NCBI RefSeq assembly: GCF_001882345.1 | Contig: NZ_MINL01000001.1 | Span: 1,195,008-1,259,007 of the forward strand | DNA from: Halomonas sp. QHL1 | GTDB taxonomy: Bacteria > Pseudomonadota > Gammaproteobacteria > Pseudomonadales > Halomonadaceae | Reading direction: 5' to 3' | Length of the DNA: 64,000 bases | Shown here: positions 1 to 64,000 of the stretch, one piece after another | How the letters are laid out: every line of letters begins with the position of its first letter | Position numbering within the stretch: the first letter of the stretch is position 1 | Made by a program: the position numbers and the translations under genes | The notes under the pieces: model-generated | What the model saw: the letters and a program-made list of their open reading frames with translations, nothing else | The model's database searches: none | Told to the model about the DNA's origin: nothing

Positions 1-56
1 ACGCGCTTTGAATAGCCAAGTCTTCAATTATTAAAAAAGCCTGTAAAGGAAGTACC

Positions 57-1106
57 GTGACTGATCAGCGCCGAATGACACTCAAGGATCTTGCGCAGGA
101 ACTCAATGTCTCCACTGCAACGATTTCCAATGCCTTTAACCGGCCGGATCAGCTCTCTCCAGCCCTGCGCGTACGTATACTTAAAGAGGCCAAACGGCTG
201 GGGTACAGCGGCCCTGATGCTAAAGCGCGCAGCCTGCGCACCGGCCGCTCGCGGATTATTGCGGTGATTCTTGCGGAAAGCCTTACTTACAGTTTGAACG
301 ACGCCGTGGCTAGCGAGTTTTTATCCGGGGTTGCCGAAGTCCTCGACGCCCACGGCCACACGCTGCTGCTACTGCCGGGTCGCGGCCACGCCTCGCAGCC
401 GCCGGGCTCCGCGAACATTGCCGATGGCTTTATCGTCTATGGACTAATGCCCAACAACAAACTGCTCGACGAACTGCCCGCCCAGCGCACCCTGGTGGCC
501 GTCGATTTTGATATTGAAGGCTGCCCGACGGTGCATATCGACGATACCGCCGCTAGCTATAAAATCGCCCAGCATGCGCTTAGTCAGTTGCCCAAACGCC
601 CGGCGATTATCAATCTGCGTTTAACCAAAGAGGTCTGCAATGGCCGGGTGACGGCCGAGCACACCCTGCTGCCCAACACCAGCACGATCAGCCGCGCCCG
701 CCTTGAAGGCTTTCATGGCGCGCTGAGCGAGCAAGGCGTAGATGTGGAGCAAGTGCCGCTCTGGAATATCGAGGAAAATACCTTCGAGGTGTGCTCGCCG
801 GTGATTGCCGAGATTCTCGACCAGCCCATAGAGAAACGGCCAGACCTGCTGTTGTGCATGTCTGACCGCATTGCGCTCACGGCGCTAACGCTGGCCGAGC
901 AGCGAGGTATTCGGGTGCCGGAAGAGTTACGCATTACCGGGTTCGATGGCATTGCCGAGGGGCAGTACCGGGCACCGCGTTTAACCACGGTACGCCAGGA
1001 TAGCGTGGGTAAAGGGCGGGTCGCGGCGCAGATGATTCTTGGCCGCGTCCCCCTCGCCCAACAGCTACTGCAAACTGAACTGCTGCTGGGCGATACCTGC
1101 CCTTAG
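57..1106 (+). CDS. LacI-family transcriptional regulator
   Basis: This is a LacI/GalR-type DNA-binding regulator of 349 residues, a normal family length. The N-terminal helix-turn-helix lies at about residues 8-55 (LKDLAQELNVSTATISNAF) and is followed by a periplasmic-binding-like effector domain. The GTG start at 57 is supported by AAAGGA at 45-50. The gene ends 21 bases before the convergent gap stop codon. Its effector cannot be read from the sequence. Its place beside gap, pyk and the fructose cluster makes a sugar or sugar-phosphate plausible, but that is inference. It is distinct from the Cra-type regulator at 4427-5404. Confidence 0.9.
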   Translation: MTDQRRMTLKDLAQELNVSTATISNAFNRPDQLSPALRVRILKEAKRLGYSGPDAKARSLRTGRSRIIAVILAESLTYSLNDAVASEFLSGVAEVLDAHGHTLLLLPGRGHASQPPGSANIADGFIVYGLMPNNKLLDELPAQRTLVAVDFDIEGCPTVHIDDTAASYKIAQHALSQLPKRPAIINLRLTKEVCNGRVTAEHTLLPNTSTISRARLEGFHGALSEQGVDVEQVPLWNIEENTFEVCSPVIAEILDQPIEKRPDLLLCMSDRIALTALTLAEQRGIRVPEELRITGFDGIAEGQYRAPRLTTVRQDSVGKGRVAAQMILGRVPLAQQLLQTELLLGDTCP

Positions 1107-1127
1107 TAGTGGATACCTGGCAGCGTG

Positions 1128-2132
1128 TTACTTGGCAGTTGCCTGCATGGCCAGCGCGGTATCCAGCATACGGTTGGAGAAGCCCCACTCGTTGTCGTAC
1201 CACGCCATGATTTTAACCAGACGACCATTCACGCGAGTGTGATTAGCATCGAAAGTCGATGAGTTGGCATCGTGGTTGAAATCAATAGAGACCAGCGGCT
1301 CAGCGTTAACGGCCAGTACCGGTGAGTTAGCCGCGGCCTTCTCAACGATGGCATTAATCTCTTCTTTAGTGGTATCGCGACTGGCAGTAAAGGTCAGATC
1401 CACCAGCGAAACGTTGATCACCGGTACGCGAACGGCCAAGCCGTCAAATTTGCCCGCCAGCTCTGGTAGCACCAAGCCCACCGCTGCGGCAGCGCCGGTT
1501 TTGGTCGGGATCATTGAGTGGGTGGCACTGCGCGCCCGGTAGGGGTCAGAGTGGTAAACATCCGACAGGTTCTGATCGTTGGTGTAGGCGTGCACCGTGG
1601 TCATCAAGCCGTTTTCGATACCTACCGCATCGTTCAACGCTTTCGCAACCGGCGCTAGGCAGTTGGTGGTACAAGAGGCGTTAGAGACAACCGTGTGCTC
1701 TGCGGTCAACACCTGATCATTCACGCCATACACAATCGTCGCATCAGCGTCAGGGCTGGGTGCAGAAATCAACACGCGCTTGGCACCCGCTTCGATATGC
1801 TTTGCCGCTGCATCTCGTTTGGTAAACAACCCGGTGCACTCCATCACCAGATCGATATTCATCGATGCCCACGGCAGCTGCGAAGGATCGCGCTCTGAGG
1901 AGATAGCGATGCGATCGCCATCCACCGTGATGCTCTCGGCGTCGTGTTCTACCTTAAAGGGGAAGTGACCATGCACGGTATCGTGACGCAGCAGGTGGGA
2001 ATTTAACGAAGGGTCGCCAAGATCGTTAATGGCGACGACCTGTACGCGGTCACGGTAGCTGTTTTCGTAAAGGGCGCGCAGTACATTGCGGCCAATACGG
2101 CCAAATCCGTTAATCGCAACTCTTATTGTCAT
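1128..2132 (-). CDS. gap: Type I glyceraldehyde-3-phosphate dehydrogenase
   Basis: This enzyme oxidises glyceraldehyde 3-phosphate to 1,3-bisphosphoglycerate with reduction of NAD in cytosolic glycolysis. The 334-residue length is typical. The Rossmann motif [10 protein letters not shown] is at the N-terminus and the catalytic cysteine is Cys-154 in [11 protein letters not shown]. The ATG at 2132 follows GAGGAG a few bases upstream. The gene is divergent from pyk, and the shared intergenic region carries two HexR-like inverted repeats. An erythrose-4-phosphate dehydrogenase (Epd) is the main alternative, but the pairing with pyk and the HexR-like boxes favours the glycolytic enzyme. Confidence 0.95.
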
Positions 2133-2168
2133 GATAGCTCCTCAATTAACCAATAATAATGAGTGGTA

Positions 2169-2193
2169 TTTTTAGTAAAAAAATTACTAAAAA
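2169..2193. promoter_or_regulatory. Candidate HexR operator 1 (gap/pyk intergenic)
   Basis: This is a perfect inverted repeat: TTTTTAGTAA at 2169-2178 and TTACTAAAAA at 2184-2193, separated by five A. The central 15 bases (2174-2188) keep the spacing of the known gammaproteobacterial HexR motif TGTARTWWWAYTACA. The site lies 42 bases upstream of the gap start codon. HexR regulation is inferred; no hexR gene is in the window. Confidence 0.6.
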
Positions 2194-2264
2194 TACGTAT
2201 TTAAGCGTCATGAGGCCGATAAATAGCGACTTAACCGCCCCAAAAGGCTAGTAAATATCCAATA

Positions 2265-2279
2265 TGTAGTAAAATTACT
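2265..2279. promoter_or_regulatory. Candidate HexR operator 2 (gap/pyk intergenic)
   Basis: TGTAGTAAAATTACT matches 14 of 15 positions of the HexR motif TGTARTWWWAYTACA. It lies about 65 bases upstream of the likely pyk start at 2346. With operator 1 it would let one repressor control both divergent glycolytic genes. Confidence 0.65.
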
Positions 2280-2345
2280 ATATAAACGCTATCGTAGTCC
2301 AATACTAAATTGCCAACAATGCCCTTGCATAAGGAGAGCGCCCTC

Positions 2346-3866
2346 GTGACAAAAGCTACCTCGAACACAGCAGCTCAGGCGTCTACTAACCCTCTTTCCT
2401 ATCACTCTTCAGGTTCTCATACACCTTTAAGACGCACCAAAATCGTCGCCACTCTCGGGCCCGCCAGTGATCGCCCGGGCGTGCTGGAAGCGATGCTAAA
2501 AGCTGGCGTGGATGTGGTGCGGCTGAACTTCTCTCACGGCTCGGCAGACGATCACCGCCGTCGCTTAAGCGAAGTACGTGAGATCGCCGAGCGCCTTGGC
2601 CGCAGCGTTGCAGCGCTGGGCGACCTGCAGGGGCCAAAAATTCGTATTGCGCGCTTTGTCGAAGGCGCCGTCAAACTCGATGTCGGCCAAACATTTGTCT
2701 TGGACATGGCGCTGGACGCCAATAGCGGCACTGCAGAACGCGTGGGTTGCGACTATCAGACCCTGGCCGATGACGTCATTGAGGGCGATCGCCTACTGCT
2801 CGACGACGGCCGTTTAGTACTCGATGTCACACGGGTAATTGGACAAGAAGTGCATACCCGCGTTCACGTGGGTGGCAAGCTCTCCAACAATAAAGGTATT
2901 AATAAACAGGGAGGCGGACTCTCAGCGCCCGCCCTCACTGAGAAAGATAAGGCCGATCTAAAAACCGCTATTGAGATCGGCGTTGATTACTTAGCGGTCT
3001 CCTTTCCACGCAGCGCCGCGGATATGCAAGAAGCCCGCGAACTGCTTGGCGAAGCCGGTAAAGAGATCGGCCTAGTGGCTAAGCTTGAACGCGCCGAAGC
3101 GGTTGCCGACGACGCCACGTTGGATGGCATCATTGAAGCCTCCGAGGCGGTCATGGTGGCCAGGGGCGACCTGGGCGTTGAGATTGGTGACGCTGCGCTG
3201 ATTGGTACTCAGAAGCGCATCATTAAACACGCACGAACACTCAACCGCGCAGTGATTACTGCCACCCAAATGATGGAGTCGATGATTGAGTCGCCGCTGC
3301 CCACCCGCGCCGAAGTCTTCGACGTGGCCAACGCGGTGCTCGACGCCACCGACGCGGTGATGCTCTCTGCGGAAACCGCGGCGGGTGATTACCCGGTGGA
3401 AACCATCGACGCGATGAACCGCGTTTGTCTGGGTGCCGAACGTGAGCGTCTCGCTCAGGAGTCAGGCCACCGTATTCATGAAGGCTTTGAGCGTATCGAT
3501 GAAACCATCGCGCTATCGGCCATGTATGCAGCGAATCACTTATCCGGCGTCAGCGCCATCGCCTGCATGACCTCCACCGGCTATACACCGCTGATTGCGT
3601 CGCGCATTCGCTCCGGCCTGCCGATTGTGGGGTTGGCCCACAGCCCTATCGCCCAGCGGCGCATGGCACTCTATCGGGGCGTTGTTTCCATTCCTTTCGA
3701 CACCACCGATATGGATCCGGCCAACCTTAACCAGGAAGCCTTGAAATGCTTGCAGGCGCAGGGATTTGTCCACCCTGGCGAGCATATCATTCTCACTCGC
3801 GGCGACCATATGAATGCCCACGGCGGCACCAATACGATGAAAATCCTTGCCCTGGAAAGCGAGTAA
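2346..3866 (+). CDS. pyk: Pyruvate kinase
   Basis: This enzyme transfers phosphate from phosphoenolpyruvate to ADP, giving pyruvate and ATP. The protein is about 506 residues from GTG 2346, chosen because AAGGAGAG lies at 2331-2338; an upstream TTG (2310) and ATG (2319) have no such site. The first about 30 residues are extra and low in complexity. The beta-barrel domain begins at RTKIVATLGPASD. VARGDLGVEIG and the pyruvate-kinase signature around TATQMMESMIESPLPTRAE are present, as is a full C-terminal allosteric domain. It is divergent from gap across two HexR-like boxes and is followed by mgsA. Confidence 0.95.
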   Translation: MTKATSNTAAQASTNPLSYHSSGSHTPLRRTKIVATLGPASDRPGVLEAMLKAGVDVVRLNFSHGSADDHRRRLSEVREIAERLGRSVAALGDLQGPKIRIARFVEGAVKLDVGQTFVLDMALDANSGTAERVGCDYQTLADDVIEGDRLLLDDGRLVLDVTRVIGQEVHTRVHVGGKLSNNKGINKQGGGLSAPALTEKDKADLKTAIEIGVDYLAVSFPRSAADMQEARELLGEAGKEIGLVAKLERAEAVADDATLDGIIEASEAVMVARGDLGVEIGDAALIGTQKRIIKHARTLNRAVITATQMMESMIESPLPTRAEVFDVANAVLDATDAVMLSAETAAGDYPVETIDAMNRVCLGAERERLAQESGHRIHEGFERIDETIALSAMYAANHLSGVSAIACMTSTGYTPLIASRIRSGLPIVGLAHSPIAQRRMALYRGVVSIPFDTTDMDPANLNQEALKCLQAQGFVHPGEHIILTRGDHMNAHGGTNTMKILALESE

Positions 3867-3953
3867 TCGGCTAACCTCGGTAACGACGTTAAAACAAAAA
3901 CGCCATTCGGCCATACGACCGTAAGGCAATTGAACCATGAGGGAAGTGACCAA

Positions 3954-4430
3954 ATGAGTGACGCGCAACCGCCCCGCCAAGCCATCCGCACCCTGCAAGC
4001 GCGCAAGCGCATTGCACTGATTGCCCACGATGGTAAGAAGAGTGAAATGCTTGAGTGGGCAACCCGCTGGCAGGATACGTTAAGCCAGCACGAGCTGATT
4101 GGCACGGGCACAACGTCAAAGCGGCTTAAAACCGTTTTAGGATTAGAAGTCGAGGGTCTAATGAGCGGGCCCCTGGGCGGTGACCAGCAGATTGGCGCAC
4201 GGATTGCGGAGCAGCGTCTGGATGTACTGATCTTCTTTTGGGATCCCTTCTCGCCCCAGCCCCACGACCCGGATGTCAAAGCGCTGCTGCGTTTAGCCGC
4301 GCTGTGGAATGTACCGGTCGCCTGTAATGCGGCGAGTGCAGACTTCGTCCTCTCCTCGCCCTACTTGAGCGAGAGCTACGACATGTCGATACCGGATGCA
4401 GCAGCTTGGGCCCAGGCGCGCACTGTTTAA
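3954..4430 (+). CDS. mgsA: Methylglyoxal synthase
   Basis: This enzyme converts dihydroxyacetone phosphate to methylglyoxal and phosphate, a bypass that relieves sugar-phosphate build-up when phosphate is limiting. The product is 158 residues from ATG 3954, preceded by GAGGGAAG. The conserved block SGPLGGDQQIGARI contains the catalytic aspartate region, and VLIFFWDPFSPQPHDPDVKA is almost family-invariant. It starts 87 bases after pyk, so co-transcription with pyk is possible. Its stop codon overlaps that of the convergent cra gene by 4 bases. Confidence 0.95.
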   Translation: MSDAQPPRQAIRTLQARKRIALIAHDGKKSEMLEWATRWQDTLSQHELIGTGTTSKRLKTVLGLEVEGLMSGPLGGDQQIGARIAEQRLDVLIFFWDPFSPQPHDPDVKALLRLAALWNVPVACNAASADFVLSSPYLSESYDMSIPDAAAWAQARTV

Positions 4431-5404
4431 CGCCGGTGCAGATGGCGCGCCACTACCTGCAGCCCGCTCTCATACTGGCCATTCATGGCGGCTAGGGCAC
4501 AGCTCAACGTTAACTCGGCGATACGGTCGTAATCCTGGAGCGCCGAGTTAACGGGCCGAGGAAGAAAATCCAGCAGCCGGTGGTCGCCAAAGGTGGCTAG
4601 GCGAATATTTTCCGGCAGGCCACCGCGCTCTAAGAACACATCAAACACCCCTTCCAGCAGCGTATAGGAAGCCGTCACCAACGCGTCTGCACCGCCCTGC
4701 TCATCCAGCAGCTGAATCGCTAAACGCGCCCCTTCGCTGCGCTCATAGTGTGAACCGGTTAGATAAAGCGGCTCTATCTCGCTGCCTTTAAGGGCTGCCT
4801 GAAACCCCGCCCGCCGTTCGCAGCTAACCGACAGATCCGGCATCGCTTCCAGCCAGGCAACACGTTTGGTTGCCGCGTCGATCACCGAGCGGGTCAACGT
4901 CTTAGCCGCCTCCTGATCGTTACTCACGACACTGGCAAAGCGCGCTGGGTTGAGGCCACGGTCCATTCCCACCACGCACCAGCCCTCGTCTACCAGGCTG
5001 GCATAAAAAGTGTCGTCGCTGGGCAAACAGCTAGCAGTGATCAACACCTCACAGCGCTGGGCACGCAGCGCCAACGCCAGTGTTCGTTCACTCTCTGCGC
5101 AGTCATCCGAGCTTACGATCAACAGCTGATAACCCTGCTCCCGTGCACCCCGCTCCAGGCGTTTAGCTAGGCGGGCATAACTGATGTTCTCCAGGTCCGG
5201 CACGATAAGCCCCAGCAACCGGCTTGCGCCCCGGCGCAGCGCAGCCGCCTGGGGGTCAATGTGATAGCGGTGTTGGCGAACCACCGCCATCACTTTTTCA
5301 ATCGTCGCTGCGCTTATGCGCCGCTGCTCGGCCTGACCATTAATCACGTAGCTAGCGGTCGTGCGCGAGACGCCGGCTAGCCGGGCAATATCGGCAAGAG
5401 TCAT
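4427..5404 (-). CDS. cra: Catabolite repressor/activator Cra (FruR)
   Basis: This LacI-family regulator has the N-terminus typical of Cra/FruR: MTLADIARLAGVSRTTASYV followed by INGQAEQRR, close to E. coli Cra. It is 325 residues from the ATG at 5404, which has AGGGAGA upstream. In known systems the effector is fructose 1-phosphate (or fructose 1,6-bisphosphate), which releases the repressor. It is divergent from fruBKA, and the intergenic region holds a perfect match to the Cra consensus. Local control of the fructose operon is therefore well supported; wider control is inference. Confidence 0.93.
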   Translation of the reverse strand: MTLADIARLAGVSRTTASYVINGQAEQRRISAATIEKVMAVVRQHRYHIDPQAAALRRGASRLLGLIVPDLENISYARLAKRLERGAREQGYQLLIVSSDDCAESERTLALALRAQRCEVLITASCLPSDDTFYASLVDEGWCVVGMDRGLNPARFASVVSNDQEAAKTLTRSVIDAATKRVAWLEAMPDLSVSCERRAGFQAALKGSEIEPLYLTGSHYERSEGARLAIQLLDEQGGADALVTASYTLLEGVFDVFLERGGLPENIRLATFGDHRLLDFLPRPVNSALQDYDRIAELTLSCALAAMNGQYESGLQVVARHLHRR

Positions 5405-5492
5405 TCGGGTCTCCCTTAGTGTAACCAAGCAGTTTATCAGCAAGTTAGCGCCTACCAGACCAAAGTCTAAACGCCCAAGCCTTGTGTCATTC

Positions 5493-5506
5493 AGTGAATC
5501 GATTCA
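5493..5506. promoter_or_regulatory. Cra/FruR operator
   Basis: AGTGAATCGATTCA fits every position of the published E. coli Cra consensus RSTGAAWCSNTHHW. Its core TGAATCGATTCA (5495-5506) is a perfect 12-base palindrome. It lies between the divergent cra and fruB starts, 89 bases from cra and 176 bases from fruB. Confidence 0.75.
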
Positions 5507-5548
5507 GCATAGCACCATACCCAGATTTAATGGCAAGGATAAACCGAC

Positions 5549-5565
5549 TGAAACGGCACGGTTCA
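5549..5565. promoter_or_regulatory. Possible second Cra/FruR half-site pair
   Basis: TGAAACG and CGGTTCA form an imperfect inverted repeat with a 3-base spacer. TGAAAC is a Cra half-site, but the spacing differs from the canonical operator at 5493-5506, so this is a weak call. Confidence 0.35.
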
Positions 5566-5681
5566 TCCCATAGGCGTCCATGCCATTACCATGATCATTT
5601 AGCGACGATCACTTTATGTACTCGGCTCTGCTTCGACTTTGGCCTACTAAAATCGGCAGTGCGCGTTTACAGGAGAATACT

Positions 5682-8552
5682 ATGTTGACACTCGGCCCCG
5701 ATGACATCTTGCTAGACCGCCACGCCGACATCTGGCAAACCGCTCTGGACAGCGCCGCTGAGGCGCTGGTTGACGCCGGATTAGTTGAGGCCGAGTACCG
5801 CGACGGCCTACACGCCCGCGAGGCACAATCATCAACGTTTCTAGGCAATGCCATCGCGATCCCCCACGGTACGCCAGAAAGCCGCCAGTATGTGAAGAAA
5901 ACGGGCGTGCGCGTGTTGCAGTTTCCCCAAGGGATCAAGTGGCACGACGGCCAGCAGGTGCACGTACTGGTAACCATCGCTGCGCAGAACGATGAGCACC
6001 TGGATATTCTGCGCCAGCTCACCCACGTGCTGGATCGCGAAGGCGTTTCAGAGCAGTTGGCAAACGCCACCTCCGCGGCAGATGTCGCGCGCCTGCTTTC
6101 CAAACCCGCATTAGAACCGCGCCTGGATGCCGACACTCTATGCGTCAACTTTCCTGCTCGCGACCCACAGGAACTCGCCCTGGCTGCAGCCGCCCGCTTA
6201 CGCCAAAGCGGCTGTGTCGATAACAGTTTTATTACCGCCGTCGCCGCGGCGCAGCCGACCTGGTTAGGCAAAGGGCTGTGGCTAGCAAGCAGCGCCCAGG
6301 GCGTTAATCAGCCCGCGCTTGGGGTGGCCACACCTGCTGAACAAAGCCTGGAAAGCGCTGGCCATCCAGTGCATGCACTGTTCTGCCTCGCCGCCCGCGG
6401 CGATGCCCACCGCCCGCTGTTAGAGCAACTGATGGCGGTGTTGGAAAACAGCGAAAGCCAAAGCATGATTGGCAAAACCAGCGCTCAGCTGCTGGCCACC
6501 CTGGCGGGCGAAACCGCAAATACCCAAACCCGCCGGGTACGGGTGCTTAACCCCCATGGCCTCCACGCCCGCCCCGCCAAACAGCTGGTGCAAATCGCCC
6601 GCGCCCAGGCCATGCCGATTCAGGCACGTTTGGAAGAAGGCAGCGCCACCCCGGTTTCTGCCGCCAGCCTGACCAAAGTGATTGGCCTGGGCGCACGCCG
6701 CGGCCAGTGGCTGGTGCTTTCAGCCGAGGGTGAGCAGGCAAGCGCAGCGCTAGAGGCCGTCGCCGAAGCTGTTGAATCGGGCCTGGGAGAGAAAGTCACA
6801 CCCTTTGACGGCGGCTTTGATAGCGCGCCGGAAGCGAGCACCGCCCAACCGGCCGTCGAGCCCCTCGCTGCCGATACGCCCCACGCCGGTGTGGCCGCCT
6901 CGCCGGGCTTGGCCATTGCGCCCGTGTTTGTCATTCGCCCGATGCAATTCGAGTACGCCGAGCACGCCAGCGACGCTGAACACGAAATCATCCGTTTAAA
7001 TAGCGCGTTGAAAGAGGGCGCCGCCCAGCTGCACACATTGGTGCATAACGCTCCGGGTGGCGAAGTCGCCGACATTCTTTCGATGCACGAAGAGATGCTC
7101 GACGACCCGGAACTCCATCACGCGGCGACGGATGCCATTCGTGAAGGACGCTCGGCGGAAGCGGGCTGGTGGGAGGCTATTGAAACCGCGGCCCACGCCC
7201 AGGAGATGCTCGCCGACCGCCTGCTGGCCGAACGCGCTGCCGACCTGCGCGACGTAGGCCGCCGGGTGCTGGGCGTCCTCTGCGATGTGACGCTTCCCGA
7301 ACCGCCGGATCATCCCTACATTCTGGTGATGGACGATATCGGCCCTTCCGATGTGGCCCGCCTGGATACCTCTCGCGTGCGCGGCCTGCTAACCGTACGC
7401 GGTGGCGCCACGGCGCACAGCGCTATTCTGGCCCGCGCACTAGGTATTCCCGCCGTCGTTGGCGCCGGGCAAGCGGTAATGGCGCTTAACAACGCCAGCA
7501 TGATGATTCTGGATGGCGAACGTGGCCGAGTAACGTCGCAGCCTTCCGAAGAGCGCCTACAGCGTGCCGAGCAACAGTTGCTCGATCTCCAGCAGCGCGA
7601 AGCCGATGCCTGGGAAACACGTTTTGAGGTCGCCCAAACACGCGATGGGCACCGTGTGGAAGTCGCCGCCAACCTGGGTAACACCGCCCACGCTGCCGAT
7701 GCGGTGGAGCGCGGCGCTGAGGCTGTTGGCCTGCTGCGTACCGAATTTCTGTTTATGGCTCACGCCAGCGCCCCAGACTTAGCCACTCAGATTAGCGAGT
7801 ACCGTCAGGCAATTGACGCGCTAGATGGCCGACCGCTAGTAGCACGCACTCTGGATGTCGGTGGCGATAAACCGCTGCCCTACTGGCCAGTGCCCCAAGA
7901 AGACAACCCCTTCTTAGGCCTACGCGGTATTCGTTTAGCGTTGACCCAACCCGAGGTACTCGAGACGCAGCTTCGCGCGCTATTGATGGCAAGTAAGGAT
8001 AGTCCCCTGCGGATTATGCTGCCGATGGTCAAAGATATCGCCGAGTTCCGCGCGGTTAAAGTCATCTACGACCGCCTACTCCAAGAGATCCCTACTTCCC
8101 AGCGGGCCACCGATGTGCAGTTGGGAGTGATGATTGAAATACCCTCTAGCGCGCTGCTGGCGCCCAGTCTCGCCGCCGAAGTCGATTTCTTCTCAGTCGG
8201 CACCAACGACTTGACCCAGTACACCCTGGCGATAGACCGCGGCCACCCGGAACTCTCCGCCCAAGCCGATGGCTTGCACCCGGCGGTGCTGCGCTTGATT
8301 CAAATGACCGTGGCGGCAGCCCACACTCAAGGCAAATGGGTCGGCGTGTGCGGCGAATTAGCCTCAGACGCCGTAGCCATTCCCGTATTGGTAGGCCTTG
8401 GCGTGGACGAGCTCTCCGTCAGCGCACGGCAGATCCCGCTGGTCAAAGCCCGCCTGCGCGAGTTTGACCTCGCTGACGCCCAGGCCAGCGCTCAGTTGGC
8501 TCTTTCTCAAGCCACCAGCGATGAAGTGCGCGATGCACTGGAGGCCCGCTAA
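5682..8552 (+). CDS. fruB: Fructose PTS multiphosphoryl transfer protein (EIIA-HPr-EI)
   Basis: This cytoplasmic fusion carries phosphate from phosphoenolpyruvate to the fructose permease. It has 956 residues from ATG 5682 (AGGAGA upstream; the longer frame from 5616 lacks a good site). Domains in order: EIIA-Fru at about 1-145 with phospho-His-62 in IPHGT; a linking EIIA-like segment; HPr at about 283-370 with His-295 in HGLHARPA; and Enzyme I from about 400 to the end with His-579 in GGATAHSAILAR and Cys-890 in GVCGELASD. All three phosphorylation histidines are present. It makes fructose uptake independent of separate ptsI and ptsH genes. It overlaps fruK by one base. Confidence 0.96.
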   Translation: MLTLGPDDILLDRHADIWQTALDSAAEALVDAGLVEAEYRDGLHAREAQSSTFLGNAIAIPHGTPESRQYVKKTGVRVLQFPQGIKWHDGQQVHVLVTIAAQNDEHLDILRQLTHVLDREGVSEQLANATSAADVARLLSKPALEPRLDADTLCVNFPARDPQELALAAAARLRQSGCVDNSFITAVAAAQPTWLGKGLWLASSAQGVNQPALGVATPAEQSLESAGHPVHALFCLAARGDAHRPLLEQLMAVLENSESQSMIGKTSAQLLATLAGETANTQTRRVRVLNPHGLHARPAKQLVQIARAQAMPIQARLEEGSATPVSAASLTKVIGLGARRGQWLVLSAEGEQASAALEAVAEAVESGLGEKVTPFDGGFDSAPEASTAQPAVEPLAADTPHAGVAASPGLAIAPVFVIRPMQFEYAEHASDAEHEIIRLNSALKEGAAQLHTLVHNAPGGEVADILSMHEEMLDDPELHHAATDAIREGRSAEAGWWEAIETAAHAQEMLADRLLAERAADLRDVGRRVLGVLCDVTLPEPPDHPYILVMDDIGPSDVARLDTSRVRGLLTVRGGATAHSAILARALGIPAVVGAGQAVMALNNASMMILDGERGRVTSQPSEERLQRAEQQLLDLQQREADAWETRFEVAQTRDGHRVEVAANLGNTAHAADAVERGAEAVGLLRTEFLFMAHASAPDLATQISEYRQAIDALDGRPLVARTLDVGGDKPLPYWPVPQEDNPFLGLRGIRLALTQPEVLETQLRALLMASKDSPLRIMLPMVKDIAEFRAVKVIYDRLLQEIPTSQRATDVQLGVMIEIPSSALLAPSLAAEVDFFSVGTNDLTQYTLAIDRGHPELSAQADGLHPAVLRLIQMTVAAAHTQGKWVGVCGELASDAVAIPVLVGLGVDELSVSARQIPLVKARLREFDLADAQASAQLALSQATSDEVRDALEAR

Positions 8553-9535
8553 TGGCCCGCGTGCTGTGCATTACCTTGAACCCGGCGCTGGATTTGGCGT
8601 TTAACCTAGAGTCGCTGGTGTTGGGTAGCGTCAACCGCCCGACTAGCGCCCAGTTAGAAGCAGCGGGCAAAGGCGTTAACGTTGCCCGCGTATTGGCAGG
8701 TCTTGGCCACGACGTCACCGTCAGCGGCTTTTTAGGTGCCGATAACGACGCTCCCTTCCAATTGGCATTTGCCAAGTACTCCCTGACCGACGCCTTTGTG
8801 CGCGTGCCGGGGGAAACCCGCATTAATGCCAAAATTGCTGAACAGAGCGGCCGCGTTACCGATATTAACGGCCCCGGCATGCCGATTGACGTCGCGCATT
8901 TGCAGACACTGATCGACAAACTGAATACCGAGCTTTCCAGCGCGACGCCACCCCAGGCGGTCGTCGTGGCGGGCAGCCTGCCCCCCGGGCTATCACTGGA
9001 CGATTTCAGCGCGCTGTTAAACCACTTAAACGCCAGCGGCGTACCGCTCTGGGTAGATACCAGTGGCCCGGCACTCAATGCGGCCATAGCGACTCACCCC
9101 GCCGGTGTTAAGCCTAATGAAAACGAACTTGCAGAGTGGGCGGGCGAAGATATGACCTCATCCGATGCGCGCTTGAATGCGGCCAAGCGACTGCATAAAA
9201 GCGGCATCGCCCATGCGCTGATTTCAGCAGGAGCCGAAGGAGTGCTGTGGGTTAACGCCCAGGGTGCCTGGCACGCCACACCCCCCAAGGTTACCGCGAC
9301 GAATACCGTTTGCGCTGGCGATACCTTTGTTGCGGGCATGCTCCACGGCCTGCTGACTCATCAGAACGGCCAGCAAGACGCTGAACAGACGCTGCGCTTT
9401 GCCACCGCGCTCTCGGCCGAGGCCGTGCGCCACGTTGGCGTGGGCAACCCCCACGCTGCCGATTTCGATTCACTCCAACAACACACCCGGATACGGCGTC
9501 TTGATGACACCATCACCGAGGGAGCCACGCTATGA
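8552..9535 (+). CDS. fruK: 1-phosphofructokinase
   Basis: This PfkB-family kinase phosphorylates fructose 1-phosphate, the product of the FruA permease, to fructose 1,6-bisphosphate. It is 327 residues. The start MARVLCITLNPALDLAF, the motif AAGKGVNVARVLAGLG and the C-terminal signature VCAGDTFVAGM with catalytic Asp-257 are all present. It is translationally coupled on both sides: TAATG with fruB and ATGA with fruA. Since fructose 1-phosphate is the usual Cra effector, this enzyme also ends the inducing signal. Confidence 0.96.
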   Translation: MARVLCITLNPALDLAFNLESLVLGSVNRPTSAQLEAAGKGVNVARVLAGLGHDVTVSGFLGADNDAPFQLAFAKYSLTDAFVRVPGETRINAKIAEQSGRVTDINGPGMPIDVAHLQTLIDKLNTELSSATPPQAVVVAGSLPPGLSLDDFSALLNHLNASGVPLWVDTSGPALNAAIATHPAGVKPNENELAEWAGEDMTSSDARLNAAKRLHKSGIAHALISAGAEGVLWVNAQGAWHATPPKVTATNTVCAGDTFVAGMLHGLLTHQNGQQDAEQTLRFATALSAEAVRHVGVGNPHAADFDSLQQHTRIRRLDDTITEGATL

Positions 9536-11265
9536 ATATTATTCTGATTACCGCCTGCCCCAGCGGCATGGCGACCACCTTCCTCGCGGCTAAGCGCCTG
9601 GAACAAGCCGCCCAGCGTCAAGGCTGGTCGGCACACGTGGAAATGCACGGTGAAGTCGCGCCACTCCAGGCCGCCACTGCCGAGCAGATCGCCAATGCTG
9701 ATTTGATCGTGGTCGCCGCTGATCACGTGCCTGTCCCGGAGCGCTTTGAAGGCAAGCGGCTATTCCAAGCGCCGATTGCCAGTGCACTCCCCGACCCCAG
9801 CGCTTTTCTGGCCCAGGCTAAGCGTGAAGCGCCGATTTATAGCGCACCTGCCGCTTCTATCGCACCTACCGCTGCAAGCAGCACAGGTGGCAAGAAAATC
9901 GTTGCCGTCACCGCCTGCCCCACCGGCGTGGCGCATACCTTTATGGCCGCCGAAGCACTCTCAGAGGCGGGCAAAGCCATGGGCCACGCCATTCGCGTCG
10001 AAACCCAAGGCTCGGTGGGCGCACAAGATAAATTGACCGAAGAAGAGATCGCCGACGCCGACATAGTCGTACTAGCCTGCGATATCGACGTTGATCCGTC
10101 GCGGTTTGCTGGTAAGCGCATCTACCGCACTTCTACCGGCAACGCGCTGAAAAAGCCACGCCCTACCCTTGAAGCCGCGCTTAGCGAGGCCGCTATAGAG
10201 AGCGGCAGCAGCAGTGCGGGCACAGCCAATAAGAGCGTCAAAGAGAAAGGCGTTTATAAGCACCTGCTCACCGGCGTTTCCTTTATGCTGCCGATGGTAG
10301 TGGCCGGCGGCCTGCTAATTGCGCTCTCCTTTGTGTTTGGCATTGAGGCCTTTGAGCAGGAAGGCACCCTGGCCGCCGCACTGATGCAGATCGGTGGCGG
10401 CACCGCCTTTGCACTTATGATTCCAGTGCTGGCAGGCTATATTGCCTACTCCATCGCCGACCGCCCCGGCATCGCACCGGGTATGATTGGTGGCATGCTA
10501 GCGGCTAATATCGGCTCCGGCTTTATCGGCGGTATTTTGGCAGGTTTCCTGGCAGGCTACGTGGCGCTGGCGGTTACGCGCTATGTCAAACTGCCCTCCA
10601 GTGTTGAATCCCTCAAGCCAATTCTGATCATTCCTCTGGTGGCCAGTTTGGTCACCGGCCTGACCATGATTTACGTAATTGGCGAACCGGTCGCGGCGCT
10701 GCTTAATGCCCTGACCAGCTTCCTGGAATCCATGGGCTCCACCAACGCAGTACTGCTGGGTATTCTGCTGGGCGCGATGATGTGCTTCGATCTGGGTGGC
10801 CCGGTCAACAAAGCGGCTTACACCTTTGGCGTAGGCCTGCTCGCTTCTGAAACTTACGGTCCCATGGCGGCTATTATGGCGGCGGGGATGGTACCTGCCA
10901 TAGGCATGGGTATTGCCAGCTTCGTAGCGCGCAACAAGTTCTCGGCACCGGAGCGCGAAGCGGGTAAAGCCTCTTTCGTACTGGGCTTGTGTTTTATCAG
11001 TGAAGGCGCGATCCCCTTTGCGGCAAAAGACCCGCTACGCGTTATCCCCGCCTGTATCGCAGGGGGTGCACTCACCGGCGCCCTCTCGATGCTGGTAGGT
11101 GCAAAACTGATGGCACCTCACGGCGGTATCTTTGTACTGCTGATCCCCAACGCCATTACCCCGGCACTGCTCTACCTTGGCGCTATTGTGGCTGGCTCGC
11201 TGGTGACGGGTTTAGGCTATGCATTTATCAAACGTGATGCGGCACAGGTAGCACTCGCCACCTAA
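9532..11265 (+). CDS. fruA: Fructose PTS permease EIIBC
   Basis: This is the inner-membrane fructose transporter that phosphorylates fructose to fructose 1-phosphate during uptake. It has 577 residues. A first EIIB-like domain (about 1-95, Cys-9 in ITACPSGMA) and a linker precede the true EIIB (about 120-220, phospho-Cys-129 in VTACPTGVAHTF). The EIIC membrane domain runs from about 235 (KHLLTGVSFMLPMVVAGG) to the end, with many hydrophobic helices. Duplicated EIIB is known in enterobacterial FruA. The gene closes the operon and is followed at once by an intrinsic terminator. Confidence 0.96.
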   Translation: MNIILITACPSGMATTFLAAKRLEQAAQRQGWSAHVEMHGEVAPLQAATAEQIANADLIVVAADHVPVPERFEGKRLFQAPIASALPDPSAFLAQAKREAPIYSAPAASIAPTAASSTGGKKIVAVTACPTGVAHTFMAAEALSEAGKAMGHAIRVETQGSVGAQDKLTEEEIADADIVVLACDIDVDPSRFAGKRIYRTSTGNALKKPRPTLEAALSEAAIESGSSSAGTANKSVKEKGVYKHLLTGVSFMLPMVVAGGLLIALSFVFGIEAFEQEGTLAAALMQIGGGTAFALMIPVLAGYIAYSIADRPGIAPGMIGGMLAANIGSGFIGGILAGFLAGYVALAVTRYVKLPSSVESLKPILIIPLVASLVTGLTMIYVIGEPVAALLNALTSFLESMGSTNAVLLGILLGAMMCFDLGGPVNKAAYTFGVGLLASETYGPMAAIMAAGMVPAIGMGIASFVARNKFSAPEREAGKASFVLGLCFISEGAIPFAAKDPLRVIPACIAGGALTGALSMLVGAKLMAPHGGIFVLLIPNAITPALLYLGAIVAGSLVTGLGYAFIKRDAAQVALAT

Positions 11266-11285
11266 CCGCTGTTACCAAAAAGTGA

Positions 11286-11311
11286 GGGCAGGCGAACATG
11301 CCTGCCCTTTT
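11286..11311 (+). terminator. Intrinsic terminator of fruBKA
   Basis: GGGCAGGC (11286-11293) and GCCTGCCC (11300-11307) form an 8-bp perfect stem with a 6-base loop. TTTT follows directly. It begins 20 bases after the fruA stop codon. Confidence 0.85.
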
Positions 11312-11380
11312 AAATACGTCGCTTTACGCATTTAATACCTTTTCACGCCATTTATACCCTCTACTCTTTGTCATTTTTTA

Positions 11381-11395
11381 TGTAGTATTTTTACA
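11381..11395. promoter_or_regulatory. Candidate HexR operator upstream of pgi
   Basis: TGTAGTATTTTTACA has both TGTA and TACA arms and fits 14 of 15 positions of the HexR motif. It is the third such box near glycolytic genes in this window. It lies 194 bases upstream of pgi, with a palindromic repeat element between it and the gene. Confidence 0.5.
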
Positions 11396-11428
11396 TAGCC
11401 TACTTTTTGATCACCAATTCACTTATAA

Positions 11429-11569
11429 GAAACCTCTGATTAACGTAATGAGCGCAGGCCAGACAAGGCAAAAATCAACGATAAAGCGGAGTTTACGTGG
11501 GTGTAAATGAGCATTTTGAGGCGATTTTTAACGCCGTATGGGCAAGCGCAGTAGTTAATCAAAGGTTTC
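11429..11569. repeat. 141-bp element with terminal inverted repeats
   Basis: The element is bounded by GAAACCTCTGATTAAC (11429-11444) and GTTAATCAAAGGTTTC (11554-11569), inverted repeats with one mismatch in 16. Inner sequence is also partly self-complementary (AAAAATC at 11470-11476 against GATTTTT at 11523-11529). It has no reading frame of note. It resembles a miniature inverted-repeat or REP-like interspersed element. I recall similar sequence between genes in other Halomonas, but could not check this. It fills the space between the HexR-like box and pgi, so it may alter the pgi leader. Confidence 0.65.
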
Positions 11570-11588
11570 ATAACAAACGGATCGCCCT

Positions 11589-13256
11589 ATGTTTCAGCTA
11601 ACTCGTAGTGTCACCTGGCAGGCCCTTGACCGCCTACGCGACAAAACCGCTAACGACCGCATTCGTGATTACTTCACCAATGACCCGCAGCGCTTTGAGA
11701 AAATGAGTTTACGGGTGGGCGGTCTGTTTCTGGACTACTCGAAACACCACGTCTCCGATGAAGTGCTCACCAAGCTGATTGAGCTAGCCGACCACTCCGC
11801 CCTGGTACAGCGCCGGGCACAGATGTTCTCCGGCGATATTATCAACGTTACGGAAAACCGCCCGGTACTACATACGGCTCTGCGCCACTTAGGCGATGAG
11901 CCGGTCTATGTAGACGGCGAAGACGTTATGCCGGAGATCACCCGCACTCGAGAGCAGATCAAGCTGTTCTCGGAAGCGGTGCGCAGCGGTGAATGGAAAG
12001 GCTACATCGGCAAACGCATTAAAGACGTGGTCAATATCGGCATTGGCGGCTCGGATCTTGGCCCCAACATGGCGGTACGCGCGCTGCTCAAATACCGCCA
12101 CCCGGAGCTGCATTTCCACTTCGTCTCCAACGTGGACGGCACCCATATTCAGAAGGTGCTTTCTCGGCTTGATCCAGCCACCACGCTATTTATCGTCTCT
12201 ACCAAGACCTTCTCTACTCAGGAGACCCTGCTGAACGCCAAAACCGCACGGCGCTGGTTCCTGGAGAACGCTGGTGAAGATGCCGACGTGGGCGCGCACT
12301 TTATTGCCGCCTCCACCAACCGCAAAGCGGCGATGGAGTTCGGCATTCGCGAAGAGAACGTGTTCGAATTCTGGGCCTGGGTGGGCGGCCGTTATTCCAT
12401 GTGGTCTTCCATCGGGCTGCCGATTGCGCTGTCGATCGGTTTCGAAGGCTTCATCGAGCTATTGGAAGGCGCTCATGAGATGGATAACCATTTCATCAAC
12501 GCGCCCTTCTCGCAAAACATGCCGGTGCTGATGGCGCTGATTGGTATTTGGTACATCAACTTTATTGGTGCCGAAACTCAAGCCATCGTGCCCTACGACC
12601 AGGCGCTGAACCAACTGCCCTCCTTCCTGCAACAGCTGGATATGGAGTCTAACGGTAAGTCGGTGGATATTTTCGGCCACCCGGTGAATTACAAAACCGG
12701 TCCGATTGTATGGGGCCAAACCGGCTCCAACGGCCAGCACGCCTTCTTCCAGCTACTGCACCAGGGCACCCGCTACGTGCCGATTGATTTTATTGCCTCG
12801 CTCAAGCCCGAACCCGGCGTGGAAGACCATCACTTCGCCCTACTGACCAATATGCTCGCCCAGGCCAACGCCTTTATGGAAGGCAGCCAAGGCGATAGCA
12901 AAGAGCTTAGCCAGCACGACCCCTACAGCTGCCCCGGCAACCGCCCGTCCAGCACCCTACTGCTGGACGAGCTAACGCCGAAAAACCTGGGCGCGCTGAT
13001 TGCGCTCTACGAGCACAAAGTGTTTGTTCAGGGCGTGATCTGGAACATCAACTCCTTTGACCAGTGGGGTGTGCAACTCGGCAAGCGCATCGCCGGTGAA
13101 ATCAGCGAACGCATCGATACCAACGCCGCCGACTTCGACACCTCCACTCAAGGCCTGCTTGAACTGGTTCGCGCTCACTTCCCCAATGGCGGCAGCGACG
13201 AAGAGGAGAGCGCACCGGCCAGTGCCGATAAAAAGCCATCACGGAAGAAGCGTTGA
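11589..13256 (+). CDS. pgi: Glucose-6-phosphate isomerase
   Basis: This enzyme interconverts glucose 6-phosphate and fructose 6-phosphate. In an organism fed on fructose through FruBKA it also works in the gluconeogenic direction. The 555-residue length fits the long bacterial type. Signatures are NIGIGGSDLGPNMA, the family pattern around GQTGSNGQHAFFQLLHQGT and the C-terminal NSFDQWGVQLGK. The last about 20 residues are charged and rich in lysine. It is monocistronic, with a terminator 30 bases downstream. The leader contains an interspersed repeat and a HexR-like site. Confidence 0.96.
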   Translation: MFQLTRSVTWQALDRLRDKTANDRIRDYFTNDPQRFEKMSLRVGGLFLDYSKHHVSDEVLTKLIELADHSALVQRRAQMFSGDIINVTENRPVLHTALRHLGDEPVYVDGEDVMPEITRTREQIKLFSEAVRSGEWKGYIGKRIKDVVNIGIGGSDLGPNMAVRALLKYRHPELHFHFVSNVDGTHIQKVLSRLDPATTLFIVSTKTFSTQETLLNAKTARRWFLENAGEDADVGAHFIAASTNRKAAMEFGIREENVFEFWAWVGGRYSMWSSIGLPIALSIGFEGFIELLEGAHEMDNHFINAPFSQNMPVLMALIGIWYINFIGAETQAIVPYDQALNQLPSFLQQLDMESNGKSVDIFGHPVNYKTGPIVWGQTGSNGQHAFFQLLHQGTRYVPIDFIASLKPEPGVEDHHFALLTNMLAQANAFMEGSQGDSKELSQHDPYSCPGNRPSSTLLLDELTPKNLGALIALYEHKVFVQGVIWNINSFDQWGVQLGKRIAGEISERIDTNAADFDTSTQGLLELVRAHFPNGGSDEEESAPASADKKPSRKKR

Positions 13257-13287
13257 ACGGTTAGGTTGGTAAAGCGATAGAAAAGCA

Positions 13288-13321
13288 ACGCCTTAGCTTG
13301 AGAAAGCTAAGGCGTTTTTTT
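13288..13321. terminator. Intrinsic terminator of pgi
   Basis: ACGCCTTAGCTT (13288-13299) and AAGCTAAGGCGT (13304-13315) form a perfect 12-bp stem with loop GAGA, followed by seven T. It serves pgi. The minus-strand gene at 13487 ends about 165 bases away, so use from that side is less likely. Confidence 0.9.
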
Positions 13322-13486
13322 AGGGAAGTTGGGCGACTAAGCTTTTAACAGTAGCAAGGCGGCCATCAAGTTCTCTGTAACGATTGGATGCAATGGATGG
13401 CAAGACACATTGCAAATATGTGTATCGACAGGGTTGAGAACGGATAATAACTACCCACACGCTTAATCTCTTACTTCTAATTAACC

Positions 13487-14026
13487 TTATCCCTCATCCG
13501 GAATCAGCGCCAGCATATCGGTGATGCCAATATCCACACCGGCTTGGGAGAATAAAGTAGATACCTGCCCGCGGTGGTGGGTTTGGTGATTAAAGAAGTG
13601 AACGATCAGGCTTGAGTAGTGCCGTTTTGAAGCCACTCCTTTTGTGTTGTGGTAACTCAGCATGGTACTCAAATCGTCATCTGTCAGCGCTGCTACCCAG
13701 TTAATAATCACGGTATCGAGCCATTGGCGATGCGCTTTCAAGCCTACTAAATCATCAAACATCACATGATCAAGCCGCTCTGGCGTAGGAAGGTCAATCA
13801 TTACCGCAAGCGTTCTTGCGGTAGAAGAGGGGTGCGTGGCAAACCGCTTGAGCCAAATAGTGTCGGCGACCGCGATGTGGTTTAGCGTGCCAAAAATCGA
13901 GCCGAAGAAAGCGCCACGCTCTTGGGTAAGTTCAGCAGCCGACAGTTTGCTGGCGGCATCGTATACCTTTGCGTTCATCCAATGATTATAGGATGCCATT
14001 AATGCAAAATGTGGTTGCAGTTCCAT
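13487..14026 (-). CDS. DinB-family protein
   Basis: The protein has 179 residues and the features of the DinB/YfiT-like four-helix bundle: an N-terminal helix ending in MASYNHWMN, the histidine in FGTLNHIAVADTIWLKRF, and the C-terminal HFFNHQTHHRGQ. These histidines normally form a metal site. Members are thiol-dependent S-transferases or have no known role, so the substrate is unknown. The gene stands alone; the next gene, divergent and 180 bases away, carries a LexA-like site. The DinB name comes from a damage-inducible Bacillus gene and does not mean polymerase IV. Confidence 0.88.
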   Translation of the reverse strand: MELQPHFALMASYNHWMNAKVYDAASKLSAAELTQERGAFFGSIFGTLNHIAVADTIWLKRFATHPSSTARTLAVMIDLPTPERLDHVMFDDLVGLKAHRQWLDTVIINWVAALTDDDLSTMLSYHNTKGVASKRHYSSLIVHFFNHQTHHRGQVSTLFSQAGVDIGITDMLALIPDEG

Positions 14027-14160
14027 GGGTCATATTGCCTCTCTCATTACTGGCGCCAGCGGGCTTTTTAAGAGTATGAAATAACGATGCGCCTTTTCAT
14101 CCCCCGAATTTGGCATTTAAGCCACTAAGCCTCTCCTTGCGCCTTTGCCCAAACGCCATA

Positions 14161-14192
14161 TACTGTATATATAACCATATATAGTTATACAG
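14161..14192. promoter_or_regulatory. LexA-like site(s)
   Basis: TACTGTATATATAACCAT (14161-14178) matches the LexA pattern CTG-N10-CAG except for the last base. From the other end, TATACAG (14186-14192) mirrors CTGTATA (14163-14169). The whole looks like two overlapping imperfect LexA boxes. It lies 15 bases upstream of the ATG at 14207, where a repressor would block transcription or initiation. Confidence 0.45.
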
Positions 14193-14206
14193 GTCAGAGG
14201 TGGCAA

Positions 14207-15292
14207 ATGACGACGCCCGATCAAACATCTAGTGTTTCAGCTGTGCGTAAAGGTCGTGGGGCAACGTACGACCCACACAACCGTTTTTCGCCCACCCGTA
14301 GCGTGGCGGAAGATGACGGCTGGTGGCGGGAAGAGGCCTCTACGACTATCGCCACCGAAGTGCGCGAGGAGGTGAGCAAAAGCGCACTGTCTTGGAATAA
14401 GTCGCCGGACTTGCCATTTGATCGCTCGCTGAACCCTTATCGCGGCTGTGAGCATGGCTGCGTTTACTGCTATGCCCGCCCTTCTCACGCCTACTGGGAC
14501 TTATCACCAGGGCTGGATTTTGAAACCAAACTGATTGCCCGCAGCGGTTTAGTGGAGCGGTTAACCGAAGAGCTGTGCCACCCTAACTACGTGTGCCGCC
14601 CGATCAACCTTTCCGGCAACACCGATTGCTACCAGCCGTTAGAGGCTACCTACCAAACCACACGCCGTTTGCTGGAGCTGTTACTGGAGTGTCGCCATCC
14701 GGTAACGCTGGTGACCAAAAGCACCTTGGTGCTGCGCGATTTAGAGCTCCTGGCGGAAATGGCCGAACACCGGCTGGTGCGCGTATTTGTCAGTTTGACC
14801 AGCCTGGATGCCGACTTAAAACGCACATTAGAACCTCGGGCAGCATCCCCTCAGGCGCGCTTGCGGGCGATTCGTGAACTGAATACTGCAGGTGTTCCAG
14901 TGGGTGCACTGATTTCGCCGGTTATTCCAGGGCTAACCGATCATGAAATCGAAAAACTCTTGGAAGCCGCCAGCCGTGCAGGGGCGCGAACCGCTGCCTG
15001 GATGCTGCTGCGCTTACCCCATGAAGTGGCGCCGCTATTTGAAGCGTGGTTAGAAGCTCACTACCCGGAGCGCGCTGCGAAAGTGATGAGCCTAATGCGT
15101 CAGTGCCGTGGCGGTAAGGCGTACGACGCCAAGTTTGGTACGCGCTTTCGCGGTGAAGGGGTATTTGCCGATTTAATTGCGCAACGCTTTGCCCGCGCCA
15201 GCCGCCAGTGGAACATGCAGGATCGCACCGAGCAGGGCTTGAACACCCGGGATTTTCGCCCACCACGAGCGCAGCAGGATTTATTCATTTAA
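14207..15292 (+). CDS. SPL-like radical SAM protein (PA0069 family)
   Basis: This 361-residue protein belongs to the radical SAM enzymes related to spore photoproduct lyase (COG1533). Cys-81, Cys-85 and Cys-88 in GCEHGCVYCYARP form the CxxxCxxC cluster motif for the [4Fe-4S]-SAM centre. The flanking NPYRG and the later VTLVTKSTLVLRDLELL are typical of the PA0069-type subfamily. The reaction is not established for this subfamily. A DNA-repair role is suggested by the SPL relationship and by the LexA-like sequence just upstream, but both are indirect. The small winged-helix gene follows by 41 bases and may share its transcript. Confidence 0.85.
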   Translation: MTTPDQTSSVSAVRKGRGATYDPHNRFSPTRSVAEDDGWWREEASTTIATEVREEVSKSALSWNKSPDLPFDRSLNPYRGCEHGCVYCYARPSHAYWDLSPGLDFETKLIARSGLVERLTEELCHPNYVCRPINLSGNTDCYQPLEATYQTTRRLLELLLECRHPVTLVTKSTLVLRDLELLAEMAEHRLVRVFVSLTSLDADLKRTLEPRAASPQARLRAIRELNTAGVPVGALISPVIPGLTDHEIEKLLEAASRAGARTAAWMLLRLPHEVAPLFEAWLEAHYPERAAKVMSLMRQCRGGKAYDAKFGTRFRGEGVFADLIAQRFARASRQWNMQDRTEQGLNTRDFRPPRAQQDLFI

Positions 15293-15333
15293 GCTAAGCA
15301 TCACGCGCATAAATTAGCTGCAAAGGAAGCCGA

Positions 15334-15633
15334 ATGCCTGCTCTAAGCAAAACCAAATCGAGTTTTTACCGCCGTTTATACGTCGCCCATTTGATCGAAC
15401 AAGGCGCTGCCAGCGTGCCTGCACTAATCGAGGCCACCGGCATGCCGCGGCGCACCGCCCAGGATACGATCGCCTCCCTTGCCGAGCTGGATATCGAGTG
15501 CGTATTTACTAAGGATGACGGCGAGCGCCACAACATCGGTCGGTACCAGATACGTGATTGGGGAGCGATCGATCCACGCTGGGTGGCTACCAATGCCGAA
15601 CGGCTTAAACAGGCGCTTGGCTATGCTATTTAG
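15334..15633 (+). CDS. Small winged helix-turn-helix protein
   Basis: The 99-residue product looks like a compact winged-helix DNA-binding protein. ALIEATGMPRRTAQDTIASL (about residues 29-48) reads as the helix-turn-helix, and the stretch after it as the wing. The start ATG at 15334 has CAAAGGAAG upstream. It follows the radical SAM gene closely on the same strand. Its stop overlaps the end of the convergent P-type ATPase by 4 bases. No target is known. It may regulate its own operon. Confidence 0.75.
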   Translation: MPALSKTKSSFYRRLYVAHLIEQGAASVPALIEATGMPRRTAQDTIASLAELDIECVFTKDDGERHNIGRYQIRDWGAIDPRWVATNAERLKQALGYAI

Positions 15634-17831
15634 CCATTATCATCCGACTCTGCCCAGGCCAGCCGTGCAGCGTTGAGGGTAACCGTCAGCGAGCTTGCCG
15701 CCATGGCGATTACCGCTACTAGCGGGGGGATCGCCATCAGCACCACCAGCCCGAGTGCCAAGGTATTGTAGAGCGCTGAAAAGAACAGATTCTGAACCAT
15801 GATGCGTCGCGTACGTTTAGCAATACCAAGCAGTTTGACTACACCCCCCATCCCCGGCGTCATTAGCTGTGCGGAAGCCCCTTCGCGGGCGGCTTCGCTG
15901 GCATTTAACGGAGCAATGCCAACATCTGCCGCGGCTAGGCTCAAGGTATCGTTTAAGCCATCACCCACGTAGAGCGTTGGCGATGGCAGCGCCTGCAATA
16001 GGCGCGCTTTGGCTTCAGGCGAGCGCTGGGCATAGCAAGCTTCACGGGCAAGCCCTATTCGCTCACCTAACCAACTCACCACCCCCTGCCTATCGCCGCT
16101 GATCATAGCAACGACATAACCTGATGCTAGCAGACGCTTTACGCTCGGCTCGGCGTCATCCACTGGTTGATCGGTGAGATAGAGCGTGGCTAGCCAACCC
16201 GTCTCGTCGGCCACCAACACTTGAGAGGTAAAGGCCAGCGCAGCATCTTCCGCTTGGGCAGGAAGCGCTATTTGCTGGCGAGCAAGCCAACTTGCACTGC
16301 CCACTGTGAGCCACTCACCGCTGTTGAGTTGCACGCGGCGCCCTTCCCCTGGAGTGTCATTCACCTGCTGGCATTGCTTTGGATGTTGACCATGCTGGCT
16401 ACCTGACCAGCGCGCTAGCGCTTGTGCCAAGGGATGTTCACTGCCAGTAACGGCGCCACTGAGCTTTCGCTGCAAAGTGTGCTCATCAACGCCTTCCCGT
16501 GCTTGCCAGTGCAGCACCGAGTGGTTACCAGTAGTTAAAGTACCGGTTTTATCCAGCGCTACCGAGCGAATGCGTGCCAAGGTTTCGAGCGCTGCCGGGT
16601 CGCGTAGCGCAATACCCTGCTGCATGGCCTGGCCGCTACCGGCAAGGCTTGCCAGCGGCACCGCCAGCCCAACGGCGCAGGGGCAAGCGACCACTAACAC
16701 CGAAAGTGCGCGCACAAAAGCTTCCTCCCAGCCCAGACCCAGTAGCAGCGCAGCGGGCAGGGTTAGCATCGCTAGCACTAGGGCTAGCGGGCTTAGCCAA
16801 GCGGCAAAACGATCAGCCAGCTTCTGCAATTCGCCTTTTTTGGCTTGATAGCGGCGCATTTCGTCACGCAGCCGGTCCAGCCGCCGCCTGCCTACCTCAG
16901 CACTCACCTGCATGACCAGCGGCGTTGTACCCAAGTAGCGGCAGCCCGCATAGACCTTCTGTCCTGAATGAAAGTGGCGCGGCAGGCTTTCGCCGGTAAG
17001 CGAGGCAGTATCGATCCAACCGGGAACTTCAAGCGTGCCATCCAGCGCTACCAACTCTCCAGGCGCTAGCTCGACGCGCATTCCTTTAGTCACTGCTTCT
17101 AAGGGGAGCGATAGCCAGCTTTCAGCTTGCCAAACCTTTACGTTGCAGTCTGGTATCGCGAGCGCATCCAACGCTTTTAACCCACGGTGACGGCATAGCG
17201 TTTCCACCAGCCGGCCAACCAGTAAAAGCACAATCAACATCACCGCGGTGTCGAAATAGACCTCGTTTGAGCCGCGCCATAGTAGCCAAACTGAGACCAT
17301 CACCGCGCCGATAACGCCCAGACTCACCAGCACATCCATACCGGGGCGCTTGGCAAGCAGCGTGCGCCACCCGGCCCGGTAAAACGGTACCCCTGCGAAC
17401 AGCACGACAGGCAGGGAAAACGCCCCTGAAACCCACGCCACCACCAACTCAACCCGCTCAGAAGGCAATGCACCCGCGTATATCAATAGTGAAGCGAGCA
17501 TCGTCCACATGCCGAACAGTGAACCGACCATCAACCTAAGCGTCAGGTAGCGGCTCTCCTCTTCTAAACGCCCATGGGCATCCGACACCGGCTCAAGTTC
17601 CGAAAGCCGATAGCCCAGGCGTTTAATTTTTGGGGCGAGCGTTGAGAGCTGGATAGCGGCAGGTGTACCGCTAATACAGAGCGTCGCGGTTGGGTAGTGG
17701 ACACTGACCTCACGCACGCCTCTAAGCCGCTTTAGAGAGCCCTCCACGGCTAGGGCACAGCTGGTGCACCACATACCGTGGAGGGTATAGAGCTGCTCAT
17801 CCTCTTTGCTAAGCGGATCGCTTACAGGCAA
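15630..17831 (-). CDS. Heavy-metal (copper-type) P1B ATPase, CcoI/CopA-like
   Basis: This inner-membrane ATPase has 733 residues. An N-terminal heavy-metal-associated domain with Cys-22 and Cys-25 (MWCTSC) is followed by eight predicted helices, the metal-site motif CPCAVGL, the phosphorylation motif DKTGTLT and the hinge VGDGLNDTLSL. CPC marks Cu(I) transporters. It is the last gene of a caa3-type oxidase cluster, so a CcoI/FixI-like role in supplying copper to the oxidase is more likely than detoxification; this is inference. The proposed TTG start overlaps the upstream gene by 10 bases and lacks a clear ribosome site, so the start is uncertain. The next ATG (17774) would cut the metal-binding domain. 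Confidence 0.88.
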   Translation of the reverse strand: MPVSDPLSKEDEQLYTLHGMWCTSCALAVEGSLKRLRGVREVSVHYPTATLCISGTPAAIQLSTLAPKIKRLGYRLSELEPVSDAHGRLEEESRYLTLRLMVGSLFGMWTMLASLLIYAGALPSERVELVVAWVSGAFSLPVVLFAGVPFYRAGWRTLLAKRPGMDVLVSLGVIGAVMVSVWLLWRGSNEVYFDTAVMLIVLLLVGRLVETLCRHRGLKALDALAIPDCNVKVWQAESWLSLPLEAVTKGMRVELAPGELVALDGTLEVPGWIDTASLTGESLPRHFHSGQKVYAGCRYLGTTPLVMQVSAEVGRRRLDRLRDEMRRYQAKKGELQKLADRFAAWLSPLALVLAMLTLPAALLLGLGWEEAFVRALSVLVVACPCAVGLAVPLASLAGSGQAMQQGIALRDPAALETLARIRSVALDKTGTLTTGNHSVLHWQAREGVDEHTLQRKLSGAVTGSEHPLAQALARWSGSQHGQHPKQCQQVNDTPGEGRRVQLNSGEWLTVGSASWLARQQIALPAQAEDAALAFTSQVLVADETGWLATLYLTDQPVDDAEPSVKRLLASGYVVAMISGDRQGVVSWLGERIGLAREACYAQRSPEAKARLLQALPSPTLYVGDGLNDTLSLAAADVGIAPLNASEAAREGASAQLMTPGMGGVVKLLGIAKRTRRIMVQNLFFSALYNTLALGLVVLMAIPPLVAVIAMAASSLTVTLNAARLAWAESDDNG

Positions 17832-18178
17832 GGCGGAATGCCCATAATCGGCATTGCCGCAAACACAACGCCTAAGGTAGAGAAAAGATACAGCCCGGCA
17901 GAAACCGTGGCATTAAAGCGCAGCCGCCCTTCATGGCGTTTGGCCATGCGGCAACAGCCCACCGTTAACGCTGCCAGTAACGCAATCGCCGCGATACTGA
18001 CCACAAGCAGCATAGCGTTCACCAGGGTGAATACGCCCTGCTCGGGAGCAGGTGGCGCCACTGCACAGGCCACTGCATGCCCGCCGTAAACGGCCACGAA
18101 CCAGATACACCAAAGCGTTAAGCCAATGACGAAATGTAAAGGATGGGTAAGATGTAAACGCTGCATCGTCATGGACAT
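17822..18178 (-). CDS. Small membrane protein in oxidase cluster
   Basis: I do not recognise this 118-residue protein. It has three hydrophobic segments, at about residues 14-40, 50-75 and 90-112, so it is probably an inner-membrane protein. It sits 4 bases after the fused ctaD/ctaE stop and overlaps the start of the copper ATPase. That placement suggests a part in oxidase assembly or stability, like the small proteins found in other oxidase operons, but no motif proves it. It does not look like CtaG. Confidence 0.65.
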   Translation of the reverse strand: MSMTMQRLHLTHPLHFVIGLTLWCIWFVAVYGGHAVACAVAPPAPEQGVFTLVNAMLLVVSIAAIALLAALTVGCCRMAKRHEGRLRFNATVSAGLYLFSTLGVVFAAMPIMGIPPCL

Positions 18179-18182
18179 TAGC

Positions 18183-20723
18183 TTAGCTCCCTATCACACG
18201 CGGCAGCACGGCAAGCGCGCCCACAAGTATCCAGAACGTCACAAGATTATAGCGCCACCACTGGGCAACCACGGCAGGCTCGAAAGGTGCATGGGCGCCC
18301 ACAAAGCCATAACCCACTCGCAGGCCCTGAAGCAGGGTCAGCACAGCGCCTAAGCCACCGTGTAGCAGCGAGTAGGCCAACCCGACCATAATGATCGCAT
18401 CATGGGAGGTCTCGGTCACCGCCAGGTCTGCACTCAGCAGCACCCACAGCGTTATCGCTACCTGCACAAAGCCTAGGGCACTGATGCAATACATGCCGAT
18501 TGCCAAGCCCTCATCCTTACCCTGGCGCAAACCGCGCACCAGTTTTTCGAGAATTCCCGCGCCAGCGGTTAGCGCCACCCCAGCAAGGATCAGCCCCACC
18601 AAGGAGAGCGGTGAGGTGTCGGGCATCCGCCATTCGGGGGACACCGTCCACAAGTAGAACCAGCCAAACAGATAAGAAAGGAAGAACGAACCATTGGCGA
18701 GCAGCGTGATCGACATGGCCCATAGGCCGGGGCCATCCATGGTGCGCGAGTGCAGCGGTGGATCGCCGGGGGCTACTTCTGCATCCGGCGCCGCTTTTGG
18801 ATGTGCACCATTCTCCCAAGACCAGCGCAGTAGAAATAGGCCAGCCACGACAACGGCGATACCAGCCAGCGGATATAGCCGCGTCAGCAGGCTTAAACAC
18901 ACCACGGCCAGCGCCATCGCGGCGAACAGCGGCCACCAGGAGTTACCCGGAAGGTGAATAATTTCGCGCACTTTGCCGGTCAAAGGGTCGGTGCCCCACA
19001 TCTCCCGTCGGCCATGGGTAGCAACCGCCAGGCTATGCTGCCCTTCTGCCATGGTGCGCGGTAGATCTGGGTCATCCCATAGTGGGTGGCGCGTCTCGAT
19101 CTTTGGAAGACTGACAAAGTTATAGGCGCTAGGCGGCATACTGTTGGCCCACTCCAGGGTATCCGCGTTCCAGGGATTATGCTTAGCGGGTTTGCCAAAA
19201 CGGAAGTGCAGCGCAAAATCCAGCAGCACCATGGCAATCCCCGCCGACATAATAAAGCTACTCATGGATGACAGCAGGTTGAAAATATCCCAGCCCATGC
19301 CCGTTTCATAAGAGTAGACCCGTCGCGGCATACCCAATAGGCCAGTCCAGTGCATGATCAAAAAGGTGCCATTAAAGCCCAAAAAGGTGAGCCAAAAGCC
19401 CCATTTGCCCAGGGTTTCAGAAGGCATTCGCCCTGAAAACAGCGGCAACCAGTAGTAGAGCCCGGCAATCAGTGGGAAGAACATCCCGCCCACCAGCACA
19501 TAGTGCATATGCGCCACTACAAAGTGGGTGTCGTGCACCTGCCAGTTAAAGGGCACCAGCGCCAGCATTACCCCGGTCAAGCCACCACATACGAAGATAA
19601 TCAGGAAGCCCATGATCCATAACATAGGCAGTTTCATCTTGGGCTTGCCCAGCCATAGCGTGGCCAGCCACACAAACACCTGAATCGCTGTTGGTACCGC
19701 CACCAACATACTGGCAGCGGAGAAGAACGCCTGGGCCAGTTGCGGGATTCCCACGGTAAACATGTGGTGAACCCAGAGCCCGAAACTGATAAAGCCTGTC
19801 ACGGTAATGGCGAAGACCACCCAGCCATAGCCAACGATCGGACGGCCAGCAAAGACAGGTATCAGAGTGGAGACAATGCCCGCTGCGGGCAGAAAAATGA
19901 TGTAAACCTCAGGATGGCCGAACAGCCAAAAGAGGTGCTGCCAAAGAATCGGGTCACCGCCACCCGCCACTTCGAAAAAGGGCATCCCTACTGCGCGCTC
20001 AAGTTCCAGTAGAATACTGCCCAGAATCAGCGGCGGAAAACCAACCACGATCATCAGCGCCATGGCGAGGATATACCAGGCAAATAGCGGCATTTTGTGC
20101 AGCGCCATGCCCTGGGTGCGGGTACGCAGTATCGAAACAACCAGCTCGACCCCGGCAGACAGCGCGGAGATCTCAACGAAGGTAATCCCTAGTAGCCAAA
20201 AATCTGAGCCCAAACCCGGTGAGTACTCGCTGCTGCTGAGGGGGGTATACATAAACCACCCGCTGTCAGGCGCCATCTCTAACACCAAACTAAACGACAG
20301 GATGATGCCGCCAAACAGATAGCACCAGTAACCCAGCGATGTTAAACGTGGGCAAACCAGATCCCGGGCACCGATCATCTTTGGGATCATATAAATCGCC
20401 AAGCCTTCCAGCATTGGGATGGCGAACAGAAACATCATCACCGTGCCATGCATGGTGGTGACTTGGTTATAGATATCCGGCGACATAAAGTCTTGGTCGG
20501 GGAGCGCCAGCTGGGTGCGCACCAGCATGGCTAACAGCCCGCCGAGCAAGAAGAACGCCATCCCGGTTACCATAAAGCGTAAGCCGAGAGTGGTATGATT
20601 CACAATGGTGAAGGCTTTTAAGCCCCGCGGATTGCCCCATATCTCGTGCAAGTCACTGTGCAACTGGTCGGGGCCTGCGATGTTATCGCCTTCTGGGGTA
20701 GCTTCTCGGTTAATAGTGGTCAT
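18183..20723 (-). CDS. ctaD: Cytochrome c oxidase subunit I-III fusion
   Basis: This is the catalytic core of a heme-copper oxidase that reduces oxygen to water and pumps protons. It has 846 residues from the ATG at 20723, which overlaps the coxB stop as ATGA. Subunit I fills about residues 1-560: TTMHGTVMMF (heme a ligand), FGHPEVYIIFLP (CuB histidine and cross-linked tyrosine), LWVHHMFTVG (CuB) and HDTHFVVAHMHYVL (heme ligands). The segment after about residue 650 has further helices and resembles subunit III (CtaE). No separate subunit III gene is nearby, which fits a fusion. The motifs indicate an A-family oxidase. Confidence 0.92.
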   Translation of the reverse strand: MTTINREATPEGDNIAGPDQLHSDLHEIWGNPRGLKAFTIVNHTTLGLRFMVTGMAFFLLGGLLAMLVRTQLALPDQDFMSPDIYNQVTTMHGTVMMFLFAIPMLEGLAIYMIPKMIGARDLVCPRLTSLGYWCYLFGGIILSFSLVLEMAPDSGWFMYTPLSSSEYSPGLGSDFWLLGITFVEISALSAGVELVVSILRTRTQGMALHKMPLFAWYILAMALMIVVGFPPLILGSILLELERAVGMPFFEVAGGGDPILWQHLFWLFGHPEVYIIFLPAAGIVSTLIPVFAGRPIVGYGWVVFAITVTGFISFGLWVHHMFTVGIPQLAQAFFSAASMLVAVPTAIQVFVWLATLWLGKPKMKLPMLWIMGFLIIFVCGGLTGVMLALVPFNWQVHDTHFVVAHMHYVLVGGMFFPLIAGLYYWLPLFSGRMPSETLGKWGFWLTFLGFNGTFLIMHWTGLLGMPRRVYSYETGMGWDIFNLLSSMSSFIMSAGIAMVLLDFALHFRFGKPAKHNPWNADTLEWANSMPPSAYNFVSLPKIETRHPLWDDPDLPRTMAEGQHSLAVATHGRREMWGTDPLTGKVREIIHLPGNSWWPLFAAMALAVVCLSLLTRLYPLAGIAVVVAGLFLLRWSWENGAHPKAAPDAEVAPGDPPLHSRTMDGPGLWAMSITLLANGSFFLSYLFGWFYLWTVSPEWRMPDTSPLSLVGLILAGVALTAGAGILEKLVRGLRQGKDEGLAIGMYCISALGFVQVAITLWVLLSADLAVTETSHDAIIMVGLAYSLLHGGLGAVLTLLQGLRVGYGFVGAHAPFEPAVVAQWWRYNLVTFWILVGALAVLPRVIGS

Positions 20724-21763
20724 GGGGTTAGCGTCTCCAGCCAAGCCCCCAGGCTCTCCAAGGTAGCCGTCTCAATATCACCGTGGGGCGGCATTTTATT
20801 GCCCGGTTTTAAGCGTTGGTGATGCTTTAGCCAGTGGGTGACTGCGCCCTCCTCCATGGCCATTATTCCCGCCCCGAGGCTCGTCCGGCTGCCAAGATCA
20901 GAAAGATCTGGCCCCTCTTCCCCAAAGGAGAGTCCTGCTACCCGGTGGCAGCTAGCACAATGGGTCATAAATGCCTCCCTGGCAGTTTCATGCTGCTGAT
21001 CGTTTGCAGCTAGCGAAGATAATGCTTCCGTTTGGCGAGCGGCCAGCCAGGCGTCGTACTCGTCCCGCTCGACGGCTTCCACGTAGAGCTGCATTTGGGC
21101 ATGCTGGGCACCGCAGAACTCGGCGCACTGGGCGCCAAATACCGCCGGTTCGTCTGCTTCTAAGCGTATTTTATTCACTCGTCCAGGAACCATATCGATC
21201 TTCCCGCCCAGTCGCGGCACCCAGAAAGCGTGAATAACGTCGGCACCGGTAACGTGAAAGTCGACCGGTTCCCCTGCCGGCATGATGAGCTGATTAGAAG
21301 TCACCACCTCGCCCCCTTCTGCGCCAGGGTAGCGCACTTCCCACCACCACTGATGGCCGATAACTTCAATCACCTCCGGCGGCTCTCCCAGGGGCAACGG
21401 TAAAAGCCGCTGTCCGGTGGGCACACCAAAGGCTAGTAGCGCGGTAATGCTGGCGACCGGCAGCACAATGCCACCGCCAATAATCCAGCGGCGCGCTATT
21501 TTTCGCTCCTCAGCAGGCGTTCGCGTTACTTCTTTGCGCTTGAAGGTATACAGCCAAAAAGCAGTCACCAGCACCAATACTACGGTGCCAAAACCCAGCA
21601 TTACCCACCAGATCATCACCACGTCTCGCGCGGCCTGGCCTGCCGGGTTTAGAATAGACTTATCCCCGGCGCAACCGGTTAGCAACAGACCAGCTAACAA
21701 CGCTAGCGGTATGCCAAGCGAGTTGACCCGCTGCTTGGTTAAGCGTTGAATAATCAACCTCAT
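20720..21763 (-). CDS. coxB: Cytochrome c oxidase subunit II with fused cytochrome c (caa3 type)
   Basis: Subunit II takes electrons at its CuA centre. The protein has 347 residues from the ATG at 21763, preceded by AAGGGAATT. A longer frame runs to 22267 but lies over the opposite-strand DUF2231 gene and encodes nothing plausible. Features in order: lipoprotein signal with lipobox LLTGC (Cys-31), two helices, CuA ligands in CAEFCGAQHAQM, and a C-terminal cytochrome c domain with heme motif CASCH (Cys-269, Cys-272, His-273) and a later Met in NKMPPHG. The fusion marks a caa3-type oxidase. The next gene, ctaD, is translationally coupled. Confidence 0.94.
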   Translation of the reverse strand: MRLIIQRLTKQRVNSLGIPLALLAGLLLTGCAGDKSILNPAGQAARDVVMIWWVMLGFGTVVLVLVTAFWLYTFKRKEVTRTPAEERKIARRWIIGGGIVLPVASITALLAFGVPTGQRLLPLPLGEPPEVIEVIGHQWWWEVRYPGAEGGEVVTSNQLIMPAGEPVDFHVTGADVIHAFWVPRLGGKIDMVPGRVNKIRLEADEPAVFGAQCAEFCGAQHAQMQLYVEAVERDEYDAWLAARQTEALSSLAANDQQHETAREAFMTHCASCHRVAGLSFGEEGPDLSDLGSRTSLGAGIMAMEEGAVTHWLKHHQRLKPGNKMPPHGDIETATLESLGAWLETLTP

Positions 21764-21799
21764 CCCTTGAATTCCCTTTTCTGCCCACAGGAAGTGACC

Positions 21800-22261
21800 A
21801 TGGCAAAGCCTCGCCAGCGCTCGATTAAAAGCCGCGCATCCCTCGCCGGACATCCGCTTCATCCAGTGATGATTCACTTTCCCGTCGCGGCCCTGATGGC
21901 GCTGGTGGCAAGCGATATCGGTTTCCTGATGAGCGGCGACCCCTTTTGGTTGCGCGCCAGCTTGTGGCTGGCCGGTGTCGGCGCGTTTGGCGGTTGGATT
22001 GCCAGTACGGCAGGCATTATCGATCTGGTCACCGTGCCGCGCATACGCCGCCTGATTACCGGCTGGAGCCACGCCATCGTCGCGGTGGTAATGCTCTCGT
22101 TGGCGTCGCTGAACTGGCTGCTGCGTATTAACGACCCGAGTGCGATTTTGCCCTGGGGATTGGCCGTATCGCTGCTCACCGCCGCGTTGATCGCTTTGGC
22201 GGGCTGGCTGGGTGGACAGTTGGTGTATGAGCACGCCGTGGGGGTCGACGTTGAGGATTAG
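21800..22261 (+). CDS. DUF2231 membrane protein
   Basis: This 153-residue protein begins at ATG 21800 behind CAGGAAG. It carries the DUF2231 signature near the N-terminus, HPLHPVMIHFPVAALM, followed by four hydrophobic segments. The conserved histidines near the membrane hint at heme or metal binding, but the function is unknown. It is divergent from coxB with only 36 bases between start codons, so the promoters of both genes must overlap each other or reach into the opposite gene. The association with oxidase genes suggests a link to respiration. Confidence 0.85.
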   Translation: MAKPRQRSIKSRASLAGHPLHPVMIHFPVAALMALVASDIGFLMSGDPFWLRASLWLAGVGAFGGWIASTAGIIDLVTVPRIRRLITGWSHAIVAVVMLSLASLNWLLRINDPSAILPWGLAVSLLTAALIALAGWLGGQLVYEHAVGVDVED

Positions 22262-22271
22262 CGCCATAGCG

Positions 22272-22697
22272 TTAGCTCCAATCCAGCGGCTTAGCTAACA
22301 CAAGCCCCAGCACGCCTATAATGCCCGCCAACGCAACGCATAGCGCCGTCCAGTTGGCCGGTTTTACCCAGCGGTAGTGGCCCATCTCAAGGCGCAATAT
22401 TAACCAGCCAAAGCAGCCGTGGGCGGCGACCATGGCCACCACGGCACCCAGCTTCAAGATCAACCAGCCACCCAGCACACCATGGATGAGAAATAGCAGC
22501 GTGCCCGAGGCAATAGCAACTAAAGCGGCCGGGGTAGCGACTGAGTTGTAAAAAAACCGCGGCATGGGTGGCGTGCCCTGGGCGAAGCCCGCGTCTTTGC
22601 GAAGCTGCAGTGCCTGGCTAAGCAGAGCGGGCAGATAAAGCAGTGAGCCGCACCAGATTACTAGCGCGGCAATGTGAAGCAGTTTAAGCCAAGGCAT
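22272..22697 (-). CDS. CopD/HemJ-like membrane protein
   Basis: This 141-residue protein begins at the ATG at 22697, chosen because AAGGAAG lies just upstream; a longer frame starts at 22736. It has four hydrophobic helices. His-8 in the first (WLKLLHIAALVIWCGSLLYL) and the lysine in the third (WLILKLGAV) fit the pattern of the CopD and HemJ superfamily. HemJ oxidises protoporphyrinogen, while CopD proteins move copper; either would suit a neighbour of a heme-copper oxidase. I cannot decide between them. It ends 10 bases from the convergent DUF2231 gene. Confidence 0.72.
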   Translation of the reverse strand: MPWLKLLHIAALVIWCGSLLYLPALLSQALQLRKDAGFAQGTPPMPRFFYNSVATPAALVAIASGTLLFLIHGVLGGWLILKLGAVVAMVAAHGCFGWLILRLEMGHYRWVKPANWTALCVALAGIIGVLGLVLAKPLDWS

Positions 22698-22775
22698 CGG
22701 GGCTTCCTTGCGTTGCATAAGGCGGGGTCGGAACACCCCTAACCTTAGTCAAAACACTCCCTTATGGCTAGCTGC

Positions 22776-23675
22776 TTAACTCACTTGGATCTCATAACCG
22801 GTGAATTTGCGTAGATTAATGACCCCGCTATCAAGGATTAAATACTGCCCTTTGACGCCTTGCAGCACGCCTTCTACCAGCGGTAGTTTATCAAAATTGT
22901 GCGATACCACTTTTTTGGGAAAAGCGCTGACAGGATAGTGAAAGTGTTGCGCTGGCTGTTCCACCAAGCGAATGGCGTCCGCGCCATGGGTTTCGCGCAG
23001 TTGGTTCAACCCACCGGCTAGCAGGGTCAACAATCGGTCACGCTCGGCGCTTAAGTCCATGGTTTCAACATCGCCCTTGAGCATCGCACGCCAGTTGGTG
23101 CGGTCTGCTACCTGCTCTTTAAACAGCATTTCGACGAAACCGGACTGTTGACGAGTATCCACTTCAAGAATCGGCAGCGCCTGAATCGCACCTTGATCCA
23201 ACCAGCGGGTAGGCATTTGGGTTTTACGGGTAATGCCAACTTTAAGCCCCGACGAATTAGCCAAATAAACGATATGGGGCTGGAAGCAGTGCCGCTCGCC
23301 CCACTCCGGCTCACGACAGGTGCCTTGAAAAAAGTGACAGGTTTCCGGCTTCATAATGCAGGTGTCGCACTGGGCTAGCCGCTTGAAGCAGGGGTAACAG
23401 TGGCCCTGGGCAAAGCTCTTCTTCGTCGCCCGCCCGCAGTGGGTACAGGCAATTGCTCCCGTCCAACGCAAACTAAGCGGCTCACCAATACGCTCGTTAA
23501 GCGCAACACGGTGCTCACCCGCGCGCAAATGGTAAACCACCGGCTGATCTTGGCGGCCAGGTAGCGCTGCCGCCATTTTGCTTAAACAGCCCTGTACTGA
23601 AAAGCCCGGTACTGCCGCTTCAATCACGCGTGGCATCCCGTGCCAAGCCTGCCATTTCTGGCGATACACCAGCAC
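22776..23675 (-). CDS. DUF2797 family protein
   Basis: The protein has about 299 residues. Its middle holds a cysteine-rich zinc-ribbon-like block (CTHCGRATKK, GHCYPC, CDTC, CHFFQGTC), followed by a GIY-YIG-like segment (YLANSSGLKVGITRKT with the arginine of PTRWLDQGA). Together these are the hallmarks of DUF2797. No activity has been shown for the family; a nuclease-like fold with lost function is possible. The GTG start at 23675 overlaps the DUF1315 gene by 56 bases. An internal ATG at 23636 would reduce the overlap to 17 bases, so the start is unsure. Confidence 0.85.
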   Translation of the reverse strand: MLVYRQKWQAWHGMPRVIEAAVPGFSVQGCLSKMAAALPGRQDQPVVYHLRAGEHRVALNERIGEPLSLRWTGAIACTHCGRATKKSFAQGHCYPCFKRLAQCDTCIMKPETCHFFQGTCREPEWGERHCFQPHIVYLANSSGLKVGITRKTQMPTRWLDQGAIQALPILEVDTRQQSGFVEMLFKEQVADRTNWRAMLKGDVETMDLSAERDRLLTLLAGGLNQLRETHGADAIRLVEQPAQHFHYPVSAFPKKVVSHNFDKLPLVEGVLQGVKGQYLILDSGVINLRKFTGYEIQVS

Positions 23676-23904
23676 CGGTAGCCGCCGCCCCGCAGGTACG
23701 CTGTTCTAAATACCCTACGCGGTTCTCTTCCGGCACGTTGTTCTCCGCTTCGAAACGCATGACGGCTTCCAGGCAGAGCTCGGTCTGCTCCGGCGTTAAG
23801 CGGCGACCGTCAGGCCATTTGCGCAGCGATACCGCCTGTTTAAGGCTTTCGTAAATCGCAGGGGTCATCTGGTTGATCATTTTTTCGAACGTCATTTCGC
23901 TCAT
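23620..23904 (-). CDS. DUF1315 family protein (YeaC-like)
   Basis: This 94-residue protein belongs to the small YeaC-like family. MINQMTPAIYESLKQAVSLRKWPDGRRLTPEQTE is the family core, given here as positions 9-42. The family is widespread in gammaproteobacteria and has no known role. It is encoded 10 bases after glpG on the same strand and overlaps the start of DUF2797, so the three are likely co-transcribed. Confidence 0.85.
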   Translation of the reverse strand: MSEMTFEKMINQMTPAIYESLKQAVSLRKWPDGRRLTPEQTELCLEAVMRFEAENNVPEENRVGYLEQRTCGAAATGAGVSPEMAGLARDATRD

Positions 23905-23914
23905 TGCAGGCCTC

Positions 23915-24766
23915 TTAACGGTTTTTCAAACGGCGGGATGAATAATACCAGCCTGTGACAAGCCCCACGAGTAGACCGCCCAAATGTGCTTCATTAGCGA
24001 CATTGCCAAAGCCAACGCTGCCCGCCATATCGGTCATGGTAAACACCATCCAGCCGAGCATAAATACCACCAGCATTTGCGGTACAAAGAAGCCACTTTG
24101 GGGAACCCGGCGTGACATCAACCAAACGTGGGCCAATAAGGCATAAACCACCCCCGACATACCGCCGAATAGCACGGTGCCGGTTGCATACTGCGCCACA
24201 TTAGCGCCAATGCCCGCCACAATAAGCAGCAGTAGCATGGTGCGGCTGCCCTGCAGTGCTTCAATCTGGCGCCCGAAATACCACACCCACATCAGGTTGA
24301 ATATTAAATGCATCCAGCCGAAGTGCAGAAAAGCGGGCGATAGCAAGCGCCATACTTGCCCAGAGGTAAGTGTTTGCGACAGATTGCCAAAGACCAACTC
24401 ACCACCTGAAATACCTATAGGCACGATGGTTAGAGTGACAATCAACTGGTCACCAAAAATACCAATCAGGGCAAATATCACTAAACTAATCACGATCATC
24501 AACGCCGTAACCGGCACTTGCTTTAGCGATGCCAAGGAGTTGGTCATGGTACGCGGTCGCTGAGCAGTCTGTTGAAGCACCAGGGGTTCACCCTGCTGCC
24601 AGCGCTCTAGCAGTGCTTTAAGTTCGTTAAGCTGGCGTGGGTCGGCGATCCAGAGCAGTTGACCGTCCACTTCATCGGTAATGCGGTGACCAATGCGATG
24701 GCGCCAGAGTGCCTGGCGCAGTTCGCTCGTATCCGCGTGATCGGGCAGAAGCATCACTGGATGCAT
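23915..24766 (-). CDS. glpG: Rhomboid intramembrane serine protease
   Basis: This is an inner-membrane protease that cleaves helices within the bilayer. It has 283 residues. A cytosolic N-terminal domain (about 1-70) precedes six membrane helices. The catalytic dyad is Ser-204 in GGMSGVVYALLAH and His-261 in NEAHLGGLLVG. The layout matches GlpG of E. coli, including the N-terminal domain, but the usual glpE/glpR neighbours are absent. A candidate small RNA or terminator lies between this gene and the phosphoesterase gene upstream. Confidence 0.93.
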   Translation of the reverse strand: MHPVMLLPDHADTSELRQALWRHRIGHRITDEVDGQLLWIADPRQLNELKALLERWQQGEPLVLQQTAQRPRTMTNSLASLKQVPVTALMIVISLVIFALIGIFGDQLIVTLTIVPIGISGGELVFGNLSQTLTSGQVWRLLSPAFLHFGWMHLIFNLMWVWYFGRQIEALQGSRTMLLLLIVAGIGANVAQYATGTVLFGGMSGVVYALLAHVWLMSRRVPQSGFFVPQMLVVFMLGWMVFTMTDMAGSVGFGNVANEAHLGGLLVGLVTGWYYSSRRLKNR

Positions 24767-24864
24767 AACATCCCTCTAATTAAAGCGCGTACGGCACGCT
24801 GTCCGCAGCGGGTAGCTATTGAAAACAACTACTGAATGAACCACACGGCTGCCAAAAGACAGGC

Positions 24865-24892
24865 AAAAAAAACCGGCGGTGGGGACCGCCGG
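24865..24892 (-). terminator. Intrinsic terminator (minus strand)
   Basis: An 8-bp GC-rich stem (24892-24885 with 24880-24873) is closed by a CCCC loop and followed on the minus strand by eight T. It ends either candidate sRNA A or the transcript of the phosphoesterase gene. Confidence 0.85.
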
Positions 24893-24965
24893 GGAATAAA
24901 AGCAAGGGATCATTCAAGGGAACACTTACTCTGATAGCCGACAGCAGGGTTAGTTCAGCCGTTTT
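24865..24965 (-). ncRNA. Candidate sRNA A
   Basis: Read on the minus strand, the segment ends in a strong intrinsic terminator: CCGGCGGT-CCCC-ACCGCCGG (24892-24873) then eight T (24872-24865). Just before it is TGATCCCTTGCTT (24912-24900), identical over 13 bases to candidate sRNA B. The 5' end is set only roughly, downstream of a very AT-rich stretch (24961-25004). It could be an independent RNA, or the 3' end of the phosphoesterase transcript, whose stop is 40 bases upstream. UCCCUU is complementary to AAGGGA-type ribosome sites. Confidence 0.5.
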
Positions 24966-25004
24966 GAAAAAAATATGTAATTTTATGTAAAAAATTAATT
25001 TTTA

Positions 25005-25991
25005 TTAATCGAAATCGATTTCCCACGGTTTCGGCAATGCCCGTTCCTCTTTCGGTACTTTAATCCACACAAAATGATCGGCATTTAACACCGTCTCACC
25101 ACTCCATCGATAGGCCACTAAACGCCCATATTTGACGGCACTATAGTCCAGGCAGGCAATATTATGGGTCGGTAGCGCCGGTATGCCTTCACACCAGTAG
25201 TGACCGATAAACAGCGGTGGTTGCTCTGGCCCGTAGTAGCTAAGTTTCTGGCGCTCTTCATTGGTCAATTCGCGCGTTTCAAGATCCCCGGGCAAGTTAT
25301 CCGGCTGGAAGACCACATCACCCCATTGCTGGGGTTCCTGGGCCCAGAAGTGGGCGCGAAAACTTTGTCTTGTAAAGCCATCACCGGAGTGTATCGCAAT
25401 ACCCTTGGGTAGTGAGACATGCGGGCCTCGGGTGAGGCGGTCTAAAATTCGAAACGCCTGGGTTTTGGGGTCGGTGGACTCAATCAAAAACTGCGTGTCC
25501 ATGCAGCAATCAGGGCGGCGCTGTTTCAGCTCTTCAATCAGCGCCTCATCCCAGCAGGCATGCACCACGCGAATACCGTTGATTTCCAAACACAGCGGGA
25601 TGGTTTTAAACCACGCCAGGGTGTCGTCCCACTCGTTGGTATAGTCGCGATACTGCTCTAGGGTATCCTGAATAATACGATTATGCCGCGGCGTATGCTC
25701 GCGCAACCAGCGTACGTGGCTACCTGCGGGCCCAGGATGGGTATACGCCAGGGCGTTATATTCATGATTACCCATGACGATATACGCCTCACCCTGCTCG
25801 ACCATTCGCCGGGCAATGGTTACTGCCAGGCGAATCCGCGGGCCGCGATCAATCAGATCACCGAGAAAAATCACTTTGCGACGAGGGTGGCGATAGACGC
25901 CGTTGCGCTGATGGTAACCCAGCTTTTCCAGCAGTGAGGCCAGCGTAGCGCCGCAGCCGTGGACATCTCCAATGAGGTCGTATCCCTCCAT
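25005..25991 (-). CDS. Metallophosphoesterase (PrpE/ApaH-like)
   Basis: The protein has 328 residues from the ATG at 25991, with GGGGGA upstream. Calcineurin-like metal-binding motifs appear in order near the N-terminus: GDVHG (residues 8-12), FLGDLIDRGP and MGNHEYNA, with a further histidine in VHACWDE. The family includes protein phosphatases and bis(5'-nucleosyl)-tetraphosphatases; the substrate cannot be chosen from sequence. It starts 2 bases after the nadK stop, so the two are likely co-transcribed. An overlapping TTG at 25997 is an alternative start. Confidence 0.85.
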   Translation of the reverse strand: MEGYDLIGDVHGCGATLASLLEKLGYHQRNGVYRHPRRKVIFLGDLIDRGPRIRLAVTIARRMVEQGEAYIVMGNHEYNALAYTHPGPAGSHVRWLREHTPRHNRIIQDTLEQYRDYTNEWDDTLAWFKTIPLCLEINGIRVVHACWDEALIEELKQRRPDCCMDTQFLIESTDPKTQAFRILDRLTRGPHVSLPKGIAIHSGDGFTRQSFRAHFWAQEPQQWGDVVFQPDNLPGDLETRELTNEERQKLSYYGPEQPPLFIGHYWCEGIPALPTHNIACLDYSAVKYGRLVAYRWSGETVLNADHFVWIKVPKEERALPKPWEIDFD

Positions 25992-25993
25992 GC

Positions 25994-26968
25994 TCAATCC
26001 CCCAACCGATGGCTCCAGCCTAACTTGCTGCGCAGCACTTCGTAGAAATTATGGCCGATGGGATGCACCAGCTGGACACGTTCAGGCTTACGGGTAATCA
26101 CCAGCACATCGTTGGGTTTGGCCACCGCTCGGGTTTGCCCATCGCAACTGATATGCGGGTAGGACTGGTTGGTTTCACCAATGTGAATACGTATTTCGCT
26201 GGCGGCATCGATCACAATGGGGCGACTCGACAGCGTATGGGGGAACATCGGCACCAGCGTCACGACATCAAGTTTGGGGTGCATAATCGGCCCGCCGCCA
26301 GAGAGCGCGTAGGCCGTAGAGCCGGTGGGAGTGGCCACAATCAAGCCATCGCTGCGCTGGCTATACACAAACTGGCCATCAATAAACAGCTCAAACTCTA
26401 TCATGCGAACCGCTTTACCGGGGTGCAGCACGACTTCGTTCAAGGCGTCGCCATTACCCACGGCAACGCCATTACGGTAGAGCACGGTATCGAGTAAAAA
26501 ACGCTCTTCAACCTCAAACTCCCCCGCCAGCACTTCACTGACGCGGGTTTCCAACTCATCTGGAGAGATATCGGTCAAAAACCCCAGGCGGCCCCGATTA
26601 ACGCCTAAAATCAGTGTACCGCTCCGGCATAGCGCCCGCGCAGCGCCCAATAGACTGCCATCGCCCCCTACCACAATCACCAGATCACACAGCTCACCCA
26701 GCATGCGGCGGCTGGCTTCCGGTTGGCCGTGGTGCGGTAAAACGGTAGCGGTGCGGTCTTCCATCAATACCGAGTAGTCATGGGCTGTAAGGTAGGTCAC
26801 GAGGCGCTGAAGAGAGTCGACCACTTTGTCACTCCCCAGGCGACCAATCAGCCCAATGGTTTTAAAGGGTCTGCTTGGTCGATCACTGGGGGGGGAAACA
26901 GTCCCTGACTTAGCGTCTGCTGATAAGGTGTTGCTCATGGGCCGACTCTCGCTAACATAAGTCGCCAT
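25994..26968 (-). CDS. nadK: NAD kinase
   Basis: This enzyme phosphorylates NAD to NADP with ATP or polyphosphate. It has 324 residues, a little longer than the usual 290-300, because of an N-terminal tail of about 35 residues before FKTIGLIGR. The catalytic motif GGDGS is at 101-105, and LGVNRGRLGFLTD and GDALNEVVLHPG follow. The ATG at 26968 has GAGGTG upstream; an internal ATG at 26938 is possible and would remove part of the tail. The phosphoesterase gene is coupled downstream. Confidence 0.95.
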   Translation of the reverse strand: MATYVSESRPMSNTLSADAKSGTVSPPSDRPSRPFKTIGLIGRLGSDKVVDSLQRLVTYLTAHDYSVLMEDRTATVLPHHGQPEASRRMLGELCDLVIVVGGDGSLLGAARALCRSGTLILGVNRGRLGFLTDISPDELETRVSEVLAGEFEVEERFLLDTVLYRNGVAVGNGDALNEVVLHPGKAVRMIEFELFIDGQFVYSQRSDGLIVATPTGSTAYALSGGGPIMHPKLDVVTLVPMFPHTLSSRPIVIDAASEIRIHIGETNQSYPHISCDGQTRAVAKPNDVLVITRKPERVQLVHPIGHNFYEVLRSKLGWSHRLGD

Positions 26969-27001
26969 TATGGGGACACCTCAGCTATCGGGCAAATAGG
27001 C

Positions 27002-27871
27002 TTAGCCAACGGCTACCTGACGACGCTGGCACCACCAGTGGTTGAGCCATAGGGAGGCTGCCATGATAAGTGCACCCAACAGAAGGCGAGGAATATCCGC
27101 ATCGCGGTTCCAAATCACTAGATTGACGATTAGCCCGGCCGGTACCAGCGCATTATTCATAATCGCCAAGGTGCCTGCATCCACTTTGGTGGCGCCCTGG
27201 TTCCATGCAAAATAGCCTACGCCAGACGCCACTAGCCCCAACCATGCAAGTACGCCCCATTGTAGTGACGTGGTCGGCAGTGCCGCGCTGTTACCAAAGA
27301 GTAAATAGGTGGGCAGGGCCACGGCCATCGCGCCAATAAAAAACCAGCCAAACACGTTGTGCCAAGCCAGGGTGGGAGGTAAGTCAGCGGCTAAACGACG
27401 ATAGCCTACTTGGCCAAGCGCGAAACAGAGGTTGGCCCCCTGCACGACTAAAAAGCCTGCCCAGAAACCGCTATCAACACCGTCATAGCGAATAACCCCT
27501 GCCCCGACTACAGCGAGCAGCGCGGTCACAATATAGATCGGCGTGAAGCGCCCAAACAGCAGATCATCCAGTAGCGCGATATAAATAGGCGTAAAAATAG
27601 TGAACAGCAGTACTTCTGGTACCGACAGCAGCAAAAAGGATTGATAGAAGAAGGTGTACATTACCCCCAACTGTATGGCGCCTAAACCCATTAACGCGAG
27701 CCGCTGCTTGCCACGCAGCAGGCTGGGGCGTAAAAAAGGCAAAAACACGAGCGTAGCAAGCGTTACCCGCAGCAGCACCGCAAAGTAGCTATCCACCTGC
27801 CCCGCCAAATACACCCCTATCAGCGAAAAGGAGAAGGCCCATAGGGCAGTGACGCCGATCAGATAACCCAT
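27002..27871 (-). CDS. EamA-family (DMT) permease
   Basis: This 289-residue inner-membrane protein has about ten hydrophobic helices arranged as two EamA repeats, the normal layout of drug/metabolite transporters. The substrate is not known; family members export amino acids, sugars, polyamines or drugs. It stands in the same direction as nadK, 33 bases upstream of it, but may have its own promoter. The region upstream (27872-27959) separates it from the Pmp3-type gene on the same strand. Confidence 0.88.
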   Translation of the reverse strand: MGYLIGVTALWAFSFSLIGVYLAGQVDSYFAVLLRVTLATLVFLPFLRPSLLRGKQRLALMGLGAIQLGVMYTFFYQSFLLLSVPEVLLFTIFTPIYIALLDDLLFGRFTPIYIVTALLAVVGAGVIRYDGVDSGFWAGFLVVQGANLCFALGQVGYRRLAADLPPTLAWHNVFGWFFIGAMAVALPTYLLFGNSAALPTTSLQWGVLAWLGLVASGVGYFAWNQGATKVDAGTLAIMNNALVPAGLIVNLVIWNRDADIPRLLLGALIMAASLWLNHWWCQRRQVAVG

Positions 27872-27959
27872 CGTAAACCTCGCTTAATAAATTAGTTTAC
27901 GCGGATTATACGCACCTGGAGAAGGTTGCCAAGCAGTAAACGTCGTCTAACGTACTTAG

Positions 27960-28502
27960 TTAACGCTGCTGCAACCACCAACAAGCATACACAGCGCCGG
28001 GCAGCCAGCCCGCTAGTGTTAGTAGTACGGCTAATCCCACACGCTTACTTCCCCCTTGGGTTAAGCCCACTGCCAGCGGCGGCAGTAGTAAAGCCAGTGC
28101 ATAGTAGGCGATTTTTAACGCCCCAGACTCCGGTACAGTTTGCTCCGCTCGCTGCGCAGGGGACGCTTTAGGTGAAGTGACCTGGGCAGTTGGTTCAACT
28201 TTTGGAGGCGGAGTGAAGTGCTCCACTGAACTGGAGGCTGGCTCAGCCGCGGCCTTAGCTGCCCGCTCTTGGGCAAGCCGATGGGCCTCTTTATGAATTT
28301 TTTGCTCTAAGGTTTCAGCCCCTTCAGCAAGATCATCGTGGTGGCGTTCCCAATCCTCCCAATCGTGAGGCGTCCCCGATTTCGGTCGTTGATGCCCGGA
28401 ACCACGCGCACGCTCCCAGGCTTTCTCTTCCAAGGTGTTGGGCCGGTCAGGGTCTCGGTCAACCCCCACCCCTTTGCGGTTTAAATACTCACGTGCATCC
28501 AT
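27960..28502 (-). CDS. Pmp3/YqaE-type membrane protein with long N-terminal extension
   Basis: The C-terminal about 55 residues fit the Pmp3/YqaE/UPF0057 family: ALALLLPPLAVGLTQGG, then VAVLLTLAGWLPGAVYA-like second helix ending WWLQQ. Family members are usually 50-60 residues and respond to salt or membrane stress. Here about 125 hydrophilic residues precede this part. They are rich in acidic and basic residues, with a probable coiled-coil at about 60-90 and a proline-rich stretch at 105-125. The role of the extension is unknown. It would face the cytoplasm. Confidence 0.78.
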   Translation of the reverse strand: MDAREYLNRKGVGVDRDPDRPNTLEEKAWERARGSGHQRPKSGTPHDWEDWERHHDDLAEGAETLEQKIHKEAHRLAQERAAKAAAEPASSSVEHFTPPPKVEPTAQVTSPKASPAQRAEQTVPESGALKIAYYALALLLPPLAVGLTQGGSKRVGLAVLLTLAGWLPGAVYACWWLQQR

Positions 28503-28740
28503 AGGAGGCTCCTCAATGCGATAATTTTCGGTTCATTTGAATGATTAGAAAATTAACGGCTTAGAAAATTCAGTACTTACAGCGTTGAATAAAGATGCTC
28601 TGCAGGCAGAGCACGGCCTTTTAAATCGCCTACAGTGAAAGAGTCGATGCTACTTTAGCACCTAGAGACAACTGATCAGATCGCTTTGCTTGCGATGCCC
28701 TGCTTGCCATAGCGATGAATAAGATGAGCAAGGAGTGTCC

Positions 28741-29151
28741 ATGATGAATAGAGCAACCCCCAACGTCGTTCGCGATATCATGTCCCGCGATTGCTACCGT
28801 GTCTCGCCCAATGCCTCAGTCACAACTTTGGCTAAAGGCCTGGCACTGCACCGTCTACCTGGCGCACCGGTAGTTGATGATGCTGATCGTTTAATTGGCT
28901 TTATTTCAGAGCAGGATGTCATGGGCCGTGTGCTGGACAGTATTTACCATGATGACGAAGCCCCCTTGGTGAAAGAAATGATGCGCCACGAAGTGCTCAG
29001 CGTCTCTCCCAATAAAAGCATTACCGACTTGGCCCAGGAGATGCTTGGCTCTAAACCCAAAGTTTACCCGGTGGTTGAGCAGCAGCGTCTAATAGGAATC
29101 GTGACACGACGTGATATCCTGGTGGCGCTACTGGCTATGCGGCGCCATTAG
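28741..29151 (+). CDS. CBS-domain pair protein
   Basis: This 136-residue protein consists almost wholly of two CBS domains (about 10-65 and 75-135): VRDIMSRDCYRVSPNASVTT with GAPVVDDADRLIGFISEQDV, then VKEMMRHEVLSVSPNKSIT with VYPVVEQQRLIGIVTRRDIL. Such pairs bind adenine nucleotides and sense energy state or act as small regulators. The ATG at 28741 follows AAGGAG; an ATG three bases later is equally possible. It stands alone. Its 3' end faces candidate sRNA B on the other strand. Confidence 0.88.
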   Translation: MMNRATPNVVRDIMSRDCYRVSPNASVTTLAKGLALHRLPGAPVVDDADRLIGFISEQDVMGRVLDSIYHDDEAPLVKEMMRHEVLSVSPNKSITDLAQEMLGSKPKVYPVVEQQRLIGIVTRRDILVALLAMRRH

Positions 29152-29200
29152 CAGAGCAGATGGACGTTTTGCTTAGATTCTCATTAGCTGAGCTTTAGAC

Positions 29201-29229
29201 AAAAAAAACCGCTACTCATGGAGTAGCGG
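29201..29229 (-). terminator. Intrinsic terminator of candidate sRNA B
   Basis: A perfect 9-bp stem (29229-29221 with 29217-29209) with a 3-base loop is followed on the minus strand by eight T. On the plus strand no T run follows, so it is not a terminator for the CBS gene. Confidence 0.85.
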
Positions 29230-29330
29230 AAGCAAGGGATCAAAACAATAGAGCCAGAACAACAACTTTAGCGACTGCTATCGCGATGTTGCCTGTACAT
29301 ACTCAGACACGCAGTGAAGAAAAAGTTCGC
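29201..29330 (-). ncRNA. Candidate sRNA B
   Basis: Read on the minus strand, a probable promoter (TTGACG at 29365-29360, a 17-base gap, TTTACT at 29342-29337) leads to an RNA of about 125-130 nt. It ends in CCGCTACTC-CAT-GAGTAGCGG (29229-29209) and eight T. TGATCCCTTGCTT (29242-29230) directly precedes the hairpin, identical over 13 bases to candidate sRNA A. No minus-strand gene lies upstream, so this terminator needs a transcript of its own. No good reading frame was seen in it. An Hfq-type regulator is a reasonable guess. Confidence 0.6.
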
Positions 29331-29368
29331 AAAAAAAGTAAAATTTTCGATCCTAGCGGCGTCAAGCG

Positions 29369-29374
29369 TATAAT
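29369..29374 (+). promoter_or_regulatory. Candidate -10 box for the 29418 gene
   Basis: TATAAT is a perfect -10 hexamer, 44 bases upstream of the ATG at 29418. TTCGAT at 29346-29351 stands at 17-base spacing as a weak -35. It lies directly next to the minus-strand TTGACG assigned to candidate sRNA B, so the two promoters face away from each other and overlap. Confidence 0.5.
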
Positions 29375-29417
29375 TTGTTGGCTATTTATTAACGGATGAT
29401 GCCCAGGAGCAGAGCGA

Positions 29418-29777
29418 ATGGCGCTGTATTTATTGGTGTTTGGAGTCTGCTTACTCGTGATCGGTGCAGTGATGCTGGTGCTGATGACTTCAAGCACCCC
29501 ACGCTACCGCACCGAGCCCAAAGACTTACTGGCGCTGTTTGATAAAGCGCTTAACAGCCAGGTGAGCGAAAGCGAGTGGAACGCGATGATCGGTTACCCC
29601 ATTCGGCACAACGAATACCTGGAAGGCATTAGACGCCGTGCGGCGCATTTAATGGAGCAGCATGGCCGACGCTGGATGGTGGCACAGGGCAAGCCGCTGC
29701 TCAATCAAGAGGGTCAGGCAGAACTTCAAGCTCTTCGCGACCACTTGCACGCTCACACTGCTCTCCGCCAGCAGTAG
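29418..29777 (+). CDS. Small membrane-anchored hypothetical protein
   Basis: I do not recognise this 119-residue protein. One hydrophobic segment (about residues 2-25) is followed by a soluble, charged and mostly helical domain. The likely topology is a single inner-membrane anchor with the domain in the cytoplasm. The start at 29418 has CCCAGGAGCAG upstream. It ends 41 bases before the AraC gene, so it could be the first gene of a short operon. Confidence 0.7.
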   Translation: MALYLLVFGVCLLVIGAVMLVLMTSSTPRYRTEPKDLLALFDKALNSQVSESEWNAMIGYPIRHNEYLEGIRRRAAHLMEQHGRRWMVAQGKPLLNQEGQAELQALRDHLHAHTALRQQ

Positions 29778-29818
29778 CTGTTGCGATTTAAACGCGTATT
29801 GCGATTCAGGAGACCTGC

Positions 29819-30652
29819 ATGCCCAGCACCATTCGACAAATACCGCTAGCCAGCGCTACACATCATCACACCCATGATTTTCATCAGATTGTGATTACGC
29901 TGTGCGGCTCCTCAGAATTTGAAATTGAAGGCTTGGGTGGGCGCGTCAATGCATTTTCCGGCTGTATCGTGCCCGCAAACCATGAGCACTACTACTCAGG
30001 TTACGGCCATAACCGGCAGTTAATTTTCGACCTTCCAGAAGACGCCCCCGCACTTACCGGTGAGAACCGCGAACTGGTAGCCCTGTTTGACGCTCCGCGT
30101 TTTTTTGGTCTAGATAACGCACTGCGTCACTACCTAGCGTTTATGCAGAGCGAACTTGCTCAAGGGTTTGATACGTCGACGAACTCCTTTCAGCAAGACC
30201 GCTTAGCCGCCACGCTGCTGGGCTCACTTAAGGCGCGGCTAGGCACAGCTACCAACAGCACTCAGCAGCGCCTGGATTTGACGCGGATTAACCGCTTTAT
30301 TCGCCAGCATCTTGCTGAAGATCTACGCGTCGCCGATTTAGCGCGGCTAGCCTGTCTAAGCGAAGCGCATTTTTCCGACTGCTTCCGCGCTCAAACGGGG
30401 CTCTCGCCCTGGCAGTACGTCAAGCGCCAACGTCTACATGCGGCCCGTCAACTGGTCCTGCAAAGCCGCCTGCCCCTCACCGATATTGCACTTCAAACCG
30501 GCTTTGCCAATCAAAGCGCGCTCTCCCATGCATTTCGCCGCAGTTATGGATTGTCGCCGCGAAAATTACGCCAAGCGGATGTACCGCCGATCGCGATTAA
30601 CCCATCAAAGGCTGCTTTAGGGTCGGTAGCAGGCCAGCAAAAACTCTACTAA
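29819..30652 (+). CDS. AraC-family regulator next to putA (PruR-like)
   Basis: The protein has 277 residues. An N-terminal cupin-like sensor domain (HHHTHDFHQIVITLCGSSEF) is followed by a C-terminal AraC DNA-binding domain with two helix-turn-helices: VADLARLACLSEAHFSDCFR and LTDIALQTGFANQSALSHAF. AGGAGA precedes ATG 29819. It is immediately upstream of putA in the same direction. In Pseudomonas the AraC/XylS regulator PruR controls put genes, and neither PutA here has a DNA-binding domain, so this protein is the natural candidate for the put regulator. That is inferred from position. Confidence 0.85.
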   Translation: MPSTIRQIPLASATHHHTHDFHQIVITLCGSSEFEIEGLGGRVNAFSGCIVPANHEHYYSGYGHNRQLIFDLPEDAPALTGENRELVALFDAPRFFGLDNALRHYLAFMQSELAQGFDTSTNSFQQDRLAATLLGSLKARLGTATNSTQQRLDLTRINRFIRQHLAEDLRVADLARLACLSEAHFSDCFRAQTGLSPWQYVKRQRLHAARQLVLQSRLPLTDIALQTGFANQSALSHAFRRSYGLSPRKLRQADVPPIAINPSKAALGSVAGQQKLY

Positions 30653-30803
30653 AGTCGCATAAACGCTGCTCTTGCCGCGGAATTGACATGTTTTGCCTTC
30701 AAATCAACAAACACCAAAGGTGGCCGCATTCTACATTCGCTTATTTGCTTGGGCGTAATGCCCTGTTACCCATTCGTTCTGTTCAGACTTTCGGGGGGCT
30801 TCA

Positions 30804-33800
30804 ATGCTCAATGCCAACGACATGCGCGACCCTGCCATCTGGCAAACTGATCTCGACACTCTCATGACGCGCGTTAGCGACCACTACTTAGTGGAAGAAA
30901 ACAGCTACGTCAGTGAACTGATCGAGGTGCTGAATGCCGACCGCGAAGACTTTACCCGCATTGAAGCCAATACCGCCGCGCTGGTTGAGGACGTCCGTAA
31001 AATGGACACGGCTGTCGATACTATCGACGAGCTGTTACAGCAGTACAGCCTGGACACCCACGAAGGCCTGATGCTGATGTGCCTGGCGGAAGCCATGCTG
31101 CGCATCCCCGACAAAGCCACCGCTGACGCCTTGATTGAAGACAAACTCGGCCCCGCCGATTGGCAGTCTCATATAGGCAAGAGCGAATCGTGGATGGTCA
31201 ATGCCTCTACCTGGGGCTTGCTGATGACTGGCCGCGTGTTGAAGATGGATCACCCCAGAGAGGGGCAACCCGCCAACTTTATCAATCGCATGGTCAATCG
31301 CATGGGCGAGCCGGTTATTCGCCGCGCCATGTACGAAGCGATGAAGATCATGGGTAAACAGTTTGTGCTGGGCCGCGATATCAATGAAGCCCTTAAGCGC
31401 TCCAAGCCACTGTTCAATAAAGGCTACACCTACTCTTACGATATGCTGGGTGAAGCGGCACGCACCCGGGACGACGCACAGCGCTATTTTGACGACTACG
31501 CCCGCGCGATCGAACAAGTCGGCAAAACATGTAAAACCTTAAGCGATAAGACCCCGGCGCCGTCGGTCTCTATCAAGCTCTCTGCGCTTCACCCCCGCTA
31601 TGAATTTGGCCGCCGCGAGCAGGTGCTAGCCGAGTTGGTCGACACTGTTATCAAGCTAGTGAGCAAGGCCCGCGAACTGGATGTGGCCGTTACGATTGAC
31701 GCTGAAGAGATTGATCGGCTGGAGATTTCCCTGGAAGTCTTCCGCGCGGTTTACGAAAGCGCAGCCGCCAAAGGCTGGGGACACTTCGGCTTGGTCGTTC
31801 AGGCTTACTCCAAACGCGCCCTGCCGGTGCTGCACTATATTAACCGGTTGGCCGACCAGCAGGGGAATGAGATTCCGCTACGCTTGGTCAAAGGCGCTTA
31901 TTGGGATACTGAAATCAAAGAGTCCCAGCAGCTCGGGGTCGACGGCTACCCGGTGTTTACCCGCAAAGCGGGTACCGATGTTGCCTACCTCGCCTGCGCA
32001 CAGTTCCTGCTCTCTAACGACACCCGTGGGCGGATCTTCCCGCAGTTCGCGACCCATAACGCCCATACCGTGACGACGATCCTAGAGTTCGCCAACCGCG
32101 ACAGCCGTCCGTTCGAATTTCAACGCCTGCACGGCATGGGTGAAGCCCTTTATGACGCCGCGCTTGAGCGTGCACCGAAAGGCACCTACTGCCGCATTTA
32201 TGCCCCAGTGGGTGCGCATAAAGACCTACTGCCCTACCTGGTTCGCCGTCTGCTTGAGAACGGTGCCAACTCATCGTTTGTCCACCAGTTAGTAGATCCG
32301 GATGTACCGGTCAAGTCATTGTGCCAGCACCCTATTGAGACCCTGCGCCAGCAGAAAAACCTAGCCAATGCGAACATCCCACTGCCCAAGGATATTTACG
32401 GCCCTAAACGTCGCAACTCCCGCGGGGTCAACCTGAACATTCGCAGCCACTACTATCCGCTGATGGAGAAGATGGCCGCGTTTATGGATAAGCAGTACCC
32501 GGCCAAGCCGCTGCTGGCCTTTGAAGTCGCCGACGACGCCGCTAATACCCATAGCGTCACCAGCCCTTATGACCGCCGCAATACAGTGGGCAGCGTGCAG
32601 TGGACTAGCAAAGAGCAGGCAACTAAGGCGCTGGATGCTGCATGGGCCGCCTTCCCCCGCTGGGATGCCACGCCCGTGGCCGAACGCGCCGCTATCGTGC
32701 GCCGCCTAGGCGATTTGATGGAAGAGCATATGGCGGAGCTGATGGCGCTCTGCTCGCGGGAAGGCGGCAAACTGCTTACCGATGGCGTCGATGAAATCAG
32801 AGAAGCCGTCGACTTCTGCCGCTTCTATGCCATGCGCGCAGAAGAGGACTTTGGCGAGGCGATTGTGCTGCCCGGCCCCACCGGCGAATCCAACCGCCTG
32901 ATGATGGGTGGCAAAGGCGTATTCGCGGCAATTAGCCCCTGGAACTTCCCGGTGGCAATTTTCTGTGGACAGGTCGTCGCGGCGGCAGTCGCCGGTAACA
33001 CCGTACTGGCCAAGCCAGCGGAACAGACTTCCATTGTCGCCCACCGGGTCATTGAGCTGCTATACGAAGCCGGTATGCCTAGAGATGTGGTTCAGTTACT
33101 GCCCGGCGATGGCCCGACGGTAGGCAGCGTGTTGACCTCCGACCCACGTATTACCGGCGTGGTCTTTACCGGTGGCACTGACACCGCGCAAATTATCAAC
33201 CGCGCCCTGGCGGCACGGGAAAACGCCCCACTGCCCACGTTAATCGCCGAAACCGGCGGCATGAATGCCATGATTGTCGACTCCACCGCCCTGCCCGAGC
33301 AGGTCGTGGTGGATGTGATTCAGTCAGCTTTCCAGAGCGCCGGGCAGCGCTGTTCAGCACTGCGCGTACTATATCTGCAAGACGACGTTGCCGATCGGGT
33401 GATCGAGATTCTCAAAGGTGCCATGAACGAGCTGAGCATTGGCGACCCCCGCGACCTGGGAACCGATGTTGGTCCTGTCATCGACGAAGACGCCCGCACA
33501 GGCCTGTTGGAACACATCGAAAAACTTAAGGCTGAGAATCGCCTTGTCGCTGAAACGCCAATGGCCGCTGAACACACTCAAGATGGCACTTTCGTGTCGC
33601 CCGTCGCTTTTACGATTGATAGCATTGATGCACTTACCCGGGAACAATTCGGACCAGTGCTACATATCGTGCGTTACAAATCTAACCAGCTGGATAAGGT
33701 TATCAACGACATCAACGGTCGCAACTACGGCCTGACGTTTGGCGTGCATAGCCGCAACGAATCGTTTGCCGCTGAAGTCGCCCAGAAAATGCGCGTGGGC

Positions 33801-33995
33801 AACGTGTACATCAACCGTAATATCATCGGTGCCGTGGTTGGCGTGCAACCCTTTGGCGGTCAAGGGCTCTCCGGTACCGGCCCAAAAGCCGGAGGCCCTC
33901 ACTACCTGCAGCGCTTTGTCACCGAGAAAACGATTACTAATAACACCGCCGCCTTAGGCGGGAATGCGTCGCTGTTGGCGCTAGGCGATGAGTGA
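30804..33995 (+). CDS. putA: Bifunctional proline dehydrogenase/P5C dehydrogenase, type A PutA
   Basis: PutA oxidises proline to glutamate in two steps. The 1063-residue length and the lack of both the N-terminal RHH DNA-binding domain and the C-terminal extra domain fit type A PutA. The FAD-binding proline dehydrogenase barrel is at about 180-480 (SIKLSALHPRYE, RLVKGAYWDTEIK, FATHNAHTV, and GMGEALYD with the RRLLENGANSSFV end). The aldehyde dehydrogenase half is at about 560-1040 (SPWNFPVAIF, GETGG-like AETGGMNAMIVDS, Cys-850 in SAGQRCSALR). It uses mixed AAA/AAG lysine codons. The gene is followed by a putP relic. Confidence 0.96.
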   Translation: MLNANDMRDPAIWQTDLDTLMTRVSDHYLVEENSYVSELIEVLNADREDFTRIEANTAALVEDVRKMDTAVDTIDELLQQYSLDTHEGLMLMCLAEAMLRIPDKATADALIEDKLGPADWQSHIGKSESWMVNASTWGLLMTGRVLKMDHPREGQPANFINRMVNRMGEPVIRRAMYEAMKIMGKQFVLGRDINEALKRSKPLFNKGYTYSYDMLGEAARTRDDAQRYFDDYARAIEQVGKTCKTLSDKTPAPSVSIKLSALHPRYEFGRREQVLAELVDTVIKLVSKARELDVAVTIDAEEIDRLEISLEVFRAVYESAAAKGWGHFGLVVQAYSKRALPVLHYINRLADQQGNEIPLRLVKGAYWDTEIKESQQLGVDGYPVFTRKAGTDVAYLACAQFLLSNDTRGRIFPQFATHNAHTVTTILEFANRDSRPFEFQRLHGMGEALYDAALERAPKGTYCRIYAPVGAHKDLLPYLVRRLLENGANSSFVHQLVDPDVPVKSLCQHPIETLRQQKNLANANIPLPKDIYGPKRRNSRGVNLNIRSHYYPLMEKMAAFMDKQYPAKPLLAFEVADDAANTHSVTSPYDRRNTVGSVQWTSKEQATKALDAAWAAFPRWDATPVAERAAIVRRLGDLMEEHMAELMALCSREGGKLLTDGVDEIREAVDFCRFYAMRAEEDFGEAIVLPGPTGESNRLMMGGKGVFAAISPWNFPVAIFCGQVVAAAVAGNTVLAKPAEQTSIVAHRVIELLYEAGMPRDVVQLLPGDGPTVGSVLTSDPRITGVVFTGGTDTAQIINRALAARENAPLPTLIAETGGMNAMIVDSTALPEQVVVDVIQSAFQSAGQRCSALRVLYLQDDVADRVIEILKGAMNELSIGDPRDLGTDVGPVIDEDARTGLLEHIEKLKAENRLVAETPMAAEHTQDGTFVSPVAFTIDSIDALTREQFGPVLHIVRYKSNQLDKVINDINGRNYGLTFGVHSRNESFAAEVAQKMRVGNVYINRNIIGAVVGVQPFGGQGLSGTGPKAGGPHYLQRFVTEKTITNNTAALGGNASLLALGDE

Positions 33996-34044
33996 GCTGC
34001 TCATCAACATCAATAACCTGAACTCATAAACAGGAAACCATCTC

Positions 34045-34149
34045 ATGGTCGACAATAATATAGGGATCAATGCGTACAAACGTACAAATAACCTTTCTGA
34101 CTACCTCCTTGGCGGGCTCGCTGGGGCCAGTAACGTGAATATGAGTTAA
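34045..34149 (+). pseudogene. Relic of a putP-like symporter gene
   Basis: A 34-codon frame with its own ATG and an AGGAAA site reads IGINAYKRTNNLSDYLLGG, then LAGASNVNMS, then stop. Sodium/solute symporters of the PutP type begin the same way: the intact PutP here has IGVYAMRKSTSSSEDYMLGG followed by ALSAGASDMSG. The piece between LGG and AGAS is missing, and everything after about helix 2 is gone. It looks like the collapsed 5' end of an older putP that once followed putA. It is unlikely to make a working protein. Confidence 0.6.
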
Positions 34150-34203
34150 CAAAAACAAGGCTGTGCCACTACCGGATTCTTCTCGGTAAGCGCACTAACC
34201 TGT

Positions 34204-34217
34204 CGGAGCTAGCTCCG
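34204..34217. promoter_or_regulatory. 14-bp palindrome before putP
   Basis: CGGAGCTAGCTCCG is a perfect palindrome ending 23 bases upstream of the putP ATG. It may be an operator or a hairpin in the leader. No regulator can be named from it. Confidence 0.35.
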
Positions 34218-34240
34218 TCCTGACGAATTGGAGATATTTC

Positions 34241-35731
34241 ATGGCTACTGGTGTATGGATTAGTTTATTTGGCTACTTTGCGCTCATGATCGCCATCGGC
34301 GTTTATGCCATGCGCAAGTCTACGTCTTCTTCCGAAGATTACATGCTGGGTGGCCGGACCCTCAGTCCGCAAGTAGCGGCCCTTTCGGCCGGCGCTTCGG
34401 ATATGAGCGGCTGGTTGCTACTGGGTCTGCCTGGGGCAATGTTCGTATCGGGTCTGGGTTCGGCCTGGATTGGTATCGGCCTGCTCGTGGGTGCACTCTT
34501 CAACTGGATTTTGGTCGCCCCACGTCTGCGTGAACAGACGATTCACTACGGCAATGCGATTACCATTCCGGCCTTCCTAGCGAACCGCTTCCCAACGCGC
34601 GCGATGTCCCTGCGCACGGTGTCTGCCATCGTTATCGTTATCTTTTTTGCGGTCTATACCGCATCCGGCCTAGTGGCAGGTGGCAAGCTGTTTGAAAGCG
34701 CGTTCACAGGCGTCTACAACTTTGGTGATATGAGCAACTACGCCATGGGTGTGGTTATCACGCTAGGCGTGGTACTGATTTACACCGTGGTCGGCGGCTT
34801 CCTGGCCGTGAGCATGACGGATTTCGTCCAAGGCTGCATCATGATGCTAGCGTTGGTGATCATGCCAGCGGTGGTCCTCTTTGGTGAGGGTGGCGGCGGT
34901 TTCTCGCAGGCGTCACAGACCCTGAATGAAGTCGATCCCACCCTGCTATCCTGGACGTCGGGTCTCACCTTTATTGGCTGGCTGTCGGCGGTTACCTGGG
35001 GTCTGGGTTATTTCGGACAGCCGCACATCATTGTGCGCTTTATGGCTATCCGGTCACAGAAAGACGTTCCTGTTGCCCGTAACATTGGCATGGGCTGGAT
35101 GCTTATTTCCCTGATTGGTGCTGTTTCTCTGGGTATATTTGGCCGGGCCTATGCCATCCGTAATGGTTTGGATGTCCAGGATCCGGAAACGATCTTTATT
35201 ATCCTAGCGAACTTGCTGTTCCATCCGCTGATCACCGGCTTCCTCTATGCGGCACTGCTTGCGGCCATCATGAGCACAATCTCTAGTCAGCTGCTAGTGT
35301 CGTCATCATCACTGACGGAAGACTTCTATCGCCTGTTCCTGCACAAGAACGCGACCGAACAACAGTGTGTGGCCGTAGGCCGTGTCTGTGTGGTGCTGGT
35401 AGGCGTTGTGGCCGCTTTTATTGCGTCTGACGAAAACTCTCAGGTATTGGGTCTGGTCAGTAACGCTTGGGCAGGCTTCGGCGCGGCATTTGGCCCGTTG
35501 ATTATTCTCTCGCTGATGTGGCCACGTACGAACGGTAATGGTGCCATCGCGGGCATGGTGGTCGGTGCTGCCACCGTCATGATCTGGATCTCAATGGGCT
35601 GGAACGGTGAGTTCATGGGTGGTCCCGGTGTGTACGAGATTATTCCTGGCTTCATCGCGTCCTTCATTGCCATCATGGTAGTGAGCAGTGCGACTACCGA
35701 TTCGGGTGAATATCAGCATATCACTCGCTAG
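34241..35731 (+). CDS. putP: Sodium/proline symporter
   Basis: This inner-membrane symporter brings in proline with sodium. It has 496 residues, close to the 502 of E. coli PutP, and about 13 hydrophobic helices. SEDYMLGGRTLSPQ and ALSAGASDMSGWLLLGLPGA are the family's N-terminal signatures (residues about 30-65), and WGLGYFGQPHIIVRFMA is a further PutP block. In a halophile the carrier can serve both carbon supply and osmoprotection. The gene lies between two putA genes, starting 245 bases after the first. TTGGAG lies near its ATG. Confidence 0.94.
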   Translation: MATGVWISLFGYFALMIAIGVYAMRKSTSSSEDYMLGGRTLSPQVAALSAGASDMSGWLLLGLPGAMFVSGLGSAWIGIGLLVGALFNWILVAPRLREQTIHYGNAITIPAFLANRFPTRAMSLRTVSAIVIVIFFAVYTASGLVAGGKLFESAFTGVYNFGDMSNYAMGVVITLGVVLIYTVVGGFLAVSMTDFVQGCIMMLALVIMPAVVLFGEGGGGFSQASQTLNEVDPTLLSWTSGLTFIGWLSAVTWGLGYFGQPHIIVRFMAIRSQKDVPVARNIGMGWMLISLIGAVSLGIFGRAYAIRNGLDVQDPETIFIILANLLFHPLITGFLYAALLAAIMSTISSQLLVSSSSLTEDFYRLFLHKNATEQQCVAVGRVCVVLVGVVAAFIASDENSQVLGLVSNAWAGFGAAFGPLIILSLMWPRTNGNGAIAGMVVGAATVMIWISMGWNGEFMGGPGVYEIIPGFIASFIAIMVVSSATTDSGEYQHITR

Positions 35732-35762
35732 TAACAGCACGCAGGACGCACTCAAAGTAACG

Positions 35763-35785
35763 AAGGGCTCCCACGGGAGCCCTTT
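35763..35785 (+). terminator. Weak terminator or attenuator between putP and putA2
   Basis: AAGGGCTCC (35763-35771) and GGAGCCCTT (35776-35784) form a 9-bp stem with a 4-base loop. Only a short T run follows (TTT then CG), so read-through into the second putA, 23 bases downstream, is likely. Confidence 0.5.
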
Positions 35786-35807
35786 CGTGTAGCAAGGAGA
35801 GACCAGT

Positions 35808-38800
35808 ATGAACGAAGGCAAACTTCATCTGCATAGTGACGTAAGTGAACTACGCTCACGCATTCGCACCAACTACGACGCCAACGAGGCAGATGTGCTG
35901 CACGGGCTTATCGAGCGCATCAAGCTTTCGGAAGATGACCGCAAGAAGGTCGCCGCCGTCGGCGCCAACTACGTGGAGCGAGTGCGTAAGGAAAGGTCTC
36001 CCTCGATGATGGAGGCGTTCCTGGCCGAGTACGGGCTCTCGACTACCGAGGGCGTCGGCTTGATGTGCCTGGCAGAAGCGCTACTGCGCGTACCCGATGC
36101 GGAAACCATCGACGACCTGATCCATGACAAGATCGAGCCGTCCGACTGGGGCGCACACCTGGGCAAGTCATCCTCATCGATGGTCAATGCCTCTACCTGG
36201 GCTCTGTTGCTGACCGGCAAGGTGTTGGAAGAAGACCCCAAGGGCCCGACGCGGGCACTTCGCGGCCTGGTACGCCGGATGGGCGAGCCGGTGGTGCGCA
36301 AGGCGGTTGGCCAGTCGATGAAGATTCTCGGCCGCCAGTTCGTGCTTGGCCAGACCATCGAAGAAGGCATGAAGAATGCCCGCGACCTTGAGAAACAGGG
36401 CTACACCTACTCCTACGACATGCTGGGCGAAGCGGCACGTACCGACGAAGATGCCGTCCGCTACCATGAGGCTTATGCCAAGGCGATCACTGCCATTGCC
36501 GAGCAGGCCAAGGGCGACGTGCGCGGTAGCCCCGGTATTTCGGTGAAGCTCTCTGCGCTGCATCCACGTTATGAATACACTCACCGTGACACGGTGATGG
36601 CAGAGCTATTGCCGCGCGCCAAGGAGCTGGTACAGCAGGCAGCCAAGGCCAATATCGGTTTCAACATTGATGCCGAAGAGCAGGATCGGTTGGATCTCTC
36701 TCTCGACGTCATCGAAGCGCTAATGGCCGACCCCAGCCTGGACGGATGGGATGGCTTCGGGGTTGTCGTGCAAGCCTACGGGCGCCGCGCCGCGCCAATG
36801 ATCGAGACACTCTACGAGCTCGCCGCGCGGTTTGACCGCAAGATCATGGTGCGGCTGGTTAAGGGCGCCTACTGGGATACCGAGATCAAGCTCTCCCAGG
36901 AGATGGGGGTCAAAACCTTCCCGGTCTTCACTCGCAAGGTCAACACCGATGTCAGCTATATGGCCTGTGCGCAAATGCTGCTCGACCGGCGTGACCGCAT
37001 CTACCCGCAGTTCGCGACCCACAACGCTCATACCTGCGCCGCCGTCGTAGAGATGGCGGGCAGCGATAAGGACAGCTACGAGTTCCAGCGTCTGCATGGC
37101 ATGGGCGAATCGCTGCACCACATCGTTAAGGAGTCGGAAGGTACGCACTGTCGCATCTACGCCCCTGTCGGTGCGCACCGCGACCTGCTGGCCTACCTGG
37201 TACGCCGTCTGCTGGAGAACGGCGCAAACTCCTCCTTCGTCAACCAGGTGGTGGATAGCTCAATTCCAGCGAGCGAGGTCTCAAAAGATCCTATTGAAGG
37301 CTTCAAGCAGCTCGGCAGCGACGTCTCAAGCCCGTTGATCCGCCAGCCTGGCGAGCTGTTCGAGCCCGAGCGCAAGAACTCCAAGGGTTACCGCATCAAC
37401 GAACCCGCCTCGATCCTGCCGCTGCTCAACGCCCGCGAAGCGTTTGCCGACGCCACCTGGACGGCAGGCCCGATGCTGGTGGGCAACCCCGCACCCCAAG
37501 GGCCAGCTCGCGATGCAGTCTCCCCCGCTGACGGCTCGCGGGTTATCGGAAAGGTACACGAATCTACACCTACTGAGGTAACGGCCGCTCTCGACGCCGC
37601 CGAGGAAGGCTTCCGCGAATGGTCGGCTCGCCCGGCAGCCGAACGCGCCGCAGTGCTACGTCGCACCGCCGATCTCTACGAAGAACACATCGCCGAGCTG
37701 ACCGTGATCACCACTCGCGAAGCGGGCAAGATGATGTTCGATGGCATCGCCGAAGTACGTGAGGCGGTGGATTTCCTACGTTTTTATGCCAACGAAGGCG
37801 AGCGACTGGAAGCAGAAGAGCCCGGCAACGCCCGCGGCATTTTCGTCTGCATTAGCCCGTGGAACTTCCCTCTGGCCATCACCACCGGTCAGATCGCTGC
37901 AGCGTTAGTCGCTGGCAACGCAGTCATCGCCAAGCCCGCCGAGCAGACGCCGCTGATCGCCGCCCGCGCCGTCGAGCTTATGCGCGAAGCTGGCTTGCCA
38001 GAAGCGGCACTGCAGTTACTGCCTGGCGACGGCCCAACGGTGGGTGGCCCGCTGACCAGCGATCCACGTATCGCGGGTGTCTGCTTCACTGGCTCGACCC
38101 CAGTAGCGCAGATCATCCACAAAGCTCTGGCAGATAACGCGGGACCCGACGCCGTACTGATCGCCGAGACTGGCGGCCTGAACTCCATGATCGTGGACTC
38201 CACCGCGCTGACCGAGCAGGCGGTGCGCGATATCCTGATCTCTTCCTTCCAGTCGGCTGGCCAGCGCTGTTCGGCGCTGCGCATGCTGTATGTCCAGGAA
38301 GAGGCCCGCGACCGGTTGCTCAACATGCTCTATGGCGCCATGGACGCGCTCACCATTGGCGACCCCTGGAACACCGACACCGATGTCTCGCCAGTCATCG
38401 ACGTCGATGCTCAACAGGAAATCAGCGACTACGTGGCGTCGAATGAGAAAGCTGGCAAGGTGCTGAAGAAGCTAACCGCGCCGGACACCGGTACCTTTGT
38501 CACCCCGGCGGTGATCGAGGTTGGGGGCATTGAAGATCTCGAACGTGAAATCTTTGGTCCGGTTCTACACGTGGCCACCTTCAAGGCGCGGGATATCGAC
38601 AAGGTCGTCGACGACATTAATGGCAAGGGCTACGGGCTGACCTTCGGCTTGCATACCCGCATCGACGACCGCGTGCAGCAGATCGTCGAGCGCATCCATG
38701 TCGGCAACGTCTACGTCAACCGCAACCAGATCGGCGCCATCGTTGGCTCTCAGCCGTTTGGCGGTGAGGGCCTCTCAGGCACCGGACCCAAGGCCGGCGG

Positions 38801-39473
38801 CCCGCTCTATGTCTCGCGTTTCCGTCGCATCGCCGCCGCCGAGCGCCACGAAGCGCCAGAGGGAAAAGCCGTATCAATTGGCAATCTCCAATCGGCCTTC
38901 AACGGGCTGGATGCGCGTAACTGGGCGGCACGCACCAATCGGGTCGAAGTGCTGCGCAAGGCGCTCTCAGGCAAAGGCGGCGTAATCCGCAAGGCGCTCA
39001 ATGAGACGGCAGCCCTCGACATGACGCCGCAGACGCTGCCGGGGCCGACGGGAGAAAGCAACCGTTTGGCGATGTATCCGAAGGGAGCGGTGCTGTGCCT
39101 TGGGCCAACCCTGGATATCGCCATTGCTCAAGCAGCGCAGGCGCTTGGCGCGGGCTGTGCGGCCGTCGTGGTTGCACCCGGCGCCGAGCAGGCCGTGAAG
39201 CCGCTGGTCGATGCCGGTGCGCCAGTGGTCGGGCTTGATGGAGGCGTCTCGACCGAGACAGTGAGCGAGGTCAAAAGCATTGCGGCGGTCGCCGCCGCTG
39301 GCAGCAGCGACTGGACACGTGAACTGCGGATTGCACTAGCCAAGCGCGACGGCGCCATCGTACCGCTAGAGACCCAGACCATCTCGCCGGATCGCTACGT
39401 GGTGGAACGCCATCTGTGCATCGACACGACCGCGGCGGGTGGCAACGCCAGCCTGCTGGCAACTGCTGAATAG
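35808..39473 (+). CDS. putA: Second bifunctional PutA, type B
   Basis: This 1221-residue enzyme catalyses the same two steps as the first PutA. It has the proline dehydrogenase barrel (SVKLSALHPRYEY, RLVKGAYWDTEIK, FATHNAHTC) and aldehyde dehydrogenase (SPWNFPLAI, AETGGLNSMIVDS, Cys-821 in SAGQRCSALR). It also has about 200 extra C-terminal residues (from about 1020), an aldehyde-dehydrogenase-like oligomerisation domain, ending in TAAGGNASLL. With no RHH domain this is type B. Lysine is written almost always AAG, and the gene looks richer in GC than its neighbours, which suggests a different origin. AAGGAGAGACC precedes the ATG. Confidence 0.95.
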   Translation: MNEGKLHLHSDVSELRSRIRTNYDANEADVLHGLIERIKLSEDDRKKVAAVGANYVERVRKERSPSMMEAFLAEYGLSTTEGVGLMCLAEALLRVPDAETIDDLIHDKIEPSDWGAHLGKSSSSMVNASTWALLLTGKVLEEDPKGPTRALRGLVRRMGEPVVRKAVGQSMKILGRQFVLGQTIEEGMKNARDLEKQGYTYSYDMLGEAARTDEDAVRYHEAYAKAITAIAEQAKGDVRGSPGISVKLSALHPRYEYTHRDTVMAELLPRAKELVQQAAKANIGFNIDAEEQDRLDLSLDVIEALMADPSLDGWDGFGVVVQAYGRRAAPMIETLYELAARFDRKIMVRLVKGAYWDTEIKLSQEMGVKTFPVFTRKVNTDVSYMACAQMLLDRRDRIYPQFATHNAHTCAAVVEMAGSDKDSYEFQRLHGMGESLHHIVKESEGTHCRIYAPVGAHRDLLAYLVRRLLENGANSSFVNQVVDSSIPASEVSKDPIEGFKQLGSDVSSPLIRQPGELFEPERKNSKGYRINEPASILPLLNAREAFADATWTAGPMLVGNPAPQGPARDAVSPADGSRVIGKVHESTPTEVTAALDAAEEGFREWSARPAAERAAVLRRTADLYEEHIAELTVITTREAGKMMFDGIAEVREAVDFLRFYANEGERLEAEEPGNARGIFVCISPWNFPLAITTGQIAAALVAGNAVIAKPAEQTPLIAARAVELMREAGLPEAALQLLPGDGPTVGGPLTSDPRIAGVCFTGSTPVAQIIHKALADNAGPDAVLIAETGGLNSMIVDSTALTEQAVRDILISSFQSAGQRCSALRMLYVQEEARDRLLNMLYGAMDALTIGDPWNTDTDVSPVIDVDAQQEISDYVASNEKAGKVLKKLTAPDTGTFVTPAVIEVGGIEDLEREIFGPVLHVATFKARDIDKVVDDINGKGYGLTFGLHTRIDDRVQQIVERIHVGNVYVNRNQIGAIVGSQPFGGEGLSGTGPKAGGPLYVSRFRRIAAAERHEAPEGKAVSIGNLQSAFNGLDARNWAARTNRVEVLRKALSGKGGVIRKALNETAALDMTPQTLPGPTGESNRLAMYPKGAVLCLGPTLDIAIAQAAQALGAGCAAVVVAPGAEQAVKPLVDAGAPVVGLDGGVSTETVSEVKSIAAVAAAGSSDWTRELRIALAKRDGAIVPLETQTISPDRYVVERHLCIDTTAAGGNASLLATAE

Positions 39474-39526
39474 GTTAGCCAGCAGACAGGTGTTCTATGT
39501 CGCGACCTCATCAATAAGTTGATATT

Positions 39527-39580
39527 AGGCCTTCCCGTGTCAGGTGCCATGTCAGGCAGCTTTTCACGGGAGGGCCTTTT
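39527..39580 (+). terminator. Intrinsic terminator after putA2
   Basis: AGGCCTTCCCGTG (39527-39539) pairs with CACGGGAGGGCCT (39565-39577) apart from inner mismatches, with a 25-base loop and TTTT next. It marks the end of the put cluster. Confidence 0.75.
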
Positions 39581-39665
39581 CCGTTTTAGGACTTGTACAC
39601 TTTAGCCCTGGAACGCTCTGCTCTGAGCGCGCTGCCTACCTCCAATACCCCTTGTCTAATAACTC

Positions 39666-39679
39666 TTGCCCTGGATCAA
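39666..39679. promoter_or_regulatory. Possible ANR/FNR box upstream of ompW
   Basis: TTGCCCTGGATCAA fits TTGAT-N4-ATCAA at 8 of 10 specified positions. It lies 117 bases before the ompW start. OmpW/OprG genes are known oxygen-regulated targets in E. coli and Pseudomonas. Nothing else was recognised in the rest of the 39581-39795 gap. Confidence 0.35.
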
Positions 39680-39795
39680 TAACCCACTCCTTGGGCCTCG
39701 TTACACTGGTTTCATCGTTAAGCGGCTATGGAATGGCCGCCCAGCTTTGCAACTAGTCATTCGAAACTATCTGTTTTAACACCAGGAGTGAACCC

Positions 39796-40422
39796 ATGCG
39801 TAAAGCCGCCCTGCCTACCCTACTCGTAACCACTGTTGCCGCTGCGGCAATGATGACCAGCAGCCAAGCATTCGCCTATGGCGCTGGGGACTTTTTCACC
39901 CGCGTGGGCGTTGCCAAAGTTGCCCCCACCAGCGACAACGGCTCACTGGCCAACGGCACGCTATCAGTGGATGTACAGGATGAAACCAATTTCGCGTTCA
40001 CCTTGGGCTACCGCTTCCACGATAAAGTCGGCGTAGAACTGCTGGCGGCACTACCGTTTGAGCACGATATTCATTTGAACGGCGCTAATATTGCTTCGAC
40101 CAAGCACTTACCGCCTACCCTGACGCTGCAGTACTACCCGCTAGGCGGCACTCAGTCGCGCGTACAGCCTTATATCGGCGCCGGCATTAACTACACCTTC
40201 TTCTCCGATGAAGAGCTGACGATTGGCGATTTAGAGCTGGATGACTCCTGGGGCGCCGCAGGCCAGGTAGGTGTAGATCTACTGATTGATGACCACTGGG
40301 CGCTAAACGCCGCGGCTTGGTACATCGATATCGATACCGATGCGAGCGTTAACGGTGCGGCGGCAGGTACCGTGGAGATCGATCCTCTCGTAGTCATGGC
40401 AGGCCTTAGTTACCGCTTCTAA
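39796..40422 (+). CDS. ompW: OmpW-family outer membrane protein
   Basis: This 208-residue protein begins with a signal peptide (residues 1 to about 27, ending SSQAFA before YGAGDFFTRVGVA). The mature part is an eight-stranded beta-barrel of the OmpW type, with the family pattern TLTLQYYPLGG in the middle and a C-terminal aromatic, SYRF. OmpW proteins form narrow channels for small hydrophobic compounds, and their expression follows oxygen, iron and salt. It is monocistronic with CAGGAG before the ATG and a terminator 35 bases downstream. Confidence 0.93.
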   Translation: MRKAALPTLLVTTVAAAAMMTSSQAFAYGAGDFFTRVGVAKVAPTSDNGSLANGTLSVDVQDETNFAFTLGYRFHDKVGVELLAALPFEHDIHLNGANIASTKHLPPTLTLQYYPLGGTQSRVQPYIGAGINYTFFSDEELTIGDLELDDSWGAAGQVGVDLLIDDHWALNAAAWYIDIDTDASVNGAAAGTVEIDPLVVMAGLSYRF

Positions 40423-40457
40423 GCCGCCTGCAAAACCGGCTAGCGGATGTTATCCAC

Positions 40458-40481
40458 AAAGCCTGCCCCACGGCAGGCTTT
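40458..40481. terminator. Terminator between ompW and yqcC
   Basis: AAAGCCTGCC (40458-40467) and GGCAGGCTTT (40472-40481) form a 10-bp stem with a 4-base loop. Symmetry allows use from either side; the T runs are only three long. Its left arm overlaps a DnaA-box sequence (40450-40458). Confidence 0.7.
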
Positions 40482-40503
40482 GTGCGTTTAAGGGCATGCC
40501 GCT

Positions 40504-40854
40504 TTAAATGCTTTCAGTGACGATCTGGTCGACCTTCTCCACTGCCCGCACGATGAGCAGTTGGTGGTGGGCAGGTGTTTTTTCTTGCTGCAAATAGGCC
40601 GCCACGGCGGGAGCTACCTCGCACTTTGCGGGCATGGCAGCACGGGCATCAATCAAAGCATTCAAGCGGGCAATAAACACAAAGCGTATCCATTGAGGCA
40701 GCGACATCGTGTCGATGCAAAATGGCTGTTGGCTGGCGAACGCCTCTGCATCGGGTGTCGGCATGCGCCATAAATCGGCGGCTTTCATCGACGCTTCTAG
40801 CTCTAGAAGCGCTGTCTGCAGCGGTTGATAAGTACTCATAAAGTCGTTTGTCAC
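40504..40854 (-). CDS. yqcC: YqcC family protein
   Basis: This 116-residue protein belongs to the YqcC family (formerly DUF446), found across gammaproteobacteria and mostly helical. The core EAFASQQPFCIDTMSLPQWI is strongly conserved. The family's role is unknown; in E. coli it is encoded beside truC. The GTG start at 40854 overlaps a GAGG that is too close to be ideal. An ATG at 40839 would shorten the protein by five residues. It is convergent with ompW. Confidence 0.88.
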   Translation of the reverse strand: MTNDFMSTYQPLQTALLELEASMKAADLWRMPTPDAEAFASQQPFCIDTMSLPQWIRFVFIARLNALIDARAAMPAKCEVAPAVAAYLQQEKTPAHHQLLIVRAVEKVDQIVTESI

Positions 40855-41166
40855 TACCTCGGAAGATTATAAGAGTATCGTCTGACCATTATCCTCACTC
40901 AGTGGGCTCCTTGCCAATGATCAACGCTTGCAGGAAGTTATCCATAGACCCACAGAAAACCTGCACGAGCCTGTGGATAAACTATGGAAAGGTGTCGCAA
41001 CGCTTGCTCTCATGGGGCTTTCGCACAGTTGATTAATTTTTAACCGCATTGTCATTAATACTAAGACCTTAAGACACTGTCATTAACACCATGTTTTATC
41101 AGCCACTGCGGCTGACAGTGTCACATCAGCAAGGTAGAGTGCAGGCTTGCAACGCGGAAGGATGTC
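40855..41166. other. 312-bp intergenic region with DnaA-box-like sites and inverted repeats
   Basis: This gap between divergent yqcC and the DUF3549 gene holds a perfect DnaA box on the minus strand (TTATCCACA at 40980-40972) and a near match (TTATCCATA at 40938-40946). After an AT-rich stretch come two direct copies of TGTCATTAAYAC (41050-41061, 41078-41089). GACACTGTCA (41073-41082) and TGACAGTGTC (41113-41122) form an inverted repeat that encloses a smaller hairpin, CAGCC-ACTGC-GGCTG. No gene was seen. It presumably contains the promoters of both flanking genes. Confidence 0.5.
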
Positions 41167-42204
41167 ATGCAACCGATTCAAACCCTAGATGAGTTTTTTA
41201 CCCGCAGCGGTGGCGAGGTTTCCCTTTACCATATGGGGCGCCATGTCGTCCCCTTCCCGCGGGATTCACTTGCTGCCTTTGAACGTGGCGAAATAGCCTG
41301 GCCAGAACCATGGCATGGCCAAGCGCGCTTGGCCATTGTGTTTCGGCTTGGCGATATGCCCGAACCGGCTATTTGGTTTTTAGCCTTACCACTGGATGAG
41401 CAAGGAATAATTGCCCCCGCCCAGCGCGATGCGTTTTTAAATCGTTTGTTGGAAACACTGGGGCGCGCGGTTTCTAACGTGGGTCGTGAAGAAACAGCGG
41501 ACGTGGATCACTTAATGAAGGATAATCCCCTCGCCTTCACACCTAGCGTCACCTTCCAAGCCATGCTCAATGCCCGCGCCACCCATGCGAGAGGGCTGCC
41601 TGCCAGCCAGCATTTTGAGCCGGTTGACGCCTACTTGAGCGGCCAGCAAGCGATTGATTGGCAGGCGTTGGGATTACAAGGGATTGCCGATTACGTCGTT
41701 AGAATGGAAACGCTTGACGCTGAATCGCTCGCGCAGCGGCTACCTGAACTGCCTACCGCCGTAATTCACTCCTTGTGCTACTGTTTAGAGCACCAGCCAT
41801 TACCACAAGCGTTAGTCGACGCACTACAGCGTCGCGGCGAAGCCGCCGCCCAAGCGGGCGACATTGAAACGCTGTGTGCCTGTCTGCGCGCAGTGGGCAA
41901 TACGGATGCTTCAGCGGTAGGCAATTGGTACACGGCCTTACTCAATGACACAGCGGCCTGTGGACCAGATGTTCTTGCGGCAATTGCCGGGCGCGGCTGG
42001 GGCTATCTTGAAGATGCTCAGCGCCTGCCGCTTTTTCTGCAACGCTTAGCGGAAGATGAACGTAGCGATTTTGCTACCGTAGTACGTGATATTGCGTTAA
42101 TACCCAGGCTACGTTTACCGGTCATGATGGCACTGCGGGATGCGCCTGCTGGCTCCCCTATTCAACGCCGTTTGTCCCTGATGATGTCACAGAGGAACGC
42201 TTGA
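41167..42204 (+). CDS. DUF3549 family protein
   Basis: This 345-residue cytosolic protein belongs to DUF3549, a family of gammaproteobacteria such as Pseudomonas and Vibrio. Its N-terminus MQPIQTLDEFFTRSGGEVSL and the FPRDSLAAFERGE block are typical. The second half is helical and repeat-like, resembling HEAT-type repeats. No activity is known. AACGCGGAAGG precedes the ATG. It runs 36 bases ahead of rimB and rimK in the same direction and may belong to that operon. Confidence 0.85.
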   Translation: MQPIQTLDEFFTRSGGEVSLYHMGRHVVPFPRDSLAAFERGEIAWPEPWHGQARLAIVFRLGDMPEPAIWFLALPLDEQGIIAPAQRDAFLNRLLETLGRAVSNVGREETADVDHLMKDNPLAFTPSVTFQAMLNARATHARGLPASQHFEPVDAYLSGQQAIDWQALGLQGIADYVVRMETLDAESLAQRLPELPTAVIHSLCYCLEHQPLPQALVDALQRRGEAAAQAGDIETLCACLRAVGNTDASAVGNWYTALLNDTAACGPDVLAAIAGRGWGYLEDAQRLPLFLQRLAEDERSDFATVVRDIALIPRLRLPVMMALRDAPAGSPIQRRLSLMMSQRNA

Positions 42205-42240
42205 TCCGATGTTGTCACTTTTAATTGCAAGGAGTGAGCC

Positions 42241-42681
42241 GTGAAGGAATTACCCTATCAGGCCAAAGCGGTCATTGGCCGCCGCGAGATGGTGACGTTA
42301 CCTGAACTAGGGCTTCACCTATGCTGTAAAGCAGACACGGGCGCGCGCACTTCTGCTCTGCATGCAGAAGAGATAGAGACACATGAAGATGAACATGGTC
42401 AACTTTGGGTCAGTTTTATTACCCACAGTGGTGGCCCCACCACGCCGGCCCACCGCTACAGTTTGCACTTGCATGATCGGCGCCGCATCACCAGCTCCAA
42501 CGGTCATAGCGAGTGGCGTTATGTTATTCGCACCCCTATGCAGATGGGCGATTTGAATTTTCCTGTTGAATTGACCCTCACTGACCGCAGCAATATGCGT
42601 CACCCGATGCTATTAGGGCGCCGCGCTATGCGCCGCCTGCTGATTGCACCCGGTGCTGCATTTTTGCACGGTGAGCCTTAA
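42241..42681 (+). CDS. rimB: RimB-like retropepsin-type protease
   Basis: This 146-residue protein belongs to the family once called ATP-dependent zinc protease (PF05618), with a retropepsin-like fold. The active-site motif DTGARTSALHA is at about residues 31-41, and LGRRAMRRLL near the C-terminus. In Pseudomonas, RimB removes or limits the glutamates that RimK adds to ribosomal protein S6. It starts with GTG behind AAGGAGTGA and lies 41 bases before rimK, which supports this role here. Confidence 0.82.
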   Translation: MKELPYQAKAVIGRREMVTLPELGLHLCCKADTGARTSALHAEEIETHEDEHGQLWVSFITHSGGPTTPAHRYSLHLHDRRRITSSNGHSEWRYVIRTPMQMGDLNFPVELTLTDRSNMRHPMLLGRRAMRRLLIAPGAAFLHGEP

Positions 42682-42722
42682 CCCCTTATTAGTCGCCTTA
42701 ACCTAGGCTCGGAGTCCCTTAC

Positions 42723-43631
42723 ATGCATATCGCTCTGCTGTCACGCAATCGCAATTTGTACTCTACCCGCCGCTTGGTTGAAGCCGCAGAGCAGCGTGGG
42801 CATACCGCACGCGTGGTGGACACGCTGCGTTGCTATATGAGCATTACCTCGCACAACCCTTCGATCCACTATAAAGGCCAAGAGATTGAGCACTTTGATG
42901 CGGTTATCCCACGCATTGGTGCATCAGTCACTTTTTACGGCTGCGCGCTGTTACGTCAGTTTGAGATGATGGGCACCTACGTTATCAACGATAACGTCTC
43001 CATTACCCGCTCCAGGGACAAACTGCGTTCGCTGCAGTTACTATCGCGCAAAGGGCTGGGTCTGCCGATCACCGGCTTTGCCCACTCACCGGACGACATA
43101 CCCGATCTGATCACCATGGTCAAAGGTGCGCCGCTGGTTATTAAGCTGCTGGAAGGTACCCAGGGGATTGGAGTGGTCTTGGCGGAAACTAACCAAGCGG
43201 CAGAGTCTGTGATTCAGGCGTTCATGGGTATGAAAGCCAATATCATGGTGCAGGAGTATATAAAAGAAGCGCGTGGCGCCGATATCCGCTGCTTTGTAAT
43301 CGGCGATAAGGTAGTCGCCTCGATGAAGCGTCAGGCGGCGGATGGTGAGTTTCGCTCGAACCTACACCGCGGAGGCTCCGCCAGCGTGATCCGGATCACT
43401 CCTGAAGAGCGTTCAACGGCGATTCGTGCAGCCAAGGCTATGGGCCTGCGCGTTGCCGGTGTCGACTTGCTACGCTCGAATCACGGGCCGGTGATTATGG
43501 AGGTTAACTCTTCGCCTGGTTTGCAGGGCATTGAGAACGCCACCGGCAAAGATATTGCGGGAATGATCATTGAGCACATTGAAAGAAATGCCACGCCAGC
43601 CCGTAAAGCGCCGCCCAAGCCTAAAGGCTAA
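42723..43631 (+). CDS. rimK: Ribosomal protein S6-glutamate ligase
   Basis: RimK is an ATP-grasp ligase that adds glutamate residues to the C-terminus of ribosomal protein S6. It has 302 residues, as usual. The N-terminus [21 protein letters not shown] is typical. The ATP-grasp region shows [30 protein letters not shown] and the metal-binding end [11 protein letters not shown]. The C-terminal 15 residues are basic. It is the partner of rimB upstream. Confidence 0.94.
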
Positions 43632-43718
43632 GGCAAAATCGTAAAATAATCTGATTCGGGGGTGGCAAATCGTCGCTGTCACCCCCACAATCTGCGTCAC
43701 CGAAGGAGGTAGACGCTC

Positions 43719-44165
43719 ATGTTTCTCGATAATCGCCAAGTGGCGATGGACAGCGTATTGGAAGCGCTGGCCGATAGCATTGATTATTTCCAAGACAATA
43801 TTGAACGCCTGCGCCCCTCGCTGCGTGAGGCTTTACAGCCGCATTACGCTTCACGGCTCAAGCAGATGCGCCAATTGCAGGAGCTTGCCCGTGCGCATTT
43901 GAAAATGCTGCCCAGGGATGCGGACGTTGAGCGTGATGATTTTTTATGGCTGTGGAGTCGCCTAAAAAGCTTTGTCGGCAACGATAGCCAAGTATTGATC
44001 AATGAGCTATTGGAGCAAGAGCGTGTATTAATGCAGGCGCTCTCCTCGCTGTATACTCACCCGCTACCCGACCCGATCGAACCGGTGGTAGAGGAGTGCA
44101 TGCAAGGGTGCCGTAAACTAATCCGCGAACTGTATACGCTGCAAAAGCGCAAAACCCACCGCTAG
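43719..44165 (+). CDS. Hypothetical helical protein downstream of rimK
   Basis: I do not recognise this 148-residue protein. It is predicted to be almost all helix, with amphipathic stretches that could form a four-helix bundle like ferritin-like or DUF2383 proteins, though the metal ligands are not obvious. GAAGGAGGTAG lies before the ATG. It follows rimK by 87 bases, and whether it is a functional counterpart of the small RimA protein of Pseudomonas cannot be judged from sequence. Its end overlaps the convergent sanA gene by 4 bases. Confidence 0.65.
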   Translation: MFLDNRQVAMDSVLEALADSIDYFQDNIERLRPSLREALQPHYASRLKQMRQLQELARAHLKMLPRDADVERDDFLWLWSRLKSFVGNDSQVLINELLEQERVLMQALSSLYTHPLPDPIEPVVEECMQGCRKLIRELYTLQKRKTHR

Positions 44166-44884
44166 GGATTGGTAAAACGATCGTTCAATGACGGCAGAAT
44201 AAGGTCGATAGGGGCACGTCTCGGTATCTCTATGGGCTCGGGCGTACCCAGAAAATAGGGCTCTCTCCCCCACACGTAGAGATCGCCCAGGGTGGCCACC
44301 CGCGCTGCCCACTCGCGCAGCTTTAAACGCCATCCCACCGTTACGTTAGGATCATCTGCCACACAGCCAGTGACATCGATGCCTAGCGCGCGCCCAATAT
44401 ATACCGCGCGGGGGAGATGCCAGCTCTGGGTGACCAGCAGGGCTTTATCAAGCTGAAAGACGTCCCGGGCACGCGCTAGCGTGTCGTAAGTGCTAAAGCC
44501 AGCAAAATCCATGGTTAACTGATCAGATTCGACGCCGCGGCGATACAGCTCGCGCCACATTGCCCGTGGCTCGTTATACGCCTGGGTACGATTATCCCCG
44601 GAGAGCAAAAGATGCTCGACCTGGGACTGCTCAATTAAGGTAGCAGCGGTACGCATACGCGCATGGAAGTGTGGATTTCGCACCCCGCTGCGCGTCCAGT
44701 GAGAGGTGCCAAAGACAATCCCCACCTCTGCCGGACGACACTGCTGCGGCTGACGTTCAATGTAAGCGGCGGTCGTCGCGAGCACCCAAAAATTGCCACC
44801 CATAAACAGCAATGTCGCCAGCAGCAACAATGCTCCTAGCGACATTAAAAAACGCTTCGACCACGTCAGTAACACGTTATGCAT
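44162..44884 (-). CDS. sanA: SanA-like DUF218 protein
   Basis: This 240-residue protein has one N-terminal membrane anchor (about residues 12-36) and a DUF218 domain facing the periplasm. VGIVFGTSHWTRSG, LLLSGDNRTQAYNEP and WHLPRAVYIGRALGID are family motifs, and the C-terminal LGDLYVWGREPYFLG matches SanA closely. SanA affects envelope permeability to vancomycin in E. coli; its activity is not settled. It follows sufT by 18 bases on the same strand and could be transcribed with the suf operon. Confidence 0.85.
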   Translation of the reverse strand: MHNVLLTWSKRFLMSLGALLLLATLLFMGGNFWVLATTAAYIERQPQQCRPAEVGIVFGTSHWTRSGVRNPHFHARMRTAATLIEQSQVEHLLLSGDNRTQAYNEPRAMWRELYRRGVESDQLTMDFAGFSTYDTLARARDVFQLDKALLVTQSWHLPRAVYIGRALGIDVTGCVADDPNVTVGWRLKLREWAARVATLGDLYVWGREPYFLGTPEPIEIPRRAPIDLILPSLNDRFTNP

Positions 44885-44902
44885 CCAGCTCCCCAGCCGG
44901 GA

Positions 44903-45472
44903 TTAGAACATGCCGAGTTCAAGCTTTGCCTCGTCACTCATCATGTCACGGCTCCAGGGCGGACTGAAGACTATTTCGGTGTGCACTTTGCTGATCTGTG
45001 GCGCGCCGAGAATCTTATTGCGTGCATCGGCCGCGATCACATCACCCATCCCACAGCCGGGAGCGGTCAACGTCATACGAATAGTAGCGATGCGCTCACC
45101 ACTGATAAGACGCTCAATTCGGCAACCGTAAACCAAACCCAGGTCAACGATATTGACCGGAATCTCCGGATCAAAGCAGGTACGTAGCTGGTCCCACACG
45201 AACTGCTCTATCTCCTCCTCGGTAGCCGTTTCGGGCAGCGTAGGACGTGGTAGCGGCTCAAGCCCCAGCGCATCCAGGTTGCTCCCCTCAACCAGGTAGA
45301 GCCGCCCCTCAAACCCGACACTTACCGTACTGCCTTTCGCTTGCATGACGCTAACAACGCTATCTTCGGCCAGTGTTTCCGTGCTACCAAACGGAATGGC
45401 AATGGCTTCCACATCGCGCTGGAGCGGCAACTGTTGACCTCGTTCGAGACTGGCAACTTGCTCAAGATCCAT
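44903..45472 (-). CDS. sufT: Fe-S cluster assembly protein SufT
   Basis: This 189-residue protein has an N-terminal extension and a C-terminal MIP18/DUF59 domain, the layout of SufT. The domain runs from EEIEQFVWDQLRTCFDPEIPV through IVDLGLVYGC to LTAPGCGMGDVIA, with the cysteine typical of the family. SufT helps mature Fe-S proteins, mostly under high demand. It is the last clear suf gene of the operon, 36 bases after sufS. Confidence 0.93.
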   Translation of the reverse strand: MDLEQVASLERGQQLPLQRDVEAIAIPFGSTETLAEDSVVSVMQAKGSTVSVGFEGRLYLVEGSNLDALGLEPLPRPTLPETATEEEIEQFVWDQLRTCFDPEIPVNIVDLGLVYGCRIERLISGERIATIRMTLTAPGCGMGDVIAADARNKILGAPQISKVHTEIVFSPPWSRDMMSDEAKLELGMF

Positions 45473-45508
45473 AACTGTCCTTATATGACGATTCTTAAAG
45501 AACCGACC

Positions 45509-46804
45509 TTAACGCACCATTCCAATCACGCGATTAAGTGCTTCAATAAAGCGATCCACTTCTTCGAGGGTATTATACGCCGCAAAGGAAGCACGGCACG
45601 TCGCATCGACCCCGAAATGGTGCAACAAGGGCTGCGCGCAGTGGTGGCCGGTACGAATAGCAACGCCGAGCTGATCAATCAGCAGGCCGATATCCTGGGA
45701 GTGCGCGCCTTCAACGATAAACGAGAGCACCGCCGCTTTGTTAGGCGCCGTACCTAAAATACGCAGCCCATCAATTTGACCAACCGCCTGTGTCGCATGG
45801 TCAAGCAGTTGGCCTTCCCAAGCACCGATGGCGTCTATACCGATGCTCTCCATCCACTCAAGTGCTCGGCCCAGGGCGATCACCTCCGCAATAGCGGGCG
45901 TACCCGCTTCAAACTTATGCGGAATAGCGGCAAAGGTGGTACCCGCATCAAAGGAGACCGTGCTGATCATCTCCCCGCCGCCCTGCCAGGGCGGCATTGC
46001 TTCCAGCAGCGCCTGCTTGCCGTAGAGTACGCCAACGCCTGTCGGCCCATACACTTTATGGCCCGAGAAGGCATAGAAGTCGGCATCGATTGCCTGCACA
46101 TCGACCACTTGGTGAGGCGCGGCCTGGGCACCATCAACTAAGATCAGGGCGCCATGCTGATGGGCAAGCGTTGCCATCTCTTGCACCGGGTTAATGGTAC
46201 CCAGCGCATTGGAGACGTGATTGACCGCTACCAGCTTAGTGCGCTCACTCAGCAGCCCCCGGTAAGCGGCCATATCCAGCGCGCCGTTGGCCTCAACGGG
46301 AATTACCTTGATGGTAACGCCAATCTCGGCGGCCAACAGCTGCCAGGGCACAATATTGGAGTGGTGCTCCAGCATCGAAATCAGCACTTCATCGCCGGGA
46401 GCAAGATTTGCGCGCCCCCAGCTATGAACGACCAAGTTAATCGCTTCTGTTGTGCCGCGGGTAAAGATGATCTGACGCGCATCTTCCGCATTAAGGAACG
46501 CCTTAACCTTGTGGCGCGTGCCTTCAAACGCCGCAGTTGCCTCATCGGCGAGGGTATGCAGCCCGCGGTGAATATTGGCGTTATAGCGCGAGTAGTAATC
46601 GCTAAACACGTCAATCACCTGCTGAGGCGTCTGGCTAGTGGCCGCATTATCTAAATAGATCAGCGGTTTGCCATGCACCTCACGGGCCAGCACCGGGAAG
46701 TCCTGGCGCAGGCGCATAACATCAAAGGTCGCTTGCGCAGGGCTAGTTTGCACAGTGCCTGTTTGAAGAGGGCTAGGCGTTGGCTCAATAACGGAATGTG
46801 ACAT
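45509..46804 (-). CDS. sufS: Cysteine desulfurase SufS
   Basis: This PLP enzyme takes sulfur from cysteine for Fe-S clusters. It has 431 residues, including an extra N-terminal tail of about 25. The PLP lysine is in FYAFSGHKVYGPTGVGVLY, and the catalytic cysteine near the C-terminus is in RTGHHCAQPLLHHFG, both of the group II (SufS) type. AGGAGCG precedes the ATG. No sufE or sufU partner gene is present in the cluster, so the sulfur acceptor must be encoded elsewhere or be replaced. Confidence 0.95.
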   Translation of the reverse strand: MSHSVIEPTPSPLQTGTVQTSPAQATFDVMRLRQDFPVLAREVHGKPLIYLDNAATSQTPQQVIDVFSDYYSRYNANIHRGLHTLADEATAAFEGTRHKVKAFLNAEDARQIIFTRGTTEAINLVVHSWGRANLAPGDEVLISMLEHHSNIVPWQLLAAEIGVTIKVIPVEANGALDMAAYRGLLSERTKLVAVNHVSNALGTINPVQEMATLAHQHGALILVDGAQAAPHQVVDVQAIDADFYAFSGHKVYGPTGVGVLYGKQALLEAMPPWQGGGEMISTVSFDAGTTFAAIPHKFEAGTPAIAEVIALGRALEWMESIGIDAIGAWEGQLLDHATQAVGQIDGLRILGTAPNKAAVLSFIVEGAHSQDIGLLIDQLGVAIRTGHHCAQPLLHHFGVDATCRASFAAYNTLEEVDRFIEALNRVIGMVR

Positions 46805-46830
46805 CAGACGCTCCTGATTAAGTAGTTGCG

Positions 46831-48171
46831 CTAGTCGTTAAGTGAAACCGCCGCTTCGACAAGCCCGGCAAGATTGAAGCGCTCAGGCAGCTTGCCGGCG
46901 ACCGCTAACTCAACGCGCTCGGCAATCGCATCCAGGGTGACTTTGTCCAACACCTCGCCAGCGAAAGCGAGCGTTAGCAGACCGCGAGCAGTGGCTTCAT
47001 CTATACCGCGCGTACGCAGCGCATAGATCGCCTCTTCGTCTAACTGACCCGTGGTGGTGCCGTGTGAGCACTTAACGTCATCGGCGTAGATCTCAAGTTC
47101 GGGCTTGGCATCAATGTGAGCGCGATCCGATAGCAGTAGGTTTTGGTTACTCTGAAAACCTTCAATCTTCTGGCTATCGCGCTTGACGTAGACTTTGCCG
47201 TTAAACACCCCGTGGGCGCGGTCATCCAGAATGCCCTTATAGTTCTCATTGGAGAACGTCAGCGGCGCATTGTGGTTGACCTTGGTGTGGTTATCGACAT
47301 GCTGGCGACCCTGACCAAAGAACAGGCCCAGGAAGTTGGTTTCAGCGCCCTGGCCGTTCAAATCGCTGATCAAGTCGTTACGCACCAGCGCACCGCCCAG
47401 GCTCAGGTTGTAGGAGGTATAGCGCGTGTCGCGGCCCTGCTCAACGTGAATGCTCGCCACGTGCATATCACCCAGCGGCGCTTCTTGCAACTTGTAGTGG
47501 GCCAGGATCGCGCCACGGTCAAGCATCAGCTCGCCAACCACGTTGGTGAAGTTAGCTGCTTCGCTTTCTCCGGTGTAGTGCTCGATCAGTGTGGCCTCAC
47601 TGCGGCCTCCCGCTTCCACTAGCACCCTCGGGTGACACATTACCGGCTGACCAGCACGGGACAAAAACTGCAGCAGAATGGGCTTTTCAACCACTGTTCC
47701 CGGTGCAATGCGAACCACGGCACCTTCTTCCATAAACGCCGTGTTTAGCGCGGCGAAGGGCGAAAAATCCACCCCGGTTAAGCGCCCAAGCGGGCCACCT
47801 ACGGCTTCGTGGTTCTCTGCTAGCGCCTTGGAAAGCGGTAACACCTGAACGCTTGACGGCAGTGAGTCCAGATCCGAAAGCGCCGATGAGAAAACGCCAT
47901 CCACAAAGGTTAAGCGGTAAGCATCAATGGGCAGCGTTAGCGCCGCGGCACTGGCCTGGGAGAACTCGGCGTTATCGGCTAGCGCAAAATTGCTTTGGGC
48001 AATCGAGCGCACGTCGGTGTATTTCCACTCTTCATCACGACGAGTAGGAAAACCCATCGCTTCAAAACGCGCAGCACCTGCCTGACGACGGGCGGCAATC
48101 CACGTTGGCTCCGCCTTATAGTGCGGGCTACGCGCCTTCAGTGTGTCTAAAAAGGTTTGCGTATCGCTCAT
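46831..48171 (-). CDS. sufD: Fe-S scaffold subunit SufD
   Basis: SufD forms the scaffold complex with SufB and SufC and is needed for iron entry. It has 446 residues. The beta-helix core is recognisable from VNHNAPLTFSNENYKGILDD to the C-terminal CSHGTTTGQLDEEAIYALRTRGI-type motif (given as residues about 360-382). The ATG at 48171 overlaps the sufC stop, so translation is coupled. Confidence 0.94.
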   Translation of the reverse strand: MSDTQTFLDTLKARSPHYKAEPTWIAARRQAGAARFEAMGFPTRRDEEWKYTDVRSIAQSNFALADNAEFSQASAAALTLPIDAYRLTFVDGVFSSALSDLDSLPSSVQVLPLSKALAENHEAVGGPLGRLTGVDFSPFAALNTAFMEEGAVVRIAPGTVVEKPILLQFLSRAGQPVMCHPRVLVEAGGRSEATLIEHYTGESEAANFTNVVGELMLDRGAILAHYKLQEAPLGDMHVASIHVEQGRDTRYTSYNLSLGGALVRNDLISDLNGQGAETNFLGLFFGQGRQHVDNHTKVNHNAPLTFSNENYKGILDDRAHGVFNGKVYVKRDSQKIEGFQSNQNLLLSDRAHIDAKPELEIYADDVKCSHGTTTGQLDEEAIYALRTRGIDEATARGLLTLAFAGEVLDKVTLDAIAERVELAVAGKLPERFNLAGLVEAAVSLND

Positions 48172-48917
48172 GCCACAGACTCCTCGATACCTTCGTACCC
48201 ATTGGCTTCCAGCTGCTTAGCAAGCTCAGCGTCTCCGGTTTTGACGATACGGCCATCGACCAAGACGTGAACCTTGTCAGGAATGATGTAATCCAGCAGA
48301 CGCTGGTAGTGGGTGACCAACAGAATGGCGCGGTCTTCAGCGCGCAGGCTGTTGACACCATCGGCGACCACTTTCATGGCGTCGATATCAAGACCGGAAT
48401 CGATCTCGTCCAGCATGGCGAGCTTCGGCTGAAGCACCAGCATTTGCAGGATCTCGTTGCGCTTTTTCTCGCCGCCAGAGAAACCTTCGTTAACCGCACG
48501 CTGGAGGAAGCTGGCGTCCATTTTCATGTAACCAAGCTTCTCTTTCACCAGCTTCATAAACTCCGGCGCTGGCATTTCGCCTTCGCCGCGGGCTACGCGC
48601 TGGGCGTTGAGCGCTGACTTCAGCAGGTAGATATTCTTAACCCCTGGAATCTCGACCGGGTACTGGAAACCCAGCAGCAAACCGGCTTGAGCGCGCTCTT
48701 CAATTTCCATCTCGAGCACGTCTTTGCCTTCAAAGGTAATCGTGCCTTGTGTGACTTCGTAGCCATCTTTACCGGCGATGACCGCGGATAGAGTCGATTT
48801 ACCCGCGCCGTTTGGCCCCATAATGGCGTGCACTTCACCCGCCTTGATAGTCAGGGTCAGGCCTTTGAGGATTTCATTACCTTCGACGGAGACGTGTAAA
48901 TCATTCACTTGCAACAT
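48168..48917 (-). CDS. sufC: Fe-S assembly ATPase SufC
   Basis: SufC is a soluble ABC-type ATPase that drives the SufBCD scaffold. It has 249 residues. Walker A is GPNGAGKSTL at about 35-44, the signature is GFSGGEKKRNEI, and Walker B is KLAMLDEIDSGLDIDA. AAGGTAATC precedes the ATG. It is followed without a gap by sufD and preceded by sufB at 73 bases. Confidence 0.96.
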   Translation of the reverse strand: MLQVNDLHVSVEGNEILKGLTLTIKAGEVHAIMGPNGAGKSTLSAVIAGKDGYEVTQGTITFEGKDVLEMEIEERAQAGLLLGFQYPVEIPGVKNIYLLKSALNAQRVARGEGEMPAPEFMKLVKEKLGYMKMDASFLQRAVNEGFSGGEKKRNEILQMLVLQPKLAMLDEIDSGLDIDAMKVVADGVNSLRAEDRAILLVTHYQRLLDYIIPDKVHVLVDGRIVKTGDAELAKQLEANGYEGIEESVA

Positions 48918-48990
48918 ATTGATTACCTTCTAATTCTGACGAGTCGCTACGGCGACACTGATATAATTAAGTAGTCTAAACGGCTAACGA

Positions 48991-50433
48991 TTAACCTACC
49001 GCGCCTTCCAGGGTCACATTGAGCAACGCTTCGGCTTCAACGGCGAACTCCATGGGCAGCTCTTGGAAGACGTCCTTACAGAAACCATTCACAATCATGC
49101 TGACGGCGTCCTCTTCCGAGATACCGCGGCTCTGACAGTAGAACAGCTGGTCTTCACCGATTTTAGAGGTGGTCGCTTCGTGCTCAATGGTCGCCGTGCT
49201 GTTGCCAATTTCCTGATAAGGGAAGGTGTGGGCACCGCACTTATCGCCAATCAGCAGGGAGTCGCACTGGGTAAAGTTACGCGCCCCTTTGGCCCGCGGG
49301 CCGATTTTCACCAGGCCGCGATAGGACTGATCACTCCTGCCCGCCGAGATGCCCTTGGCGACGATATACGAACGCGTGCCTTCACCGATGTGAATCATCT
49401 TGGTGCCGGTATCGGCCTGTTGGCGACCGTTCGTAACGGCGACAGAGTAGAACTCGCCAATACTGTCTTTGCCACGCAGTACGCAGGAAGGGTACTTCCA
49501 GGTAATCGCGGAGCCGGTTTCCACCTGCGTCCAGCTAATCCGTGAACGGTCGCCACGACAGTCGCCGCGCTTGGTGACGAAGTTATAGATGCCGCCTACG
49601 CCATTTTCATCACCGGGGTACCAGTTCTGAACGGTGGAGTATTTGATATAGGCATCATCCAGGGCGACAAGCTCGACCACTGCGGCGTGAAGCTGGTTCT
49701 CGTCCCGCATCGGTGCGGTACAGCCTTCCAGGTAAGAGACCTGGGCACGGCTTTCGCAAATGATCAGCGTGCGCTCAAACTGACCGGTGTTAGCCGCGTT
49801 AATGCGGAAGTACGTAGACAGCTCCATCGGGCAAGTCACGCCTTCCGGCACAAACACAAAGGAGCCATCGGTAAACACCGCTGAATTCAGCGCGGCAAAG
49901 TAGTTATCTGCCACGGGAACCACAGTGCCTAAATACTGTTTGATCAGCTCTGGGTAGTCGCGGATAGCTTCAGAGATAGAGCAGAAGATAACGCCCGCTT
50001 CGCCCAACTGCTTCTTAAACGTGGTGGCGACAGAAACGGAGTCAAACACCGCATCTACCGCAACGCCTGCTAGCGCGGCGCGCTCGTGCAACGGAATACC
50101 CAGCTTCTCATAGGTTTCCAGCAGTTTGGGGTCAACTTCATCCAAGCTCTGCGGGCGGTCTTCCGGGCGTTTCGGCGCACTGAAGTAGGAGATCGATTGG
50201 TAATCAATCGGCGGATAGTCAAGATGCGCCCAGGAAGGGGCTTCCATCTTCAACCACTGGCGGTAGGCATCCAAACGCCACTCCAGCATCCACTCCGGTT
50301 CACCTTTCTTGTTGGAGATAAAGGCGATGGTGTTTTCATCCAGGCCAGGTGGCAGGGTGTCGCTCTCAATATCGGTTACAAAGCCATCTTTGTATTCGCG
50401 ACGAACCAACTGTTCCATTTCTTCGCTTGCCAT
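48991..50433 (-). CDS. sufB: Fe-S scaffold subunit SufB
   Basis: SufB is the scaffold on which the new cluster is built. It has 480 residues from the ATG at 50433, which has GGAGGGT upstream; the longer frame to 50469 has no good site. Family blocks include [40 protein letters not shown] and [14 protein letters not shown], and the C-terminal [19 protein letters not shown] with the cysteine that accepts sulfur or cluster nearby. It is the first structural gene after sufR. Confidence 0.96.
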
Positions 50434-50511
50434 GGTGATACCCTCCGGGCAGTTGGGTGGCGAGGTCATCGCCTTTAATAATAAGTAAGGCCTGCTGTAC
50501 TCGCGGCGACG

Positions 50512-50976
50512 TTAGGCCGACGCTGCCGACAGGCTGATCGTTTGAATTGGTAGTTGCACCGGCAACTTAATCGGCGCTGTATCGGCTAAATGCGCCAGCG
50601 TCACGCTTTCAAGCAGCGTACGCATGGCTAATGAGACCCGCTGCCAGTTGTCTGCCACGCCGCAGGTAGCCACTAGCTCACAATCGCCTTCTGCTTGGCT
50701 GCACTCGGTCATGGCGACGGGGCCTTCAATCGCCGCAATAATATCGGCGGCAGTAATCTGCGATGCGGGCCGGGCCAGGCGGTAACCGCCTTGAGCGCCA
50801 CGCTGGGAAACCAGCAGCCCTGCCCGCACCAGCATCTTGAGCGTTTTACTCACCGTCGGGTGGGGCAACTGCACGGCTTCTGCTAACTCTGTCGCTGCAT
50901 GCGACGCCTGGGGATGACGAGCAATTTGCGCCATGACCACCGCGGCATAGTCTGTCAGCCGAGAAAGCTTAAGCAT
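50512..50976 (-). CDS. sufR: Rrf2-family SUF regulator
   Basis: This 154-residue regulator begins MLKLSRLTDYAAVVMAQIA behind AAGGGAG. The Rrf2 winged helix-turn-helix (TVSKTLKMLVRAGLLVSQRG with GGYRLARP) is followed by three cysteines, in MTECSQAEGDC and VATCGVADNW, that probably bind an Fe-S cluster as in IscR. It fits the gammaproteobacterial SUF system regulator. As the first gene of the suf operon, it likely senses cluster supply and controls its own operon. Confidence 0.92.
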   Translation of the reverse strand: MLKLSRLTDYAAVVMAQIARHPQASHAATELAEAVQLPHPTVSKTLKMLVRAGLLVSQRGAQGGYRLARPASQITAADIIAAIEGPVAMTECSQAEGDCELVATCGVADNWQRVSLAMRTLLESVTLAHLADTAPIKLPVQLPIQTISLSAASA

Positions 50977-51032
50977 GTCGACTCCCTTTATGTCATCAGT
51001 ACGCAGCGAATCAAATGGTCGCCACGTCAATT

Positions 51033-51054
51033 GAGTACCATTTTAGTCCTGTAT
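51033..51054 (-). promoter_or_regulatory. Possible Rrf2/IscR-type operator before sufR
   Basis: On the minus strand ATACAGGACTAAAATGGTAC (51054-51035) keeps the left half of the IscR type 1 motif (ATA-NNN-GACTRWWW) with a weaker right half. It lies 57 bases from the sufR start. The call is tentative. Confidence 0.4.
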
Positions 51055-51131
51055 AAATTTGATGTGAAGCCCTTGAGCAAAATGGATAGCAATTTACGCA
51101 AAATAACCGCACGTTCGCCGCTGATAGCATA

Positions 51132-51150
51132 AAAAACGAAAATCATTATC
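51132..51150. promoter_or_regulatory. Candidate Fur box
   Basis: This 19-base segment, ending GAAAATCATTATC, matches GATAATGATAATCATTATC at 15 of 19 positions. It is 155 bases upstream of sufR and 140 bases upstream of the YjfB-like gene. Iron control of the suf operon is the more likely meaning. The rest of the 50977-51290 gap shows no gene. Confidence 0.55.
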
Positions 51151-51290
51151 ATTTAAAAAAGCTATTGTCATTAATGCTATACGGTGCTTTTGCCGCTGGC
51201 TTTGCACCTGTAAGCGGGTTCTGGTAGCTTCAGGGAAGTTTGATGCCATCACTGCGTGGCTAAAGCTATTCAGCTATTTGAGGTGAAAAT

Positions 51291-51494
51291 ATGGATTCAG
51301 CGGTAAATAACATGGTCAGTGCATCAATGGCGATGCAGCAGGCGCAGGTTGTCCAAGAGGCTCAGTTCAGCGTTTTTAAAGAGGCGTTAGATGGGCAGGC
51401 AGCGCAAATCACTTCATTGATGGATAGCGTTGCACTAGATCCACAGCTGGCAACCAGCGGCAGTGTTGGTACGCAGATCAATACCACTGCGTAA
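51291..51494 (+). CDS. YjfB-family small protein
   Basis: This 67-residue protein resembles the YjfB family, named after a Bacillus protein and labelled a putative motility protein. The pattern of alanine, methionine and glutamine (MVSASMAMQQAQVVQEAQFS, then VFKEALDGQ) and the polar C-terminus ending VGTQINTTA fit. GAGGTGAAAAT lies before the ATG, and a strong terminator follows. No flagellar gene is near. The function is unproven in any species. Confidence 0.72.
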   Translation: MDSAVNNMVSASMAMQQAQVVQEAQFSVFKEALDGQAAQITSLMDSVALDPQLATSGSVGTQINTTA

Positions 51495-51515
51495 TAAACG
51501 AGTTACTAGTTAAGC

Positions 51516-51553
51516 AAATAGCCCCCGGACTATCGTCAAGGGGCTATTTTTTT
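51516..51553 (+). terminator. Intrinsic terminator after the YjfB-like gene
   Basis: AAATAGCCCC (51516-51525) pairs with GGGGCTATTT (51540-51549), with a 14-base loop and T continuing to 51553. The symmetrical ends may also serve phnA on the other strand. Confidence 0.85.
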
Positions 51554-51570
51554 GGCTTTCTGTTTTAACG

Positions 51571-51912
51571 CTATGCCTTCTTAACAAATTCGGATTTAAG
51601 CTTCATCGGCCCGATGCCGTCAATTTTGCAGTCGATATCGTGATCGCCCTCTACCAAGCGGATGCTTTTCACTTTGGTGCCCACTTTAACCACCAGTGAA
51701 CTGCCTTTAACCTTTAAATCCTTGATCACCGTGACACTATCGCCGTCGGCTAGCATATTGCCGTTAGCATCGCGCACGCCTGAAGCGTCATCAGCGCCCT
51801 CTTCTTCTGCTACCTTTGACCACTCATGGCCGCACTCTGGGCAGACATATTGAAGCCCATCGTCGTAGCTAAACTCAGAGGCACAGGCAGGACAGTTAGG
51901 CAGATCACTCAT
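51571..51912 (-). CDS. phnA: PhnA/YjdM zinc-ribbon protein
   Basis: The 113-residue protein begins at the ATG at 51912. An N-terminal zinc ribbon (CPACASEF and CPECGHEW, residues about 6-32) is followed by a small beta domain with [17 protein letters not shown]. This is the PhnA/YjdM family. Despite the old name it is not required for phosphonate breakdown in E. coli and its function is unknown. It stands alone between two terminators or promoters. Confidence 0.92.
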
Positions 51913-52013
51913 CAAACGGCTCCATCACTTGGCTAATACAAAGAGGTAATACACGGGCTAAGAAAGCGATGGAGCCTACACGGGTTAAGCAAAATGTCCA
52001 GCCAGAGGATGGA

Positions 52014-52490
52014 TCAGCCGCGCTGGTAAGTGCCAACCAAGCGGTTCATGCCCAGCAAGTGCGGCTCTACTTCTTTGAGCAGTTCAGCTAGCGTAAGACC
52101 TTCTGGCAGCGAGGTTTGATGTTCCAGCGCCAGCACCCAGAAGTAGTAAAGATGCTTGCCGTGCCCTTCTGGCGGCATCGGACCGCCGTAGCCACTATTG
52201 CCAGCATCATTCATCCCTGCCGTACCCACGGGAGTATTTTCAGCTAATTCCTGGATATCGCCAGGTAAGTTATAGAGCACCCAGTGGACAAAGCCATAGC
52301 TGCCGTCTTTAACCAAGGGCGCATCGGGATCGTGACAGATTACCGCAAACCCCTGGGTTCCCTCGGGAGCATCTTGCCAAGCAAGTGGCGGCGAAACATC
52401 TTCATCTTCCCCGGTATGTTTTGAAGGAATCGCTTGATGGTCAGCAAACGCCGAGCTGGTAACCTTCATTGATGAAAGTGCAAATGCCAT
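52014..52490 (-). CDS. YbhB/YbcL-type PEBP protein
   Basis: This 158-residue protein belongs to the phosphatidylethanolamine-binding protein group, bacterial Raf-kinase-inhibitor-like type. SPPLAWQDAPEGTQGFAVIC, the HDPDAP ligand motif, GFVHWVLYNLPGD and GGPMPPEGHGKHLYYFWVLA are in order. It is normally cytosolic and lacks a signal peptide here. The ligand is unknown. AAGGAGATAAAGC precedes the ATG. Confidence 0.92.
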   Translation of the reverse strand: MAFALSSMKVTSSAFADHQAIPSKHTGEDEDVSPPLAWQDAPEGTQGFAVICHDPDAPLVKDGSYGFVHWVLYNLPGDIQELAENTPVGTAGMNDAGNSGYGGPMPPEGHGKHLYYFWVLALEHQTSLPEGLTLAELLKEVEPHLLGMNRLVGTYQRG

Positions 52491-52533
52491 GCTTTATCTC
52501 CTTGGTTTATCTGATGCGTCATTCGTACAAACC

Positions 52534-52908
52534 CTAACAACTCCACCGGCCTTGCTTCTTCAGGCGGCGCTTAACCCAGGCATCATAAAGCGCCCGCAAC
52601 CCTGGTTTAATTCCCGGTAGACCAATTACCCAGGCGACCGGCACCAATAAGGGAATACGCTTCATTAGTAAACGATAAGCATCGATACCCTCTACCAATT
52701 GCCCTGGTGCTGTTTCGATATGCAAAGAGCGCAGCGCCATAGCCGGGTCAACGCCCTTTTGCCGCAGGGTCTGCTCATGTTCGCTTACATCAAGCCAGCC
52801 AATATCAGCAGCATGCCGCCCCGACCATCGCTCATAGCGACGGCGTTCTTTACGACACAGCGGGCACTGCGCATCGTAAAAGACATTGATAGGGGTCTTA
52901 TTGGGCAT
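52534..52908 (-). CDS. DCC-family thiol-disulfide oxidoreductase-like protein
   Basis: This 124-residue protein is of the DUF393 family, named for its conserved DxxCxxC-like N-terminus. Here VFYDAQCPLCRKE holds Cys-15 and Cys-18, and WLDVSEHE and SLHIETAPGQ follow. A thioredoxin-like fold is likely. No substrate is known. It follows 43 bases upstream of the PEBP gene on the same strand. Confidence 0.85.
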   Translation of the reverse strand: MPNKTPINVFYDAQCPLCRKERRRYERWSGRHAADIGWLDVSEHEQTLRQKGVDPAMALRSLHIETAPGQLVEGIDAYRLLMKRIPLLVPVAWVIGLPGIKPGLRALYDAWVKRRLKKQGRWSC

Positions 52909-53001
52909 ATAGGCTCTCTACTTAAAGTCACTGCAGCAGTGTGGCATTTCCAGCACTGGTCGCAAACTTTTAGATATTCACTGCTTACTTAGGCTACGGC
53001 T

Positions 53002-53479
53002 ATGACATCTGAGTTCAAAAAACAGCTATTGATTGTTGCCCATGCTCCCTCGGCGAATACCCGCTTACTGCGTGATGCGGCATTTCAAGGTGCTAGTCAT
53101 CCTGATCTTGAGCAGGTGCACTGCGTGGTAAAAGCGCCTTTGGAAGCTGGCCCCGAAGATGTACTTGCCTGCGATGCGATTCTGCTCGGCACCACGGAAA
53201 ACTTGGGTTATATGAGCGGCGCGCTCAAGGATTTTTTTTGATCGCAGCTACTATCCTGTCATTGAAAAGAAACAGGGATTGCCCTGCGCGCTCTATATTC
53301 GCGCGGGGCACGATGGCACGGGCACCCAGCGCGCAGTGGAAAGTATTGTCACTGGATTACGCTGGCGCTGGGTACAGCCACCGCTCATTTTGCGCGGCGA
53401 ATGGCAGCCTTTATTTGCAGATCAGGTAGAAGAACTCAGCATGACGCTAGCGTTTAGTGTTGAGAGTGGCATTGTTTGA
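53002..53479 (+). pseudogene. Flavodoxin/NADPH-FMN-reductase-like gene with frameshift at T8
   Basis: The first 79 codons (from 53002) read as the start of a flavodoxin fold: [38 protein letters not shown], then TGA at 53239-53241. If one T is removed from the run of eight T at 53232-53239, the frame continues as [20 protein letters not shown], then a normal C-terminal half up to TGA at 53477. The joined protein has about 159 residues, as in homologues. The break could be a sequencing error, a true mutation or slippage at the run. Confidence 0.8.
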
Positions 53480-53614
53480 GAGTGATATTGTATAACCTCG
53501 GCTAGCCTGCCTTACTGTAGATAAGCATTTCGTGCCAATTGTGCGACTGAAGGAATGCAGTAACTTGTTAGTATTTACTGTAGTGACTTAGCGCACGTAC
53601 ATTAGGTAGCCATT

Positions 53615-54703
53615 ATGCATAAAGTCATTGCTTTCTATGATGATCGAGTGCTCGCTCATGAGCCCAATATTGATGCCGACTTTCTGCCTCAACGGATCGA
53701 TAAGCGCATTCGACACCTCCTTGCAGGGCTCCCAGTGCCATGGAAATACCCTGAACACCCAGGCCGCTTGAAAGCCATTCAGCATCTGCTTGAGAAAGCG
53801 CCCATTGCGGGCTTGCACATTGAAGGTGGCAAAGCAGCCACCCATGAACAACTCGCCAGAGTGCATACCACGTCCTATCTAAGCGATATTTTTAGCCTAC
53901 GCGGGAAAAATGCCTGGCTGGATGTGGATACCACGGCAGTCTCACCGGGTAGCATAGATGCCGCCGAAGTTGCCGCTGGAACGGCTATTGCCGCAGTAGA
54001 AGCGGTGGTTGATAAGCGCGCTAAAAGCGCCTTTGCACTTGTACGCCCTCCTGGGCACCACGCGGAGCCCGTCCGCGCTCGCGGCTTTTGTTTATTCAAC
54101 AATGTGGCGGTCGCCGCGGCCCATGCGCGCAGCGCGTTGGGCTGTGAAAGAGTACTTATTGTTGATTGGGACGCCCATCACGGCAACGGCACCCAGGATA
54201 TTTTCTGGGCAGAACCGGACGTGATGTTTTTCGATATTCACCGCGCCGCGCCCTTCTATCCCGGTTCTGGCCATCTGGAAGAGGTGGGCGCTGGTTTAGC
54301 TGAAGGCACCACCATTAATGTTCCGTTACCGGCTGGCGCTGGCGATGAGGCGTACCTCAAGGCGTTTCGCGAAATTCTCGCCCCGGCAGCAGCGTGGTTT
54401 AAGCCCGACATCATTTTAGTCTCCGCGGGATTTGACCCCCACTGGCACGATTTAGCCCTAAACGTTTCCTATGAGGGATTTGGTGCGCTGACCGGCTTCA
54501 TGCAACAGCTCGCCGAACAGCACTGCGATGGCCGTCTGGTGTTCGTATTAGAGGGCGGCTACAACCTGGAGTCACTGGCCAACGGCACCCGAGCAGTGCT
54601 AGCGGTACTGGCTGGCAATGCCGTACCTGAACCCGATACCTGCGGCCTTGCGGAAGTCCAAGCCGCAGCGGATTTCCACCGCACGGCTTTTCAATCCGAA
54701 TAG
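53615..54703 (+). CDS. Histone-deacetylase-family hydrolase (acetoin utilisation type)
   Basis: This 362-residue enzyme belongs to the zinc-dependent arginase/deacetylase superfamily. RPPGHHAEP holds the catalytic His-His pair, VDWDAHHGNGTQDIF two zinc ligands, and VSAGFDPHWHD the third. EGGYNLESLANG is the C-terminal glycine-rich loop. Bacterial members act on acetylpolyamines, acetylated proteins or small amides, so the substrate is open. It starts 136 bases after the broken flavodoxin-like gene. Confidence 0.92.
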   Translation: MHKVIAFYDDRVLAHEPNIDADFLPQRIDKRIRHLLAGLPVPWKYPEHPGRLKAIQHLLEKAPIAGLHIEGGKAATHEQLARVHTTSYLSDIFSLRGKNAWLDVDTTAVSPGSIDAAEVAAGTAIAAVEAVVDKRAKSAFALVRPPGHHAEPVRARGFCLFNNVAVAAAHARSALGCERVLIVDWDAHHGNGTQDIFWAEPDVMFFDIHRAAPFYPGSGHLEEVGAGLAEGTTINVPLPAGAGDEAYLKAFREILAPAAAWFKPDIILVSAGFDPHWHDLALNVSYEGFGALTGFMQQLAEQHCDGRLVFVLEGGYNLESLANGTRAVLAVLAGNAVPEPDTCGLAEVQAAADFHRTAFQSE

Positions 54704-54752
54704 CGTTTTTCAGAGCCAAATAGCATTTTACTGAATAGGGGCTTTACAAATA

Positions 54753-54780
54753 AAAACGGCACCTCGCAAGGTGCCGTTTT
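54753..54780. terminator. Bidirectional intrinsic terminator
   Basis: AAAACGGCACCT (54753-54764) and AGGTGCCGTTTT (54769-54780) form a perfect 12-bp stem with loop CGCA. Flanking A and T runs let it stop both the deacetylase gene (plus) and fadBA (minus). Confidence 0.88.
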
Positions 54781-54814
54781 CTAATGCCGATTTAAAGCGA
54801 TGGATCGCGTGGGG

Positions 54815-58203
<3,389 letters not shown>

Positions 58204-58514
58204 CCGCGCTCTCTCCACTTTTCGGGCTGGCTCTGAAAAGAGAACCCGCCACATTTCTCATACGGCTTTTACACGACTTTCATACGGTCGTTTGATTGCC
58301 TTAGCTTGGTTGAGTTGCTTGGCAACGTCAAGCCCAGACTTTTGGCTAATTTATTCATCTAGTGAGACCAGCACTCAGCTGTATCCGTTCATGTTGAAAA
58401 GCTTAGCCGGATATAACCACCCATCGCGAGAAACACGGATTCACACTAGATCAGCGTTAAGCCCGACAGACTGTTAGAATCACGCCTTCTTAAATTTTGT
58501 AGGTTACTTTGTTT
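58204..58514. other. 311-bp divergent intergenic region fadB/DUF5924
   Basis: Two direct copies of YTCATACGG (58257-58265, 58279-58287) stand 22 bases apart in the fadB leader, about two helical turns. CGAC and GTCG flank the second. On the plus strand TGTTAGAAT (58472-58480) is an extended -10-like element for the DUF5924 gene. No gene was seen. No certain FadR or PsrA site was recognised. Confidence 0.4.
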
Positions 58515-59669
58515 ATGGGCACACTGCTCACGCCATTGCGCATTGCCGCCGTTCAGCGGCGTATTGAAAGCATTGTCGAACGTCTCAAACCGTGGACATG
58601 GCTGTGGCCGCCCATGGCGTTTGCCGCTGGTTTAGGTAGTTTTTTTCTGGTTGATCGCCAGCAGTGGTTAGGCGCTGCGTTAGCGCTGGGATTATTGTTC
58701 GCCTGGACGCTGCTGCTTTCGGAAGGCTTGATCAGCCGCTGGCTGTCCAGACGTGGTCACCCCACTCCGCCGCGAGGGGTCGCTACGTTTATTGCCCAAA
58801 TGATCCACCAGGAAACCCTTTTCTTTACGCTGCCGTTTATTTTAGTCACCACCGTGTGGAATAGCGGGCAAACGCTTTTTGCCCTCCTGGTGGGCGGCAT
58901 GGCCCTGCTGTCGATTATCGATCCGCTCTACTTCAAAGTGGCCGAGCGCTGGCGCAGCCTCTATTTCGTCTTTCATGCCCAGTGCGTCTTCCTTGTATTG
59001 CTAGTTACGCTCCCCATCATGGTGCACCTCACCACCGGCCAGAGTCTGCTGCTGGCCCTGGGAATCACCATTCTGGTGGCTCTGCCGAGCTTTTGGCACT
59101 TACTTAAAGAGCGCTCGTTCAAACGCTGGTGCGCTTTTTTTGGCTTAACCCTATTACTCGCCTACGGCGCTTGGCTAGGACGCATCTGGGTACCGCCCGC
59201 CAGCCTATGGATGACCAGTAGCGCACTGTCGCCTGCGTTTGATGTTGAGCAGCGCCTGCCCCAGGGTTCAATGACGCTAACGCCTCAAGCCATTACCGAG
59301 AATGGCCTTTATGTTTACACCGCTATTCGGGCACCGCGGGGCTTAAGTGAAACCATTACCCATGCTTGGCATCATAATGGTGAGCCAATGGACGTAGTGG
59401 AACTCAATATCAACGGCGGCCGCGAGGAGGGTTACCGCGCTTGGAGTCACAAGCAAAATTTCCCTGAAGACCCCAGCGGGGATTGGCGCATCGATATCAT
59501 GACGGGGAGCGGACAACGGCTAGGACTGATTCGCTTTGAAGTATCGGACGATAGCCAGCAAGCTTCCATGGCGGACGGAGAGATAAGCGCCAGCGGTCTA
59601 AGTGGATTAAACTTACGGCGATTTGTGCCTGGCCGCCCTAACGATGAAGAAGCGCAGCCGGAAGATTGA
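58515..59669 (+). CDS. DUF5924 family membrane protein with DUF2914 domain
   Basis: This 384-residue protein starts at ATG 58515 (a TTG at 58509 is also in frame). The first about 230 residues contain six to eight hydrophobic helices. The C-terminal part (about 240-360) is a DUF2914 domain, recognisable by GLYVYTAIRAPRGLSETITH, WHHNGEPMDVVEL and WRIDIMTGSGQRLGLIRFEV, and probably lies outside the membrane. No function is known. A MarR regulator follows 76 bases downstream. Confidence 0.82.
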   Translation: MGTLLTPLRIAAVQRRIESIVERLKPWTWLWPPMAFAAGLGSFFLVDRQQWLGAALALGLLFAWTLLLSEGLISRWLSRRGHPTPPRGVATFIAQMIHQETLFFTLPFILVTTVWNSGQTLFALLVGGMALLSIIDPLYFKVAERWRSLYFVFHAQCVFLVLLVTLPIMVHLTTGQSLLLALGITILVALPSFWHLLKERSFKRWCAFFGLTLLLAYGAWLGRIWVPPASLWMTSSALSPAFDVEQRLPQGSMTLTPQAITENGLYVYTAIRAPRGLSETITHAWHHNGEPMDVVELNINGGREEGYRAWSHKQNFPEDPSGDWRIDIMTGSGQRLGLIRFEVSDDSQQASMADGEISASGLSGLNLRRFVPGRPNDEEAQPED

Positions 59670-59745
59670 ATTGTTAAGCGCCTTGCATTCAGCGGCGCAG
59701 CTTATGACAATTCGCCTACTCACATTTATTGGCAGCTAGTTACCT

Positions 59746-60198
59746 ATGGCATCAACGATTGGATTTCGCATCGCACGCTTGCCCCACTTGTGGCGCTCCA
59801 TCTTGGATCGACGCCTCGCGCCTTTGGGTTTAACCCAAACACGCTGGGTGACGCTGTATCATCTATGGCGTTTGGGCGAGGGCCATCCCCAGTGCGATCT
59901 CGCCCGTGCGATTGGCGTGGAAGCGCCTTCTTTGGTGCGCACCCTGGGCCAGCTCGAAGAGCAAGGCTTAGTTGAGCGCCGAGCCTGCGACAATGACCGT
60001 CGCAGCAAGCGGATTTATCTTACCCCTGCTGCTATGCCGCTGTTGGAACAGATCGACAGCGTCGCACAACAAGCGCGTAAAGAGATGTTCGCTGGTTTAA
60101 GCGAGGAGAACCTCGAACAACTCAACGACTGGTTGGCAGTGATTGAATCAAACGGCTTGGCGATACAAGCCCGGGATCAGGATAGCCCGGCATCTTGA
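59746..60198 (+). CDS. MarR/SlyA-family regulator
   Basis: This 150-residue regulator starts MASTIGFRIARLPHLWR. The winged helix-turn-helix is at about 45-95: CDLARAIGVEAPSLVRTLGQ, with the wing RRACDNDRRSKRIYLTP. It is closest in style to SlyA. The ligand is unknown. It may regulate the DUF5924 gene upstream. Its stop overlaps the 3' end of the convergent gene at 60177 by 22 bases. Confidence 0.88.
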   Translation: MASTIGFRIARLPHLWRSILDRRLAPLGLTQTRWVTLYHLWRLGEGHPQCDLARAIGVEAPSLVRTLGQLEEQGLVERRACDNDRRSKRIYLTPAAMPLLEQIDSVAQQARKEMFAGLSEENLEQLNDWLAVIESNGLAIQARDQDSPAS

Positions 60199-60743
60199 TC
60201 GTTAACGGTGGACGACGCCTGCTCTGTGCCCTTTAACGGCTGGCTGAAAGGCTGGTCGGCACGGCCACTTAGCGCCTCCCGCAGTTGCTCAAATTCAGGT
60301 AGATAGGTCGCGAATCGCTCAGCGGTTTGCGACTCCCACCACCAAAGCGTCAATGCATAGGGCGTTGACTGCACCACCAGCGCGTCCTGTGGCAAGCGCT
60401 CAAGCAACGCTTTTAAAGGTATCGCCGCATTATCGGGTAGCGGGCGCAACGGGGCTATTCGCCAACGCCAACCGGCGTAGTAAGGTTCTAGAGCCTCACT
60501 GGCATTACTGTCTCTTACCAGCAGAAAATCCGGGCCGGGCCCTTCCTGGGAAAAGTGCCAACGATATGCAGGCATAGTGCCTCTAAAATGGTGCAGCGGC
60601 GGCTTTTCCAACTTGATGCTGACGCCCTGCTTTGCGATTTGCGAACGCAGCACCTGTTGGCGCTTTTGGCGCGGACTAGGTTTTAACCACATCACTGGGG
60701 CAATCACCAACATCAGAATAAAGACTATAATTAACCAATCCAT
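60177..60743 (-). CDS. Hypothetical membrane-anchored protein
   Basis: This 188-residue protein starts at the ATG at 60743, preceded by GAGGGAAATG. One membrane helix (residues 2-20) carries the sequence IIVFILMLVIAPVMWLKPSP followed by a charged RQKRQQ. That beginning resembles YajC, but the rest (about 30-160) is a soluble domain rich in tryptophan and proline that does not fit YajC. I do not recognise the family. It is convergent with the MarR gene and divergent from uspA. Confidence 0.68.
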   Translation of the reverse strand: MDWLIIVFILMLVIAPVMWLKPSPRQKRQQVLRSQIAKQGVSIKLEKPPLHHFRGTMPAYRWHFSQEGPGPDFLLVRDSNASEALEPYYAGWRWRIAPLRPLPDNAAIPLKALLERLPQDALVVQSTPYALTLWWWESQTAERFATYLPEFEQLREALSGRADQPFSQPLKGTEQASSTVNDQDAGLS

Positions 60744-60947
60744 CTCTACATTTCCCTCTGCATGAGCCACACTGTATTACACGATTCTAAAAACCATGAC
60801 TCAGGTCGTTGTTTTGACTCAAGTCATTGTTAAGACGCTAGCCATTGCTGAAACGCTTCTAATCATTGTTAAATTAAGGCACGCCATCTAAAGTAACGGT
60901 CATTGAACAAAGAGCCTCTTTGTTACCTACTGCCAAGGAGATACGCC

Positions 60948-61400
60948 ATGAGCTATCACCACATTTTAGTTGCCGTTGACTTAACCAAAGATTCCCACAA
61001 GATTCTGGAACGTGCCGTTGCGATCGCTGAACGCAACGATCAAGCTAAAATCTCCATCATGCATACTCTGGAACCGCTTGGGTTCGCCTACGGTGGCGAT
61101 ATACCCATGGACTTGACCAGCATCCAAGACCAACTGGATGAACACGCCAAAAAACGCTTAGCCGAAATCGCCGCTCCGCATATTGCCGAGGCTGACCAGC
61201 ATGTTGTTGTGGGCATGCCTGACACCGAGATCCACCGTTTTGCTGAAGAGCACGATGTGGATTTGATCGTGGTGGGCTCCCACGGCCGCCACGGCTTCGC
61301 CCTGCTGCTTGGCTCAACCTCTACCGGCGTGCTGCACGGCGCCCAGTGCGATGTGTTAGCCGTCCGCGTGGGCAAGAAAGGCGAAAAGAGCGACGAGTAA
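60948..61400 (+). CDS. uspA: Universal stress protein UspA
   Basis: This 150-residue protein has the single-domain UspA fold, MSYHHILVAVDLTKDSHKIL at the N-terminus and the ATP-binding motif VVGSHGRHGFALLLGSTSTG (G-2x-G-9x-GS) near the C-terminus. AAGGAGATACGCC precedes ATG 60948. It is monocistronic. In other bacteria it rises in stationary phase and stress. A terminator follows 25 bases downstream. Confidence 0.93.
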   Translation: MSYHHILVAVDLTKDSHKILERAVAIAERNDQAKISIMHTLEPLGFAYGGDIPMDLTSIQDQLDEHAKKRLAEIAAPHIAEADQHVVVGMPDTEIHRFAEEHDVDLIVVGSHGRHGFALLLGSTSTGVLHGAQCDVLAVRVGKKGEKSDE

Positions 61401-61422
61401 CCTACTGCAAAATATCGCTTAC

Positions 61423-61449
61423 AAAAAAGGCGCCCATACGGCGCCTTTT
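61423..61449. terminator. Bidirectional terminator uspA/uup
   Basis: AAAAGGCGCC (61425-61434) and GGCGCCTTTT (61440-61449) form a 10-bp stem with loop CATAC. It lies between the convergent uspA and uup genes, 13 bases from the uup stop. Confidence 0.88.
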
Positions 61450-61462
61450 AACGTTTTCAAGC

Positions 61463-63379
61463 TTACTCGCCGGCAGCCATTGCTTCCAGCTCCATCCAGC
61501 GTTCCATCGCGACTTCTAGCGCCTTCTGTACTTTTTCAAGCGTTTGCAGCTTAGCCGTGACGGCGTCGGCATCCTGCTGATAAAACGCAGGGTCGCCAAT
61601 CTCGCTCTCCAGCGCCTCTACTTGCCCCTCAAGGCGTTCGATTTCGGCGGGCAGTGCATCTAACTCACGTTGCAGATTATACGAGAGCTTGACGCTTTTC
61701 TTGGCCGTTACTGCAGGTGCTTCAGTTACTTTTCTGGGCGCTTCAGAGGTGGGTTCGGTACGCTGACGCGCGGCCCCTTCCCAAGGCGCTGGCGGCAACT
61801 TGCCACCCTGTCGAATCCAATCGGTATAGCCACCCACGTATTCCCGCACAACGCCATCGCCTTCAAAGGCGAGCATGCTGGTCACCACGTTGTCCATAAA
61901 GGTTCGGTCGTGGGAGACCAGTAGCAGCGTGCCATCGAAATCAAGCAACAGCTCTTCGAGCAGCTCCAGGGTTTCCATGTCGAGGTCGTTGGTAGGCTCA
62001 TCGAGCACCAGCACGTTAGCCGGCTGCGTGAACAACTTGGCCAGCAGCAGGCGGTTGGATTCACCACCGGAGAGCGCTTTCACCGGCTGGCGTACCCGCT
62101 CGGGGGTGAACAGAAAGTCCTGCAGGTAGCTCATCACATGGCGATCTTTACCACCTACGCTGACCCGGTCGCTGCCCTGGGCAACGTTGTCGTAGACCGT
62201 TTTTTCTAGCTCAAGCCCGGCGCGCAGCTGGTCGAAATAGGCCACCTTCAAGTTGGTGCCCATCTGTACCTTGCCTTCAGTGGGTTCCAGCTCACCCAGC
62301 AGGATTTTCAGCAGGGTGGTCTTGCCCGCCCCGTTGCGCCCCAGGAAGCCAATACGGTCACCGCGCAGTACCTCAAGATTGATATCGCGCAGTATCACCT
62401 CATCACCAAACCGCTGGGTGACGCCTTGCAGTTCCACAACGCGCTTACCGGTGCGCTCGCCGCGATCCACCGTCAAGTTGGCATTGCCTTGACGCTCGCG
62501 GCGCTGGCTACGTTCATTACGCATTGCTTCAAGTGCTCGCACCCGACCTTCATTACGGGTGCGCCGGGCTTTAACGCCTTGACGAATCCAGGCTTCTTCC
62601 TGGGCAAGCTTTTTATCGAACTCGGCGTTCTCCCGTGCTTCTACTTCAAGCTCGTGCTGCTTGCGGGCCTGATACTCTTCGTACTTGCCGGGATAGCGCC
62701 CTAGCTGTCCACGGTCTAGCTCCAGAATATTGGTCGCCAGCTTGGAAAGAAACGCCCTATCGTGGGTAATCAGCAGCACCGCGCCGTTAAACGCCAGCAG
62801 TTGCTCTTCCAACCAGGCAATGGTGTCTAAGTCCAAATGGTTGGTAGGCTCATCGAGCAGCAGTAGATCGGGCTCGGCAACCAGGGCTCGTGCCAGCGCC
62901 ACCCGACGGCGCCAGCCACCGGAGAGTGAGCTCATCTCAGCCGCTGGGGGCAGGCCCAAACGGGTCAGCACGGTATCGATACGCTGGTGGAACGACCAGC
63001 CATCAATGGCTTCCAGACGCGTTTGCAGGGTCGCCATGCGATCCATATCAGGGTCGGGATCATTGATAAGATGATCGTACTCGGAAAGCAGCTCTCCAGC
63101 TTCCGGCAGGCCTTGGGCGACCATATCGAAAATGGTCAAGCCGGATGACTCAGGCAATTCCTGAGCCAACACGCCGATCTTGAGGCCAGGAGCACGCCAG
63201 ATGGAGCCATCATCGGGCAGGATATCCCCTGCTACTAGTTTCAGCAGAGTGGACTTGCCGGTGCCATTGCGCCCGACCAGCGCCAGCCGCTCGCCTTTTT
63301 CAACCGTCAGGTCGGCGCGATTGAGTAGTACATGGTTGCCGTAGGCGAGTTGCAGCTGTTCGAGTCGTAACAGGGTCAC
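61463..63379 (-). CDS. uup: ABC-F ATPase Uup
   Basis: Uup is a cytosolic ABC-F protein with two nucleotide-binding domains and no membrane part. It has 638 residues. Walker A motifs are GRNGTGKSTL (about 36) and GRNGAGKTTL (about 345), signatures LSGGWRRRVALA and LSGGESNRLLLA, Walker B motifs LLLLDEPTNHLD and VLVLDEPTNDLD. A linker of about 85 residues with many arginines separates the domains. The C-terminal about 75 residues form the DNA-binding coiled coil of Uup. The E. coli protein affects precise transposon excision and ribosome function. Confidence 0.93.
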   Translation of the reverse strand: MTLLRLEQLQLAYGNHVLLNRADLTVEKGERLALVGRNGTGKSTLLKLVAGDILPDDGSIWRAPGLKIGVLAQELPESSGLTIFDMVAQGLPEAGELLSEYDHLINDPDPDMDRMATLQTRLEAIDGWSFHQRIDTVLTRLGLPPAAEMSSLSGGWRRRVALARALVAEPDLLLLDEPTNHLDLDTIAWLEEQLLAFNGAVLLITHDRAFLSKLATNILELDRGQLGRYPGKYEEYQARKQHELEVEARENAEFDKKLAQEEAWIRQGVKARRTRNEGRVRALEAMRNERSQRRERQGNANLTVDRGERTGKRVVELQGVTQRFGDEVILRDINLEVLRGDRIGFLGRNGAGKTTLLKILLGELEPTEGKVQMGTNLKVAYFDQLRAGLELEKTVYDNVAQGSDRVSVGGKDRHVMSYLQDFLFTPERVRQPVKALSGGESNRLLLAKLFTQPANVLVLDEPTNDLDMETLELLEELLLDFDGTLLLVSHDRTFMDNVVTSMLAFEGDGVVREYVGGYTDWIRQGGKLPPAPWEGAARQRTEPTSEAPRKVTEAPAVTAKKSVKLSYNLQRELDALPAEIERLEGQVEALESEIGDPAFYQQDADAVTAKLQTLEKVQKALEVAMERWMELEAMAAGE

Positions 63380-63543
63380 GCGGTGTCCTCCTTAATCGTG
63401 AGGCGCACAGTGTAACGCATGAGCGGCCCAGGAGGGGGAACCATATAGAGGTGAATCGTAGAGCGGAAATCACCAGCGTGATACCGTTTTGCCAGCAACT
63501 ACAATATCTCCACCAAAAAACGACTTTTAAAGGCGGGCTGAAC

Positions 63544-64000
63544 GTGACGGTGACCGTCTCGATGCATTTTGTAAATGAGCTGTTTAAAGGCTTACCCAAC
63601 AGTTCAACATCGCCCACACGCTACCTGGAACGGGCGGGTATTTCGCCCTTTTTACTCTCGGCTCCCCATGGTCGCGTTACGGTTGAGCAGTTTGCCGAAT
63701 TGTATCGCGGACTAGTGAACGAACTGGACGACGAAACGCCCGGCTTTTTTTCCCGCCCGCTGCGGGGTGGCACCCTGAAGCTGCTGTGTTTAAGCATGCT
63801 TGATGCGCCCAATTTGCAGGTTGCACTGCACCGCTATACGCAGTTTTTCCGTATTCTTCTCGACGACTTTGGCTATGCGTTTACCCTTGAAGGAGACTTT
63901 GCTCGCATGGCGCTGGTGGAGCATGCGGCCTTGTTGGGCAGCCGCACTCTGATTCATGAGCTGATGCTCAAGCTTTTTCATGGTATCGCGTCGTGGATGA
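63544..64000 (+). CDS. AraC-family regulator, N-terminal part (cut by window end)
   Basis: The frame stays open from GTG 63544 to the window end, giving about 152 residues. AAAGGCGG lies just upstream; GTG 63550, ATG 63562 and GTG 63478 are alternative starts. The sequence fits the arabinose-binding-like N-terminal domain (PF12625) of OruR/ArgR-type AraC regulators: YLERAGISPFLLSAPHGRV, QFAELYRGL, then RGGTLKLLCLSMLDAPNLQ with ALHRYTQFFRILLDDF. The DNA-binding domain would follow beyond the window. The effector is unknown. Confidence 0.8.
   Translation, partial: MTVTVSMHFVNELFKGLPNSSTSPTRYLERAGISPFLLSAPHGRVTVEQFAELYRGLVNELDDETPGFFSRPLRGGTLKLLCLSMLDAPNLQVALHRYTQFFRILLDDFGYAFTLEGDFARMALVEHAALLGSRTLIHELMLKLFHGIASWM

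Follow-up and report, generated by a model that had tools for sequence, protein, structure and literature searches.

Two candidate sigma-E-type small RNA genes with a shared anti-Shine-Dalgarno-like element in Halomonas and related bacteria

A 64,000-nucleotide stretch of the Halomonas sp. QHL1 genome (the window) carries two elements on the minus strand, here called A and B. A lies between a metallophosphoesterase gene upstream (25005-25997, minus strand, Pfam PF00149) and a rhomboid protease gene downstream (23915-24766, minus strand, PF01694/PF16733). B is convergent with a CBS-domain gene (28735-29151, plus strand, PF00571). The genes flanking B are on the plus strand, and the list of open reading frames shows no likely close gene upstream on its own strand, as the original prediction had claimed.

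Both elements contain the 13-mer TGATCCCTTGCTT, exact at 24912-24900 and 29242-29230 on the minus strand, and each copy precedes a strong intrinsic terminator with eight T; these positions and terminators agree with those first proposed. There is no third exact copy in the window, and the two copies at A and B are the only exact ones in the 4.16 Mb genome, where a single one-mismatch copy lies inside a predicted coding sequence, probably an integrase by reading of its sequence. By arithmetic, any one 13-mer should turn up by chance about 0.002 times in 64 kb of both strands. When up to two mismatches are allowed the window holds four matches, a number reached in 6 of 100 shuffles and thus not unusual. 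It is conservation in relatives that decides whether such an observation is real, and the 13-mer pair at A and B is confirmed: the 13-mer plus hairpin, whose absence from relatives had been named beforehand as refuting, is conserved there. Ten other exact 13-mers in relatives were set aside as coincidental, with no terminator in the 50 nt downstream and several that look coding by eye.

The predicted A transcript is about 62 nt long (24865-24926, minus strand), drawn from promoter to terminator with a start predicted from the promoter, give or take a few nucleotides. At its predicted 5′ end lies the core TGTTCCCTTGAATGATCCCTTGC (24902-24924, minus strand), which holds two CCCUUG anti-Shine-Dalgarno motifs and bears out the anti-Shine-Dalgarno-like character proposed for the C-rich element. 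The intrinsic terminator with T8 occupies 24865-24892 (minus strand; hairpin 24892-24873). The predicted transcript has a fold z-score of -4.26. Among 42 copies, both sides of a terminator pair are changed in 13 (alignment columns 71-99), 6 (columns 72-98) and 4 (columns 80-93), and the pair at columns 72-98 is broken in 8. Across the same number of copies the core has a mean unpaired probability of 0.73 (lowest 0.66). In the predicted fold of A, the nucleotides that separate the two CCCUU units pair with sequence preceding the terminator.

The predicted B transcript is longer, about 96-98 nt (29201-29298, minus strand), again with its start inferred from the promoter. It contains a two-stem element (29255-29295, minus strand) made of an outer stem, CAGGCAACA with TGTTG-T-TCTG, and an inner hairpin, GCGA-TAGCAG-TCGC; the 13-mer (29230-29242, minus strand) and an intrinsic terminator with T8 follow (29201-29229, minus strand; hairpin 29229-29209). 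Depending on which of two starts is assumed, the fold z-score is -2.97 or -2.84. Energy minimisation gives B a different fold from the comparative structure, whose register was read by hand and then counted in place of RNAalifold pairing; 91.5% of cells are paired in 26 sequences, against 28-48% after sliding by 1-3 columns. The letters of the B terminator stem, read from alignments, vary on both sides between relatives.

The two bodies are not related, and the idea of twins does not hold in that sense. The fragments said to be common to both are non-corresponding parts: GCTGTCG of A is promoter spacer and lies outside the RNA, and GCAGTCG of B belongs to a hairpin.

What A and B do have in common is their promoter type. 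A is preceded by a -35 element GAACTA (24951-24956, minus strand; wider consensus GAACTT), found by a window scan and in alignment A1, and by a -10 element TCAGA (24930-24934, minus strand), whose T and C are invariant in a 42-sequence alignment. For B the window scan gave GAACTT (29323-29328, minus strand), which is invariant in alignment A3, a set whose members had been picked for a near-match to this element, and the -10 element is TCTGA (29303-29307, minus strand). In both promoters, GAACTA-N16-TCAGA for A and GAACTT-N15-TCTGA for B, the boxes are conserved and the spacers variable. GAAC with a correctly spaced TCNNA occurs in 146 of 155 distinct A copies, against 1 of 3100 shuffled upstream sequences, and the boxes are present in 52 of 60 model-found copies from other genera. 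For B, GAACTT-N15-TCNNA is found in 73 of 74 genus copies and 13 of 13 others; neither spacing nor -10 element was a criterion in choosing copies. The pattern GAACT[TA]-N15-17-TCNGA, written after the sites had been seen and expected about 0.7 times by arithmetic, occurs in the 64 kb only at A and B. A sigma-70-like promoter, TTGACG/TTTACT, had been proposed for B. It is missing from the output of a simple promoter scan, and it was ruled out because it is not conserved: of the 74 distinct copies in the genus, 12 have TTGACG and 11 have a sigma-70-like pair. Three features did not figure in the original prediction, namely the common sigma-E-type promoters, the second CCCUUG of A and the 5′-terminal place of the A core.

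The AlgU consensus is given as GAACTT-N16/17-TCTNN (PMC7641640), and the boxes of A and B, with spacers of N16 and N15, agree with it, so that both candidate sRNAs are classed by sequence as having sigma-E/AlgU-type promoters. Should they be read instead by a different ECF sigma factor whose boxes are similar, the RNAs would respond to a different signal. Two further weak sigma-factor matches in the genome point in this direction, and a MicA-like sRNA of Bordetella pertussis is described as apparently RpoE-independent (PMC12235514). We nevertheless regard this alternative as improbable, since boxes and spacing fit the AlgU/sigma-E consensus and only one gene exceeds the RpoE cut-off (TIGR02939, 305.6 bits versus 236). 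Upstream of rpoE there is no strict site of the form GAACT[TA]-N15-17-TCNGA, only a looser GAACTA-N17-TCAGC. The stop codon of a 27-codon leader ORF adjoins the rpoE start, and the ribosome site of this ORF is CCAAGGGA.

A is widespread. It was matched in 81 of 82 genus genomes (E <= 0.001), and a model search recovered it in 189 of 201 family genomes and 22 of 24 genera; the 12 misses fall in four genera (five, five, one and one). At least five of the 189 matches are weak (G119, G153, G165, G182 and G189; E 5e-6 to 0.008), and two of these, G189 and the half-length match G165, do not look like members. At the level of the order, 26 of 293 genomes match under strict filters that may have lost weak copies. 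Twelve of these are genomes of this family, scoring 84-105 bits. The remaining 14 reach 21.6-30.6 bits, in seven cases with a match limited to the model's second half, and were not counted as members.

All 89 genus places retrieved by similarity have the exact core, as do 92 of 96 model-found copies from other genera; the four inexact cores have one change each, never in the first CCCUUG. The 96 copies comprise 60 from the best 150 model matches and 36 other loci, so lower-scoring copies are under-represented. An exact 24-mer was likewise found in at least 118 named contigs by a scan that selected for exactness. A claim that the core is invariant over the whole family was dropped, as many copies had been chosen for exactness; the recount is the 92 of 96 above.

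Among listed named loci with enough flank, the metallophosphoesterase gene is near A on the same strand in 102 of 102 (16 fell short of flank) and the rhomboid gene in 108 of 108 (10 fell short). The predicted A start lies 79 nt downstream of the metallophosphoesterase gene, so read-through could reach A, and the elements could be 3′-UTR terminators or attenuator remnants of upstream genes. This we consider very improbable. B has no likely close same-strand gene upstream, A and B each have their own conserved promoter boxes, and A-like paralogues in other genera place promoter and core together at other loci. In the ten paralogues that were read, the promoter boxes are kept in all, the core has 0-5 changes and the terminators differ, with the sequence between core and terminator also varying. 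The proposal that A and B are small-RNA genes of their own is supported.

B was found in 79 of 82 genus genomes (E <= 0.001), some matches being partial. Among listed named loci that have the CBS-domain gene and 300 nt or more past it, B was found in 23 of 25. Six B matches failed a motif filter. From 35 picked sequences, two over-long ones and one other (L052) were left out of alignment A2, a further six with insertions or misaligned ends out of A3, and three more out of A4. Of 74 distinct B copies in the genus, 64 carry GATCCCTTGCTT unchanged, but none of 13 from the named-genome scan does, which makes the 13-mer in B a lineage-limited feature. Beyond the genus it is found in degenerate forms such as GATCCTTTGCC and GATCTTGCC, while the stem element persists. 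The 13-mer was accordingly rejected as the defining element of B; the deeper constraint is the two-stem element.

The complement of the A core, CAAGGGA, is enriched ahead of start codons. CAAGGGA-N3-12-ATG occurs 53 times against 16 for the reversed motif, compared with 32 against 32 for TAAGGGA (p 0.001), an enrichment that could partly reflect Shine-Dalgarno preference. All 53 matches were read except one in a probable integrase; two pairs overlap, and the set yields 26 ORFs of at least 100 aa. For TAAGGGA, 30 of 32 matches were read, giving 14 ORFs. Secreted proteins make up 11 of the 26 CAAGGGA genes against 41 of 315 (p 0.0005), or 9 of 26 after curation by hand (p 0.007), which takes account of two evident false positives (L398 and L414), an AsmA protein (L399) and one protein missed by the rule (L392). 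The difference from the TAAGGGA set, which is small, is not significant (11 of 26 versus 3 of 14, p 0.17). Among homologues, with the own genes counted, CAAGGGA is retained by 8 of 16 for a barrel-like protein and by 8 of 11 for a lipoprotein pair. Candidate targets have a patchy distribution: among 82 genus genomes, the barrel-like protein has matches in 22 and the lipoprotein in 10.

Both RNAs could be sigma-E-driven with a C-rich stretch that, instead of being an mRNA seed, serves mainly for protein binding or as part of the Hfq/terminator module. There are C-rich sponges for RNA-binding proteins, the 13-mer of B sits directly ahead of its terminator, and outside the genus it decays as the stem element stays. 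However, the 23-nt core of A is near-unchanged across genera, more than a short protein motif requires, its complement is enriched ahead of start codons, and A paralogues keep most of the core though the part between core and terminator changes. On balance we judge this explanation unlikely, and the reading of the A core as an mRNA seed is preferred.

Rfam 15 gave no match at the gathering cut-off anywhere in the window, only sub-threshold ones, consistent with the earlier failure to recognise a family; MicA and RybB are among the Rfam families. Kinship of A with mmgR/suhB (RF00519) was rejected (20.3 bits in the window and at best 24.8 in relatives, against a gathering score of 41). The weak likeness recurs among A copies and involves a short pyrimidine-rich stretch ahead of the terminator, and because RF00519 also weakly matches one B copy (L134, 23.0 bits), it probably reflects composition.

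RybB has its seed near the 5′ end, as is predicted for A, and ErsA is about 130 nt long. MicA, RybB and MicL of E. coli and Salmonella are described as sigma-E-dependent, with outer-membrane proteins and the lipoprotein Lpp as main targets (PMC11005410), and resemble A and B in that a single sigma-E promoter type precedes more than one sRNA. A differs in its two repeated CCCUUG units directed against Shine-Dalgarno sequences and in matching no Rfam family at gathering score. ErsA of Pseudomonas aeruginosa, reported to be AlgU-dependent and to reduce translation of the porin mRNA oprD (PMC5819304), is like the proposed A in its AlgU-type control and in the kind of target predicted for A; no Rfam match joins ErsA to A or B. 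Further parallels are VrrA/MicV in Vibrio and FoxI/FoxJ in Fusobacterium, sigma-E-dependent sRNA pairs from other lineages for which common envelope targets are reported (PMC11005410), the targets of A being predicted ones. The best reading is that A and B may work like MicA, RybB and ErsA without belonging to an Rfam family.

We therefore consider it probable that A and B form a noncoding arm of the Halomonadaceae sigma-E envelope-stress response, in which A would repress envelope mRNAs carrying CAAGGGA. This explanation draws directly on sequence, promoter type, conservation, synteny and seed-match statistics, from which we infer transcription, sigma-E dependence, Hfq use and translational repression. 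A and B would be separate genes with unrelated bodies, transcribed by RNA polymerase with sigma-E/AlgU (RpoE). Envelope stress would free RpoE and induce A, whose RNA would begin at the core with its two unpaired CCCUU units, or only a few bases away from it. A would pair with CAAGGGA Shine-Dalgarno regions, many of them in mRNAs for outer-membrane barrels, TonB receptors and lipoproteins, and translation of the paired mRNAs would fall. B, carrying its conserved two-stem element, would be co-induced with A, and in this genus may have acquired or kept the same anti-Shine-Dalgarno stretch ahead of its terminator.

A more tentative joint reading, possible but doubtful, is that the 23-nt core is a family-wide twin anti-Shine-Dalgarno "off code". 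Ribosome sites with CAAGGGA would put genes under A, the module would be portable (extra, sometimes tandem sRNA genes, new terminators, other genera), and feedback might arise by covering CCAAGGGA of the rpoE leader ORF.

In open-access literature on Halomonas sRNAs, the RpoE/AlgU response and transcript mapping we found no paper on A or B, nor one on an rseD-like rpoE leader, and none containing a 17-letter stretch of the A core among the matches listed. Two Halomonas sRNA papers in this literature concern engineered sRNAs on a Pseudomonas PrrF1 scaffold in H. bluephagenesis. If the proposed explanation is true, A would provide a very simple native 62-nt scaffold with two anti-Shine-Dalgarno units, CAAGGGA would be a ready seed rule for predicting targets, and a salt-tolerant, industrially used bacterial family would have a native noncoding arm of its sigma-E response.

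Two candidate small RNA genes on the minus strand, A (predicted transcript 24865-24926) and B (29201-29298), appear from comparative sequence analysis to be conserved genes. They share an anti-Shine-Dalgarno-like 13-mer, TGATCCCTTGCTT, which occurs exactly at 24912-24900 (-) and 29242-29230 (-) and nowhere else in the window, followed each time by a hairpin and eight T residues, just as the original prediction described. The 4.16 Mb genome holds these two exact copies plus one with a mismatch, the latter within what reads as coding sequence, probably for an integrase. The original prediction had not recognised a family for either RNA, and indeed no Rfam 15 family matched A or B at its gathering score.

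Among 82 genomes of the genus, the A region is matched in 81 and the B region in 79, part of the B matches being incomplete. By-eye reading of place lists puts the two genes ∼3.9-4.4 kb apart in the majority of these genomes and farther apart in a few, G030, G073 and G078 among them. In named loci recovered with an exact 24-mer of A and retaining the flank, A has two same-strand neighbours, both named from Pfam: a metallophosphoesterase gene in 102 of 102 cases and a rhomboid gene in 108 of 108. Likewise, of 25 named loci containing a CBS gene with room beyond it, B was found in 23.

The predicted A RNA is ∼62 nucleotides long, and within a few bases of its start begins a 23-nucleotide core (24902-24924 (-)) containing GUUCCCUUG and GAUCCCUUG. 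The predicted fold leaves both CCCUU units unpaired, with the intervening stretch pairing to bases ahead of the terminator; across 42 copies, the core has a mean unpaired probability of 0.73. The sequence TGTTCCCTTGAATGATCCCTTGC is unchanged in all 89 A places among genus loci fetched by similarity coordinates, and in 109 of 109 once loci retrieved via the 13-mer itself are included. In other genera the core is exact in 57 of 60 fetched model-found copies and 35 of 36 further copies, although these were drawn mainly from the top-scoring part of the model list, so that lower-scoring copies are under-represented. Each of the four inexact cores carries one change, three in the second CCCUUG unit, one between the units and none in the first.

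The exact 24-mer of A is found on at least 118 contigs among named genomes, the matches listed including Halomonas, Vreelandella, Billgrantia, Salinicola, Kushneria, Chromohalobacter, Modicisalibacter, Cobetia, Larsenimonas, Halotalea, Litchfieldella, Onishia and Aidingimonas. A covariance model built from homologues, a check that the original prediction had proposed, matches 189 of 201 Halomonadaceae genomes (at least five of them weakly) and 22 of 24 genera. The 12 genomes without a match all fall within four genera, and beyond the family the model gave weak matches only.

Additional A-like genes reside elsewhere in the genomes of other genera (L345-L348, L356, L362-L366), including two tandem pairs by coordinates (G210:C3 and G190:C6). 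All ten paralogues read keep the promoter boxes, and their cores are exact in four cases, altered once in four, and altered at three and five positions in the remaining two. All ten differ from A both in the sequence that follows the core and in the terminator. By this comparison the core seems to behave as a portable module. Within the family, one divergent genus (L357, L358) has a candidate sRNA in which a GAACTT-type promoter and GATCCCT are retained but the first CCCUUG unit is altered (TTTCCTCATGATGATCCCT and similar). In a genome of another family (G453; L332, 1500-1600), UUUCCCUU occurs twice ahead of a terminator in an RNA-like unit that the anti-hemB and MicC models match weakly, below cut-off.

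Conservation of the 13-mer in B, expected in relatives, holds within the genus (exact in 64 of 74 copies) but not outside it (0 of 13), where it decays to GATCCTTTGCC, GATCTTGCC or GATCGCATCTTGG. The conserved part of the predicted ∼97-nucleotide B RNA consists of a GCGA/UCGC hairpin enclosed by an outer stem in which CAGG-CAACA pairs with UGUUG-U-UCUG. Across 26 sequences, 91.5% of cells in this two-stem element are paired, versus 28-48% with the partner slid, and both-side changes occur at four pairs, a number reached by 13 of 500 shuffles. However, the lowest-energy fold of B from this species differs, and the two-stem structure is thus supported but not proven. Some species carry an insert of ∼10-60 nucleotides inside or after this element (L143, L144, L145, L151, L152, L155).

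The original prediction gave B a promoter beginning TTGACG, a hexamer present in 12 of 74 genus copies. Instead, the boxes ahead of both genes are of the sigma-E/AlgU type, for which a consensus of GAACTT-N16/17-TCTNN is given in PMC7641640. The pattern GAACT[TA]-N15-17-TCNGA has two sites on both strands of the 64 kb, one upstream of B at 29328 (-) and one upstream of A at 24956 (-). Because the pattern was composed after these sites were seen and ∼0.7 sites are expected by chance, the weight of the promoter case rests on conservation. GAAC and TCNNA stand properly spaced ahead of the core in 146 of 155 distinct A copies, those from named genomes having been chosen by core alone, versus 1 of 3,100 shuffled upstream sequences; 52 of 60 model-found copies pass the same strict test. 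For B, GAACTT-N15-TCNNA is present in 73 of the 74 copies from the genus and in all 13 from elsewhere; only the -10 box and spacing are independent evidence here, since copies were picked with a near-match to the -35 box. The genome has one gene scoring above the RpoE family cut-off, at 305.6 bits against 236.

A 27-codon leader ORF precedes rpoE (L287, G000:C1:329096-332659; 95 nucleotides upstream of the rpoE start), with a ribosome site, CCAAGGGA, complementary to A. Its TGA directly precedes the rpoE ATG, and rpoE therefore looks translationally coupled to the leader, judging by this arrangement. E. coli rseD resembles it, and no publication on an rseD-like rpoE leader was found in the open-access literature. 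Farther upstream, 294 nucleotides from the rpoE ATG and 210 from the leader, is GAACTA-N17-TCAGC, a looser site of sigma-E-like form.

CAAGGGA is found at two places in the complement of the A core. Genome-wide, CAAGGGA-N3-12-ATG has 53 matches versus 16 for the reversed pattern, whereas the otherwise equal ribosome site TAAGGGA gives 32 versus 32 (p 0.001 for the difference in enrichment). A simple secretion rule is passed by 11 of 26 ORFs of at least 100 amino acids behind CAAGGGA; among Shine-Dalgarno-preceded genes sampled from 464 kb of this genome, 41 of 315 pass it (p 0.0005). Hand curation leaves 9 of 26 (p 0.007). In a direct contrast, TAAGGGA ORFs, of which 3 of 14 pass, do not differ significantly from the CAAGGGA set (p 0.17). 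Among the secreted proteins are two TonB-dependent receptors and an outer-membrane protein of the Phenol_MetA type, all three named from Pfam, as well as a barrel-like protein that Pfam does not match and three whose starts are lipobox-like. Contiguous complementarity to A extends to 11 nucleotides at one TonB receptor gene (AGCAAGGGATC) and at the barrel-like gene (ATTCAAGGGAA). At L402, L403 and L448, two paralogous lipobox-bearing proteins have CAAGGGAA ribosome sites; the start of the gene that comes after one of the two is preceded by TAAGGGAACAC, which matches A over 10 nucleotides.

CAAGGGA is retained in 8 of 16 barrel homologues with the start region inspected, counting the gene itself and some fragments or distant relatives. 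For the lipoprotein the figure is 8 of 11 homologues, including two from this genome. Matches to the barrel-like and lipoprotein genes occur in only 22 and 10 of the 82 genomes, respectively, and so cannot explain the constancy of the core. Many targets, or universal ones beyond those found here, would be needed.

Searches of the open-access Halomonas literature on sRNA/Hfq, RpoE/AlgU and transcript mapping found no publication on these RNAs, nor did any on A or B appear among the matches listed for the letters of the A core; two Halomonas sRNA publications found concern engineered sRNAs. We infer transcription of A and B, sigma-E dependence, use of Hfq and repression. The simplest account is that A and B form a noncoding arm of the sigma-E response, like those presented for MicA/RybB/MicL, VrrA/MicV and FoxI/FoxJ in PMC11005410 and for the AlgU-dependent ErsA in PMC5819304. 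Judged by its parts, this arm would work as those systems do.
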